Positions 1 through 33,365 of a DNA stretch of 33,365 bases are shown here, one piece after another. Position 1 is the stretch's first letter, and the number at the start of each line of letters is the position of its first letter. Under the pieces are notes generated by a model. The model ran no database searches and was not told the origin of the DNA. It saw nothing but the letters and a program-made list of their open reading frames with translations. The position numbers were made by a program, and so were the translations under genes. Source of the stretch: an uncultured Alphaproteobacteria bacterium. GTDB lineage: Bacteria; Pseudomonadota; Alphaproteobacteria; CADEGL01. The stretch covers positions 1 to 33,365 of the forward strand of contig CADEGL010000039.1 of the NCBI GenBank assembly GCA_902826885.1, given 5' to 3'.

Positions 1-374
1 ACCACCAGCCGGTAGAGGTCCTCCACACGCTGGCGGCCCAGACCCAGCCCATAGCCTTGATAGGCCATGGTCGAATCGGCGAAGCGGTCGCAGAGCACCC
101 AGGCGCCGCGTTCCAGCGCGGGCCAGACGGTGCGCGCCAGGTGATCGCGGCGGGCGGCGAAATGGAGCAAGGCTTCGGTCTCGGCGTCCCACCGGCCGGG
201 CTCGCCCGTCACCAACAGCTTGCGGATCTCCTCGGCGCCCGGCGAGCCGCCGGGCTCGCGGGTGGCCACGACGTCCACGCCGGAAGCGGCCAGCGCGTCG
301 GTCAGGAGGCGAAGCTGGGTCGACTTGCCCGCGCCCTCGCCGCCTTCGAAGGTGATGAAGCGGCCGCGCGCCAT
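1..374 (-). CDS. tmk: Thymidylate kinase, 3'-truncated by window edge
   Basis: Phosphorylates dTMP to dTDP with ATP in the cytoplasm, a step of dTTP synthesis. The visible N-terminal 124 residues begin MARGRFITFEGGEGAGKST, with the P-loop at about residues 11-19, followed by the family's arginine motif (TREPGGS) and the CDRF-ADST-AYQG nucleoside-binding block. The C-terminal LID region lies outside the window. The ATG at 374 is 13 bases after the stop of the D,D-carboxypeptidase gene, so the two are probably co-transcribed; dac-tmk order is common in Rhodospirillales-type genomes, often followed by holB. The identification is firm; only the C-terminus is unseen. Confidence 0.95.
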   Translation of the reverse strand, partial: MARGRFITFEGGEGAGKSTQLRLLTDALAASGVDVVATREPGGSPGAEEIRKLLVTGEPGRWDAETEALLHFAARRDHLARTVWPALERGAWVLCDRFADSTMAYQGYGLGLGRQRVEDLYRLV

Positions 375-387
375 CAGCCGCCTTGCG

Positions 388-1533
388 TCACTTGCTGGAA
401 CCGCCGCCGGTGAACATCCGCTTCACGGACGCCGCGGTCCGGCCGAAGAAGCCCAGTCGCGGCACATCGGCGGTGGCCACCAACGGAATCTCGATCGTCT
501 GCGCGCCAGGCGCCGTGATCACCAGAGTGCCCACGTGCGAACCCTTGGCGATCGGGGCGGGCAGCGGTGTCTGATATTGGGCGTTGGCCTTGACGTCCTG
601 GCGCGCCGCGCGCGGCAGGGTGACCAAGACTTCTTTCTCGGCCGCCAACGGCACGGTCGCGGCCTTGCCCATCTCGACCGGCGCGTTGTCGACGATCTCG
701 CCAGCCTTGAACAACGTGTAGTTCTCGTACTCGTTGAAGCCCCACTCGATCATGCGCTCGGATTCCTGAGCGCGCTCCTTGTCGCTGGCCATGCCGTTCA
801 GGACCGCGATCACGCGCCGGCCGCCGCGGATGGCAGAGCCCGTCAGTCCATAACCCGACGCCTCGGTGTGGCCGGTTTTGAGCCCGTCCGCGCCGATGTT
901 CTTGTAGAGAAGCGGATTGCGGTTGGCTTGCTTGATGCCGCTGTGGGTGTATTCGGTTTCCGCGTAATACGAATAGTACTCGGGGAAGTCCTGGATCGTG
1001 CGCTTGGCGAGGATGGCCAGATCGCGCGCCGTGGTGACGTGCTCGGGGTCGGGCATGCCGTCGGAATTCTTGAAGTGCGTGCCGGTCATACCCAATTCCT
1101 TGGCCTTTTTGTTCATCTCGACGGCGAAGGCCGCTTCGCTGCCCGCCATGCCTTGGGCCAGAACGATGCAGGCGTCGTTGCCGGATTGAACGATGACGCC
1201 TCGGATCAAATCCTCCACGCGCACCTTGTCGCCCACCATCATGAACGATTTGGAGCCTCCGGTGCGCCATGCTTCCTCCGACACGGGCAACCCCGAATCG
1301 AGCGTGAGGCGGCCGTCCTTCAGGCGCTCGAAGACCAAATAGATCGTCATCATCTTGGTCATCGAGGCCGGGAACATCGTCTCGGTGCCGTTCTTGTCGA
1401 ACAGAACGGTCCCCGTCTTGGCGTCGATCATGTAGGCGTATTTGGCGTTCGTTTCATACGCGCCCGCCGCGCTGGGGATGGCGATGGCGGCGGCGGCGAA
1501 AACGGCGGCGAGACGGGCGGCGAAGCGGTTCAT
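388..1533 (-). CDS. D-alanyl-D-alanine carboxypeptidase (PBP5/6 family, peptidase S11)
   Basis: Removes the terminal D-Ala from peptidoglycan pentapeptides in the periplasm. The 381-residue protein has a signal peptide (about residues 1-25, ending SAAGA). All three penicillin-binding motifs are present: SMTK at 57-60 with the nucleophile Ser57, a SGN motif (QSGNDAC), and KTG (LKTGHTEASG). The C-terminal third matches the beta-rich PBP5 C-domain, and it ends with a region that usually carries an amphipathic membrane anchor. Length is normal for the family. It sits between rlpA upstream (76-base gap) and tmk downstream (13-base gap). The choice between dacA, dacC and dacF naming cannot be made from sequence alone, so no symbol is given. 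Confidence 0.95.
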   Translation of the reverse strand: MNRFAARLAAVFAAAAIAIPSAAGAYETNAKYAYMIDAKTGTVLFDKNGTETMFPASMTKMMTIYLVFERLKDGRLTLDSGLPVSEEAWRTGGSKSFMMVGDKVRVEDLIRGVIVQSGNDACIVLAQGMAGSEAAFAVEMNKKAKELGMTGTHFKNSDGMPDPEHVTTARDLAILAKRTIQDFPEYYSYYAETEYTHSGIKQANRNPLLYKNIGADGLKTGHTEASGYGLTGSAIRGGRRVIAVLNGMASDKERAQESERMIEWGFNEYENYTLFKAGEIVDNAPVEMGKAATVPLAAEKEVLVTLPRAARQDVKANAQYQTPLPAPIAKGSHVGTLVITAPGAQTIEIPLVATADVPRLGFFGRTAASVKRMFTGGGSSK

Positions 1534-1609
1534 GGGACGTCAGGCTCCTGGAGACGGTTCGTTCGGCGGGGCACTGTCCGCGCCGATTTGGGCGAAAAGA
1601 CGACGCACC

Positions 1610-2719
1610 TCAATCCACGACGATGCGTGCTTCGGGGTATCCGGCGGCAACCACGCGCGCCAGCATGCTATCCGCGTCGGCTACGCTGGCGGCCGGACCG
1701 AGTCGCACGCGATACATGGCCGTGGTGCCGACCAGGACGTAGGAAAGCTGGGCCGGCGCGATCGCGGACAGCGTGTTGCCTAGACGTTGGGCGTTCTGGG
1801 GGTTCGAGAAGGCGCCCGCTTGAACGTAGATGTTCGTCGCTTGGACGGGGACGACGGTCACCTGCCCCGTTGCCGCCGGTGTCGCGGCGGTATCGGCGGC
1901 CGTGGGCGGCGGCTGCGTCGCGGCGGCCACTTGCGCCTGGGTGGCGTTGGGCCGTGCGGGGTCCTGGGCCGCGACGGTCGGCGGCGGTGGATTGGCGACG
2001 GGGCGGCCCGCGCGCGCGGCGGACGGGCTGGCCGCCGGGGGGGGCGCTGAATAGGTCGGCCGTGCCGCTTGCGCGGTTGGTGGCGGTGCGGCGGTCGCAC
2101 CGGGTGGCGGCGCCAAGCTTTGGACGGCTACCTGGCCCACTGGCGCGGCGGAGGGCTTCTCGTCGTCCGGGCCTGGCGTGCGCCGGGCCAGTGCCGCGAT
2201 CTGGCGGCTTTCGTCGGCCAGGATCTCCACGCGCACCTTGGCGGTGCCGACCTGCTCGAAGCCCAGGAGTTGGGCCGACCGGCGCGAGACGTCGATGATG
2301 CGGCCGCGCGCGAACGGTCCGCGGTCGTTAACGCGGATGACAATGGAACGGCCATTATCCAGGTTGGTCACGCGCACGAGCGAGGGCATCGGCAGCGTCC
2401 GATGCGCCGCCGTCAAATCGTTCATGTCGTAGGTTTCGCCGTTGGCCGTGTACTTGCCGTGGAAGTCGGGGCCGTACCACGAAGCGATGCCGGTCTCGGC
2501 GTAACTGTAGTCTTCCGCCGGGTAATACCAGACGCCTTCGATCTGATAGGGCTTGCCGACCTTATAGTTGCCGGGCTTGGCGACGGCGTCGGTCTTCTGC
2601 TGTTGGGGGGCCGGGTCGGCCACCTTGACCGCATGGGACGCCAGTTGCGCTTCCGCGCAAGCGCTCAACAGCGCCGCGGCTGCAAACACGCCCAGCCAGT
2701 TAAAACGCGAAAAATTCAC
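1610..2719 (-). CDS. rlpA: RlpA-type septal lytic transglycosylase lipoprotein with SPOR domain
   Basis: Cleaves denuded peptidoglycan glycan strands at the septum. The 369-residue protein starts with a lipoprotein signal (LLSAC, lipidated Cys21). A double-psi beta-barrel domain follows at about 77-168 and contains SWYG, NGETYD, AAHRTLP and VNDRGPF. Glu95, His106 and Asp132 align, from memory, with the catalytic residues described for Pseudomonas RlpA. A Pro/Ala-rich linker (about 185-290) leads to a C-terminal SPOR domain (about 295-369) for binding denuded septal murein. It lies 42 bases downstream of the MltB-like gene and upstream of the carboxypeptidase, so one envelope operon is likely. 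The linker's codon bias creates long shadow frames on the other strand. Confidence 0.95.
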   Translation of the reverse strand: MNFSRFNWLGVFAAAALLSACAEAQLASHAVKVADPAPQQQKTDAVAKPGNYKVGKPYQIEGVWYYPAEDYSYAETGIASWYGPDFHGKYTANGETYDMNDLTAAHRTLPMPSLVRVTNLDNGRSIVIRVNDRGPFARGRIIDVSRRSAQLLGFEQVGTAKVRVEILADESRQIAALARRTPGPDDEKPSAAPVGQVAVQSLAPPPGATAAPPPTAQAARPTYSAPPPAASPSAARAGRPVANPPPPTVAAQDPARPNATQAQVAAATQPPPTAADTAATPAATGQVTVVPVQATNIYVQAGAFSNPQNAQRLGNTLSAIAPAQLSYVLVGTTAMYRVRLGPAASVADADSMLARVVAAGYPEARIVVD

Positions 2720-2761
2720 GATCTGGTGTGTAATCCGCCAGCTAACCCCAAGTGATGGAGT

Positions 2762-3760
2762 TTACTGTGCGGCCAGTTGGTCGGCAAGCAATCCGGCCGC
2801 GGTGGCGAAGAAGGTCGATTTGTTCCACTTCATGATGGCCCGGAAGTTATCGAAGACCAGGAATGTTGGGTTGCCCGCTCCACCCGGCTGGATCAACGCC
2901 CCCTCGCCCGCCTGGGTCGGCAGTTCCTGCCCGTCCGTGCGGCGGATGCCCAGCGCCTGCCATTGGGCCGAGGGTTTGGTCGCATCCGGATTGATCAGCG
3001 TTGGGTCGAGATTCGCGGGCACGTCGACCTTCACGCCCCACGGCTGTTCCGGCTTCCAGCCGGAACGCGCCAGATAATTGGCCGCCGAGGCCAGCACGTC
3101 GGCCGGCGTGCCCCAAATGTCACGCCGTCCGTCGCCATCGAAGTCGATTGCATTGTTGTTAAAGCTGGAGGGCATGAACTGGTTCTGGCCCATCGCGCCG
3201 GCCCATGACCCGCGCATTTCCGCGACCGTGATGTGGCCCTCGTTTAAGATTTTAAGGGCGTTGAACAGTTCCTTGCGGAAAAACGCGCTTCGCCGTCCAT
3301 CGTAAGCCAGCGTAGCCAGCGCCGCGATGACGGGAAACGTGCCTTGCTTTTCGCCGAAGCTCGATTCGATTCCCCACAGCGCGACCAGATACTGGGGCTG
3401 CACGCCGAAGCGGCCTTGGATCTGATAGAGCAGCTCCTTGTTCTGCGCCATGAGCTGGCGGCCTTTTTCGATGCGCGCCGGCGGCATGGTGATTTCAAGG
3501 TAGCGCTCGAAGGTGACCGTGAACTCGGTTTGCCTGCGGTCTAATTCTATGACGCGCGGGATCGGCGCCAGGTCCTTGCCCAACGCGGCGTTGACCGTTG
3601 CCTGGGAGATTCCTTGCTGCAGGGCTTCCTTGCGCACCCCGTCGAGCCAAGTCGCGAAATCCTTGTTGTTGCCTTGCGCCGCGGCGGCGGGCGGAAAGAG
3701 AAATGCCAACGACAGAACCCCGGCGGCGAGAAGCGTCATCAGGGCACGGGATCGAATCAT
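2762..3760 (-). CDS. Lytic murein transglycosylase, MltB/Slt-like
   Basis: Predicted soluble periplasmic or outer-membrane-associated lytic transglycosylase that cleaves the MurNAc-GlcNAc bond to leave anhydro ends. The ATG at 3760 is chosen over an in-frame TTG at 3775 because GAGGA lies about 9 bases before it. Residues 1-28 form a signal peptide (AFLFPPAAAAQ). There is no lipobox Cys, unlike E. coli MltB. The catalytic Glu132 lies in WGIESSFG; the second signature GAMGQNQFMPSSF lies near 190-205 and is followed by DGDGRRDIW. The 332-residue length fits the MltB family without a C-terminal peptidoglycan-binding domain. It is the first gene of the run mltB-like, rlpA, dac, tmk. Confidence 0.93.
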   Translation of the reverse strand: MIRSRALMTLLAAGVLSLAFLFPPAAAAQGNNKDFATWLDGVRKEALQQGISQATVNAALGKDLAPIPRVIELDRRQTEFTVTFERYLEITMPPARIEKGRQLMAQNKELLYQIQGRFGVQPQYLVALWGIESSFGEKQGTFPVIAALATLAYDGRRSAFFRKELFNALKILNEGHITVAEMRGSWAGAMGQNQFMPSSFNNNAIDFDGDGRRDIWGTPADVLASAANYLARSGWKPEQPWGVKVDVPANLDPTLINPDATKPSAQWQALGIRRTDGQELPTQAGEGALIQPGGAGNPTFLVFDNFRAIMKWNKSTFFATAAGLLADQLAAQ

Positions 3761-3945
3761 CAGGTCATTCCTCAAGGCTTGGTGTTCATCGCTCGGCTGC
3801 GATATGTGCCATGGGTTGCCGCCGTGTGCAAACGCAACGTGAACGCGTGTGTCTTACCGCGAGGCCGCGTGCGCGGGAGGATGCGCGTGTGAGCCTGTTC
3901 ACGCGCGTCCGCGCTTCCGGCTGGCGCCGCGCCGAGCCGCTGAGC

Positions 3946-3983
3946 AGGAAAAGAAAGAGGCCCGCCGTAGCATCGGCGAGCCT
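3946..3983 (-). terminator. Rho-independent terminator
   Basis: Ten-base inverted arms (3958-3967 and 3974-3983, one G-T mismatch) enclose a six-base loop. On the minus strand the hairpin runs into a T-rich tract (complement of 3946-3957). It lies about 25 bases beyond the stop of the small secreted protein at 4009-4353 and separates that gene from the envelope block. The rest of 3761-4008 shows no gene or other clear signal. Confidence 0.8.
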
Positions 3984-4008
3984 CCTTACCAACTTTCCGT
4001 GCGAGCGA

Positions 4009-4353
4009 TCAGTTCAGGCCGAGGCCCAGCACCGGCTTGAAGAACGGCGCGGCCGCGAGCTGGATGCCCGAATTGCCGTCGAGGCTTGAGCTATCGCCCG
4101 GCTTCTTCGAACCGCCCTTCTTGTCGTGGCCCGTCTTCTTGCCGCCCTTGTGGTTTTCCTTGCTGGCCTTGTCGCCCTTATGACCGCCGTGTTCGCCGCC
4201 TTTGCTTGGCGAAGCGGGCGTTGCGGGCGTGGCCTGTGTGCCGGTGGAAGGCTGCGAAGGCGTGGCCGGCGTCGCCGGGGTGGCCTGGGCCATCGCGGAC
4301 AGAGGCAGCGCGACAACCGCAGCAACCAGCATCATGGTCTTGAGGCGAATCAT
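4009..4353 (-). CDS. Small secreted low-complexity protein (Thr/Pro/Ala then His/Lys/Gly rich)
   Basis: I do not recognise a family. The ATG at 4353 has a Shine-Dalgarno (AGGGAG) 7-8 bases upstream; the longer frame to 4518 has no comparable signal. The 114-residue product starts with a clear signal peptide (MIRLKTMMLVAAVVALPLSAMAQ is the region, about 1-23). An imperfect ATPATP/TPATPAS repeat follows at about 24-52, then a very basic His-Gly-Lys stretch (about 53-95), and a short hydrophobic tail ending KPVLGLGLN. The gene has its own terminator and appears monocistronic. The His-rich basic middle could bind metal or polyanions, but that is speculation. Composition is unlike neighbouring genes. 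Confidence 0.75.
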   Translation of the reverse strand: MIRLKTMMLVAAVVALPLSAMAQATPATPATPSQPSTGTQATPATPASPSKGGEHGGHKGDKASKENHKGGKKTGHDKKGGSKKPGDSSSLDGNSGIQLAAAPFFKPVLGLGLN

Positions 4354-4527
4354 CTCGGTGTTCTCCCTGGGTTTCCCCGGTGGCGCGGCGGACATTCCGC
4401 CGCGTTTCATGCCAAAGAACATAGGGCGCTTACGCTCTCCCGCATCTTTCGGCGGGGTTAAATCTGGTCCATCAAGGTGGCGGAAAAACGGTGGATTTAG
4501 CCCTTTTTCGGCCATCATCCGGCGCGT

Positions 4528-6408
4528 TCAGGCGCCCGCCGTGGCCTGCTCCAACTCTTCCTGACAGGCCAGCCAGTCTTCCTCGGCCGTGGCCAGGTTG
4601 CGTTGAACGGCAGCGGCCTCCCGGCCGAGGTCGGCGGCCTGCTTGCCCTCCCCTTCGTAGATTTTGGGATTGGCGAGCGCCTTCTCCAGTTCCGCCTTGC
4701 GGGCGGTCAGCCGGACGACCAGCGCCTCCGCGTCCGTCGCGCGCTTGCGCAGCCGCTTGTCCGCCGCCGCAGCCTTGCGCTGTATCTTGCGCTCGGCTTT
4801 TTCCTCGTCCGTCGGCCGTGTGTTGCCTCGACCACCACCCGCGTTTCCGCGCTGGGACAAGAGAAGAGCGCGATAGTCCGCCATGTCGCCTTCGAATGGC
4901 GCGACCTTGCCATCCGCCACCAGCCACAGACGGTCGGCGACCAACTCGACCATATGCGGGTCATGACTCACCATCACGACCGCGCCCTTGTAGGCGTTGA
5001 GCGCCTGCACCAACGCTTCGCGTGAAGCGATGTCGAGATGGTTGGTCGGTTCGTCGAGGACGAGGATATGCGGCTTCTCGCTGGTGATGAGCGCGAGCAT
5101 GAGACGCGCCTTCTCACCGCCCGAGAGATCGCCCACACGCGTTTCCGCGCGGATCTGGGAGAATCCGAAGCGTCCCAGATGTGCGCGCAGCCGTTCCGGC
5201 AGCTCTTTCGGGAGCTTGCGCGACATCTCGATCACGGGCGTCGCGTCCAAATCCAGTTCTTCGGCCTGGTGCTGGGCGAAATAGCCGACGCGCAGCTTGC
5301 CCGAGCGCACGATTTCGCCGCCCATGGGTGCGAGACGTCCAGAGATGAGCTTGGCCAAGGTGGACTTGCCGTTGCCGTTGGCGCCGAGCAACGCGATGCG
5401 GTCGTCGTCGTCCAGACGCAGGGACAAGCCTTCAAGCACCCGCCGCCCGTCGTAGCCGACGGCGACGCCGTTCACGCTCAAAAGTGGCGGCGCCAAGGGA
5501 TCGGGGTCGGGGAAGTCGAAAACAACGTTACCCTCGCCTTGATGCTCGGGGATAGGCTGCATGCGCGCCAGCATCTTCAGGCGCGATTGCGCTTGGCGCG
5601 CTTTGCTAGCCTTGTAGCGGAAGCGGTCGACGAAGGCCTGAATACGGGCGCGCTGTGCGGCCTGCTTCGAGCGCGCCTTGGAGTCGAGTTCCAGGCGCAT
5701 GCGCCGTGTCTCTTCAAAGCGATCGTAATTGCCCCGGTAGAGCGTCAGCTTGCCGTTCTCCAGATGCAGGATTTCGTCCACCGCGCGGTTCAGCAGGTCG
5801 CGGTCGTGACTGATCAGCAGGATCGTACCCGGATAGGTGCGCAGGTAATCCTCGAGCCACAGGCTGGCTTCCAGATCGAGGTGGTTGGTGGGTTCGTCGA
5901 GCAGTAGCAAGTCGGGCCGCGTGAATAGGAGCGCGGCCAAAGCCACGCGCATGCGCCAGCCGCCGGAGAAATCGCTGCACGGGCGCGCTTGGGCGTCTTC
6001 GTCGAATCCGAGTCCGGCTAGAATACGCGCGGCGCGCGCGCGCGCGCGGTGCGAGTCCTTTTCCTCCAGACGGGTGTGGATTTCGATGATGCGATCGGGA
6101 TCGGTCGCCGTCTCGGCTTCGGCCTCGAGCGCGGTCAATTCCTTGTCGGCGGCCAGCACCGTGTCGATCAGGCTGGTTGGACCGCCGGGCGCCTCCTGAG
6201 TCGTCACGCCGACGTGCCAGCGCTGCGGCACCTCGATATCGCCGCCGTCGGAATCCAGCTCGCCCATGATCAGCTTGAACAGCGTGGTCTTGCCCGTGCC
6301 GTTACGCCCCACCAGGCCGACGCGGTGGCCTGCGTCGATGGTGGCGCTGGCGCCGTCCAAAAGGACGCGCGCGCCGATGCGATAGGTGAGATTCTCGATG
6401 CGAAGCAT
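4528..6408 (-). CDS. ABC-F family ATP-binding protein (YheS/Uup-like)
   Basis: A soluble duplicated ABC ATPase of the ABC-F class, whose members act on ribosomes rather than in transport. The 626-residue protein has two nucleotide-binding domains. NBD1 has Walker A at 34-41 (GRNGTGKT), signature FSGGW at 148-152, and Walker B with LLDEPTNHLD at about 168-177. NBD2 has GANGNGKS at 342-349, LSGGE at 428-432 and LDEPTNHLD at 451-459. The inter-domain linker (about 220-290) is Arg/Lys rich, as expected for the P-site tRNA interaction motif. A C-terminal coiled-coil extension (about 535-620, rich in Ala/Glu/Lys/Arg) is present. No membrane segment. YheS is my best guess for the subfamily. Confidence 0.93.
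   Translation of the reverse strand: MLRIENLTYRIGARVLLDGASATIDAGHRVGLVGRNGTGKTTLFKLIMGELDSDGGDIEVPQRWHVGVTTQEAPGGPTSLIDTVLAADKELTALEAEAETATDPDRIIEIHTRLEEKDSHRARARAARILAGLGFDEDAQARPCSDFSGGWRMRVALAALLFTRPDLLLLDEPTNHLDLEASLWLEDYLRTYPGTILLISHDRDLLNRAVDEILHLENGKLTLYRGNYDRFEETRRMRLELDSKARSKQAAQRARIQAFVDRFRYKASKARQAQSRLKMLARMQPIPEHQGEGNVVFDFPDPDPLAPPLLSVNGVAVGYDGRRVLEGLSLRLDDDDRIALLGANGNGKSTLAKLISGRLAPMGGEIVRSGKLRVGYFAQHQAEELDLDATPVIEMSRKLPKELPERLRAHLGRFGFSQIRAETRVGDLSGGEKARLMLALITSEKPHILVLDEPTNHLDIASREALVQALNAYKGAVVMVSHDPHMVELVADRLWLVADGKVAPFEGDMADYRALLLSQRGNAGGGRGNTRPTDEEKAERKIQRKAAAADKRLRKRATDAEALVVRLTARKAELEKALANPKIYEGEGKQAADLGREAAAVQRNLATAEEDWLACQEELEQATAGA
6032..6048. repeat. Alternating GC dinucleotide run inside the ABC-F gene
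   Basis: Seventeen bases of uninterrupted alternating G and C within NBD1 of the ABC-F gene, encoding part of an Arg-Ala repeat (RARARAAR, near residue 121-128). A change in repeat number that is not a multiple of three would truncate the protein, so it is a possible slippage site. The frame is intact here. Confidence 0.8.
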
Positions 6409-6479
6409 GGGGATTGTTCAGGTGGGGCCGCCGATGGCCGGGAACATGGCATGCCCGTCCGACAAAACAAGCCGTTAAT

Positions 6480-7172
6480 CTATCGTTTACCCGAGCAGAC
6501 CTGGTTGAGGAGCTGCTCGTTGACCGATCCAGCCCCGGGCGTGAGATAGGTCAGCCTGTTGTCCGGGACCGCAACCGTTTCGAGCGCCTGTCCCGCCCCG
6601 TCCCCTTCCGCGTGGTAGCGCATCTCGGACAGGGCGTAGGTTCGGTTCGCGCAATCATATCGCTCGACGGAAACGGTCGAACGGTATGGCTTGGCGACGG
6701 TGGTGCTCGTGCGTTGCGATTCGTAGCGCGTCAGCGTGCGCGCCGTGACCGTGCGTCCCTGCGTGTCGAGGTTTGCCATGTCGACGAAATACTGAGCCCC
6801 TTCGCCGTTCGCCACGCGTGTCCACGTGGCGGCTCGCGCCGTCTTGGGCGGCCGAGAAGCGGTATCTTCGCGCGGGGCGGCAATCTGGCCGGCCCGCGCG
6901 GCCGGTTTGGGCTTGGCGGCCGGCTTCGGCGCCGCGCGAAGCTGTTGCAATCGTTTCAAGGCATCTTGCTTGCTGGAAAAACTGCGCCCCGCCAATGGCG
7001 GCCGCTCGCACTTATAACTAGCGGACGCGTAGTCGTTGCGGCAGCCCAGCTCGTCGAGACGCCCCGTGTTCGTGGCTCCCGGCGCAGGCGGCGCGGGTTG
7101 AGCACTGGCGGAAAACGCCCATGCCGCGAATGCGGCCGCCAGCAAGGTCGTCAGGTCTTTTGGTTGGAGCAC
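6480..7172 (-). CDS. Secreted protein with Adhesin_E-like C-terminal domain
   Basis: Predicted periplasmic or surface protein of about 230 residues. A signal peptide is evident (LLAAAFAAWAFSASAQ). After a Pro-rich spacer comes a Cys-containing block (CRNDYASASYKCERPPLAGRS is the region, with SSKQDAL). It resembles the GYHCHRGPLAGRxFxSK motif found in many small secreted proteobacterial proteins. After a basic Ala/Pro/Lys linker, the C-terminal 110 residues show the pattern of the surface-adhesin protein E domain: FVDMANL, YRSTVSVERYDC, and a final Cys near the end (QVCSGK). The start is uncertain: GTG at 7172 has AAGGGA 9 bases upstream, while TTG at 7178 is too close to it. Function unknown. 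Confidence 0.75.
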   Translation of the reverse strand: MLQPKDLTTLLAAAFAAWAFSASAQPAPPAPGATNTGRLDELGCRNDYASASYKCERPPLAGRSFSSKQDALKRLQQLRAAPKPAAKPKPAARAGQIAAPREDTASRPPKTARAATWTRVANGEGAQYFVDMANLDTQGRTVTARTLTRYESQRTSTTVAKPYRSTVSVERYDCANRTYALSEMRYHAEGDGAGQALETVAVPDNRLTYLTPGAGSVNEQLLNQVCSGKR

Positions 7173-7273
7173 GGCCAAAAATCCCTTCGGCAGCGCCCCC
7201 GGTGCATCATCATATGGCCCATCGGTCGCCAGAGGTCCATATTCGATATCGTCCCTTCACCCGGCTCCGGCCC

Positions 7274-7693
7274 ATGATCCAAGTCACGCCCCGCATCGCC
7301 ATCGACCCACGGGAACTCATCGAGACCTTCGTTCACGCTTCCGGGCCGGGTGGGCAGAACGTGAACAAGGTGTCGAGCGCCGTTCAGCTTCGCTTCAACG
7401 TTCGGTTCTCGCCGTCGCTGCCCGAGGATGTGCGGGCGCGCCTTGTGCGTCTGGCTGGCCGCCGCCTGACGCGCGATGGAGATTTGGTCATCGTGGCCCA
7501 AAGCCATCGCACCCAGGCGCGGAACCGCGCGGAAGCCTTGGAACGGCTATTCGAATTGATCCGCCAAGCCGCCGTGCCGCCGGTACGCCGCCGCGCGACC
7601 AAGCCGACCAAGGCGTCCAAGGCGCGGCATCGCGAGGCAAAGAGCCGGCGTGCCATGACCAAGCACATGCGCGGCCGTCCGAGAGAGGATTAG
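7274..7693 (+). CDS. arfB: Alternative ribosome-rescue peptidyl-tRNA hydrolase ArfB (YaeJ)
   Basis: Rescues stalled ribosomes by hydrolysing peptidyl-tRNA without a codon. The 139-residue product has the class I release factor GGQ motif (SGPGGQNVNKVSS, GGQ at 26-28) and no codon-recognition domain. It ends in a basic tail (RRRATKPTKASKARHREAKS region) that in ArfB enters the empty mRNA channel. The ATG at 7274 matches the family's usual N-terminus; an upstream in-frame ATG at 7121 would overlap the divergent gene and lacks family similarity. The Shine-Dalgarno is weak. A GC hairpin just after the stop probably ends the transcript. Confidence 0.93.
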   Translation: MIQVTPRIAIDPRELIETFVHASGPGGQNVNKVSSAVQLRFNVRFSPSLPEDVRARLVRLAGRRLTRDGDLVIVAQSHRTQARNRAEALERLFELIRQAAVPPVRRRATKPTKASKARHREAKSRRAMTKHMRGRPRED

Positions 7694-7706
7694 ACGCGCA
7701 AAGGAA

Positions 7707-7746
7707 AAGGCGGCGCTGCCGGGGGGACATACGCCGCCTTCTTGAA
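7707..7746 (+). terminator. Probable terminator after arfB
   Basis: Perfect nine-base arms (7707-7715 and 7732-7740) around a 16-base loop, followed by a short T/C tract, 14 bases past the arfB stop. The U-tract is weak. Confidence 0.6.
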
Positions 7747-7890
7747 CAGCACTCCTTGGGGGCAATTCGTGCTGCCTATAGCGAACAACACCGCAATCGG
7801 GATTTTGTTCCGAAGTTCGGATTCGATAATTATGGTGATATTTCAAATCCTTAACTGCTTAAGATCGTCTCGCGCAAAAAAATATCGGCG

Positions 7891-7920
7891 TTGCGATTGA
7901 CCGTTTCGCACGCCAATACT
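7891..7920 (+). promoter_or_regulatory. Possible sigma70-type promoter for tRNA-Ser
   Basis: TTGCGA (7891-7896) and AATACT (7915-7920) with an 18-base spacer lie 8 bases before the mature tRNA start. Each box has 4 of 6 consensus bases, and the leader would be very short, so this is tentative. The rest of 7747-7890 is relatively AT-rich with no gene. Confidence 0.25.
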
Positions 7921-7928
7921 CCCGCGCC

Positions 7929-8018
7929 GGATGGGTGGCCGAGCGGTTGAAGGCACCGGTCTTGAAAACCGGCAAGGGCGCAAGCCCTTCGTGGGTTCGA
8001 ATCCCACCCCATCCGCCA
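7929..8018 (+). tRNA. tRNA-Ser (anticodon TGA)
   Basis: The acceptor stem GGATGGG (7929-7935) pairs with CCCATCC (8008-8014), followed by discriminator G and an encoded CCA at 8016-8018. The anticodon stem CCGGT/ACCGG encloses loop CTTGAAA with anticodon TGA at 7963-7965, which reads UCA codons. The T arm is GTGGG-TTCGAAT-CCCAC. A long variable arm (AAGGG-CGCAAG-CCCTT) is typical of the serine class. It stands alone, 77 bases before the hybrid kinase gene, with no integrase nearby. Confidence 0.97.
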
Positions 8019-8095
8019 ATTTTCTTTCCACCCTTCAGGCCCATATGCGCGTTTAACACTCCGGATTGATCACTCGCGCGAATGCAGGACTTTTG

Positions 8096-10054
8096 ATGCC
8101 TCTCCCGACCGGAGCATTCGAGCGCTCGCTGACGCAGGACGGACGCTACCGCCTGTTGGTCGAGGCCGTAACGGACTACGCGATCTACATGCTCGATCCG
8201 ACGGGCATCGTCATGAGTTGGAACGCGGGCGCGCAACGGTTCAAAGGCTATACGAGCGCGGAAATCATCGGCCAGCACGTCTCGCGCTTCTACACCGACG
8301 AAGACCGGCAAAACGGTCAGCCCGAGCGCGCGCTCGAAATCGCGGCGCACGAAGGTAAGTTCGAAGGCGAAGGCTGGCACGTGCGCAAGGACGGCGCGTG
8401 CTTCTGGGCCCATGTCGCGATCGACGCTATCCGAGATCCCGCGGGGAACCTGGTCGGTTTCGCCAAGGTCGTGCGCGATCTGACGGAACGGCGGCAGGCG
8501 GACCTTGTCTTGCGACGAAGTGAAGAGCAGTTCCGCCTGCTCGTGCGGGGCGTCACCGACTATGCCATTTATCTTTTGGACCCCGAGGGCCGCATCACCA
8601 GTTGGAACTTGGGCGCCGAGCGCATCAAAGGTTATGCGCCGGGCGAGATTATTGGCGAGCACTTTTCCCGTTTCTATACCGATGAAGATCGCGCCGCTGG
8701 CGCGCCGAGGCTCGCGCTTGAAACCGCTCTGCGCGAAGGGCGTTTCGAGAAAGAAGGTTGGCGCGTCCGTAAGGGCGGCGAGCGCTTCTGGGCCAACGTC
8801 ATCATTGATCCCGTTCGCAACGATGACGGTATCCTGATCGGCTTCGCCAAGGTCACGCGCGATATCACCGAGCGCAGGAACGCCCAGGTCGAATTGGAAC
8901 AGGCGCGAGAGGCATTGTTCCAGTCGCAAAAGATGGATGCCATCGGCCAGCTTACCGGCGGCATCGCCCATGACTTCAACAATCTTCTCATGGCGATCAG
9001 CAGCAGCCTGGAAATTGTCGGCAAGCGCCTGCCGGACGGCCCCAATATCGCGCCGTTTTTGGACAATGCCATGCAGGCTGCCCAGCGTGGCGCGGCTCTG
9101 ACCCAGCGCATGTTGGCCTTTGCCCGACGGCAGGAGCTGGAAGCCGTCCCGGTGGACATTCCCGCCTTGGTGCAGGGGATGAGCGATCTTCTCCGGCGCA
9201 CCCTTAGTCCACAAATCTCGATCGAATTGCGGTTCCCCCTCTCCCTTCCTCGCGCCCGCGCGGATGCGAACCAGTTGGAGATGGCCCTCCTCAATTTGGC
9301 GGTGAACGCGCGGGACGCCATGCCCCAAGGCGGACCGATCGCCATCGAAGCACGGGAAGAGCGGGTTGTGGAAAGCGCAGGCGCCCTTTCGCCCGGCCTC
9401 TATATCTGCTTGTCGGTGATCGACGCCGGAGAAGGCATGGACGAGGTTACGCTGGCCCGCGCCGTAGAGCCGTTCTTCACCACCAAGGGGATCGGTAAGG
9501 GAACCGGGCTTGGCTTGCCGATGGTGCATGGCTTGGCGGCGCAATTCGGCGGTCAGTTCGTTCTCAAGAGCGTGCTAGGCCGGGGCACGACAGCGGAGAT
9601 CTGGCTGCCGGTGGCCGATGCTCCCGCCGGGGTGGCGGACCTTCCGGTCCCGCCGGAGCCGGCCGCGATGCGGCCGCTCGTCGTGATGGTGGTCGATGAC
9701 GACGCTTTGGTCCTGATGAACACCGCCGCCATGCTGCAAGAGCTCGGTCACACTGTCATCGAGGCCGCGTCTGGAATGGATGCGCTAGAGCGGCTGCGCG
9801 ATGGGGCGGCCGTTGACCTGATGATCACCGACCAGGCCATGCCGCGCATGACCGGCGTCCAATTGATCGCGGCCGTGCGTGCCGAGCAGCCGGGGCTACC
9901 CATCATCCTGGCGACGGGCTATGCGGAACTACCGGTGGGGGCGGACGTCGCGGTGCCGCGTCTGGCCAAGCCCTTCCGGCAAAAGGACCTGATGGCCGTC
10001 ATCGCCGAGGCCGTGCCTGCCCCGCGACCGCCGGTTACTTCCCAAGCTGGTTGA
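8096..10054 (+). CDS. PAS-PAS hybrid histidine kinase with C-terminal receiver
   Basis: Soluble two-component sensor of 652 residues. The ATG at 8096 is preferred over TTG at 8066 because AGGA sits 8 bases upstream. Two PAS domains (about 17-133 and 143-261) are close copies of each other: both share VTDYAIY-LDP, FSRFYTDEDR-like and GFAKV-RD-TERR segments, a tandem internal duplication. The HisKA domain has phospho-acceptor His292 (GGIAHDFNNLL). The HATPase domain has N-box LLNLAVNARDAM, DAGEGM and GTGLGL. The receiver (about 527-640) has acidic VDDD, phospho-acceptor Asp579 and Lys625. There is no membrane segment, so the signal is cytoplasmic. No partner regulator is adjacent. The 3' end overlaps the convergent DUF4239 gene by 20 bases. 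Confidence 0.95.
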   Translation: MPLPTGAFERSLTQDGRYRLLVEAVTDYAIYMLDPTGIVMSWNAGAQRFKGYTSAEIIGQHVSRFYTDEDRQNGQPERALEIAAHEGKFEGEGWHVRKDGACFWAHVAIDAIRDPAGNLVGFAKVVRDLTERRQADLVLRRSEEQFRLLVRGVTDYAIYLLDPEGRITSWNLGAERIKGYAPGEIIGEHFSRFYTDEDRAAGAPRLALETALREGRFEKEGWRVRKGGERFWANVIIDPVRNDDGILIGFAKVTRDITERRNAQVELEQAREALFQSQKMDAIGQLTGGIAHDFNNLLMAISSSLEIVGKRLPDGPNIAPFLDNAMQAAQRGAALTQRMLAFARRQELEAVPVDIPALVQGMSDLLRRTLSPQISIELRFPLSLPRARADANQLEMALLNLAVNARDAMPQGGPIAIEAREERVVESAGALSPGLYICLSVIDAGEGMDEVTLARAVEPFFTTKGIGKGTGLGLPMVHGLAAQFGGQFVLKSVLGRGTTAEIWLPVADAPAGVADLPVPPEPAAMRPLVVMVVDDDALVLMNTAAMLQELGHTVIEAASGMDALERLRDGAAVDLMITDQAMPRMTGVQLIAAVRAEQPGLPIILATGYAELPVGADVAVPRLAKPFRQKDLMAVIAEAVPAPRPPVTSQAG

Positions 10055-10808
10055 TGGCGGCTTTGAAGGGTTCGCTCGGAATCCGGATGTAGCCGGAATA
10101 AGGCTCGTCCATCTCCACGATCATATAAAGTGCTCCGCCGACCGAAAGTGCGCAGACGAACAGCGCCGCGATAACGGAGGCATTGCGCGGCGCGAAAACG
10201 CCGAAGCTGATGAAAACGACGGTCAGCCAGAACACCAGGACGGCCAGGAACGGCCACTGGATTCGCCCGCTCATTTGCTCCAGCAGAAGCCACCGGCTTT
10301 CCGCGATCTTGTCGGCGGCGCGAAGCGCATTGTTTTTGAGAAATTGTTGGCGTTCATCCTTCGGTTGCAGGTTGAAGATCTGATCCTGCAATCTTTCGAT
10401 GCCGCGATCATCTCCGATCGCGTGCCAATCGACGTTGGGCTCCGCGGACGGATCGCCCTCCTCGGCCCAAATGGCTTGCATCCGGGCTTCGGTAACCAAG
10501 CGCAGATACTCGCGGATGGCTTTGGCTTCGGGCCCGTACTGGGACAAGATCCGGTCCAGCACGATGATGTCCGCGGCGGTCTGACGCAGTTCTGTATCCT
10601 TGGTATCGAACCCAGTCTTGGCGGTTGAGATCAGCAGGCTGACCACCAATGCCGAGATGGTGGCCATCATGGCCATGGCGACCTTGATGACGTCCTTGGA
10701 TTCGCTGCTTAAATGATGCTGGGGCAAGGTTCGCCCCGCCAGCATGCCGATAAGCGCGCCCGCGAAGGCGCACAGCGCGACCAGTCCGCCGATCACGAAG
10801 GGGTTCAT
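10035..10808 (-). CDS. DUF4239 family integral membrane protein
   Basis: A 257-residue membrane protein of unknown function that fits the DUF4239 (bestrophin-like) pattern. It has two N-terminal hydrophobic helices (about 4-25 and 42-62). A soluble helical segment (about 65-180) contains ADIIVLDRILSQYGPEAK-type sequence. Two C-terminal helices (about 185-207 and 211-232) precede the tail EPYSGYIRIPSEPF, which is the most conserved part of the family as I know it. The gene is convergent with the hybrid kinase and overlaps it by 20 bases. The 230-base gap to the divergent amine oxidase gene must hold both promoters, but I see no convincing box. Confidence 0.85.
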   Translation of the reverse strand: MNPFVIGGLVALCAFAGALIGMLAGRTLPQHHLSSESKDVIKVAMAMMATISALVVSLLISTAKTGFDTKDTELRQTAADIIVLDRILSQYGPEAKAIREYLRLVTEARMQAIWAEEGDPSAEPNVDWHAIGDDRGIERLQDQIFNLQPKDERQQFLKNNALRAADKIAESRWLLLEQMSGRIQWPFLAVLVFWLTVVFISFGVFAPRNASVIAALFVCALSVGGALYMIVEMDEPYSGYIRIPSEPFKAAINQLGK

Positions 10809-11038
10809 GCTGTTTCGCGCTCGTTTGGGATGAGAGTCCGGGCGAACGAAGGCTGGTCCGATAAGTTGGCACGGGATTCGATACTGCGCAATTCTACTCT
10901 CCCGTCCGCCGGACCCCGCAGCGGTATCGCATCAAAATTTTCCTCGCCGTCCTTGCGTTAGGGGCGTAGCGCCGCCCGCTTTACATCCCCCGCGGCCCCC
11001 GGCTCTATGATCGTCGGCATAAATGGACGGGGGATGAC

Positions 11039-12406
11039 GTGACGGTCGAACGCCATGACGTGGTGATCGTCGGTGGGGGTATCGCGGGGTTGGTGGCGGC
11101 CTGGGCGCTGCGTGACCGCGACGTGGTGTTGATCGAGGCCAAGGACCGTGTCGGTGGGCGTATTTTCAACAAGCGCCGCGATCACAATTGGATGATCACG
11201 GGCGCCCATTTCATCGGCGGGCCGGATTCGCCCATGGGCCAATTGGCCGCCGAGTTGGGGCTCGAGACTATTCGCGCCGAGGGAGAGATGGCGACCGTCT
11301 GGAAGGATGGGCGCTTGGTGCGCGGTGGCCGGTTCGAGACTTATCCGTTCCGCATTCCCCTGTCGCTGGCCGGCCGCCTGTCTCTGATCCGGACGGGCAT
11401 CCGCTTGCGGCTGGCAAACATGCGTGCCCGGCGTTACTCGGACGATCCGATCCGGGGCCTCGACGGATTTGACGGGCCGGCGGTGACCGTCGCGGGCCAT
11501 CCCGGCCTCGACGCGGAAACGTTCGACAAGACGCTCGGCCGCATGCATCCCGAGGTCGAAGCCATCATGCGCACCATCGTCAACCGCGTGACGGCCGAAT
11601 CGCATGAGATGTCCGGGCATTTCGGCGCGGCGCTCGTCGGCAATCTGTGGGCCAAGAAGACAATGGACCGCCGTACCATCCTGGGCGGGCTGACGGAACT
11701 GACCGAGGCCATCGCCCAACGATTGGGCAATCGCGTGATGCGCGATGCGCCCGTCGAGGCGGTCGTGGCGGACAAGGACGGCGTCACCGTGCGCGCGATT
11801 CAAGGCGGGAAAGAAGTGATGATCGCGGCGCGTTATGCCATCGTGGCGACCCCCGCGCCCATCACGCGCCGCATCGTCGCGGGTTTGCCCGGCGACAAGG
11901 CGGCCGCGCTCGATGCCGTGCGCTATGGCCCGTACCTCAACATGGCCATGCTGACCAACGAAGTTGGGCCGATGTCCTATGACGACATCTACATGGTTGG
12001 CGTTATCGATCGTTCCTTTTGCATGCTCTACAACACGATGAACCCCGTGCGGCGGAAGGGCGCGCCCCGCACGCCGGGCGGCGCTTTGGTGGTGCATTCG
12101 GGCGCCCACCAGGCCGCTGCCCTCCTCAAACGCACCGATGATGAGATCCGCGACATTTTTCTGAAGGACGTCTACGAGATCTTTCCCGAGACACGCGGCA
12201 TCGTGACCGAGACATGGGTGCAGCGCTGGGAGTTGGGTTATCCCTATTGGCCGCCCGGCCGGCTCGGTTTCCAGGAGGCTTTGGCGCGGCCGTTTGGCCC
12301 GATCCACTTTTCCGGCGACTATGTGGGTTATGCCTCGACCGGCCCGACCAGCCAAAGTTCCTTTCTGGCCGCCCGGGAAGTGCGTAAGAAGCTTGAGGCT
12401 GCGTAA
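11039..12406 (+). CDS. FAD-dependent amine oxidase family protein
   Basis: A flavoprotein of the monoamine oxidase / protoporphyrinogen oxidase / phytoene desaturase superfamily. The 455-residue protein starts with a Rossmann dinucleotide motif (VVIVGGGIAGL, Gly12-Gly17), acidic residue Glu33 at the end of beta-2, and RVGGR at 38-42. The C-terminal FAD motif is FSGDYVGYAS near 422-431. Oxidation of an amine or an unsaturated carbon skeleton is expected, but the substrate is not deducible. The GTG start at 11039 is set by GGGGGA a few bases upstream; the nearby ATG at 11034 is followed at once by a stop. A VOC dioxygenase-like gene follows after 23 bases, so the two probably act in one pathway. 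Confidence 0.88.
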   Translation: MTVERHDVVIVGGGIAGLVAAWALRDRDVVLIEAKDRVGGRIFNKRRDHNWMITGAHFIGGPDSPMGQLAAELGLETIRAEGEMATVWKDGRLVRGGRFETYPFRIPLSLAGRLSLIRTGIRLRLANMRARRYSDDPIRGLDGFDGPAVTVAGHPGLDAETFDKTLGRMHPEVEAIMRTIVNRVTAESHEMSGHFGAALVGNLWAKKTMDRRTILGGLTELTEAIAQRLGNRVMRDAPVEAVVADKDGVTVRAIQGGKEVMIAARYAIVATPAPITRRIVAGLPGDKAAALDAVRYGPYLNMAMLTNEVGPMSYDDIYMVGVIDRSFCMLYNTMNPVRRKGAPRTPGGALVVHSGAHQAAALLKRTDDEIRDIFLKDVYEIFPETRGIVTETWVQRWELGYPYWPPGRLGFQEALARPFGPIHFSGDYVGYASTGPTSQSSFLAAREVRKKLEAA

Positions 12407-12429
12407 GCAGCCGACGAACGGAGCCCGCC

Positions 12430-13380
12430 ATGCCCGCGTTCTTTGTCCCTGACCGTTTCGCCCACGCCAATCTCTACGTCTCGGACATGGAGCGTTCGCT
12501 CGCGTTTTATCGCGATGTGTGCGGCTTGAACGAGGTTTACCGCGAACCCGAGATCAACGCGGGCTTCCTGAGCAACGGTTCGTCGCATCACGACATCGCC
12601 GTCATGCAGATCTCGAACCGTGCCGCGGTCGGACGGGACGGCAAGGTTCAGAACACCATGGCGCGCGGCCGCGTGCCCGGCCTCAACCATCTGGCCTTCC
12701 GTATGAAAAGCGAAGCCCGGATGGTGGATGCCTACCGGCGCGCGCGCGAAGGCGGCTTGGCGGTCGAACGCGCGCTCGACCACGGCATGTCGCACAGCAT
12801 CTATCTGCTGGACCCGGATTTAAACGGGATCGAGTTCTATACCGATATCGTCCCGGATTGGCGCGCTTTTTACAAAAGCAAGGACCACGCGTTGATCAGC
12901 GCGCGATGGGACCCGCTGGCGGCCCCGCCCCTGCCCGACATCGATGTTCCGCCGCCTGTGTTCGATCATGTCGCGTCGGCGCCTTTGCATCCGCGGGAGA
13001 TCCGTGGCGCGACGCTCGTGGTGAAGGATCTCTCCCGAGTGCTCGGCTTTTATGGCGATGTTGCCGGTCTCGCCGTGGCGGCGCATGACTCGAAGGAAGG
13101 TGTCGTACTCCTCTCGGTACCCGGCGCGAAGGAGCCGTGCCTGGCGCTCGTCGCCGCGCGTGCGGGCGAGGCCGCCGGACTCAAAAGTCTCTGGTTCTCG
13201 TTGAAATCGACATCGCCGGTGTTGGCGGGCGACGGCGGTGCCGGCATGGCTCGAAAAACGGATGGCCGCGGACGTCTCGAACGTCTCGGCTTGCGCGATC
13301 CCGATGGTACGACCTTGCTATTCTTTATCGAAGGTCTGCCAGGAATTGCGGCTCGCGACGCGGTGATGATGGCTGCTTAG
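12430..13380 (+). CDS. VOC superfamily protein, type I extradiol dioxygenase-like
   Basis: A 316-residue two-module vicinal-oxygen-chelate protein resembling catechol 2,3-dioxygenase-type enzymes. In the first module, His12 (AHANLYV), His87 (LNHLAFRM) and Glu135 (NGIEFYTD) occupy the positions of the 2-His-1-carboxylate metal site. The second module (about 195-305, GATLVVKDLSRVLGFYGDV) is degenerate and lacks an obvious His at the equivalent place. GGAG precedes the ATG. It is the second gene of a unit with the amine oxidase and ends at a strong terminator. An aromatic or enediol ring-cleavage role is inference; glyoxalase-like or fosfomycin-resistance-like activity is less likely given the length. 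Confidence 0.85.
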   Translation: MPAFFVPDRFAHANLYVSDMERSLAFYRDVCGLNEVYREPEINAGFLSNGSSHHDIAVMQISNRAAVGRDGKVQNTMARGRVPGLNHLAFRMKSEARMVDAYRRAREGGLAVERALDHGMSHSIYLLDPDLNGIEFYTDIVPDWRAFYKSKDHALISARWDPLAAPPLPDIDVPPPVFDHVASAPLHPREIRGATLVVKDLSRVLGFYGDVAGLAVAAHDSKEGVVLLSVPGAKEPCLALVAARAGEAAGLKSLWFSLKSTSPVLAGDGGAGMARKTDGRGRLERLGLRDPDGTTLLFFIEGLPGIAARDAVMMAA

Positions 13381-13383
13381 ACG

Positions 13384-13420
13384 AAAGGCAGGGCCGCTTT
13401 AAGAGGCCCTGCCTTTCTCC
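13384..13420. terminator. Bidirectional terminator between convergent genes
   Basis: Perfect 12-base arms (13384-13395 and 13405-13416) around a nine-base loop, AT-rich at the base so that a short U run forms in either direction. It serves the VOC gene on the plus strand and the lipoprotein gene on the minus strand. Confidence 0.9.
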
Positions 13421-13436
13421 ACCTTAGACAGGTCGA

Positions 13437-13679
13437 TTAGCGCCAGACAGGTTTGCCCAGATCGATCTGGTCCTCATTGGTCAACGCACCGGTCGCGGCA
13501 CCCGCCGCGCCGCCGATGGCGGCGCCCGCTAACGGCGCACCCACCAGCGCGCCGCCGACGGCACCGGCGCCAGCGCCGATCGCGCCGCCGCTAAGCGCGC
13601 GGTCGCCGGTGCTCTGGCCGCAAGCCGTCAGCGCAGCAGCCGTCAAAAACATCGCAACAAGAGGAATAACCTTCTTCAT
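13437..13679 (-). CDS. Small glycine-zipper lipoprotein
   Basis: An 80-residue predicted outer- or inner-membrane lipoprotein. The ATG at 13679 has AAGGAG 7 bases upstream; a TTG two codons earlier is not needed. The signal ends in LTAC with lipidated Cys20. Residues about 30-65 are a glycine zipper (GGAIGAGAGAVGGALVGAP and more GxxxG repeats), as in osmotically inducible OsmB/SlyB-like proteins that insert into or span membranes. A short polar tail ends KPVW. An exact EcfG-type promoter sits about 50 bases upstream, so general-stress induction is predicted. Such proteins are often stress-induced envelope components; the molecular role is unknown. Confidence 0.85.
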   Translation of the reverse strand: MKKVIPLVAMFLTAAALTACGQSTGDRALSGGAIGAGAGAVGGALVGAPLAGAAIGGAAGAATGALTNEDQIDLGKPVWR

Positions 13680-13732
13680 GATCAAACTCCTTCTTAACCC
13701 CTAGAACCCCTGATCGATAGGTCTACCCTTTC

Positions 13733-13758
13733 AACGTCGATCGCGACGGATTGGTTCC
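13733..13758 (-). promoter_or_regulatory. EcfG-type (general stress) promoter for the lipoprotein
   Basis: On the minus strand GGAAC (13758-13754), a 17-base spacer and CGTT (13736-13733) match the published alphaproteobacterial EcfG/SigT consensus exactly. The -10 element lies 54 bases before the ATG at 13679. Confidence 0.7.
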
Positions 13759-13807
13759 TCCCGAATGGGGCGCCAAGGTTTTGACAAAGTTCGATCCGTC
13801 GCCGCGT

Positions 13808-13840
13808 AAAAAAAGCCCGCGAGGATCACTCCTCGCGGGC
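13808..13840 (-). terminator. Rho-independent terminator
   Basis: Perfect ten-base arms (13815-13824 and 13831-13840) around a six-base loop, then seven Us on the minus strand (complement of 13808-13814). It lies 23 bases beyond the stop of the Q/N-rich gene. Confidence 0.92.
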
Positions 13841-13862
13841 CTCGTTTTGCGATCAGCCGCGG

Positions 13863-14063
13863 CTAGTGCTTATTCGGTTCCTGACGCTGGCCGGGCTTCA
13901 TGCGGTTCTGCTCCGCATTGCGGTCCTGGCCCTGCTGCCCCTGACCGGAACGATTTTCCTGGCTCTGCCCCTGTTTATGTTGCGGGCTCTGATTCTGCTG
14001 AGGGTTTTGGCCCTGCTGCGGCTGGTTCTGCTGTTGCGGATTCTGCGGGTTCTGGTTCGGCAT
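13863..14063 (-). CDS. Small Gln/Asn-rich low-complexity hydrophilic protein
   Basis: A 66-residue protein made almost wholly of Gln, Asn, Pro, Gly and charged residues (QNPQ/QGQ repeats), with no signal peptide, no hydrophobic core and no Cys. It is probably intrinsically disordered. The second of two tandem ATGs (14063) is chosen because AGGAG lies 6 bases upstream; 14066 is the alternative. It has a strong terminator and an EcfG-like promoter 30 bases upstream, which together argue that it is a real, independently expressed gene. It resembles in character, not in proven homology, the disordered hydrophilic proteins made under stress or desiccation. Confidence 0.75.
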   Translation of the reverse strand: MPNQNPQNPQQQNQPQQGQNPQQNQSPQHKQGQSQENRSGQGQQGQDRNAEQNRMKPGQRQEPNKH

Positions 14064-14094
14064 CATGTGCTCCTCATTAGGGGGACATAGGAGC

Positions 14095-14120
14095 AACCTG
14101 TGCCAAAAGGAATCAGTTCC
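14095..14120 (-). promoter_or_regulatory. EcfG-like promoter for the Q/N-rich gene
   Basis: Minus strand GGAAC (14120-14116), 17-base spacer, GGTT (14098-14095): one mismatch from the CGTT consensus. The -10 element lies 32 bases before the ATG at 14063, which leaves a leader of about 25 bases including the Shine-Dalgarno. Confidence 0.55.
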
Positions 14121-14161
14121 GTTGGAACCCTCCCACCGGCCGGCCTGTTCGGCTCTTTTTT

Positions 14162-14187
14162 GGAACATTCTTCATGGCGCGATGGTT
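14162..14187 (+). promoter_or_regulatory. EcfG-like promoter for the 89-residue gene
   Basis: Plus strand GGAAC (14162-14166), 17-base spacer, GGTT (14184-14187), 30 bases before the ATG at 14218. It is divergent from the site at 14095-14120. Confidence 0.5.
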
Positions 14188-14217
14188 GCGCCTTAGCCAA
14201 TCAACAATGTGGATTTC

Positions 14218-14487
14218 ATGCTGACGCAGCTCAACCCGCCTCTTCCGCTTAAGACGTCCAAGGGACCGGGACTGGCCCATTTCGTCATCGATTACGGGCC
14301 GGAGAGTCATTTGATGTGGGTCGTGTTTCTCGATGCGGATGGCACGTGCTGGACTGTTCCCAATCCAGAAATCCGCATGGCGCCGAATTGGTCCTTCAAT
14401 CGCCGCCCGGCGATTGAAGGGGATTCGGCGAAGCAGGCGAATGGACACGACGGCGTCGTCAACCACCCGGCCTTGCGCACGCGTTGA
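14218..14487 (+). CDS. Conserved small protein of unknown function
   Basis: An 89-residue soluble protein that I recognise only as a type of conserved hypothetical. Its N-terminal two thirds look globular (GLAHFVIDYGPESHLMWVVFL, with DGTCWTVPNPEIRM), while the tail after about residue 65 is polar. There is no signal peptide. ATG at 14218 is preferred to GTG at 14209; neither has a strong Shine-Dalgarno. It is divergent from the Q/N-rich gene, with back-to-back EcfG-like promoters in the 154-base gap. It is convergent with the acetyltransferase gene, whose stop is 6 bases away. Confidence 0.7.
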   Translation: MLTQLNPPLPLKTSKGPGLAHFVIDYGPESHLMWVVFLDADGTCWTVPNPEIRMAPNWSFNRRPAIEGDSAKQANGHDGVVNHPALRTR

Positions 14488-14493
14488 AGACGT

Positions 14494-15222
14494 TCAATTC
14501 GGATTTTTCGTAAGCTCGGACAGGCGTATACGCTGCCGTCCCACTGCGTCGAAATTCCTTGGGTCGAGCCAACGTTCATAAGCCTGCTTCAAGGCCGGCC
14601 ATTCCGTATCGATGATCGAAAACCAAGCCGTGTCCCGATTGCGGCCCTTATAGACGATGGCCTGCCGGAAGATCCCTTCGAAACGGAAGCCCAGGCGCAA
14701 GGCGGCCGCGCGGGACGGCGCGTTGCGTGAATCGCACTTCCATTCGTAGCGGCGGTAGCCCAGTTCGTCGAACACGCGCCGCATCATCAGGAACATCGCC
14801 TCGGTTGCGGCGGAGGTGCGCTGCAGGCTTGAGGCCAGCAGGATGTGACCCACCTCGATGACGCCGTTGGCCGGATCGATGCGCATGAATGAGGCCGTGC
14901 CCACGGCTTTGCCGGTGCCTTGATCGACGATGACATGAGGCATGGGATCTCCAGCCTCGGCGAGCTTCGTGAGCCAGGCGCGGTAGGCTTCGCGCTCGAT
15001 GTAGTCAACGGACAGATAAGTCCAGTCCCGTCCGTCGGCAGCTTTGCTGAAGGCGGCGTGCATGTCGTCGATGTGGCGGGCCGCGTCCAGGGGCTCGACG
15101 CGGCAAAGGCGGCCCACCATGGGCGTCTTGGGCGGCTTTGGGCGTGGTGCCCAGTCGGGCACAGGTGCGCCGACCGGCTGGCCGAATTGGTTGCGGTGCG
15201 ATCCGTCTTCCGCCTTACCCAT
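14494..15222 (-). CDS. GNAT family N-acetyltransferase (RimJ/RimL-like)
   Basis: Transfers an acetyl group from acetyl-CoA to an amine; RimL-type members modify protein N-termini or small molecules. The 242-residue protein has a Pro-rich N-terminal extension (about 1-40), then the acetyltransferase_3 fold: VGTASFMRIDP, IEVGHILLASSLQRTSAATEA (start of the CoA-binding loop) and YEWKCDSRNAPSRAAALRLGF, the classic late RimL signature. ATG at 15222 is chosen over GTG at 15255 because GGGGA lies 7 bases upstream. Substrate unknown. No operon partner is evident. Confidence 0.9.
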   Translation of the reverse strand: MGKAEDGSHRNQFGQPVGAPVPDWAPRPKPPKTPMVGRLCRVEPLDAARHIDDMHAAFSKAADGRDWTYLSVDYIEREAYRAWLTKLAEAGDPMPHVIVDQGTGKAVGTASFMRIDPANGVIEVGHILLASSLQRTSAATEAMFLMMRRVFDELGYRRYEWKCDSRNAPSRAAALRLGFRFEGIFRQAIVYKGRNRDTAWFSIIDTEWPALKQAYERWLDPRNFDAVGRQRIRLSELTKNPN

Positions 15223-15369
15223 GTGCGTTCCCCGGTCTTTAAAAGTGCGGGACACCTTGGCGTAGCGGCCACGGACAGGAAAGGTCCAATCCAGAACAAG
15301 CCGTTGGAGCCGCTTTCCCCGCTGCGCACCACAAACTGTAAAAAACCTATGGAACAGTCGCGACGCGAG

Positions 15370-15394
15370 GGAACATCACGGCCAGAGTTGCGTT
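15370..15394 (+). promoter_or_regulatory. EcfG-type promoter for a 53-residue membrane protein
   Basis: Plus strand GGAAC (15370-15374), 16-base spacer, CGTT (15391-15394), followed by T: an exact match to the EcfG consensus. It lies 63 bases before the ATG at 15458. The remainder of 15223-15457 shows no other signal. Confidence 0.7.
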
Positions 15395-15457
15395 TGGTTG
15401 AAAAGATAGGAGTTGGCGCCGGCATATTCCGGCGGTTTCGCGATCCGGGGATGAACG

Positions 15458-15619
15458 ATGGTCAATCTCGTCATGGACGAAGAACGCGAGCATCGGCATT
15501 TCAACAGTACGGCCTTCGCGCAGATTGGGCGTTGGCTGATGACTGTCCTGATCATCTTCTTGGGGCTTTCCGGGCCGGCTCTTTGCTACATCAAAGCTGT
15601 CGAGCCGCCCGCGGAATAG
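15458..15619 (+). CDS. Tiny single-pass membrane protein, unknown
   Basis: A 53-residue protein easily missed by size filters. ATG at 15458 has GGGG 7 bases upstream; an internal ATG at 15473 is possible. The N-terminal half is charged (MDEEREHRHFN), and one hydrophobic helix follows (about residues 29-47, LMTVLIIFLGLSGPALCYI), then a short acidic tail. N-in topology is likely. It overlaps a longer frame that starts at 15451, but the codon pattern and hydrophobic segment favour this one. The exact EcfG-type promoter upstream supports it as a real stress-induced gene. Function unknown. Confidence 0.65.
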   Translation: MVNLVMDEEREHRHFNSTAFAQIGRWLMTVLIIFLGLSGPALCYIKAVEPPAE

Positions 15620-15632
15620 CCGTCCGTGATGG

Positions 15633-15851
15633 TCAAGCGTCGCGGAGATGCCGCTCGATACGAGGCACCAGGTCTTGGTGCTGAAAGATGTCCGACGTAA
15701 CGTCGATACCCCGATAATTCGGCGCTTCTTCGCGGTCCAGGCGACGCAACCGCCATTGGGGACCTTCCTTCACGATATGCGCGCGCACGGCGCCGTCGAC
15801 GACGACGGCGAATTTGGTCGGCTGGTCAAAGCGGATGAGGATTGCGGACAT
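15633..15851 (-). CDS. Small protein of unknown function
   Basis: A 72-residue soluble protein with a beta-rich first half (ILIRFDQPTKFAVVVDGAV) and a charged second half (RRLDREEAPNYRGIDVTSD, ending VPRIERHLRDA). I do not recognise a family. ATG at 15851 has GGAG about 10 bases upstream; the frame could be extended to 15923 but without support. It is convergent with the tiny membrane-protein gene (13-base gap). No signal peptide and no promoter element stood out. Confidence 0.6.
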   Translation of the reverse strand: MSAILIRFDQPTKFAVVVDGAVRAHIVKEGPQWRLRRLDREEAPNYRGIDVTSDIFQHQDLVPRIERHLRDA

Positions 15852-15959
15852 GGAAATGCGCTCCGTCTGATGTGTCCCCTTTCCGGTAATTATGGGCACA
15901 TCCGGATTTATCCAACGGGACATTCCTGTGACATTCGGCGGCTTAACCCCTTGGTAAAT

Positions 15960-16358
15960 CTACGCCCGCGCGTGCGGAACGTGAGGCGGCGAGCAGGCGT
16001 GGAACGTCTCGGGTAACTGGTGGCGCTGGCAAAGGTGTCCCAGCGCATCCAAAAGCCGTTGCGGCGTCAACTTGGACAATCGCGCGCGGTGCTCGTCGCC
16101 AAAGACGCGACGGCCCTGCCCGTCCAGTTGAATCGTGTTCCAGAGATAGGCGCGCGCCAGAAGCCAGTTTTTCCGCTCCATGGCATTCACGGCCGACGCT
16201 AGAAGGTTTCGCTCGCTCCACGTCAATTGCCGCCGTTCCGCATCCACCGCCTCTATGATCGACGCAATACAGCCGGACAGATGAGACAAAGCGTCATCGC
16301 CCGTGGCGGAACCGAGTTCCAACGAATCCAGCTTTTTATTGAGTCGCTCCACATTCAT
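15960..16358 (-). CDS. Unrecognised helical soluble protein
   Basis: About 132 residues from the ATG at 16358 (MNVERLNKKLDSL). The frame could begin at 16382 or 16451, and no start has a clear Shine-Dalgarno. The sequence is mainly helical (IASIIEAVDAERRQLTWSER, then NLLASAVNAMERKNWLLARAYLW) and ends in a His/Pro/Cys-containing tail. The ERKNWLLARAYLWN segment resembles a TPR-like or four-helix repeat unit, but I cannot assign a family. There is no signal peptide or membrane segment. An EcfG-like promoter 56 bases upstream suggests it belongs with the stress genes around it. Confidence 0.6.
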   Translation of the reverse strand: MNVERLNKKLDSLELGSATGDDALSHLSGCIASIIEAVDAERRQLTWSERNLLASAVNAMERKNWLLARAYLWNTIQLDGQGRRVFGDEHRARLSKLTPQRLLDALGHLCQRHQLPETFHACSPPHVPHARA

Positions 16359-16413
16359 CGTAAGGCCGCCACACCTTCCCATCCATTTTGCATTTGCCGG
16401 CTCGCATTCTCCT

Positions 16414-16438
16414 AACCGCTTGGTTGCAGTGAGGTTCC
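16414..16438 (-). promoter_or_regulatory. EcfG-like promoter for the 15960-16358 gene
   Basis: Minus strand GGAAC (16438-16434), 16-base spacer, GGTT (16417-16414). The -35 element forms one half of a perfect 14-base palindrome. Confidence 0.5.
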
Positions 16439-16447
16439 ATATGGAAC
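16434..16447. promoter_or_regulatory. Perfect 14-base palindrome overlapping a -35 element
   Basis: GTTCCATATGGAAC reads the same on both strands and contains a GGAAC box in each orientation. Only the minus-strand copy has a suitable -10 element, so the symmetry may be an operator or chance. Confidence 0.5.
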
Positions 16448-16659
16448 TCAATATTTCGGCTTATGGATTAAGAAGGCGTGGATGCTTTCGAGTTTAAGAT
16501 ATTAAGAATATTGCCATTTCTGGGCAGATTGCCCTGAAGCGGCGGCGGCGCGGCCGTCGGCTTGGTGGCGGCTAGGCGGATATGGTGCCTATGGTGGTCC
16601 TAGCGGCGGCGAACCGAACTCGCCTTCTTCTTCGCATGGCTTCCGCGCTGTGATGCAGG

Positions 16660-16821
16660 CTAGAGCACGCCGAACACCCGCCATAATGCAAGGATCAACA
16701 GCAGTCCCAGGCCAATGGCCAGGCACACCGGCCCGTCTCGCCGTCCCTGACGGATGGCCAGGAGGACCGCGCCGATGAAAGCGAACAGCATGCCGAGGAA
16801 TTGAAGCGTGACGGGCAGCAT
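16660..16821 (-). CDS. Tiny two-helix membrane protein
   Basis: A 53-residue protein with two predicted transmembrane helices (about 5-22, VTLQFLGMLFAFIGAVLL; about 33-53, VCLAIGLGLLLILALWRVF), joined by a basic loop (RQGRRDG). This predicts a hairpin with both ends outside the cytoplasm. ATG at 16821 is decided by a very strong AAGGAGG 5-6 bases upstream; the frame's earlier start at 16842 is not needed. No family recognised. It is divergent from the hydrophilic protein at 16941 across a 119-base gap. I see no EcfG-type site on its own strand. Confidence 0.7.
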   Translation of the reverse strand: MLPVTLQFLGMLFAFIGAVLLAIRQGRRDGPVCLAIGLGLLLILALWRVFGVL

Positions 16822-16881
16822 CGAGCCCTCCTTCGCGTTCATGCCGTCTCTACTAAGTCGCGGCCAGTGCTTTTGGTTTCA

Positions 16882-16907
16882 GGAACCCCGGCATGCTTTC
16901 CGCAGTT
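16882..16907 (+). promoter_or_regulatory. Weak EcfG-like promoter
   Basis: Plus strand GGAAC (16882-16886), 17-base spacer, AGTT (16904-16907), 33 bases before the ATG at 16941. It keeps GGAAC and the TT of the -10 but not the leading C. Confidence 0.4.
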
Positions 16908-16940
16908 TCTCCACGAAACCGCTTCGATGGAGAGCTTTGA

Positions 16941-17132
16941 ATGCCCAAGAGGCCCCTTACCCGCACCAATAGCGATCGTCCTCGCCGCGTCGGGCCGGAG
17001 GATGAGGACCGGCAGAGCCAGCTGGACGATGGCAAGCACGAGACTGTCGAGGATGTCTTGAAGGACGGCGGGAGGCGCGCAACCGAAGAAGCCGCGGGCG
17101 ATACGGATTGCGGTGGCTTGCCCCGCCGCTAA
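16941..17132 (+). CDS. Small hydrophilic protein, unknown
   Basis: A 63-residue, highly charged protein with Asp/Glu/Arg/Lys in almost half of its positions (GPEDEDRQSQLDDGKHETVEDVLKDG within it) and no hydrophobic core. It is probably disordered or a small helical protein. GGAG lies 8 bases before the ATG. Third codon positions are GC-rich, as expected for coding, although the opposite strand also has an open frame with a hydrophobic stretch. Its TAA overlaps the TAG of the convergent receiver-kinase gene (shared bases 17129-17132). A weak EcfG-like promoter upstream supports it. Confidence 0.5.
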   Translation: MPKRPLTRTNSDRPRRVGPEDEDRQSQLDDGKHETVEDVLKDGGRRATEEAAGDTDCGGLPRR

Positions 17133-18193
17133 GGCAACGCGAAGTCGAAGACGAACCGTGTCCCGTGTGGCACGGGAGGGCGGCTCTCCGCGGCATCCAA
17201 TTTGGAAACCATGGCCTGAACGATCGTGCGGCCGAGTCCACCCCGTTTCGTCCGAAGCGCGTCTTCCGGCGGCATGCCGATGCCTTCGTCCTCGACGATC
17301 AAGGTCGCGTTTTTCTCATCCTTCCGCCGCAGCTCGACGCGAATCGGGCCGTTGCCGTCCGGATAAGCATGTTTTCGTGCGTTAAGCACCAATTCCGTCA
17401 CGATCATGCCGACGGCCACCGCCCGGTCGGGGGTGGTCATCATTTCGTCGGCGTTGAATTGGACCTGATTTACGGACTCGTCTTCCATCGCGCGAGAGAT
17501 ATCGTCCATCAAGAGCCGAAGATAATCGCCGAGCGCGACGGCCTGCACGTCGGTGGAGTTGTAAAGACGGCGATGCACTTGGCCAATGGCCGCGACGCGG
17601 CTGCCGGCGGCCAGCAACGCGTCCTTCACGTCGGGGTTGGATTGGGCGTGGGCCTTCATATTAAGCAGCGATACGGCCAGTTGAAGGCTGTTGCTGACAC
17701 GATGATTGACCTCGCGCATCAGCAAGGCACGCTCGTTTGCCAATGCCTCGAACTTATCGCGCGCTTCTCGCACTTCGGCCTGCGCGGCCTCGCGCAGCAA
17801 GCGCAGCTCCCGCGCGGCCAACGATGATTCGATGGCCGCGCGTAGAAGCGGCAGGAATGTGCCCGAGACGTCCTTGATCACATAGTCAGCCGCTCCCGCT
17901 TTCAACGCGGCCACCGCGACGCGCCCCTCCGTAGTGCCCGTGACGTAGACGACCGGAGGTGGATTCGGCCGTTTCCGAATCTCGCCGAGGGTCGCCAGGC
18001 CGTCCTTGCCTTCCATGTAATGATCGAGCGCGACCAGGTCGAACTCCCGCTCGCTCAGGCACCGCAGGCCGTCGGCGCCGCAGGTCGCCGTCTCGACCTC
18101 ATAGCCGTAGCGCGCCAGATGCTTCTGGACGAGACGTCCGATCCCGGCGTCGTCGTCGATATAGAGAATGCGCGTGGGAGCTTTGTCGTTCAT
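17129..18193 (-). CDS. Receiver-HisKA_2 histidine kinase
   Basis: A soluble 354-residue signalling protein with a receiver followed by a kinase. The receiver (about 8-122) has acidic DDD at 13-15, phospho-acceptor Asp57 (VALDHYM) and Lys107. After a coiled helix (125-155) comes a HisKA_2 dimerisation domain with His164 in REVNHRVSNSLQL, the hallmark of HWE/HisKA_2 kinases. The HATPase domain has TELVLNARKHAY, DEGIGM and GGLGRTIV. It is the last gene of a four-gene operon; its ATG overlaps the preceding TGA (ATGA at 18190-18193), so translation is coupled. HisKA_2 kinases commonly control the alphaproteobacterial general stress response through PhyR, and it may do so here (inference). Confidence 0.93.
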   Translation of the reverse strand: MNDKAPTRILYIDDDAGIGRLVQKHLARYGYEVETATCGADGLRCLSEREFDLVALDHYMEGKDGLATLGEIRKRPNPPPVVYVTGTTEGRVAVAALKAGAADYVIKDVSGTFLPLLRAAIESSLAARELRLLREAAQAEVREARDKFEALANERALLMREVNHRVSNSLQLAVSLLNMKAHAQSNPDVKDALLAAGSRVAAIGQVHRRLYNSTDVQAVALGDYLRLLMDDISRAMEDESVNQVQFNADEMMTTPDRAVAVGMIVTELVLNARKHAYPDGNGPIRVELRRKDEKNATLIVEDEGIGMPPEDALRTKRGGLGRTIVQAMVSKLDAAESRPPVPHGTRFVFDFALP

Positions 18194-18624
18194 GCAGCCG
18201 GAACTTGGATCACCGCGAAGAACAATCCCAATTGGCGGATCGCGTTGGCGAAGTTGTCGTAGTTGACCGGTTTCGTAATGTAGACATTGGCGCCGAGATC
18301 ATAGCAGCGCTGGATTTCCGCCTTGTCATCCGTCGTGGTCAAGACGACGACGGGTGTGCATCGCAGGCCGGGCGATTCCTTGACCCGTCTTAGAATTTCG
18401 GTACCGCTCATGTCTGGAAGGTTCAAATCTAACAGAATGAGCAGCGCCTTGCCTTGGGCGATGCTGTCCTTGCCTTCGCCGAACAGGTAGTTCACGGCGT
18501 CGGTACCGTTGGTGAAGGACGTGATGGGGTTGTTGACGCCCGCGCGCCGGATATTCTTTTCGATCAAACGCGCATGGCCCTCGTCGTCTTCGATCATCAC
18601 GATCGTCACGAGTTTTTCGTTCAT
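18190..18624 (-). CDS. Single-domain response regulator (Rcp1-like)
   Basis: A 144-residue stand-alone receiver. It has acidic EDD at 12-14, phospho-acceptor Asp66 (LLDLNLPDMSG), the TTTDD switch segment and Lys in YITKPVNY. It has the longer alpha-4/beta-5 region and final helix typical of Rcp1-like regulators that accept phosphate from membrane or phytochrome-like kinases. There is no output domain, so it probably shuttles phosphate. ATG at 18624 is favoured: its AGAGGA Shine-Dalgarno overlaps the stop of the upstream CHASE3 kinase (8-base gap). It overlaps the next gene by four bases. Confidence 0.93.
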   Translation of the reverse strand: MNEKLVTIVMIEDDEGHARLIEKNIRRAGVNNPITSFTNGTDAVNYLFGEGKDSIAQGKALLILLDLNLPDMSGTEILRRVKESPGLRCTPVVVLTTTDDKAEIQRCYDLGANVYITKPVNYDNFANAIRQLGLFFAVIQVPAA

Positions 18625-18632
18625 CTTTCCTC

Positions 18633-20126
18633 TCAATCCTCCAAGACCAGCGCGCGGGGCAGGATGACGGTGAACACGCTGCCCTTGCCCAGCTCGCTAT
18701 CGATTCCAATGCGCCCGCCCAAGCGCCGGACCAGCATGCGCACATGCGCCAGTCCGATGCCCTCGCCCGGCCGATCCTGTTGGCCCGAGCGACGGAAAAG
18801 CTCGAAAATCCGTTCGCTGTCCTTGACGTCGATGCCGCGCCCGTTGTCGCTCACGCGAACGATGACGAAATTGCCCTTCTCGGTGGCGGAGACTTCGATC
18901 TCGCCCTTCACGCCCGGGCGCAGGTACTTAAGGGCATTGTCGAGAAGATTCGAGAAAATCTGCTCGATCGCCAGGCGATCCGTGGCGATCGTCGGCAAGG
19001 GCCGGATCGAGATGGTGGCATCGGTCGATTGGAGCTGATGGGCCAGCGTGCTGCGGATGGAACGGATCGTGGCGTCCAGATCGATCGGCTCGACCTTGAA
19101 CTCCTGATGGCCGACCCGGGACAAGCGCAGAATCGCCGTGATGAGCCGGTCCATTTTGCCAATGGCGGTCTTGATGAAACCCAACGCTTCATCGAAGTCC
19201 TTTCCGGTCTCCTCGATTTCCGCCTGAGCGCCGCTTGCCTTCACGCGGTCGAACATATCTTGCCGCAGCGCCTCGAGTTCGCTGGTGAAGCCCATGATGT
19301 TCACCAGGGGGGACCGGAGGTCGTGGCTCACGATATAGGCGAAGCGCTGAATCTCCTGGTTGGCGGTCTGGAGGGCCGCAGTGCGTTCCTGAACCCGCTC
19401 CTCCAGGCTCACGTTGATCAGTTCGAGTTGCTTTTGCGCCTCCCGCTGTATGGCCGCGGCGCGGCGCACCTCGGCGACGGAAACAGTCGCCAGAAATATG
19501 ATCATCAGGCCGCCGGCCAAACTCACGCCCAACAGCCATAAGCGGGTGTCTCGCGCATCTTTGCTGCGCGCCGCCAAGAGTTGGTTTTCCTCAAAGCGCA
19601 TCCGGTCGATCACACCGATGATAGCGAGCGATACCGACGGATCGTCTTCGTTTCGCATTAAAGCCAGCGCTTTGTCGGGCCGGCCGTCGATCGTCAAGGA
19701 TACCGGCGCCTGCAGTTCTTTTACGCGCAGGTCGATGAGGGACTTCAACTGGTCGGCCCGCTGGATCTGTGGAGAGTTGTCGCCCAGCAGCGTTCTCAGC
19801 TTGTCATAGGTGCCGGGAATGTCATCCAGGGCCCGGCGGTAGAGGTCGAGATACGCGGACGACCCGGTCAGGACATAGCCATATTGGCTGCTTGTCGCGC
19901 GGTGCATGAGAAGCTGAATCTCGGAAAGCTGACCACCGACTTCCACCGTATGGGTTACCCAATCGGCATCACGTTTGGCCTCATCGAAGAGCCAGACCGA
20001 GACACCGCACATGATAACGAGGATGACGAAGCCCGCGGAAAGCATCCAGACGTGCCGCGCGCCTCGCAGCCTGCCGCGAGCCGGGTGGGGGATCGTGGAT
20101 GTGAGAGCGGTCATTGTCCCGGCCAT
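18633..20126 (-). CDS. CHASE3-domain membrane histidine kinase
   Basis: A 497-residue membrane sensor. TM1 lies at about 27-47. A periplasmic CHASE3 domain occupies about 50-190 (RATSSQYGYVLTGSSAYLD is characteristic). TM2 lies at about 196-217, then a coiled linker. The HisKA domain has phospho-acceptor His268 (AYIVSHDLRSPL), the variant common in phytochrome-type kinases. The HATPase domain has FSNLLDNALKY, DNGRGI and GEGIGLAHVR. The start ATG shares one base with the stop of the upstream receiver (TGATG), giving tight coupling. It is the sensor of the four-gene operon; CHASE3 ligands are generally unknown. Confidence 0.95.
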   Translation of the reverse strand: MAGTMTALTSTIPHPARGRLRGARHVWMLSAGFVILVIMCGVSVWLFDEAKRDADWVTHTVEVGGQLSEIQLLMHRATSSQYGYVLTGSSAYLDLYRRALDDIPGTYDKLRTLLGDNSPQIQRADQLKSLIDLRVKELQAPVSLTIDGRPDKALALMRNEDDPSVSLAIIGVIDRMRFEENQLLAARSKDARDTRLWLLGVSLAGGLMIIFLATVSVAEVRRAAAIQREAQKQLELINVSLEERVQERTAALQTANQEIQRFAYIVSHDLRSPLVNIMGFTSELEALRQDMFDRVKASGAQAEIEETGKDFDEALGFIKTAIGKMDRLITAILRLSRVGHQEFKVEPIDLDATIRSIRSTLAHQLQSTDATISIRPLPTIATDRLAIEQIFSNLLDNALKYLRPGVKGEIEVSATEKGNFVIVRVSDNGRGIDVKDSERIFELFRRSGQQDRPGEGIGLAHVRMLVRRLGGRIGIDSELGKGSVFTVILPRALVLED

Positions 20127-20530
20127 CAATTTACGCTCTGAGCGAGTGCGTCACGGATAGCCTGTGCCAGAGCCGCGGGTGCGAACGGTTTGGCCAGGAA
20201 AGACGTGCGCGGCCCCGGCGCGGCGCTCATCGTTCGCCGTTCGTCGTAGCCCGTGACGAAAATGATGCGCACGTCTGGGCGCAAGGCGCGAACTTCAGCG
20301 GCCAGCTCCACGCCTGGGATATCGGGCAGGCCGATATCCGTGATCAGAATGTCCGCCCCGCCCCCGGCGCGTAAATAATCCAACGCAGCCGAGCCGTTGG
20401 CCGCGGCTGTGGTTGCATATCCCAGGTCCTTCAAGGTTTCGATGGAGGACAGGCGCATCAACTCGTCATCGTCCACGAACAGGATGCGCACCTGCGTGGC
20501 TGATTTACCGGCACATGGGGTTGCGGACAT
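20126..20530 (-). CDS. Single-domain response regulator (CheY-like)
   Basis: A 134-residue receiver and first gene of the operon. It has acidic DDD at 20-22, phospho-acceptor Asp65 (ILITDIGLPDIPG), TGYDE and Lys in FLAKPFAP. This FixJ/hybrid-type receiver sequence resembles the C-terminal receivers of hybrid kinases. ATG at 20530 is chosen because the receiver fold begins soon after; the frame upstream to 20656 covers the promoter. No output domain. It is tightly coupled to the CHASE3 kinase gene and has an EcfG-like promoter 43 bases upstream. Confidence 0.92.
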   Translation of the reverse strand: MSATPCAGKSATQVRILFVDDDELMRLSSIETLKDLGYATTAAANGSAALDYLRAGGGADILITDIGLPDIPGVELAAEVRALRPDVRIIFVTGYDERRTMSAAPGPRTSFLAKPFAPAALAQAIRDALAQSVN

Positions 20531-20572
20531 GCAATAGCGTACCGGGGGCTGGATCGGCGCAGAGCGACGGTT

Positions 20573-20598
20573 AAACCACCCGCTTGCGCGTTTGTTCC
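20573..20598 (-). promoter_or_regulatory. EcfG-like promoter for the four-gene signalling operon
   Basis: Minus strand GGAAC (20598-20594), 16-base spacer, GGTT (20577-20574) then T. The -10 element lies about 43 bases before the ATG at 20530. Confidence 0.6.
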
Positions 20599-20624
20599 AA
20601 AAAGGGAAACGCACTCCTACTCTA

Positions 20625-20636
20625 GTGCGATCGCAC
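20625..20636. promoter_or_regulatory. Perfect 12-base palindrome upstream of the signalling operon
   Basis: GTGCGATCGCAC lies 27 bases upstream of the -35 element, a usual place for an activator site. The neighbouring 20640-20701 stretch is AT-rich and otherwise empty. Confidence 0.4.
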
Positions 20637-20701
20637 GATACTTTGAAGTTTTCCACGATGGTTTGAGATTTTTGGATAAGGCATTGAATAAAAATAACAA
20701 C

Positions 20702-21505
20702 CTAGCGTGGGGCCGGTAGAAAGCTCGCCGAGCGGCCAGTCAGCCAGTAGGCCAGCAAGCCGGTCCACTCCCGAATGCCCGCGCTGAACAAAGCCAACGC
20801 TTCGCGGACGTTGGTGGGGGCGCCGAAATGAACGTATCGGCCGTAACGATATACTTCCGAGTAGGGCGTGACCTCCCACCCCACTTTCCGGAAGGCGCCG
20901 ACGGAACGGGGTACATGGAGGGCTTGGGTGACGAGGATCCAGGTCTCCCCGGGCTGCGGATTGGCCAGTGGTTTTGAAAGGAGGGCGTTTTCATACGTGT
21001 TGCGCGACCGCGTCTCGTAAAGAACCCGGCCCGCGTCGAAACCTTGCTGGGTTAGGAACAAGCGAAGCGTTTCCGCTTCGCTCAGGTCTTGCCGCATTGG
21101 GTCGCCCGACCCGCCGGTGAAGACGAGCTTCGCATTCGGGTAGTGTCGCCCGAGCCATATGAACGTGGTTACCGTACCGGCGGCCGCATTGAGGGCGGGC
21201 GTGCCGTACTCCGCGGTCATGCGCGGAATCTGCGCGCCGCCCAACAGGATGATCCCGTCGACTTTTTCAGGCAACGGATCGGGGCGTGGAAATCGTTGCT
21301 CCAACGTGCCGACGACGATGTCGGGGATCGGCAGCAGCGACAATGCGCCGACGAAGACGGCGATGGCCAACAGGATATTGCGACCCGCGCGGACGCGCCC
21401 GGCGAACAGCAGAATGATAGCGGCCCCGATGGCGAAAACGACGGCATTCGATGGTTCGATGAACCACCAAGCCAGTTTTGAAAGAAAGAAAAAGGCGTCG
21501 CCCAT
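20702..21505 (-). CDS. YdcF/SanA-family DUF218 membrane protein
   Basis: A 267-residue envelope protein. Two hydrophobic helices lie at about 17-35 and 42-62, followed by a DUF218 domain: DGIILLGGAQ, KLVFTGGSGDP, SEAETLRLFL, ETRSRNTYENA and the late ILVTQALHVPRSV segment. ElyC and SanA relatives in E. coli affect peptidoglycan or lipid carrier metabolism and vancomycin sensitivity, and the SAM-binding YdcF fold is similar; the biochemical activity is unsettled. The ATG at 21505 is 9 bases after the stop of the SDR gene, so they are co-transcribed. Family assignment is firm; the role is not. Confidence 0.9.
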   Translation of the reverse strand: MGDAFFFLSKLAWWFIEPSNAVVFAIGAAIILLFAGRVRAGRNILLAIAVFVGALSLLPIPDIVVGTLEQRFPRPDPLPEKVDGIILLGGAQIPRMTAEYGTPALNAAAGTVTTFIWLGRHYPNAKLVFTGGSGDPMRQDLSEAETLRLFLTQQGFDAGRVLYETRSRNTYENALLSKPLANPQPGETWILVTQALHVPRSVGAFRKVGWEVTPYSEVYRYGRYVHFGAPTNVREALALFSAGIREWTGLLAYWLTGRSASFLPAPR

Positions 21506-21514
21506 GAGGGACGT

Positions 21515-22294
21515 TCAGGCCGGTGCGGCGGTGTAGGTTCCGGCGGTTGTGCCTCCGTCGATGACGTAGAACATGCCGTTGGTGTAGCTGGCTTCGGCTG
21601 AAGTCAGATGCAGGATGACGCGAGCCACCTCAGCCGCCTGCGCGAAGCGTCCCAAAGGCACGCGCCGCTCATAAAAGGATTTTTCCGGCACGTTGTCGTC
21701 CGCCAGCAACTGGTCGGCCATGGGCGTGTCGACGAAACTGGGGCAGACCGCGTTGCTGCGAATGCCCTGGTGTCCGTGATCGAGCGCCAGGCAGCGCACC
21801 AGGCCCACGACGGCGTGCTTGGATGCACAGTAGGCCGCGAAGCCCATGGAGCCGCGGATGCCGGCATCGGAACTGATGGCGACATAGCTGCCCCCGCCCC
21901 GCTCCAATAGATGCGGCATCGCGTGGCGGGCCGTGAGATATGGCCCGGTCAGATTGACCGCGATGGTGCGGTGCCAGTCGGCTTCGGCCATCTGCAGGAC
22001 AGAGCCGGTGAGTGCGATGCCGGCGGCGGCTACGACGGTGTCCAAGCCTTCATGTGCGGTGACGGCCGCGTCGATGGCCGCCTTTACCTGAGCCGAATCC
22101 GCCACGTCTGCCGTGGCCGCGATGGCGCGGCCGCCTGCGCGCACGATCTCGTCCGCCAGCGCGCGCGCCTTGGCGCCGTCGCGGTCGAGCAACGCGACCG
22201 CCGCCCCGCGTCTCGCCAGCGCCAAGGCGGCCTCGCGTCCGATGCCGGACGCCGCGCCGGTGACTACGGCCGATTCCTGTTTGCTCGAAACCAT
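21515..22294 (-). CDS. Short-chain dehydrogenase/reductase (SDR)
   Basis: A classical SDR of about 259 residues acting on an alcohol/carbonyl pair with NAD(P). It has the TGAASGIG cofactor motif near residue 12-19, and the catalytic Ser (AISSDAG), Tyr and Lys (YCASK). The usual NNAG structural motif reads AAAG, which is unusual. An acidic Asp after beta-2 (LLDRDG) points to NAD rather than NADP. Of two tandem ATGs (22297 and 22294) the second has the better spacing to AGAGG. It is the first gene of a pair with the DUF218 protein and is divergent from the 22452 gene. Substrate unknown. Confidence 0.9.
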   Translation of the reverse strand: MVSSKQESAVVTGAASGIGREAALALARRGAAVALLDRDGAKARALADEIVRAGGRAIAATADVADSAQVKAAIDAAVTAHEGLDTVVAAAGIALTGSVLQMAEADWHRTIAVNLTGPYLTARHAMPHLLERGGGSYVAISSDAGIRGSMGFAAYCASKHAVVGLVRCLALDHGHQGIRSNAVCPSFVDTPMADQLLADDNVPEKSFYERRVPLGRFAQAAEVARVILHLTSAEASYTNGMFYVIDGGTTAGTYTAAPA

Positions 22295-22362
22295 CATCGC
22301 CTCTTCGGATTGGCGGGACTGAAGGATTGGGAAGGAGACATGATTGCCACCGTTATTCATCG

Positions 22363-22394
22363 GGTGGAAGATGGTTTACATCCTCTCTTCCACC
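22363..22394. promoter_or_regulatory. Nested inverted repeat in a divergent intergenic region
   Basis: Perfect nine-base arms GGTGGAAGA (22363-22371) and TCTTCCACC (22386-22394) flank a 14-base centre that itself contains GATG-GTTTA-CATC (22370-22382). It lies between the SDR gene and the 22452 gene. An operator or an RNA hairpin are both possible. Confidence 0.45.
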
Positions 22395-22451
22395 GCTTGA
22401 AACCGCACCGGTTCACTGCTACGTCCGCGGCGCATCGCCGGGAGAAATCAC

Positions 22452-22883
22452 ATGGCCACCGTTTATACCGCTTTCAGCAAAGCCCTCGCGGAATGGGGCG
22501 CCGAAGTGGGCCTCACCAAGCACATTTACAAGCTGGGCGTCGCCGATAGGCCGGCCGCGGCGGCGGTCGAGGCGCTGAACGCGAGCCAGCATGCGGGCGC
22601 GAGCGATTGGAAATTGTTGGCGAAGCGGGAATTGGATGGCGCCGACGAAGCGGGTTTGATCGAAAGACTGGCGCGCAAAGAAAAACTGATCGACCCCGCC
22701 TTCTATCCGCGGATTCAGGGCGCCCCGGGCGTCTTCAAGGTGAAGTTGGCCAATGTCGAGAACCACCTGCTGGTGAAGATTGCGCTGGAGGGCAAGGACA
22801 CTGCGCGGGTGAAGGTAAAGCCCGCCGATGTCGGTGCGTACTTGATCCGGAACGCAGCGGGTGAGACGACCGAAAGCGAATAG
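22452..22883 (+). CDS. Conserved hypothetical soluble protein
   Basis: A 143-residue protein with no signal peptide or membrane helix. The N-terminal half is helical and Ala-rich (AFSKALAEWGAEVGLTKHIYKLG); the middle is charged (LIERLARKEKLIDPAFYPRI); and the C-terminal part is beta-like (GVFKVKLANVENHLLVKIALEG, then ARVKVKPADVGAYLI). I recognise no family. GGGAG lies 7-8 bases before the ATG. The gene is divergent from the SDR gene across a region with a nested inverted repeat, and convergent with a small secreted-protein gene. Confidence 0.8.
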   Translation: MATVYTAFSKALAEWGAEVGLTKHIYKLGVADRPAAAAVEALNASQHAGASDWKLLAKRELDGADEAGLIERLARKEKLIDPAFYPRIQGAPGVFKVKLANVENHLLVKIALEGKDTARVKVKPADVGAYLIRNAAGETTESE

Positions 22884-22884
22884 A

Positions 22885-22904
22885 CGAACGGGCCGCGCCG
22901 TTCG
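22885..22904. terminator. Hairpin between convergent genes
   Basis: Perfect seven-base arms CGAACGG/CCGTTCG (22885-22891, 22898-22904) with a six-base loop fill the gap between two convergent stops. There is no U-tract on either side, so intrinsic termination would be weak. Confidence 0.4.
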
Positions 22905-22907
22905 CTC

Positions 22908-23249
22908 CTACATCGGATACTCGTGCTTTTTCAGGCCGTTCGTGTGCGCCTCGGTGCCGGTTCGCAGCGAATGATCGACGCTCTGCCATGCCTCGCCACC
23001 GCTGACGAGACACGATACGCCGGTCGGCTCGGAGAGCACGGCTGTCCACGTTCCCTGGGGCGACGCGAAAACTTCCAACAGCATGCCGTCGCCGGTCAGG
23101 CCGCGGCTGACGGCGGTTTCGGAGAATTGCGCGCCCAGTTGTTTCACCACCTCGTCACGCGGCGCGCACATGAGTTCTCCTTGCGCGAACCCCGGAGTCG
23201 CGATGGCGGCGGTCATCAGAAAAGCGGAAAGGCCCATGGCACGGCGCAT
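22908..23249 (-). CDS. Small secreted protein, unknown
   Basis: A 113-residue predicted periplasmic protein. ATG at 23249 has AAGGAG 8 bases upstream. Residues 1-22 form a signal peptide (MGLSAFLMTAAIATPGFAQ region). The mature part has two Cys (MCAPRDEVV and GVSCLVSGG) that could form a disulfide, and an EVVKQLGAQFSETAVSRGL-type segment. Proteins of this look (CAPRxxVVxxL...ExPxxxGL) are widespread small secreted proteins in Rhizobiales and Rhodospirillales, without a known role. An exact EcfG-type promoter lies 67 bases upstream. The longer open frame to 23588 runs antiframe through the cupin gene and is not coding. Confidence 0.85.
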   Translation of the reverse strand: MRRAMGLSAFLMTAAIATPGFAQGELMCAPRDEVVKQLGAQFSETAVSRGLTGDGMLLEVFASPQGTWTAVLSEPTGVSCLVSGGEAWQSVDHSLRTGTEAHTNGLKKHEYPM

Positions 23250-23315
23250 CGGGATCTCCTTTCGGGATCGATCGCGGCGATGCCATCGAAAGCCTGCGCC
23301 GCCGCCTACCGGATA

Positions 23316-23340
23316 AACGTTTGCCGGTCGCGGCGGTTCC
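23316..23340 (-). promoter_or_regulatory. EcfG-type promoter for the small secreted protein
   Basis: Minus strand GGAAC (23340-23336), 16-base spacer, CGTT (23319-23316) then T: an exact consensus match. It sits in the short gap downstream of the cupin gene, showing that the secreted-protein gene has its own start of transcription. Confidence 0.7.
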
Positions 23341-23352
23341 CATCTCGGCGAG

Positions 23353-23700
23353 TCAGGCGTCGAGGATGATGTAGGTCTTACGGGCCGTTTCGAGAATCTC
23401 CCACGTACCCAGCGTGTTGGCTGGAAAGAAGACCGCGTCGCCCGCGCGGATCTCGAGGCGTTCCCCGGAGTCCGCGTGAAACACACAGCTGCCGGCGATG
23501 AAGTGGCAGAACTCCGCGCTCTTGATTTGGCGGCGGAACTTGCCGGGGGAGCATTCCCAAACGCCCACATCCGGCCCTTCATGCGCACCCTGCCCTCGCA
23601 GCTTGGGCACGGGCTGTCCGACGGGCTCGCCGACGGCCCCCCAGTCTTCGAGTTTCGCCGATGCCGCAGCGGCAGGTGCCTTGATGTGGGTGAGTTTCAT
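23353..23700 (-). CDS. Cupin_3 (DUF861) domain protein
   Basis: A 115-residue single-domain cupin of the (S)-ureidoglycine aminohydrolase/DUF861 type. The pattern is VGVWECSPGKFRR, EFCHFIAGSCVFH, the GDAVFFPANTLGTWEI core and final RKTYIIL. Metal ligands are partly replaced (CHF and FH rather than the full His set), so catalysis is uncertain. Many short relatives are of unknown function and may bind small ligands. AAGGAG lies about 9 bases before the ATG. It is divergent from the binding-protein gene at 23911; the 210-base gap is AT-rich near 23800 and holds no recognisable gene. Confidence 0.88.
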   Translation of the reverse strand: MKLTHIKAPAAAASAKLEDWGAVGEPVGQPVPKLRGQGAHEGPDVGVWECSPGKFRRQIKSAEFCHFIAGSCVFHADSGERLEIRAGDAVFFPANTLGTWEILETARKTYIILDA

Positions 23701-23910
23701 CCGTGAGGTCTCCTTGATCCGCGAAAGGCCATAGCATGAATTCCATAGCGACGCTTGAGAGGAATCCTTGCCGCATCGCTTTGTGATGCAAACTGCAAAT
23801 AATCGGTAGCACCTAGAAGGAATTACGGTATTCTTTCGGTAGGCGGGGGTTTAGTGGACATCCGCCGGGTATCAAGGCTCGTCGACCCACGGGGGCGTGG
23901 CGACGGGCTG

Positions 23911-24798
23911 ATGGCGCGATCGGGGGAGAAGCGCGTGCTGCACAGACGGTTTTTTCTGGCGTTCGTGGCTGTCCTGTTGGCGGCATCGGGATTTTGCGCG
24001 TCAGCGGCGATTGCCCAGCCGTCGGCATCCGCGGCCAAGCCGCCCATCATGGCGCCGGACATCAAGCGAATCTTGGACCGCGGCAAGCTGATCGTGGCCA
24101 TGACGAGCTTCGACGTGCCGCCCTTCTTCATGACGGACGCGAACGGACGCTTCTACGGCCTGGACGTCAGCTTGGCCGAGGGGATCGCGAAGAGTCTGGG
24201 CGTGCCGGTCGAATACAACCGTCAGGGCAAAAGCTTCAACGACGTGGTCGACATCGTCATTCGCGGCGATGCTGACATGGCGATTTCCAAACTCAGCCTC
24301 ACGATGGCGCGCGCCATGAAGGTGCGCTTCTCGCAGCCCTATCTCGTCCTGCGTCATGGCCTGTTGGTCAACCGGCTGGACATGGCCAAGATGGCGAAGG
24401 GCAAGGAGATGGTCGACTTCATCAAGGGCTATAACGGTTCCATCGGTGTGCTCGCGAAATCGTCATTCGTCGATTATGCGGCGGAATTCTTCCCCAAGGC
24501 GAAAGTCGTCGAGTACCCGAATTGGGAGCCAGCCCTAGTCAGCGCGGTGAGCCGCGGAGAAGTGCCCGTCGCCTATCGTGACGAGTTGGAGGTCAAGAAG
24601 GTCATTCGCGGCAATCCGACCGCGGCGCTTAACCTCCGGACGATTCTGATCGACGGAACGCGCGACGACATCGCCATCGCCGTTCCCTGGGATAGCGAGC
24701 AGCTCCTGTCGGTTGTGAATCTCTACCTTTCGCGCCAGAAGCCGCTGACGGTGAATGGGCTTCTCGACCAATACGAAGAAATCTTCACCAAGAAATGA
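23911..24798 (+). CDS. Periplasmic family-3 solute-binding protein
   Basis: Predicted periplasmic amino-acid-type binding protein (SBP_bac_3). The signal peptide ends FCASAAIAQ. The mature fold starts IMAPDIKRILDRGKLIVAM and continues FDVPPFF, FYGLDVSLAEGIAKSLGV, the ADMAISKLSLTMARAMKVRFS hinge segment and GVLAKSSFVDYA. The start is uncertain: ATG at 23911 is given, but GTG at 23935 has the better Shine-Dalgarno (GGGGGAG, 6 bases) and GTG at 23854 is also open; all give a signal peptide. No ABC permease or ATPase is present. Instead a DAACS-type secondary transporter follows after 42 bases, so the pair probably works together. The ligand is likely an amino acid or dicarboxylate. Confidence 0.88.
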   Translation: MARSGEKRVLHRRFFLAFVAVLLAASGFCASAAIAQPSASAAKPPIMAPDIKRILDRGKLIVAMTSFDVPPFFMTDANGRFYGLDVSLAEGIAKSLGVPVEYNRQGKSFNDVVDIVIRGDADMAISKLSLTMARAMKVRFSQPYLVLRHGLLVNRLDMAKMAKGKEMVDFIKGYNGSIGVLAKSSFVDYAAEFFPKAKVVEYPNWEPALVSAVSRGEVPVAYRDELEVKKVIRGNPTAALNLRTILIDGTRDDIAIAVPWDSEQLLSVVNLYLSRQKPLTVNGLLDQYEEIFTKK

Positions 24799-24840
24799 CC
24801 ATGCGCCGCATAGCGGCCTCAAATCGGCAAGGTGGCGAGT

Positions 24841-26214
24841 ATGGCTAAAGCAGAAACCGCGGGTGTGACCCGGAAGCGCGTCTACGATTTGGGGCTCGTG
24901 GGAAAGCTTCTCTCCAGTTCATGGGTGATCTTCGCCAGCCTTTTACTCGGTCTCTATATCGGATTCTTCCATAAGGATCTGGCAGCGGCCATCGGCCCCT
25001 TCGGCACGGTCTATCTGGCCCTCCTGAAGATGTGCCTTCTGCCTTTCCTGATCTCCGCAATCACCGTGAGTCTGGTGAAATTGCTCAAGACCCATACGGC
25101 GGCCAACAGCCTGCGCCGCATCGTCGCCGTCTTCGTCGGCGGTCTTTTGCTGTGCACGCTCTATGCGGTGGTCTTCGGCGCCGTCGAAGGGCCCGGCCGC
25201 GACCTCGATGAGAGCTCCCGCGCCGTCCTCGGCAACATGGTGGACCGTTCACCCTATGCGGTCGATCTGGAGATGTCGCTGACCGGTCCGACCGTGGAGA
25301 AAAAAAGCGAGAGCAGCACGGAAACGGTCATTCGACAGCTCATCCCTGACAACATCTTCAACGCGCTCAGCAGTGGCGACAGCCTGAAGGTCCTCTTCTT
25401 CGCGATCATCTTCGGCGCCGCGGTCGGGTTCAGCTCCCGCCACGTGGGCGACGGCCTGTCCGCGACGTTGGATACGATCTACCATGCTTGCCAGCGCGTC
25501 ATTCAGTGGGTCAATTACGTCTTGCCCTTCGCGCTTTGCGCGCTTGTGGCCAGCCAAATCGCCATCGTGGGGCTTGAGCCGCTGGTCGCGATGGTCCGCT
25601 TCATCGTGTCCTTTACGCTTGCCGTTGTCCTCTTGATGGTGGTCTGCAGTCTCATCATCTGGGCGCGCGGCCGCGTCAGCTATTTCCAATCGATCATGGC
25701 ACTGCGTGAAGCCGTCCTGATCGCGATCGGTACGCGCAGCAGCATCGCGTGTATCCCCTCCGTCATTCGAGCGATGGAAAAGGATTTGGGTTTCGACAAG
25801 ACGATGGTCGAATTGGTGGCGCCGCTCAGCATCACCATTTGCCGTTTTGGCCCCACGCTCTATTACGGCGTCGCGACGATCTTCGTGGCGCAGCTCTACG
25901 GCATCCAGCTAGGGGTCGCCGAGTACGTCTCGATTTTTATCGGCTCCTTCCTGGCGGGCTTGGCATCCGCAGGCACCACCGGCATCCTGACCATTACGTT
26001 GCTGAGCCTCGTGTTCGCGCCCTTGGGCCTGCCGCTGGAGGCGGCCCTGGTGCTGTTCATCACCATCGATCCGCTGGTCGACATCGTGCGGACGGTGGCG
26101 ATCGTCTACCCGAACTGCGCGGCGGTGGCGATGGTGTGTGGCCCGGACAAAGAATGGGTGCCGCCGGGCGACGCCAAGCAACCGTCCGGCCAGACGAGCT
26201 CCGCCGCGGCCTAG
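24841..26214 (+). CDS. DAACS/SDF-family secondary transporter, divergent
   Basis: A 457-residue membrane protein of the GltP/DctA/EAAT fold (dicarboxylate/amino acid:cation symporter). ATG at 24841 has AAGGTGG 5 bases upstream; GTG at 24832 is less likely. Hairpin 1 keeps TRSS (298-301). In TM7 the nearly invariant NMDGT is replaced by CRFGP (334-338). In TM8 Asp410, Asp414, Arg417 and Thr418 are kept, but the Asn and Asp that help bind sodium in GltPh read Ile421 and Asn425. Coupling to sodium by the usual sites therefore looks lost. A charged insert (about 135-165, EKKSESSTET) follows an early helix. It is co-directional with the binding-protein gene and overlaps the convergent racemase gene by four bases. 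Confidence 0.88.
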   Translation: MAKAETAGVTRKRVYDLGLVGKLLSSSWVIFASLLLGLYIGFFHKDLAAAIGPFGTVYLALLKMCLLPFLISAITVSLVKLLKTHTAANSLRRIVAVFVGGLLLCTLYAVVFGAVEGPGRDLDESSRAVLGNMVDRSPYAVDLEMSLTGPTVEKKSESSTETVIRQLIPDNIFNALSSGDSLKVLFFAIIFGAAVGFSSRHVGDGLSATLDTIYHACQRVIQWVNYVLPFALCALVASQIAIVGLEPLVAMVRFIVSFTLAVVLLMVVCSLIIWARGRVSYFQSIMALREAVLIAIGTRSSIACIPSVIRAMEKDLGFDKTMVELVAPLSITICRFGPTLYYGVATIFVAQLYGIQLGVAEYVSIFIGSFLAGLASAGTTGILTITLLSLVFAPLGLPLEAALVLFITIDPLVDIVRTVAIVYPNCAAVAMVCGPDKEWVPPGDAKQPSGQTSSAAA

Positions 26215-26930
26215 GTTTCGGCGGTCCCGCGCCGGCCATGCGCCCAGGCCACGCAAGCCTGGGCTAGAGCCGCGGTGGAATCGACGTAACGCGCGGTCGC
26301 CTCGGGACTCGCATCGGCGAGCGCCAGGGGAATTTCAGTACACCCCAGCACGATCATTCGTGCGCCTCGATCGCCGAGACGCCGCGCGGCGTCGCCCAAC
26401 TTCCTCTTCGCGGACGCCAGATCGCCGGCTTTCACAGACACGATGCCGGGCATGACCAGTTCGGCCATCTCCGTGTCGCTCGGCAGCACGCAGTGATAGC
26501 CGCTCCGCTGGAGATACCCCTGGTAGATTCCTGTGTGCAGGGTGCCCGCGGTTCCCATCACGCCGACCGCGCCGCTGTCGATCCCCCTCTCCCGCAGCAG
26601 GTCGCAGACACTTCCCACGATATGCAGGATTGGGACCCGGCTGGCGGCGGCCATCTCGTCGTACCAGTAATGCGCGGTGTTGCAGGGGATCGCGATGGCT
26701 TCGGCGCCGGCGTTCTGTAGGCGCGCGATGCCGTCCAGCAAAGCGGGCAATGGAGATTCGCCCCTCCCCATGATGGCGGTCGAGCGGTCGGGGACCTGCG
26801 GGTTGGAATAGACCAGCGCCGGGATATGGTCCTGGTCGCGCGACGCGGGCGTCAGTTCGGTCAGCTTCCGCATGAAATCCGCGGTCGCCAACGGGCCCAT
26901 GCCGCCAAGGACGCCCAATAGCTTGGGCAT
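26211..26930 (-). CDS. Aspartate/glutamate racemase family protein
   Basis: A PLP-independent two-cysteine racemase of 239 residues. It has the N-terminal GVLGGMGPLATADF motif. Catalytic Cys83 lies in IPCNTAH and Cys197 in LGCTEIPL, and there is a GVMGTAGT segment. This is the aspartate-racemase (RacD/YgeA) branch rather than MurI, judging from GGMGP and CTEIP. Predicted to interconvert L- and D-Asp or a related amino acid. It starts 2 bases after the stop of the adenylate cyclase gene, so both are one transcript. It converges on, and overlaps by four bases, the transporter gene. Confidence 0.93.
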   Translation of the reverse strand: MPKLLGVLGGMGPLATADFMRKLTELTPASRDQDHIPALVYSNPQVPDRSTAIMGRGESPLPALLDGIARLQNAGAEAIAIPCNTAHYWYDEMAAASRVPILHIVGSVCDLLRERGIDSGAVGVMGTAGTLHTGIYQGYLQRSGYHCVLPSDTEMAELVMPGIVSVKAGDLASAKRKLGDAARRLGDRGARMIVLGCTEIPLALADASPEATARYVDSTAALAQACVAWAHGRRGTAET

Positions 26931-26932
26931 GC

Positions 26933-29092
26933 CTATTTCTCCTGCATCTCCATGACGCCGCTCCAGTTGGCGTCGGGTGGATTAGCCAGCAGCTCACGAC
27001 AGCGCTCGGCGAACTTCGCCACCACCCGGTCTTCCGGATAGGCCTCGGCGGCGTGCGTATAGGTACGCAGCGCCTTTTCCCATTTGCGGTCCATATAGGC
27101 GAAGAATGCCTTGTTGGTGCGCGCGGCCAGGTCACGCTGGCCATCGGTCGCGCCGACGTCGCTGGTATCGTCCGCGGCCATCAGCTCGTACACGGTGATG
27201 CCGCCGCGACGCCCTTTCACCGCGACATGGTCGACGGGACGCATGACGAACAAATCGCCCGTCTCGCGGAACACCGCCTCGCTGACGCAGATGCGCGTGC
27301 CGTAGGCCTTGTTCACGCCCTCCAGGCGCGAGGCCACGTTCACGCCATCGCCGATGGCGGTGTAGCTCATGCGCTCGGACGATCCGATATTGCCGACCAC
27401 GACCGTGTCGGTATGGATGCCGATGCGTGCAGACAGCGTGGGTTCGCCTTCCCCTTCGAACGCTTCGTTCATCGCGTCCATCTGGCGCTGGATCAGAAGC
27501 GCGGAACGGCAAGCATTGGTGGCATGCTCGACCTGAGGCAGCGGCGCGCCCCAGAAGGCCATGACCGAGTCGCCGATGAACTTGTCGATCGTGCCGTGAT
27601 TGCGCAGCACGATCTTGGTGACCATGTCGAAATGCTGCGAGATCAGCAGCATCAGGTTGCGGGCGGGCAAGCGCTCGGACAGGCGCGAAAAGCTGGCAAG
27701 ATCCGAGAACATGATGGTCAGGCGCTGGGTTTGGCCGCCCAATTCCATCGACTTGCCGCTGGCCAGAAGCTGCTGTACCAGGCCACGCGGTACGAAGCGG
27801 GAAAACGAGTGAATCGTCGTCTTCATGGCGCGCATCGCGTCGATCAGCTCGCGAATCTCGGTGATCCGAGAGCTGATCTTGACGTCGTCCTCGAGCGCCA
27901 ATTCGCGGATCTTCTTCGTCTCGCCGATGACCTGCCGGATCGGCCTGGTGATGCGGCGCGACAGATACGCTACGGCCAGGATCGCGATCAGGCCCACGCC
28001 GGCCGAAATCATCATGATGTCCTGGGTGGTCCGCTTAAGGTCTCCGACGAAATCGTTCTCCGGAACCAGGATCACGATCGTCCATTGTTTCTGGAATGCG
28101 CGCGGGAAAGATTGGAACGACGCCAGGTAGGTGACGCCGTTGAATTTGTAGCTGAAGCGCTCTCCCGCACCTTCCTTCCGGCGTTCGAAGGCCTCGACGA
28201 TATAGGGTTCGCCCAAATCCTTGATGGTCGGCAATGCGACCGTTAGCCCGTCCTGACGCACAGAGCGCCCGGCATCGGGAAAGGCCACGACCTCGCCCTT
28301 GTCGCCGACGATGAAGGCAATTCCGTGCTTGCCGATCTTCTGGCGCTTGAGGAAGGCCGACATGCTTTCGAGCGTGATGTCGGCGCCGACGACACCGATG
28401 AACTTGTTGCTCCGGTCGCGCACCGCGCGGCTGATCGTGATGCCGGGTTTTCGGTTGCTCGCGAAAACGTAGATGTCCGACAGGAAGGAGAATTCACTGT
28501 CCTTGGCGCCATTGTAAAACGGGCGCTTGCGCGGATCATAGGCTACGTTGCGCAGTGCTTCGACGCCCGTCTGGGTGTTCCAGTCGCTGATATAGCGGTA
28601 GGAATCGATCGATTCGGCTCCCTTCCGGTCGAGGGTGCGCAGGACGAACCGGGAGCCGGGCGCAACCGGACTGTTATTGGGCCCGAAGGTGGCCGCGTTG
28701 TCGGGAATGCGTTGGGCCTGGATGAACCGGCCATTCTCGTCGAAGCCGATATAGGCGCTGTAGACGTGCGGGTACGATTTCAGCACCTGCAACAGGTGCC
28801 GCAGCATTTCGGGCTGGTGCAGGAGGTTTTCGTGGAATTGGCCGATGACGGCCAGTTCGTCCACGGCCGCCGAGACCGGTTCCAAAAGATAGACGGTGTT
28901 ATCGATGGTCGATGATGTCGCCGAATCGAGGAAGGAATCGGCGAACTGCAACACCAGATGGGAATTGCGCTCGTAGGTGTACCAGGTGATGGACGCGCAG
29001 ATGAACACCAGCAACGCAACGAACGACGTCGCGATGCTGACCTGCAGCGATAGACCGCGGCGGCGCGGTTCTTGGGCGGCGCTTTCCGACAT
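26933..29092 (-). CDS. Membrane adenylate cyclase: dCache-HAMP-class III cyclase
   Basis: Makes cAMP in response to a periplasmic ligand. From the ATG at 29092 (719 residues; 29134 is possible, no start has a good Shine-Dalgarno): TM1 about 18-38, a double-Cache sensor about 40-345, TM2 about 358-378, HAMP about 379-430. The cyclase domain (about 455-625) keeps metal ligands Asp464 (MFSDLASF) and Asp508 (IGDSVMAF), adenine-binding Lys504 with Thr578, and transition-state Asn585 and Arg589 (GVNVASRLEG). This fits ATP rather than GTP. A TPR-like C-terminus (WEKALRTYTHAAEAYPED) follows. It is first in an operon with the Asp/Glu racemase. dCache domains often bind amino acids or carboxylates. Confidence 0.93.
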   Translation of the reverse strand: MSESAAQEPRRRGLSLQVSIATSFVALLVFICASITWYTYERNSHLVLQFADSFLDSATSSTIDNTVYLLEPVSAAVDELAVIGQFHENLLHQPEMLRHLLQVLKSYPHVYSAYIGFDENGRFIQAQRIPDNAATFGPNNSPVAPGSRFVLRTLDRKGAESIDSYRYISDWNTQTGVEALRNVAYDPRKRPFYNGAKDSEFSFLSDIYVFASNRKPGITISRAVRDRSNKFIGVVGADITLESMSAFLKRQKIGKHGIAFIVGDKGEVVAFPDAGRSVRQDGLTVALPTIKDLGEPYIVEAFERRKEGAGERFSYKFNGVTYLASFQSFPRAFQKQWTIVILVPENDFVGDLKRTTQDIMMISAGVGLIAILAVAYLSRRITRPIRQVIGETKKIRELALEDDVKISSRITEIRELIDAMRAMKTTIHSFSRFVPRGLVQQLLASGKSMELGGQTQRLTIMFSDLASFSRLSERLPARNLMLLISQHFDMVTKIVLRNHGTIDKFIGDSVMAFWGAPLPQVEHATNACRSALLIQRQMDAMNEAFEGEGEPTLSARIGIHTDTVVVGNIGSSERMSYTAIGDGVNVASRLEGVNKAYGTRICVSEAVFRETGDLFVMRPVDHVAVKGRRGGITVYELMAADDTSDVGATDGQRDLAARTNKAFFAYMDRKWEKALRTYTHAAEAYPEDRVVAKFAERCRELLANPPDANWSGVMEMQEK

Positions 29093-29247
29093 GCCGGTTA
29101 CGATGATCTCCCCCGATTTCCGCAAGGATCGCATGGGGTCGCGGCGAATTCTAGACAGCAAAATTGAGGGGATGAATCGCCCGCTGTGACGGGGCGGGCC
29201 GGACCGCTATGCTCGGGCCTGGACATCTTCTTGGACGGTCTTTCGCC

Positions 29248-30378
29248 ATGAACCTCGACCAGCTCCAGACGCCCGCCCTGCTCCTCGAGCGTCCTGTGCT
29301 CGAGCGCAACATCGCGGCCATGACCGGCCGCGCGAAACGACACGGCGTTGCCCTGCGCCCGCATATGAAGACCGCGAAGTCCGCCAAGGTCGCGTCCCTG
29401 GCCACGGCCGGCAACAAGGGCGGTATCTGCGTCTCGACCGTGGCGGAAGCCGAGTATTTCGCGCGCCACGGCTTCCGCGACATCACTTACGCCTTTGGCA
29501 TCGTGCCACAGAAAATCGAGCGCCTGGCCAAGCTGCGGGCCGATGGCGTGTCGGTCCGTCTGCTGGTCGACGATGTGGCCAACGTCAAAGCCGTGGCCGA
29601 GCGGGCGAAGGCCTTAGGCGCCTCGTTTGACGTCCAGATCGAGGTCGATAGCGGCCAGAACCGAGGCGGTCTCAAGCCCGATGATCCGAAGCTTGGCGAG
29701 GTCGGCTGGGCACTGGCGGGCAGCGGCGCCTTGCGCTTTCTCGGCGTTCTGACTCACGGCGGCCACTCCTATGACTGCCGCGGCGCGGCCGATTGCCGGC
29801 GTGTAGCAGAAGAAGAGCGCGCGGCCATCGTAGCCGCCGCCGAGCGCTTGTCGGCGGCGGGCCTGCCATGCGCCGAAGTGAGTCCCGGCGCCACGCCGAA
29901 CGCGGTTCACGCCACGCGGCTGGACGGCGTTACCGAGATACGGCCCGGCAATTACATGTTCTTCGATTTGCATCAGACCGGGATCGGCTCATGCACCGTG
30001 GACGAAATCGCGGTTAGCGTTTTGACCACCGTGGTCGGCCATAACCGCGCGCATAACCGCATCGTGATCGACGCCGGCGGATTGGCGCTGTCGAAGGACA
30101 TCGGCGCGAATGAGCCGCTACCGAACACGGGTTACGGCTGGGTGATGGACCTATCCGGTAAGACGCGCATTGGCGACCTGCGCGTCGGCCGGGTCAGCCA
30201 GGAACATGGGCAGATCGAAAGCGATTCGCCCCTGCCCTTTGACCGCCTGCCGATTGGCGCGCGCGTGCGCGTTCTGCCCAACCACTCCTGCATGACCGCC
30301 GCGGCCTACGAGCACTACAACGTGCTCGATGGCGGCGCGGACGTGATCGACCAGTGGGACCGGATCAACGGCTGGTAG
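29248..30378 (+). CDS. DSD1-type PLP enzyme (D-serine dehydratase / D-threonine aldolase family)
   Basis: A fold-type III (alanine-racemase-like) PLP enzyme of 376 residues acting on D-hydroxy amino acids. The PLP Lys41 lies in RPHMKTAK. The TPALLL N-terminus, EVDSGQNRGG, LTHGGHSYD and SPGATPNA are family features. A metal site near the C-terminus has His346 and Cys348 (LPNHSC), as in eukaryotic-type D-serine dehydratase, where zinc is bound. D-Ser deamination, D-Thr aldol cleavage and 3-hydroxy-D-aspartate cleavage are all possible. ATG at 29248 matches the family start; the Shine-Dalgarno is weak. It is divergent from the cyclase-racemase operon and overlaps the convergent acyl-CoA dehydrogenase by 14 bases. 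Confidence 0.92.
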   Translation: MNLDQLQTPALLLERPVLERNIAAMTGRAKRHGVALRPHMKTAKSAKVASLATAGNKGGICVSTVAEAEYFARHGFRDITYAFGIVPQKIERLAKLRADGVSVRLLVDDVANVKAVAERAKALGASFDVQIEVDSGQNRGGLKPDDPKLGEVGWALAGSGALRFLGVLTHGGHSYDCRGAADCRRVAEEERAAIVAAAERLSAAGLPCAEVSPGATPNAVHATRLDGVTEIRPGNYMFFDLHQTGIGSCTVDEIAVSVLTTVVGHNRAHNRIVIDAGGLALSKDIGANEPLPNTGYGWVMDLSGKTRIGDLRVGRVSQEHGQIESDSPLPFDRLPIGARVRVLPNHSCMTAAAYEHYNVLDGGADVIDQWDRINGW

Positions 30379-31582
30379 AGCCAGGGCCCCAACTCCAGAA
30401 ATCCATTCCCTCGGCCAGAAGATTGCGCGCCAGGACCATCTTGTGGACCTCGGACGCGCCGTCGACCAGGCGCGCGCAGCGCGCGTAGCGGTACATCCAT
30501 TCCAGCTTGGTGTCGCCCGAATAGCCCTTGGCGCCCATGAGCTGGATAGCGGTGTCGACGGCCTTGTGCAGCACGTCGGCGACCGCGACCTTGGCCATGG
30601 AAACTTCCTTGCGCGCGAAATCGCCCTGGTCGAGTTTCCATGCCGCATGCATGGTCAAAAGACGGCCGATCTCGATGTCCATGGCAGCCTCGCCCAGCAT
30701 CCATTGCACGCCTTCGTGGTCGGCCAGCTTGGTGCCGAAGGAGACGCGCTCCTTGACATAGGGCGTGCAGATTTCGAGCGCCCGCTTGGCCATGCCCAGC
30801 CAGCGCATGCAATGGGTCAAGCGCGCCGTGCCTAGCCGGATCTGGGTCACCTTGAGACCGTCGCCGATCTCCATCAGGCGGTTCTCGTCCGGAACTTCCA
30901 GAGCATCGAAGCGCACCTCGCAATGGCCGCCATGCTCTTCGGGTCCCATGATCTTGATCTTGCGCAGGATCTCCCAGCCCGGCTGGTCCCGGTCGAACAG
31001 GAAGGCGGTCAGACCCTTGCGCTTGTCGTCCGAGGTCTTGGCCAAGACGATGAAATGCTGCGCCACGCCCGCGCCGGTCGAGAACCATTTGTGGCCACGG
31101 ATAATCCAGCGGTCGTTGCCCTTCCGCTCGGCGCGCGTGAGCATCACCGTGGGGTCGGAACCGCCGCCCGGCATGGGCTCGGTCATGATAAAGGCCGAAC
31201 GCACCTTGCCGTCGATGATCGGTTGCAACCAGCGCTTCTTTTGCTGCTCGGTGCCGACCTTGTTCAGCAGGATCATGTTGCCGTCGTCGGGCGCCGCGCA
31301 ATTGAAGACCACTGGCCCGAAGATGGAACGGGCCATCTCCTCATAGGTTGCGGCCATGCCGGCGATCGACAGGCCCTGCCCGCCCCGTTCCTTCGGCATC
31401 TGAAGCGCCCAAAGGCCCTCGGCCTTGGCCTTCTCGCGCACAGGCTCCAGGACGGAGTCCTTGATATTCTCGCCTTCGTCGTAATTCGCCGGGTCCAGCT
31501 CCAACGGCATCACGTGCTTTTCCACGAAAGCGCGAATGCGCGTGCGGTAGCTCTCAATCTCGGGCGACAGGGAGAAGTCCAT
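30365..31582 (-). CDS. Acyl-CoA dehydrogenase family protein
   Basis: An FAD-dependent alpha,beta-dehydrogenase of acyl-CoA thioesters, 405 residues. It has an N-terminal helical domain (1-130), the middle beta domain with AFIMTEPMPGGGSDPT and WFSTGAG, and a C-terminal helical domain with QLMGAKGYSGDTKLEWMYR. The candidate catalytic base lies in GASEVHKM near residue 380. The length and the C-terminal catalytic Glu resemble the ACAD10/11-like group more than short-chain enzymes. GGAG lies 6 bases before the ATG. It follows an SDR gene by 31 bases, so the pair probably acts on one acyl-CoA or fatty-acid-like route. Substrate length unknown. Confidence 0.95.
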   Translation of the reverse strand: MDFSLSPEIESYRTRIRAFVEKHVMPLELDPANYDEGENIKDSVLEPVREKAKAEGLWALQMPKERGGQGLSIAGMAATYEEMARSIFGPVVFNCAAPDDGNMILLNKVGTEQQKKRWLQPIIDGKVRSAFIMTEPMPGGGSDPTVMLTRAERKGNDRWIIRGHKWFSTGAGVAQHFIVLAKTSDDKRKGLTAFLFDRDQPGWEILRKIKIMGPEEHGGHCEVRFDALEVPDENRLMEIGDGLKVTQIRLGTARLTHCMRWLGMAKRALEICTPYVKERVSFGTKLADHEGVQWMLGEAAMDIEIGRLLTMHAAWKLDQGDFARKEVSMAKVAVADVLHKAVDTAIQLMGAKGYSGDTKLEWMYRYARCARLVDGASEVHKMVLARNLLAEGMDFWSWGPGSTSR

Positions 31583-31613
31583 GGTCTACTCCAATCCTGG
31601 ATGAAAAGATTCG

Positions 31614-32390
31614 TTACATCGTGCTGCAGAGATGGCCGCCGTCCACGACCACAACGCTGCCGGTCATGGCGCGTGAGGCTTGCGAGGCCAAAAGAAGCAA
31701 GGCGCCGTCCAGGTCTTCTGGCTGGCCGACACGCTTCTGCGGGATGCGGGAGATGAGCGCCAGGCCGCCTTTGCTGGACCAGAACGGCCGGTTCATCTCG
31801 GTTTCGACATAACCCGGCGCCAGGACGTTGACGCGGATGTTTTCCTTGGCCAGCTCCATGGCCATCGTCTTGCTCAGGTGGATCAGGCCGGCTTTCGCCG
31901 CGGTGTAGGCCGGGACCTGCCCGATGGGGCGCAGACCCAGGACCGAGGCAATGTTGACGATATTGCCGCCCGTTTTCCGTGCCACCATGATTTTGGCCGC
32001 GCCCTGGGCCATGAGCCAGGCGCCGCGCAGGTTTGTGCCGACGACCTGGTCCCACTCCTCTTCGGTGTATTCCAGGATCGGCTTCACGATGGCGATGCCC
32101 GCGTTGTTGATCAGGACGCTGATGCCGCCCAGTTTCTCGTCGGCTTCGGCCAGGCCCGCGCGCACGCTTTCGCCCGACATCACGTCGATCGCGACGGCAT
32201 GGGCCACGCCGCCGGCGCCTTTGATCTCAGCCACGAGCGCGTCGAGCTTGTCCTTGCGCCGGGCCGAAAGCGCGAGTTTTGCGCCATGACGCGCCAGGAG
32301 ATGCGTGAAGTGAAGGCCGAGCCCGCTGGTCGCACCCGTGACGAGAATGCGTTCCTTCGAGATGTCGAAGAGCGGAGAGGAAGCGGGCAT
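31614..32390 (-). CDS. Short-chain dehydrogenase/reductase (SDR), FabG-like
   Basis: A classical SDR of 258 residues. It has the TGATSGLG cofactor motif near residues 19-26, Arg-rich SARRKDKL after beta-2 suggesting NADP preference, NNAG, catalytic Ser (NIASVLG), Tyr and Lys (YTAAK), and the APGYVETEM segment. ATG at 32390 gives the usual N-terminus; the frame could reach 32486, but that lies in the spacer shared with the divergent FrnE-like gene. It is the first gene of an operon with the acyl-CoA dehydrogenase, which suggests a 3-hydroxyacyl or related oxidation step (inference). Confidence 0.93.
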   Translation of the reverse strand: MPASSPLFDISKERILVTGATSGLGLHFTHLLARHGAKLALSARRKDKLDALVAEIKGAGGVAHAVAIDVMSGESVRAGLAEADEKLGGISVLINNAGIAIVKPILEYTEEEWDQVVGTNLRGAWLMAQGAAKIMVARKTGGNIVNIASVLGLRPIGQVPAYTAAKAGLIHLSKTMAMELAKENIRVNVLAPGYVETEMNRPFWSSKGGLALISRIPQKRVGQPEDLDGALLLLASQASRAMTGSVVVVDGGHLCSTM

Positions 32391-32540
32391 GGCGGTCACC
32401 GGAATGCGGGCGGAGGAATCGTCCTGGGTTCCTAACCATGCGGGAGAAGATCGAGCAAGAAAAAATGCTGGACCGGCTCCCTCCAAAAAAGACGAATCCT
32501 TGTCATGGATATCACCCTTCCCCGGCGCTAAGCTTCCCCC

Positions 32541-33221
32541 ATGCAGATCGACGTCGTCTCAGACACGATTTGTCCGTGGTGCTACATCGGCAAGCGCCGC
32601 CTCGAGCGCGCGCTGGCCGCGAGCGGCGGGACGCAGGCATGGATCGGCTGGCGGCCGTTCCAGTTGAACCCGGACATGCCTGTCGAAGGTATGGAACGCG
32701 AAACCTATCTGACCAAGAAATTCGGGTCGCGCGAACGCGCGGAGCGTGTCTATGCACCGATCGTTGAAGCCGGGCGCGAGGAAGGCATTGCCTTCGCGTT
32801 CGACCGCATAAAGCGCACGCCCAACACGTTGATGTCCCATCGTCTGATTCGAATCGCGGGTAAGAACGGACGGCAGAACGAGGCCGTGGATGGCCTATTC
32901 CGCGCCTATTTCGAGGAAGGGCGCGACATCGGCGATCTGACGGTGGTCTCGGATGTGGCGCGCGATGCCGGTATGGACCGGGACGAGGTCCATGCCTACC
33001 TCGAAACCGACGCGGATCTGGATCGTGTGCGCGCCGAGGATGCCTTCGCACGCGAGTTGGGGATTCAGGGCGTGCCGTGCTTCATCATCGAGCGCTCGGT
33101 CGTTCTGTCGGGCGCCCAGCCGCCGGATGTCTTCCAGCAAGCCTTCGCCACGGCGGCCGCCCGTGGCGTGTCCGCCCAGGACACGGCGGCGGGCGCGCCG
33201 AGCAGCCCAACGGCGTCCTGA
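32541..33221 (+). CDS. DsbA-family oxidoreductase, FrnE-like
   Basis: A cytoplasmic thioredoxin-fold protein of 226 residues without a signal peptide. The CPWC active site is at 11-14, there is a helical insertion with FQLNPDMP and RTPNTLMSHRLI, and the cis-Pro loop is in GVPCFII, as in FrnE and 2-hydroxychromene-2-carboxylate isomerase relatives. FrnE of Deinococcus is a disulfide isomerase linked to oxidative stress. The Ala/Ser/Thr-rich tail after about 205 is variable. The start has no strong Shine-Dalgarno. It is divergent from the SDR gene and followed 26 bases later by a SnoaL-like gene. Confidence 0.93.
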   Translation: MQIDVVSDTICPWCYIGKRRLERALAASGGTQAWIGWRPFQLNPDMPVEGMERETYLTKKFGSRERAERVYAPIVEAGREEGIAFAFDRIKRTPNTLMSHRLIRIAGKNGRQNEAVDGLFRAYFEEGRDIGDLTVVSDVARDAGMDRDEVHAYLETDADLDRVRAEDAFARELGIQGVPCFIIERSVVLSGAQPPDVFQQAFATAAARGVSAQDTAAGAPSSPTAS

Positions 33222-33247
33222 CGCCGCCGCGCATCAGGGGCGTGCGT

Positions 33248-33365
33248 ATGGAAAGCGACACGCTTACACCCGAGCAGCAAGCCTTGGTCGATCTCTTCGA
33301 CCGCCATGTCCGCGCGGAGTTCGAACAGCACGATGTGGCCGCCACCATGGCGACGATGACCCCGG
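33248..33365 (+). CDS. SnoaL/NTF2-like protein, 3'-truncated by window edge
   Basis: Only the first 39 residues are visible: an acidic helix, then LVDLFDRHVRAEFEQHDVAATMATM. The pattern HxxxEFxxxDxxATMATM is that of small SnoaL-like/NTF2-fold proteins, some annotated as ester cyclase or carboxymethylenebutenolidase. The DATMATM element normally precedes a Pro/Tyr-Val-Asn-His segment that lies beyond the window. It follows the FrnE-like gene in the same direction and may be co-transcribed with it. Confidence 0.7.
   Translation, partial: MESDTLTPEQQALVDLFDRHVRAEFEQHDVAATMATMTP

Follow-up and report, generated by a model that had tools for sequence, protein, structure and literature searches.

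GltPh and related proteins, the textbook example of elevator transport and the model system for the human EAATs, are assumed to act alone. The locus described here, part of a window of 33,365 nucleotides (the whole stretch of DNA that was analysed), raises the question of whether one branch of this fold is served by a dedicated solute-binding protein (SBP). The original prediction held that a family-3 SBP delivers its ligand to a GltP/DctA-fold carrier encoded directly behind it, as a TRAP-like system on a different fold.

The SBP gene lies at 23911..24798 on the plus strand, encodes a secreted protein and matches Pfam SBP_bac_3 with E = 1.8e-17. Its reading frame (23854-24798, plus strand) could be extended to a GTG at 23854; the ATG at 23911, which the original prediction also used, is the probable start, and the stretch behind it reads, by eye, as a typical Sec signal peptide. 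The protein retains the Arg (in LTMAR) and the Asp (in YRDE) that are characteristic of amino-acid SBPs, both likewise placed by eye. The second gene, at 24841..26214 on the plus strand, encodes a divergent glutamate-transporter-fold membrane protein (Pfam SDF, E = 1.6e-67; frame 24832-26214, plus strand, with a possible extension to a GTG at 24832 and a probable start at the ATG at 24841). Both genes are intact, and their frames and Pfam matches confirm the predicted arrangement, with 42 bases between the SBP stop and the second ATG. The PF00375 match of the membrane protein is full-length (profile positions 3-384 of 387), and it can be aligned to the solved structures of GltPh, GltTk, EAAT and AncInt, the best solved match being AncInt (9bgz). 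The NCBIfam models for GltP, DctA and SstT match it far under their cut-offs (118 bits vs 638 for GltP), so it is not an ordinary member of the family. An AlphaFold2 run with the window protein and one relative as input gave a mean pLDDT of 36. The window genome (3.87 Mb) holds four SBP_bac_3 matches and a single SDF gene, the paired one. As had been claimed, no ABC partner is in reach: Pfam and NCBIfam searches found neither an ABC permease nor an ATPase among the genes adjoining the pair, where an ABC importer would have an adjacent TIGR01726-type permease and an ATPase, and there is no TRAP or TTT family among the Pfam and NCBIfam matches of the two proteins, where such a system would have a DctP/TAXI or TctC-type SBP and QM or TctAB membrane subunits. 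Public annotation labels the two genes separately.

The same pair is present in a sister genome (91% identity), which was the sole find in a scan of genome contigs, and in distant genomes at about 30% identity. A profile run over 385 Alphaproteobacteria split off the SDF clade to which the window protein belongs, hereafter SDF*, with scores of at least 212 bits vs at most 172 bits for ordinary SDFs. Further members came from a phylum-wide search beyond Alphaproteobacteria and a plasmid search, so that coverage is that of the Pseudomonadota; the named plasmid carriers are Gemmobacter aquarius, Cupriavidus sp. P-10 and Paraburkholderia phymatum. A matching SBP stands beside SDF*, or is separated from it by a cyclase alone, in 22 of the 23 assessable genome loci. 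With the three plasmids, all of which carry the SBP, 25 of 26 assessable loci are paired vs 0 of 61 ordinary SDF loci with an SBP on the same strand; Fisher tests on this linkage ignore shared ancestry, and the loci come from over a dozen families. The one SDF* locus without an SBP is that of G149 (L081). Two further SDF* genes start at contig ends, and in one of these genomes, G353, the end of another contig carries a matching SBP. Adjacency is thus conserved in relatives, as the original prediction required, and a dedicated SBP is conservedly linked here with a protein of secondary-carrier fold. SBP-SDF* fusions were not found; three long frames (545-711 aa) had the SDF domain alone according to Pfam.

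Several loci depart from the simple arrangement. Two ordinary SDF loci (L100 and L101) have a weak SBP match of 49-50 bits on the opposite strand, which is probably unrelated to the pairing seen with SDF*. Some SDF* loci seem to have two SBPs: an extra SBP_bac_3-type gene precedes the second SDF* of G412 (L120, 3506-4354) and, as a weak match, the SDF* of G427 (L126, 5763-6560), and two SBPs follow SDF* in L086.

Phylogeny places the 34 SDF* sequences, second copies included, on one side of a single branch (SH-aLRT 100, length about 1.5). The linked SBPs likewise separate as one group (support 100) from other SBPs that these genomes encode, with a gap in profile score of 267 vs 116 bits, and the window SBP falls in this clade, which is linked to SDF* only. 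Distances among the SBPs follow those among their SDF* partners (r 0.76). In the 18 genomes compared, the correlation persists after removal of the SecY distance (partial r 0.63, Mantel p 0.0002), which bears out the expected co-evolution as co-variation beyond the species signal. The pairing in the window is confirmed as real and beyond chance.

What kind of protein SDF* might be is best approached from its binding sites. In TM7 the codons at 25840..25854 (plus strand) encode CRFGP where alignment to GltPh puts the ion- and substrate-binding motif NMDGT (GltPh 310-314). Compared with GltPh, the window protein carries the substitutions N310C, M311R, D312F, T314P, N401I and D405N. Its Na3-site residues in TM3 are gone as well; D390, D394, R397 and T398 are kept. 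The losses extend to the clade: N310 is retained in 4/34 SDF*, D312 in 0/34, N401 in 1/34 and D405 in 0/34, and Arg stands in place of Met311 in 28/34, while 31 ordinary SDFs have N310 in 31/31, N401 in 30/31 and M or L at 311 in all. D390, R397 and T398 are still common in SDF*; D394 and R397 vary in part of the clade, which makes one substrate for all of it unlikely. The published Na+ signature consists of [S/T]92-93, N310, M/S311, D/E312 and D/E405 (PMC12668577), and the window protein has G92, C310, R311, F312 and N405. The H+ signature consists of a hydrophobic residue at 92, Leu311, Asn405 and the putative protonation site Glu279 (PMC12668577); at these positions the window has G92, R311, N405 and I279. 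Across SDF*, Asn405 (20/34) and a hydrophobic 92 are common, and Leu311 and Glu279 occur in 1/34 each, so that H+ coupling by the known signature is disfavoured. The label TRAP-like, in the sense of ion-coupled uptake, is not supported: the known Na+ residues are lost and the known H+ signature is lacking. A cation-independent exchanger of the glutamate-transporter family, AncInt, has been demonstrated, and uncoupled members adjoin amino-acid-metabolism genes (PMC12668577). Arg311 may stand in for the coupling cation in SDF*. The TM3-TM4 loop is longer in SDF* (median 53 vs 41 residues in ordinary SDFs, with overlapping ranges), and one might speculate that it forms a docking site.

Two further genes recur with the pair. 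Convergent with SDF* in the window is an amino-acid racemase at 26211..26930 on the minus strand, of the CuyB (cysteate racemase) family according to NF052483 (268.5 bits, cut-off 190); CuyB interconverts L- and D-cysteate (PMC11382572). A racemase follows SDF* in six other loci (G681, G632, G429, Gemmobacter, Cupriavidus and Paraburkholderia), where NF052483 scores 196-223 bits, again above the cut-off. By this model all seven belong to the CuyB family, and the activity is predicted. CuyB-type racemases were found in 0 of the 61 ordinary SDF loci, and this count, with the six further SDF* loci, led us to reject a chance neighbour. In four of the six racemase loci a second SDF-like gene comes next. 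This gene, seen after the racemase in L121, L133, L134 and L132 and after SDF* in L123, is more divergent and has its own altered TM7 and TM8 motifs; it could possibly supply a different subunit to the same trimer, or be an exporter.

The second partner is a dCache-HAMP-class III adenylate cyclase, found in the window at 26933..29161 on the minus strand (Pfam dCache_1, HAMP and Guanylate_cyc), whose probable start, by comparison with the sister genome, is an ATG near 29092. In eight genomes a full-length cyclase of this architecture lies between SBP and SDF*. In a ninth it adjoins the SBP and SDF* is divergently oriented, in the sister genome it is near the pair as in the window, and G017 has one on another contig. 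Against a profile of the in-operon cyclases built without the window, the window cyclase scores 692 bits vs 522 for the next group, on which ground we rejected it as a chance neighbour. Cyclases of this type track SDF*, occurring in 12/15 SDF* genomes vs 6/370 others. The latter six (L181-L186; 712-895 bits) have neither SBP nor SDF* within 1.5 kb. All 12 module cyclases keep the catalytic motifs, namely two metal Asp, the substrate Lys and the catalytic Asn and Arg, roles that we take from general knowledge of the family. The amino-acid motif of dCache_1AA domains is Y121, R126, W128, Y129, Y144 and D173 in PctA numbering (PMC10104139). The window domain, with positions assigned by eye, has Y, R, F, Y and Y at the first five, and an Asp at 173 or the adjoining position; among the module cyclases the motif, likewise aligned by eye, is mostly but not wholly kept, and several deviate.

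Both partners are found in the window and in the sister genome, on the strand opposite to the pair, so they are not co-transcribed with it. The racemase subclade has no adjacent cyclase. Divergent from the window cyclase is a D-threonine-aldolase-like PLP enzyme at 29209..30378 on the plus strand (Pfam Ala_racemase_N and D-ser_dehydrat). It is related to the 3-hydroxy-D-aspartate aldolase BhcC, at 157 bits far below the cut-off of 690, and is found in the same position in the sister genome only. It is peripheral, and its membership in the module is uncertain; its presence alongside the racemase is a hint of D-amino-acid metabolism. Elsewhere in the window, a signalling cluster on the minus strand (17129-20656) comprises a response regulator fused to an HWE/HisKA_2 histidine kinase (17132-18193), a CHASE3 histidine kinase (18636-20129) and a response-regulator-like frame (20126-20656), and a bestrophin-like membrane protein is encoded at 10038-10808. 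The long frames at 220-2298, 7859-9544 and 10958-12355 have no Pfam match and are probably spurious frames of a GC-rich genome.

With a little more belief than doubt, we read SBP and SDF* as an ion-uncoupled, SBP-fed amino-acid carrier with a racemase sink, a cyclase sensor or both. The two proteins would act together as a binding-protein-dependent carrier built on the elevator fold of the glutamate transporters. The SBP would capture an amino acid, probably an acidic or sulfonated one (aspartate-, glutamate- or cysteate-like, D or L), a ligand class suggested by the SBP family, the kept D394 and R397 and the racemase. It would then contact SDF* and hand the ligand over, and SDF* would most likely move it without Na+ coupling. 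Uptake could be sustained by capture outside and enzymatic removal inside, by the racemase and the enzymes that come after it. The dCache cyclase of the window and of the second subclade may sense the ligand, or the state of the SBP and SDF*, and signal through cAMP.

The main rival, which we hold to be possible though doubtful, is that the assembly is a sensory complex and that SDF* is a transporter-derived receptor or coupler. It is the recurrence of the racemase and the cyclase as SDF* partners that opens this reading. The loss of the coupling residues fits a non-transporting protein equally well, and nine small genomes have the cyclase, not a metabolic enzyme, as third partner. The placement of the cyclase between or beside the two genes there and close to them in the window and the sister genome, its tracking of SDF*, its intact catalytic residues and its mostly kept amino-acid motif all point the same way, and DctA, which shares the fold family, has been proven to act as a co-sensor (PMC4280142). 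Yet the racemase subclade, with no adjacent cyclase, is a better fit to uptake, six genomes have the cyclase without SDF*, and the carrier-site residues D390, R397 and T398 are still common in SDF*. The racemase subclade thus favours transport and the cyclase subclade sensing, and one ancestral SBP-SDF* unit may have been put to both.

A strictly TRAP-like system, in which the SBP feeds a carrier whose coupling to H+ or another ion relies on residues without a known coupling role in this fold, seems improbable. The pairing, the clades and the absent ABC partner speak for such a carrier as they do for the uncoupled one, SDF* is enriched in acidic or basic residues at some positions, and published work leaves room for H+-coupled members with other residues (PMC12668577). 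It has to contend, however, with the loss of the known Na+ residues and with the rarity of Leu311 and Glu279, even though the other two positions of the H+ signature are commonly filled.

The original prediction would also have failed had an ABC permease elsewhere been the clear partner. The model for polar-amino-acid ABC permeases, TIGR01726, found no match in nine SDF* genomes (G017, G028, G089, G353, G149, G301, G212, G412 and G427), which are drafts of 91-100% completeness; it matched in 11 of 14 control genomes and is blind to permeases outside it. In G028, G301 and G212 the module SBP is the sole SBP_bac_3 protein of the genome. The window genome has polar-amino-acid ABC permeases over the cut-off on another contig (C14), and these stand beside a different SBP. 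No clear partner of this kind emerged. It is very improbable that the SBP serves an ABC permease from another locus and owes its place beside SDF* to regulation or chance: some SDF* genomes (G632, G429 and G187) are rich in amino-acid ABC permeases and the window genome has its own on C14, but those have their own SBP, nine genomes are without TIGR01726, three have no other SBP_bac_3 and the module SBPs form a clade apart from the ABC-type SBPs, all of which disfavours an orphan ABC SBP.

On the uncoupled-carrier reading, the kind of system is known and the class appears undescribed. Before TAXI-GltS, the secondary transporters known to use a soluble SBP were TRAP and TTT only (PMC12344293). 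The 2025 paper on TAXI-GltS asks whether something about elevators permits the recruitment of SBPs, a question for which further classes are a test (PMC12344293); a branch of the best-understood elevator that is linked to an SBP would putatively be such a class. That paper does not mention DAACS or SDF, and our literature search, limited to open-access texts, found no published SBP-SDF pair. A clade from which the Na+ sites have been removed would in addition be a natural experiment in which to study ion coupling, and the recurrence of the Cache cyclase points to a possible wiring of nutrient capture to cAMP.

The closest known parallel is TAXI-GltS (BP0403-GltS of Bordetella pertussis; PMC12344293), in which an SBP gene is likewise coupled to a gene of Na+/amino-acid symporter type, not to TRAP or ABC, and the membrane part is of elevator type. 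There, however, the SBP is TAXI, the carrier is GltS, from another family, and fusions are known, whereas here the SBP is of family 3 (ABC type), the carrier has the SDF fold with its Na+ residues lost, and no fusion was found. With TRAP (DctP-QM, TAXI) and TTT the pair would share the nature of an SBP-dependent secondary system, but its families are unrelated by sequence, no small Q-type subunit was seen and the Na+ signature is missing. By sequence SDF* belongs to the same fold family as the DAACS/SDF carriers (GltPh, GltTk, GltP, DctA, EAATs; TC 2.A.23), with D390, D394, R397 and T398 often kept, and it departs from them in its dedicated SBP, the replaced NMDGT (CRFGP in the window), the lost N401 and D405 and the Arg at 311. 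AncInt and ExtInt (PMC12668577) resemble SDF* in that they are predicted to lack ion coupling and lie beside amino-acid enzymes, but they are known from Firmicutes, AncInt keeps ion-site residues, and an SBP term was not found in the main text of that paper. The DctA/DcuS system of E. coli (PMC4280142) is alike in that an SDF protein is linked to a sensor in the membrane whose ligand domain is periplasmic, and differs in that the output with SBP-SDF* would be a cyclase, an SBP is present and the contact is putative.

Follow-up and report, generated by a model that had tools for sequence, protein, structure and literature searches.

How does a protein with the fold of the sodium-coupled glutamate transporters work when the residues that hold sodium have been replaced? 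The question is raised by a single gene in the window, by which we mean the whole stretch of 33,365 nucleotides analysed here. An earlier note on this DNA had described the gene product as a divergent SDF-family carrier, and we asked what it is related to, which genes accompany it and how it might operate.

Results

An SDF-family protein without the sodium sites

The features on which the argument rests are the following.

23854..24798, + strand: SBP_bac_3 periplasmic substrate-binding protein (SBP) with a signal peptide recognised by eye at its N-terminus (PF00497, E 1.8e-17), directly upstream of the SDF gene
24832..26214, + strand: SDF-family (DAACS fold) membrane protein without sodium sites (PF00375, E 1.6e-67, above cut-off)
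25732..25743, + strand: HP1 tip T301-R-S-S304, TRSS kept (GltPh T275-S278; alignments)
25840-25854, + strand: TM7 break C337-R338-F339-G340-P341, replacing GltPh N310-M-D-G-T314, NMDGT (phmmer, MAFFT, AF2)
25957..25983, + strand: HP2 tip G376-LASAGTT-G384 (GltPh S349-G357; alignments)
26068-26115, + strand: TM8, D413 to N428 (alignment to GltPh)
26211..26930, - strand: protein of the cysteate racemase (CuyB) family; its gene and the SDF gene are convergent (NF052483, 268.5 bits, cut-off 190)
26933..29161, - strand: class III adenylate cyclase of dCache-HAMP type, on the strand of the racemase gene and two bases upstream of it (PF02743, PF00672, PF00211)

The SDF protein is 460 residues long from a GTG start codon that lies 33 bases beyond the stop codon of the SBP gene, and it matches PF00375 over the full length of the profile (positions 3-384 of 387; 228.7 bits against a curated cut-off of 27.9). 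A search of the source genome found no second SDF gene, so that the window holds the sole copy. Our numbering starts at the GTG codon; the earlier note counted from Met4, and 3 must be added to its positions. An AF2 model built from six sequences, which we regard as weak to moderate (pLDDT 62.8, pTM 0.60), shows the TM7 helix broken at 337-338, and its best Foldseek matches were all of the Glt/EAAT type (GltPh, GltTk and EAAT folds; E 1e-12, TM up to 0.72).

Residue equivalences were taken from phmmer against GltPh and the ancestral aspartate transporter and from MAFFT, which gave the same register in TM7; in the phmmer comparison with PDB sequences, TICRFGPTLYYG of the SDF protein aligns under TINMDGTALYQG of GltPh. 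Once the numbering was shifted, every residue that had been listed for the TM7 break and for TM8 proved right: CRFGP stands in place of NMDGT, the equivalents of GltPh D390, D394, R397 and T398 are kept in TM8 (D413, D417, R420 and T421), and I424 and N428 replace N401 and D405. The statement that the sodium-site residues are mostly gone also holds, as the residues whose side chains bind Na1 and Na3 in GltPh (N310, D312 and D405) are all replaced in the protein, and no NMDGT was found elsewhere when the whole protein was read directly. The hairpins are kept, as had been claimed, with R302 and S304 in HP1 (GltPh R276 and S278) and G381 in HP2 (GltPh G354). In TM3, where the register is uncertain, GltPh Y89/T92/S93 are replaced by L/C/T according to phmmer or by F/G/L according to MAFFT.

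Sodium-coupled glutamate transporters carry the signature [S/T]92-93, N310, [M/S]311, [D/E]312 and [D/E]405, and proton-coupled ones a hydrophobic residue at 92, L311 and N405 (PMC12668577). The window protein departs from the first at C337, R338, F339 and N428, its TM3 residues being of uncertain register, and from the second at R338, whereas N428 fits. It is conceivable that sodium coupling persists through other ligands or through the backbone-lined Na2 site: most of the atoms that form Na2 belong to the backbone, T335 and S379 (GltPh T308 and T352) are kept, and TRAP carriers, which also work with a binding protein, are sodium-dependent. With all three Na1/Na3 side-chain ligands missing, however, we consider this improbable. 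Since T314 and N401, which help to bind aspartate in GltPh, are replaced by Pro and Ile, the substrate may differ from aspartate or may not be bound.

A subfamily with arginine in the TM7 break

Plasmids of Paraburkholderia, Cupriavidus and Gemmobacter encode relatives that are 38-42% identical in sequence. The subfamily is uncommon, occurring in only 16 of the 385 genomes sampled from the class, 9 of 398 from the phylum and 5 of 321 from another class; in the 385- and 398-genome searches its members scored above about 215 bits and ordinary SDFs below 185. A scan of genome contigs matched only the same-genus genome, and a search of viral contigs found no member. In all, the subfamily comprises at least 40 proteins across several classes of the source phylum. 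It forms one side of a branch (UFBoot/SH-aLRT 100/100) in a tree of 67 rows built without the columns of the TM7 motif and of residues 401 and 405, and a bigger, quick tree of 110 rows, 40 of them subfamily members, is concordant. Within the glutamate-transporter family, the window protein is a member of a branch that is apparently undescribed.

Among the 40 members, position 311 is Arg in 32, Gln in 5, Pro in 2 and Leu in 1; D312 and D405 are absent from all, N310 is kept in 5 (absent from 35) and N401 in 3. Ordinary SDFs (n=69), by comparison, keep N310 in 67 cases and have Met or Leu at 311 in 67. A pattern that recurs in this way is not a chance change in a single gene, an explanation that we reject. 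The Arg that the earlier note saw entering the unwound part of TM7 does sit at the M311 site, but it is no intruder, being the usual residue of the subfamily.

Nor is the gene in decay. Although conserved motif residues have been lost, the reading frame is intact, the same-genus orthologue also carries CRFGP (MAFFT), comparison with that orthologue gives a dN/dS of 0.11, which indicates purifying selection, and R311 is found across the clade; these data refute the idea of a pseudogene, to which we give next to no credence. The view that this is a divergent subfamily is therefore upheld by monophyly, frame and selection alike.

A more serious alternative is a proton-coupled symporter fed by the SBP, in which R338 or an aspartate would carry the proton. 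In its favour, the Asn in place of D405 is part of the proton signature of PMC12668577 and is shared by 23 of the 40 relatives; but the same Asn occurs in 22 of the 69 ordinary SDFs, the signature requires L311 where the window protein and 32 of 40 relatives have Arg, and Arg is a poor proton carrier. We think this reading unlikely.

A few SDFs that are not linked to an SBP gene lack NMDGT as well. One, outside the subfamily (L123:6323-7606, - strand), reads FRFTG in TM7, with no SBP gene nearby, and has apparently lost NMDGT on its own, again with an Arg at 311; another (in L025) has GKDGT in place of NMDGT.

Linkage to a binding-protein gene

In 37 of the 40 members the SDF gene has an SBP_bac_3 gene as its direct neighbour or at a distance of two genes within the cluster; two exceptions (L099 and L107) begin at a contig edge, and only L109 is a true one. 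All 20 of 20 Burkholderiaceae-type genomes have the SBP gene upstream of the SDF gene and an Arg in TM7. Such conserved linkage of SBP and carrier genes is one mark of SBP-dependent secondary transporters, the other being that transport depends on the SBP. Among ordinary SDFs, an SBP gene was within reach in 1 of 69 (L079), on the opposite strand, most of these loci having been viewed with 1.5 kb flanks, which cover a direct neighbour rather than an SBP gene beyond an intervening one. With the two contig-edge cases set aside, Fisher's test gives p = 2e-26, for rows that share descent and so are not independent. The reciprocal search, of the SBP alone against 72,556 plasmids, returned exactly the same four loci and no others.

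All SBP-linked members fall in one clade, the members that keep N310 are already SBP-linked, except one at a contig edge, and unlinked SDFs without NMDGT exist, which argues that the link arose once and was kept by descent rather than by repeated convergence; as one evolutionary event, it cannot be counted as a repeated association. The correlation between NMDGT loss and an adjacent SBP gene that had been suggested as a check thus exists, but as a single event, and loss of NMDGT as such predicts an SBP gene only in part.

The SBP is itself under constraint, with a dN/dS of 0.095 against the same-genus genome. Its residues R153 and D243, which we take to bind the alpha-carboxylate and the alpha-amine of amino acids as in the SBP_bac_3 family, are conserved in 52 and 48 of 54 aligned sequences, respectively. 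We also considered whether the SBP might belong to an ABC system and rejected this, as no ABC permease was present among the window genes scanned around it. Variants of the arrangement were seen at two loci, one with an SDF gene followed by two tandem SBP_bac_3 genes (L117:6204-9241, + strand) and one with a convergent SDF pair, of motifs NRHGS and CRFGP, sharing a single SBP gene between them (L098:4324-8082).

Racemase and cyclase genes

Beyond the SDF gene lie the racemase and the cyclase, a connection absent from the earlier note. The window racemase passes the NCBIfam equivalog cut-off for CuyB, an assignment that is a prediction from sequence, and the racemases tested in relatives also lie above the cysteate racemase cut-off of NCBIfam. 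The cyclases keep the metal-binding Asp residues of class III enzymes as well as the Lys, Thr, Asn and Arg, so that the catalytic residues are intact, and the window cyclase has a dN/dS of 0.076 against the same-genus genome.

Three gene orders recur in the subfamily: (i) SBP-SDF alone (L104, L110, L118, L119 and others); (ii) SBP-SDF-racemase-SDF2 (L033-L036 and L096), or the same without SDF2 (L100 and L101); and (iii) SBP, dCache-HAMP-cyclase and SDF, in nine genomes (L105, L106, L108 and L111-L116), in each of which the clustered cyclase is the genome's one full-length match to that of the window. The SDF gene of L106 is divergently oriented in its cluster. The window, in which the SBP-SDF pair faces a convergent cyclase-racemase pair, combines elements of orders (ii) and (iii); its SDF falls in the racemase clade of the tree, and its cyclase does not group by score with the operon-borne cyclases. 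The cyclase is not generally supported as a fixed partner, since its family elsewhere also adjoins MFS, tRNA-synthetase and metallo-hydrolase genes.

These gene orders bear on a further alternative, that the SBP and the SDF protein form a sensor rather than a carrier, relaying ligand occupancy to the Cache cyclase or another partner with no net transport. The nine SBP-cyclase-SDF clusters, the intact catalytic residues, the loss of R276, R311 and R397 in one cyclase-linked branch (L108 and L111-L113) and the finding that DctA co-regulates DcuS independently of transport (PMC8307970) all speak for it. Yet the window protein keeps the substrate residues R302, D417 and R420, its cyclase lies on the opposite strand, the racemase suggests that the ligand is metabolised, and many relatives have no adjoining cyclase, whose family stands beside unrelated genes too. 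For the window we doubt this reading, about as much as proton coupling; some branches may nevertheless be pure sensors, and the role is more likely for the branch with Gln or Leu at 311, Gln at 276 and Gly at 397.

Several neighbouring observations deserve record. The second SDFs that follow the racemase gene (L036:7993-9333, + strand, and SDF2 of L033-L035 and L096) are more divergent, with VRAGS, LRAGS and GRFGM in TM7, which points to a second carrier or to a hetero-oligomer. The racemase of the same-genus genome is spread over two overlapping frames (L150:12554-13711, - strand), probably through a frameshift or an assembly error; the SBP, SDF and cyclase genes there are intact. A gene in which SBP_bac_3 is fused to Gly_transporter (PF03458) directly precedes a dCache-HAMP-cyclase of the window family at another locus (L187:5415-9208, - strand), which sets a further SBP and carrier domain next to this type of cyclase. 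The window also encodes an Alanine-racemase-N / D-serine-dehydratase type protein related to BhcC (29209-30378, + strand), a further hint of D-amino-acid or hydroxy-amino-acid metabolism next to the locus, and two histidine kinases, one with CHASE3, with a response regulator (17129-20656, - strand).

Discussion

On balance, we lean towards the view that the SBP and SDF genes encode a two-part, binding-protein-dependent, sodium-uncoupled secondary elevator carrier for an amino acid. The SBP would bind an alpha-amino acid and then dock on the SDF elevator; the neighbouring cysteate racemase suggests that this amino acid may be acidic or sulfonated. In GltPh, Na1, Na2 and Na3 come together with the substrate at the NMD loop, and M311 swings into the pocket upon sodium binding (PMC12668577). 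R338 takes the place of M311 and may be a built-in cation, so that the TM7 hinge would have no need of sodium: with N310, D312 and D405 gone, the Arg could hold the loop in a bound-like state. The analogy is with CaiT and ApcT, in which Arg262 and Lys158, respectively, occupy a sodium site (PMC5941172), and R338, placed by alignment, possibly acts as such a tethered cation. Uptake would then be uncoupled, or driven by exchange, protons or the membrane potential, with affinity and direction supplied by the SBP. In relatives with the Cache-cyclase operon, the carrier may also report its ligand to cAMP signalling.

The known systems each resemble this arrangement in part. With GltPh, GltTk and the EAATs (DAACS, PF00375) the window protein shares the fold, HP1, HP2, the TM7 break and the equivalents of D390, D394, R397 and T398 in TM8, but it lacks NMDGT, N401 and D405 and has an Arg at 311 and an SBP partner gene. 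Its best PDB sequence match is Anc-Int (PDB 9bgz and 9bh0), an ancestral SDF carrier that moves aspartate without sodium (PMC12668577); however, Anc-Int keeps all the sodium-binding residues that the window protein has lost. In TAXI-GltS and TRAP/TTT systems the SBP gene likewise adjoins the gene of an elevator-type secondary carrier, probably so for TTT (PMC12344293), whereas both partners are of unrelated families there (TAXI, DctP and TTT binding proteins) and of PF00497 and PF00375 here. In the DctA-DcuS co-sensor an SDF protein is associated with a Cache-type sensor (PMC8307970), but that sensor is a histidine kinase rather than a cyclase, no SBP takes part, and contact was shown there, whereas the window offers gene linkage. 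For CaiT and ApcT, too, a basic side chain is proposed in place of sodium, although these have the LeuT fold and the side chain was placed by structure.

The secondary carriers named as SBP partners are TRAP, TTT and TAXI-GltS, none of which uses the SDF fold (PMC12344293), and the literature searched, which lay outside subscription journals and preprint servers, gave no account of an SDF carrier linked to an SBP. We raise, tentatively and with more doubt than belief, the wider proposal that the clade is a new, SDF-fold class of SBP-dependent secondary transporter in which a conserved Arg replaces the coupling sodium, joined in some lineages by a Cache cyclase to make a three-part ligand sensor.

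Sodium-coupled elevator transport has its model in the SDF proteins. In the present clade the sodium ligands have disappeared, and the gene order, as far as it goes, points to a tie with a periplasmic binding protein. The TAXI-GltS study suggested that only elevator carriers depend on an SBP and called for more classes with which to test this (PMC12344293); the clade, whose elevator fold is the best studied of all, is a direct candidate. With it one could also ask whether an Arg fixed in the chain of an SDF protein can take the place of bound sodium, and whether a binding protein lets carriers and Cache cyclases use the same ligands.
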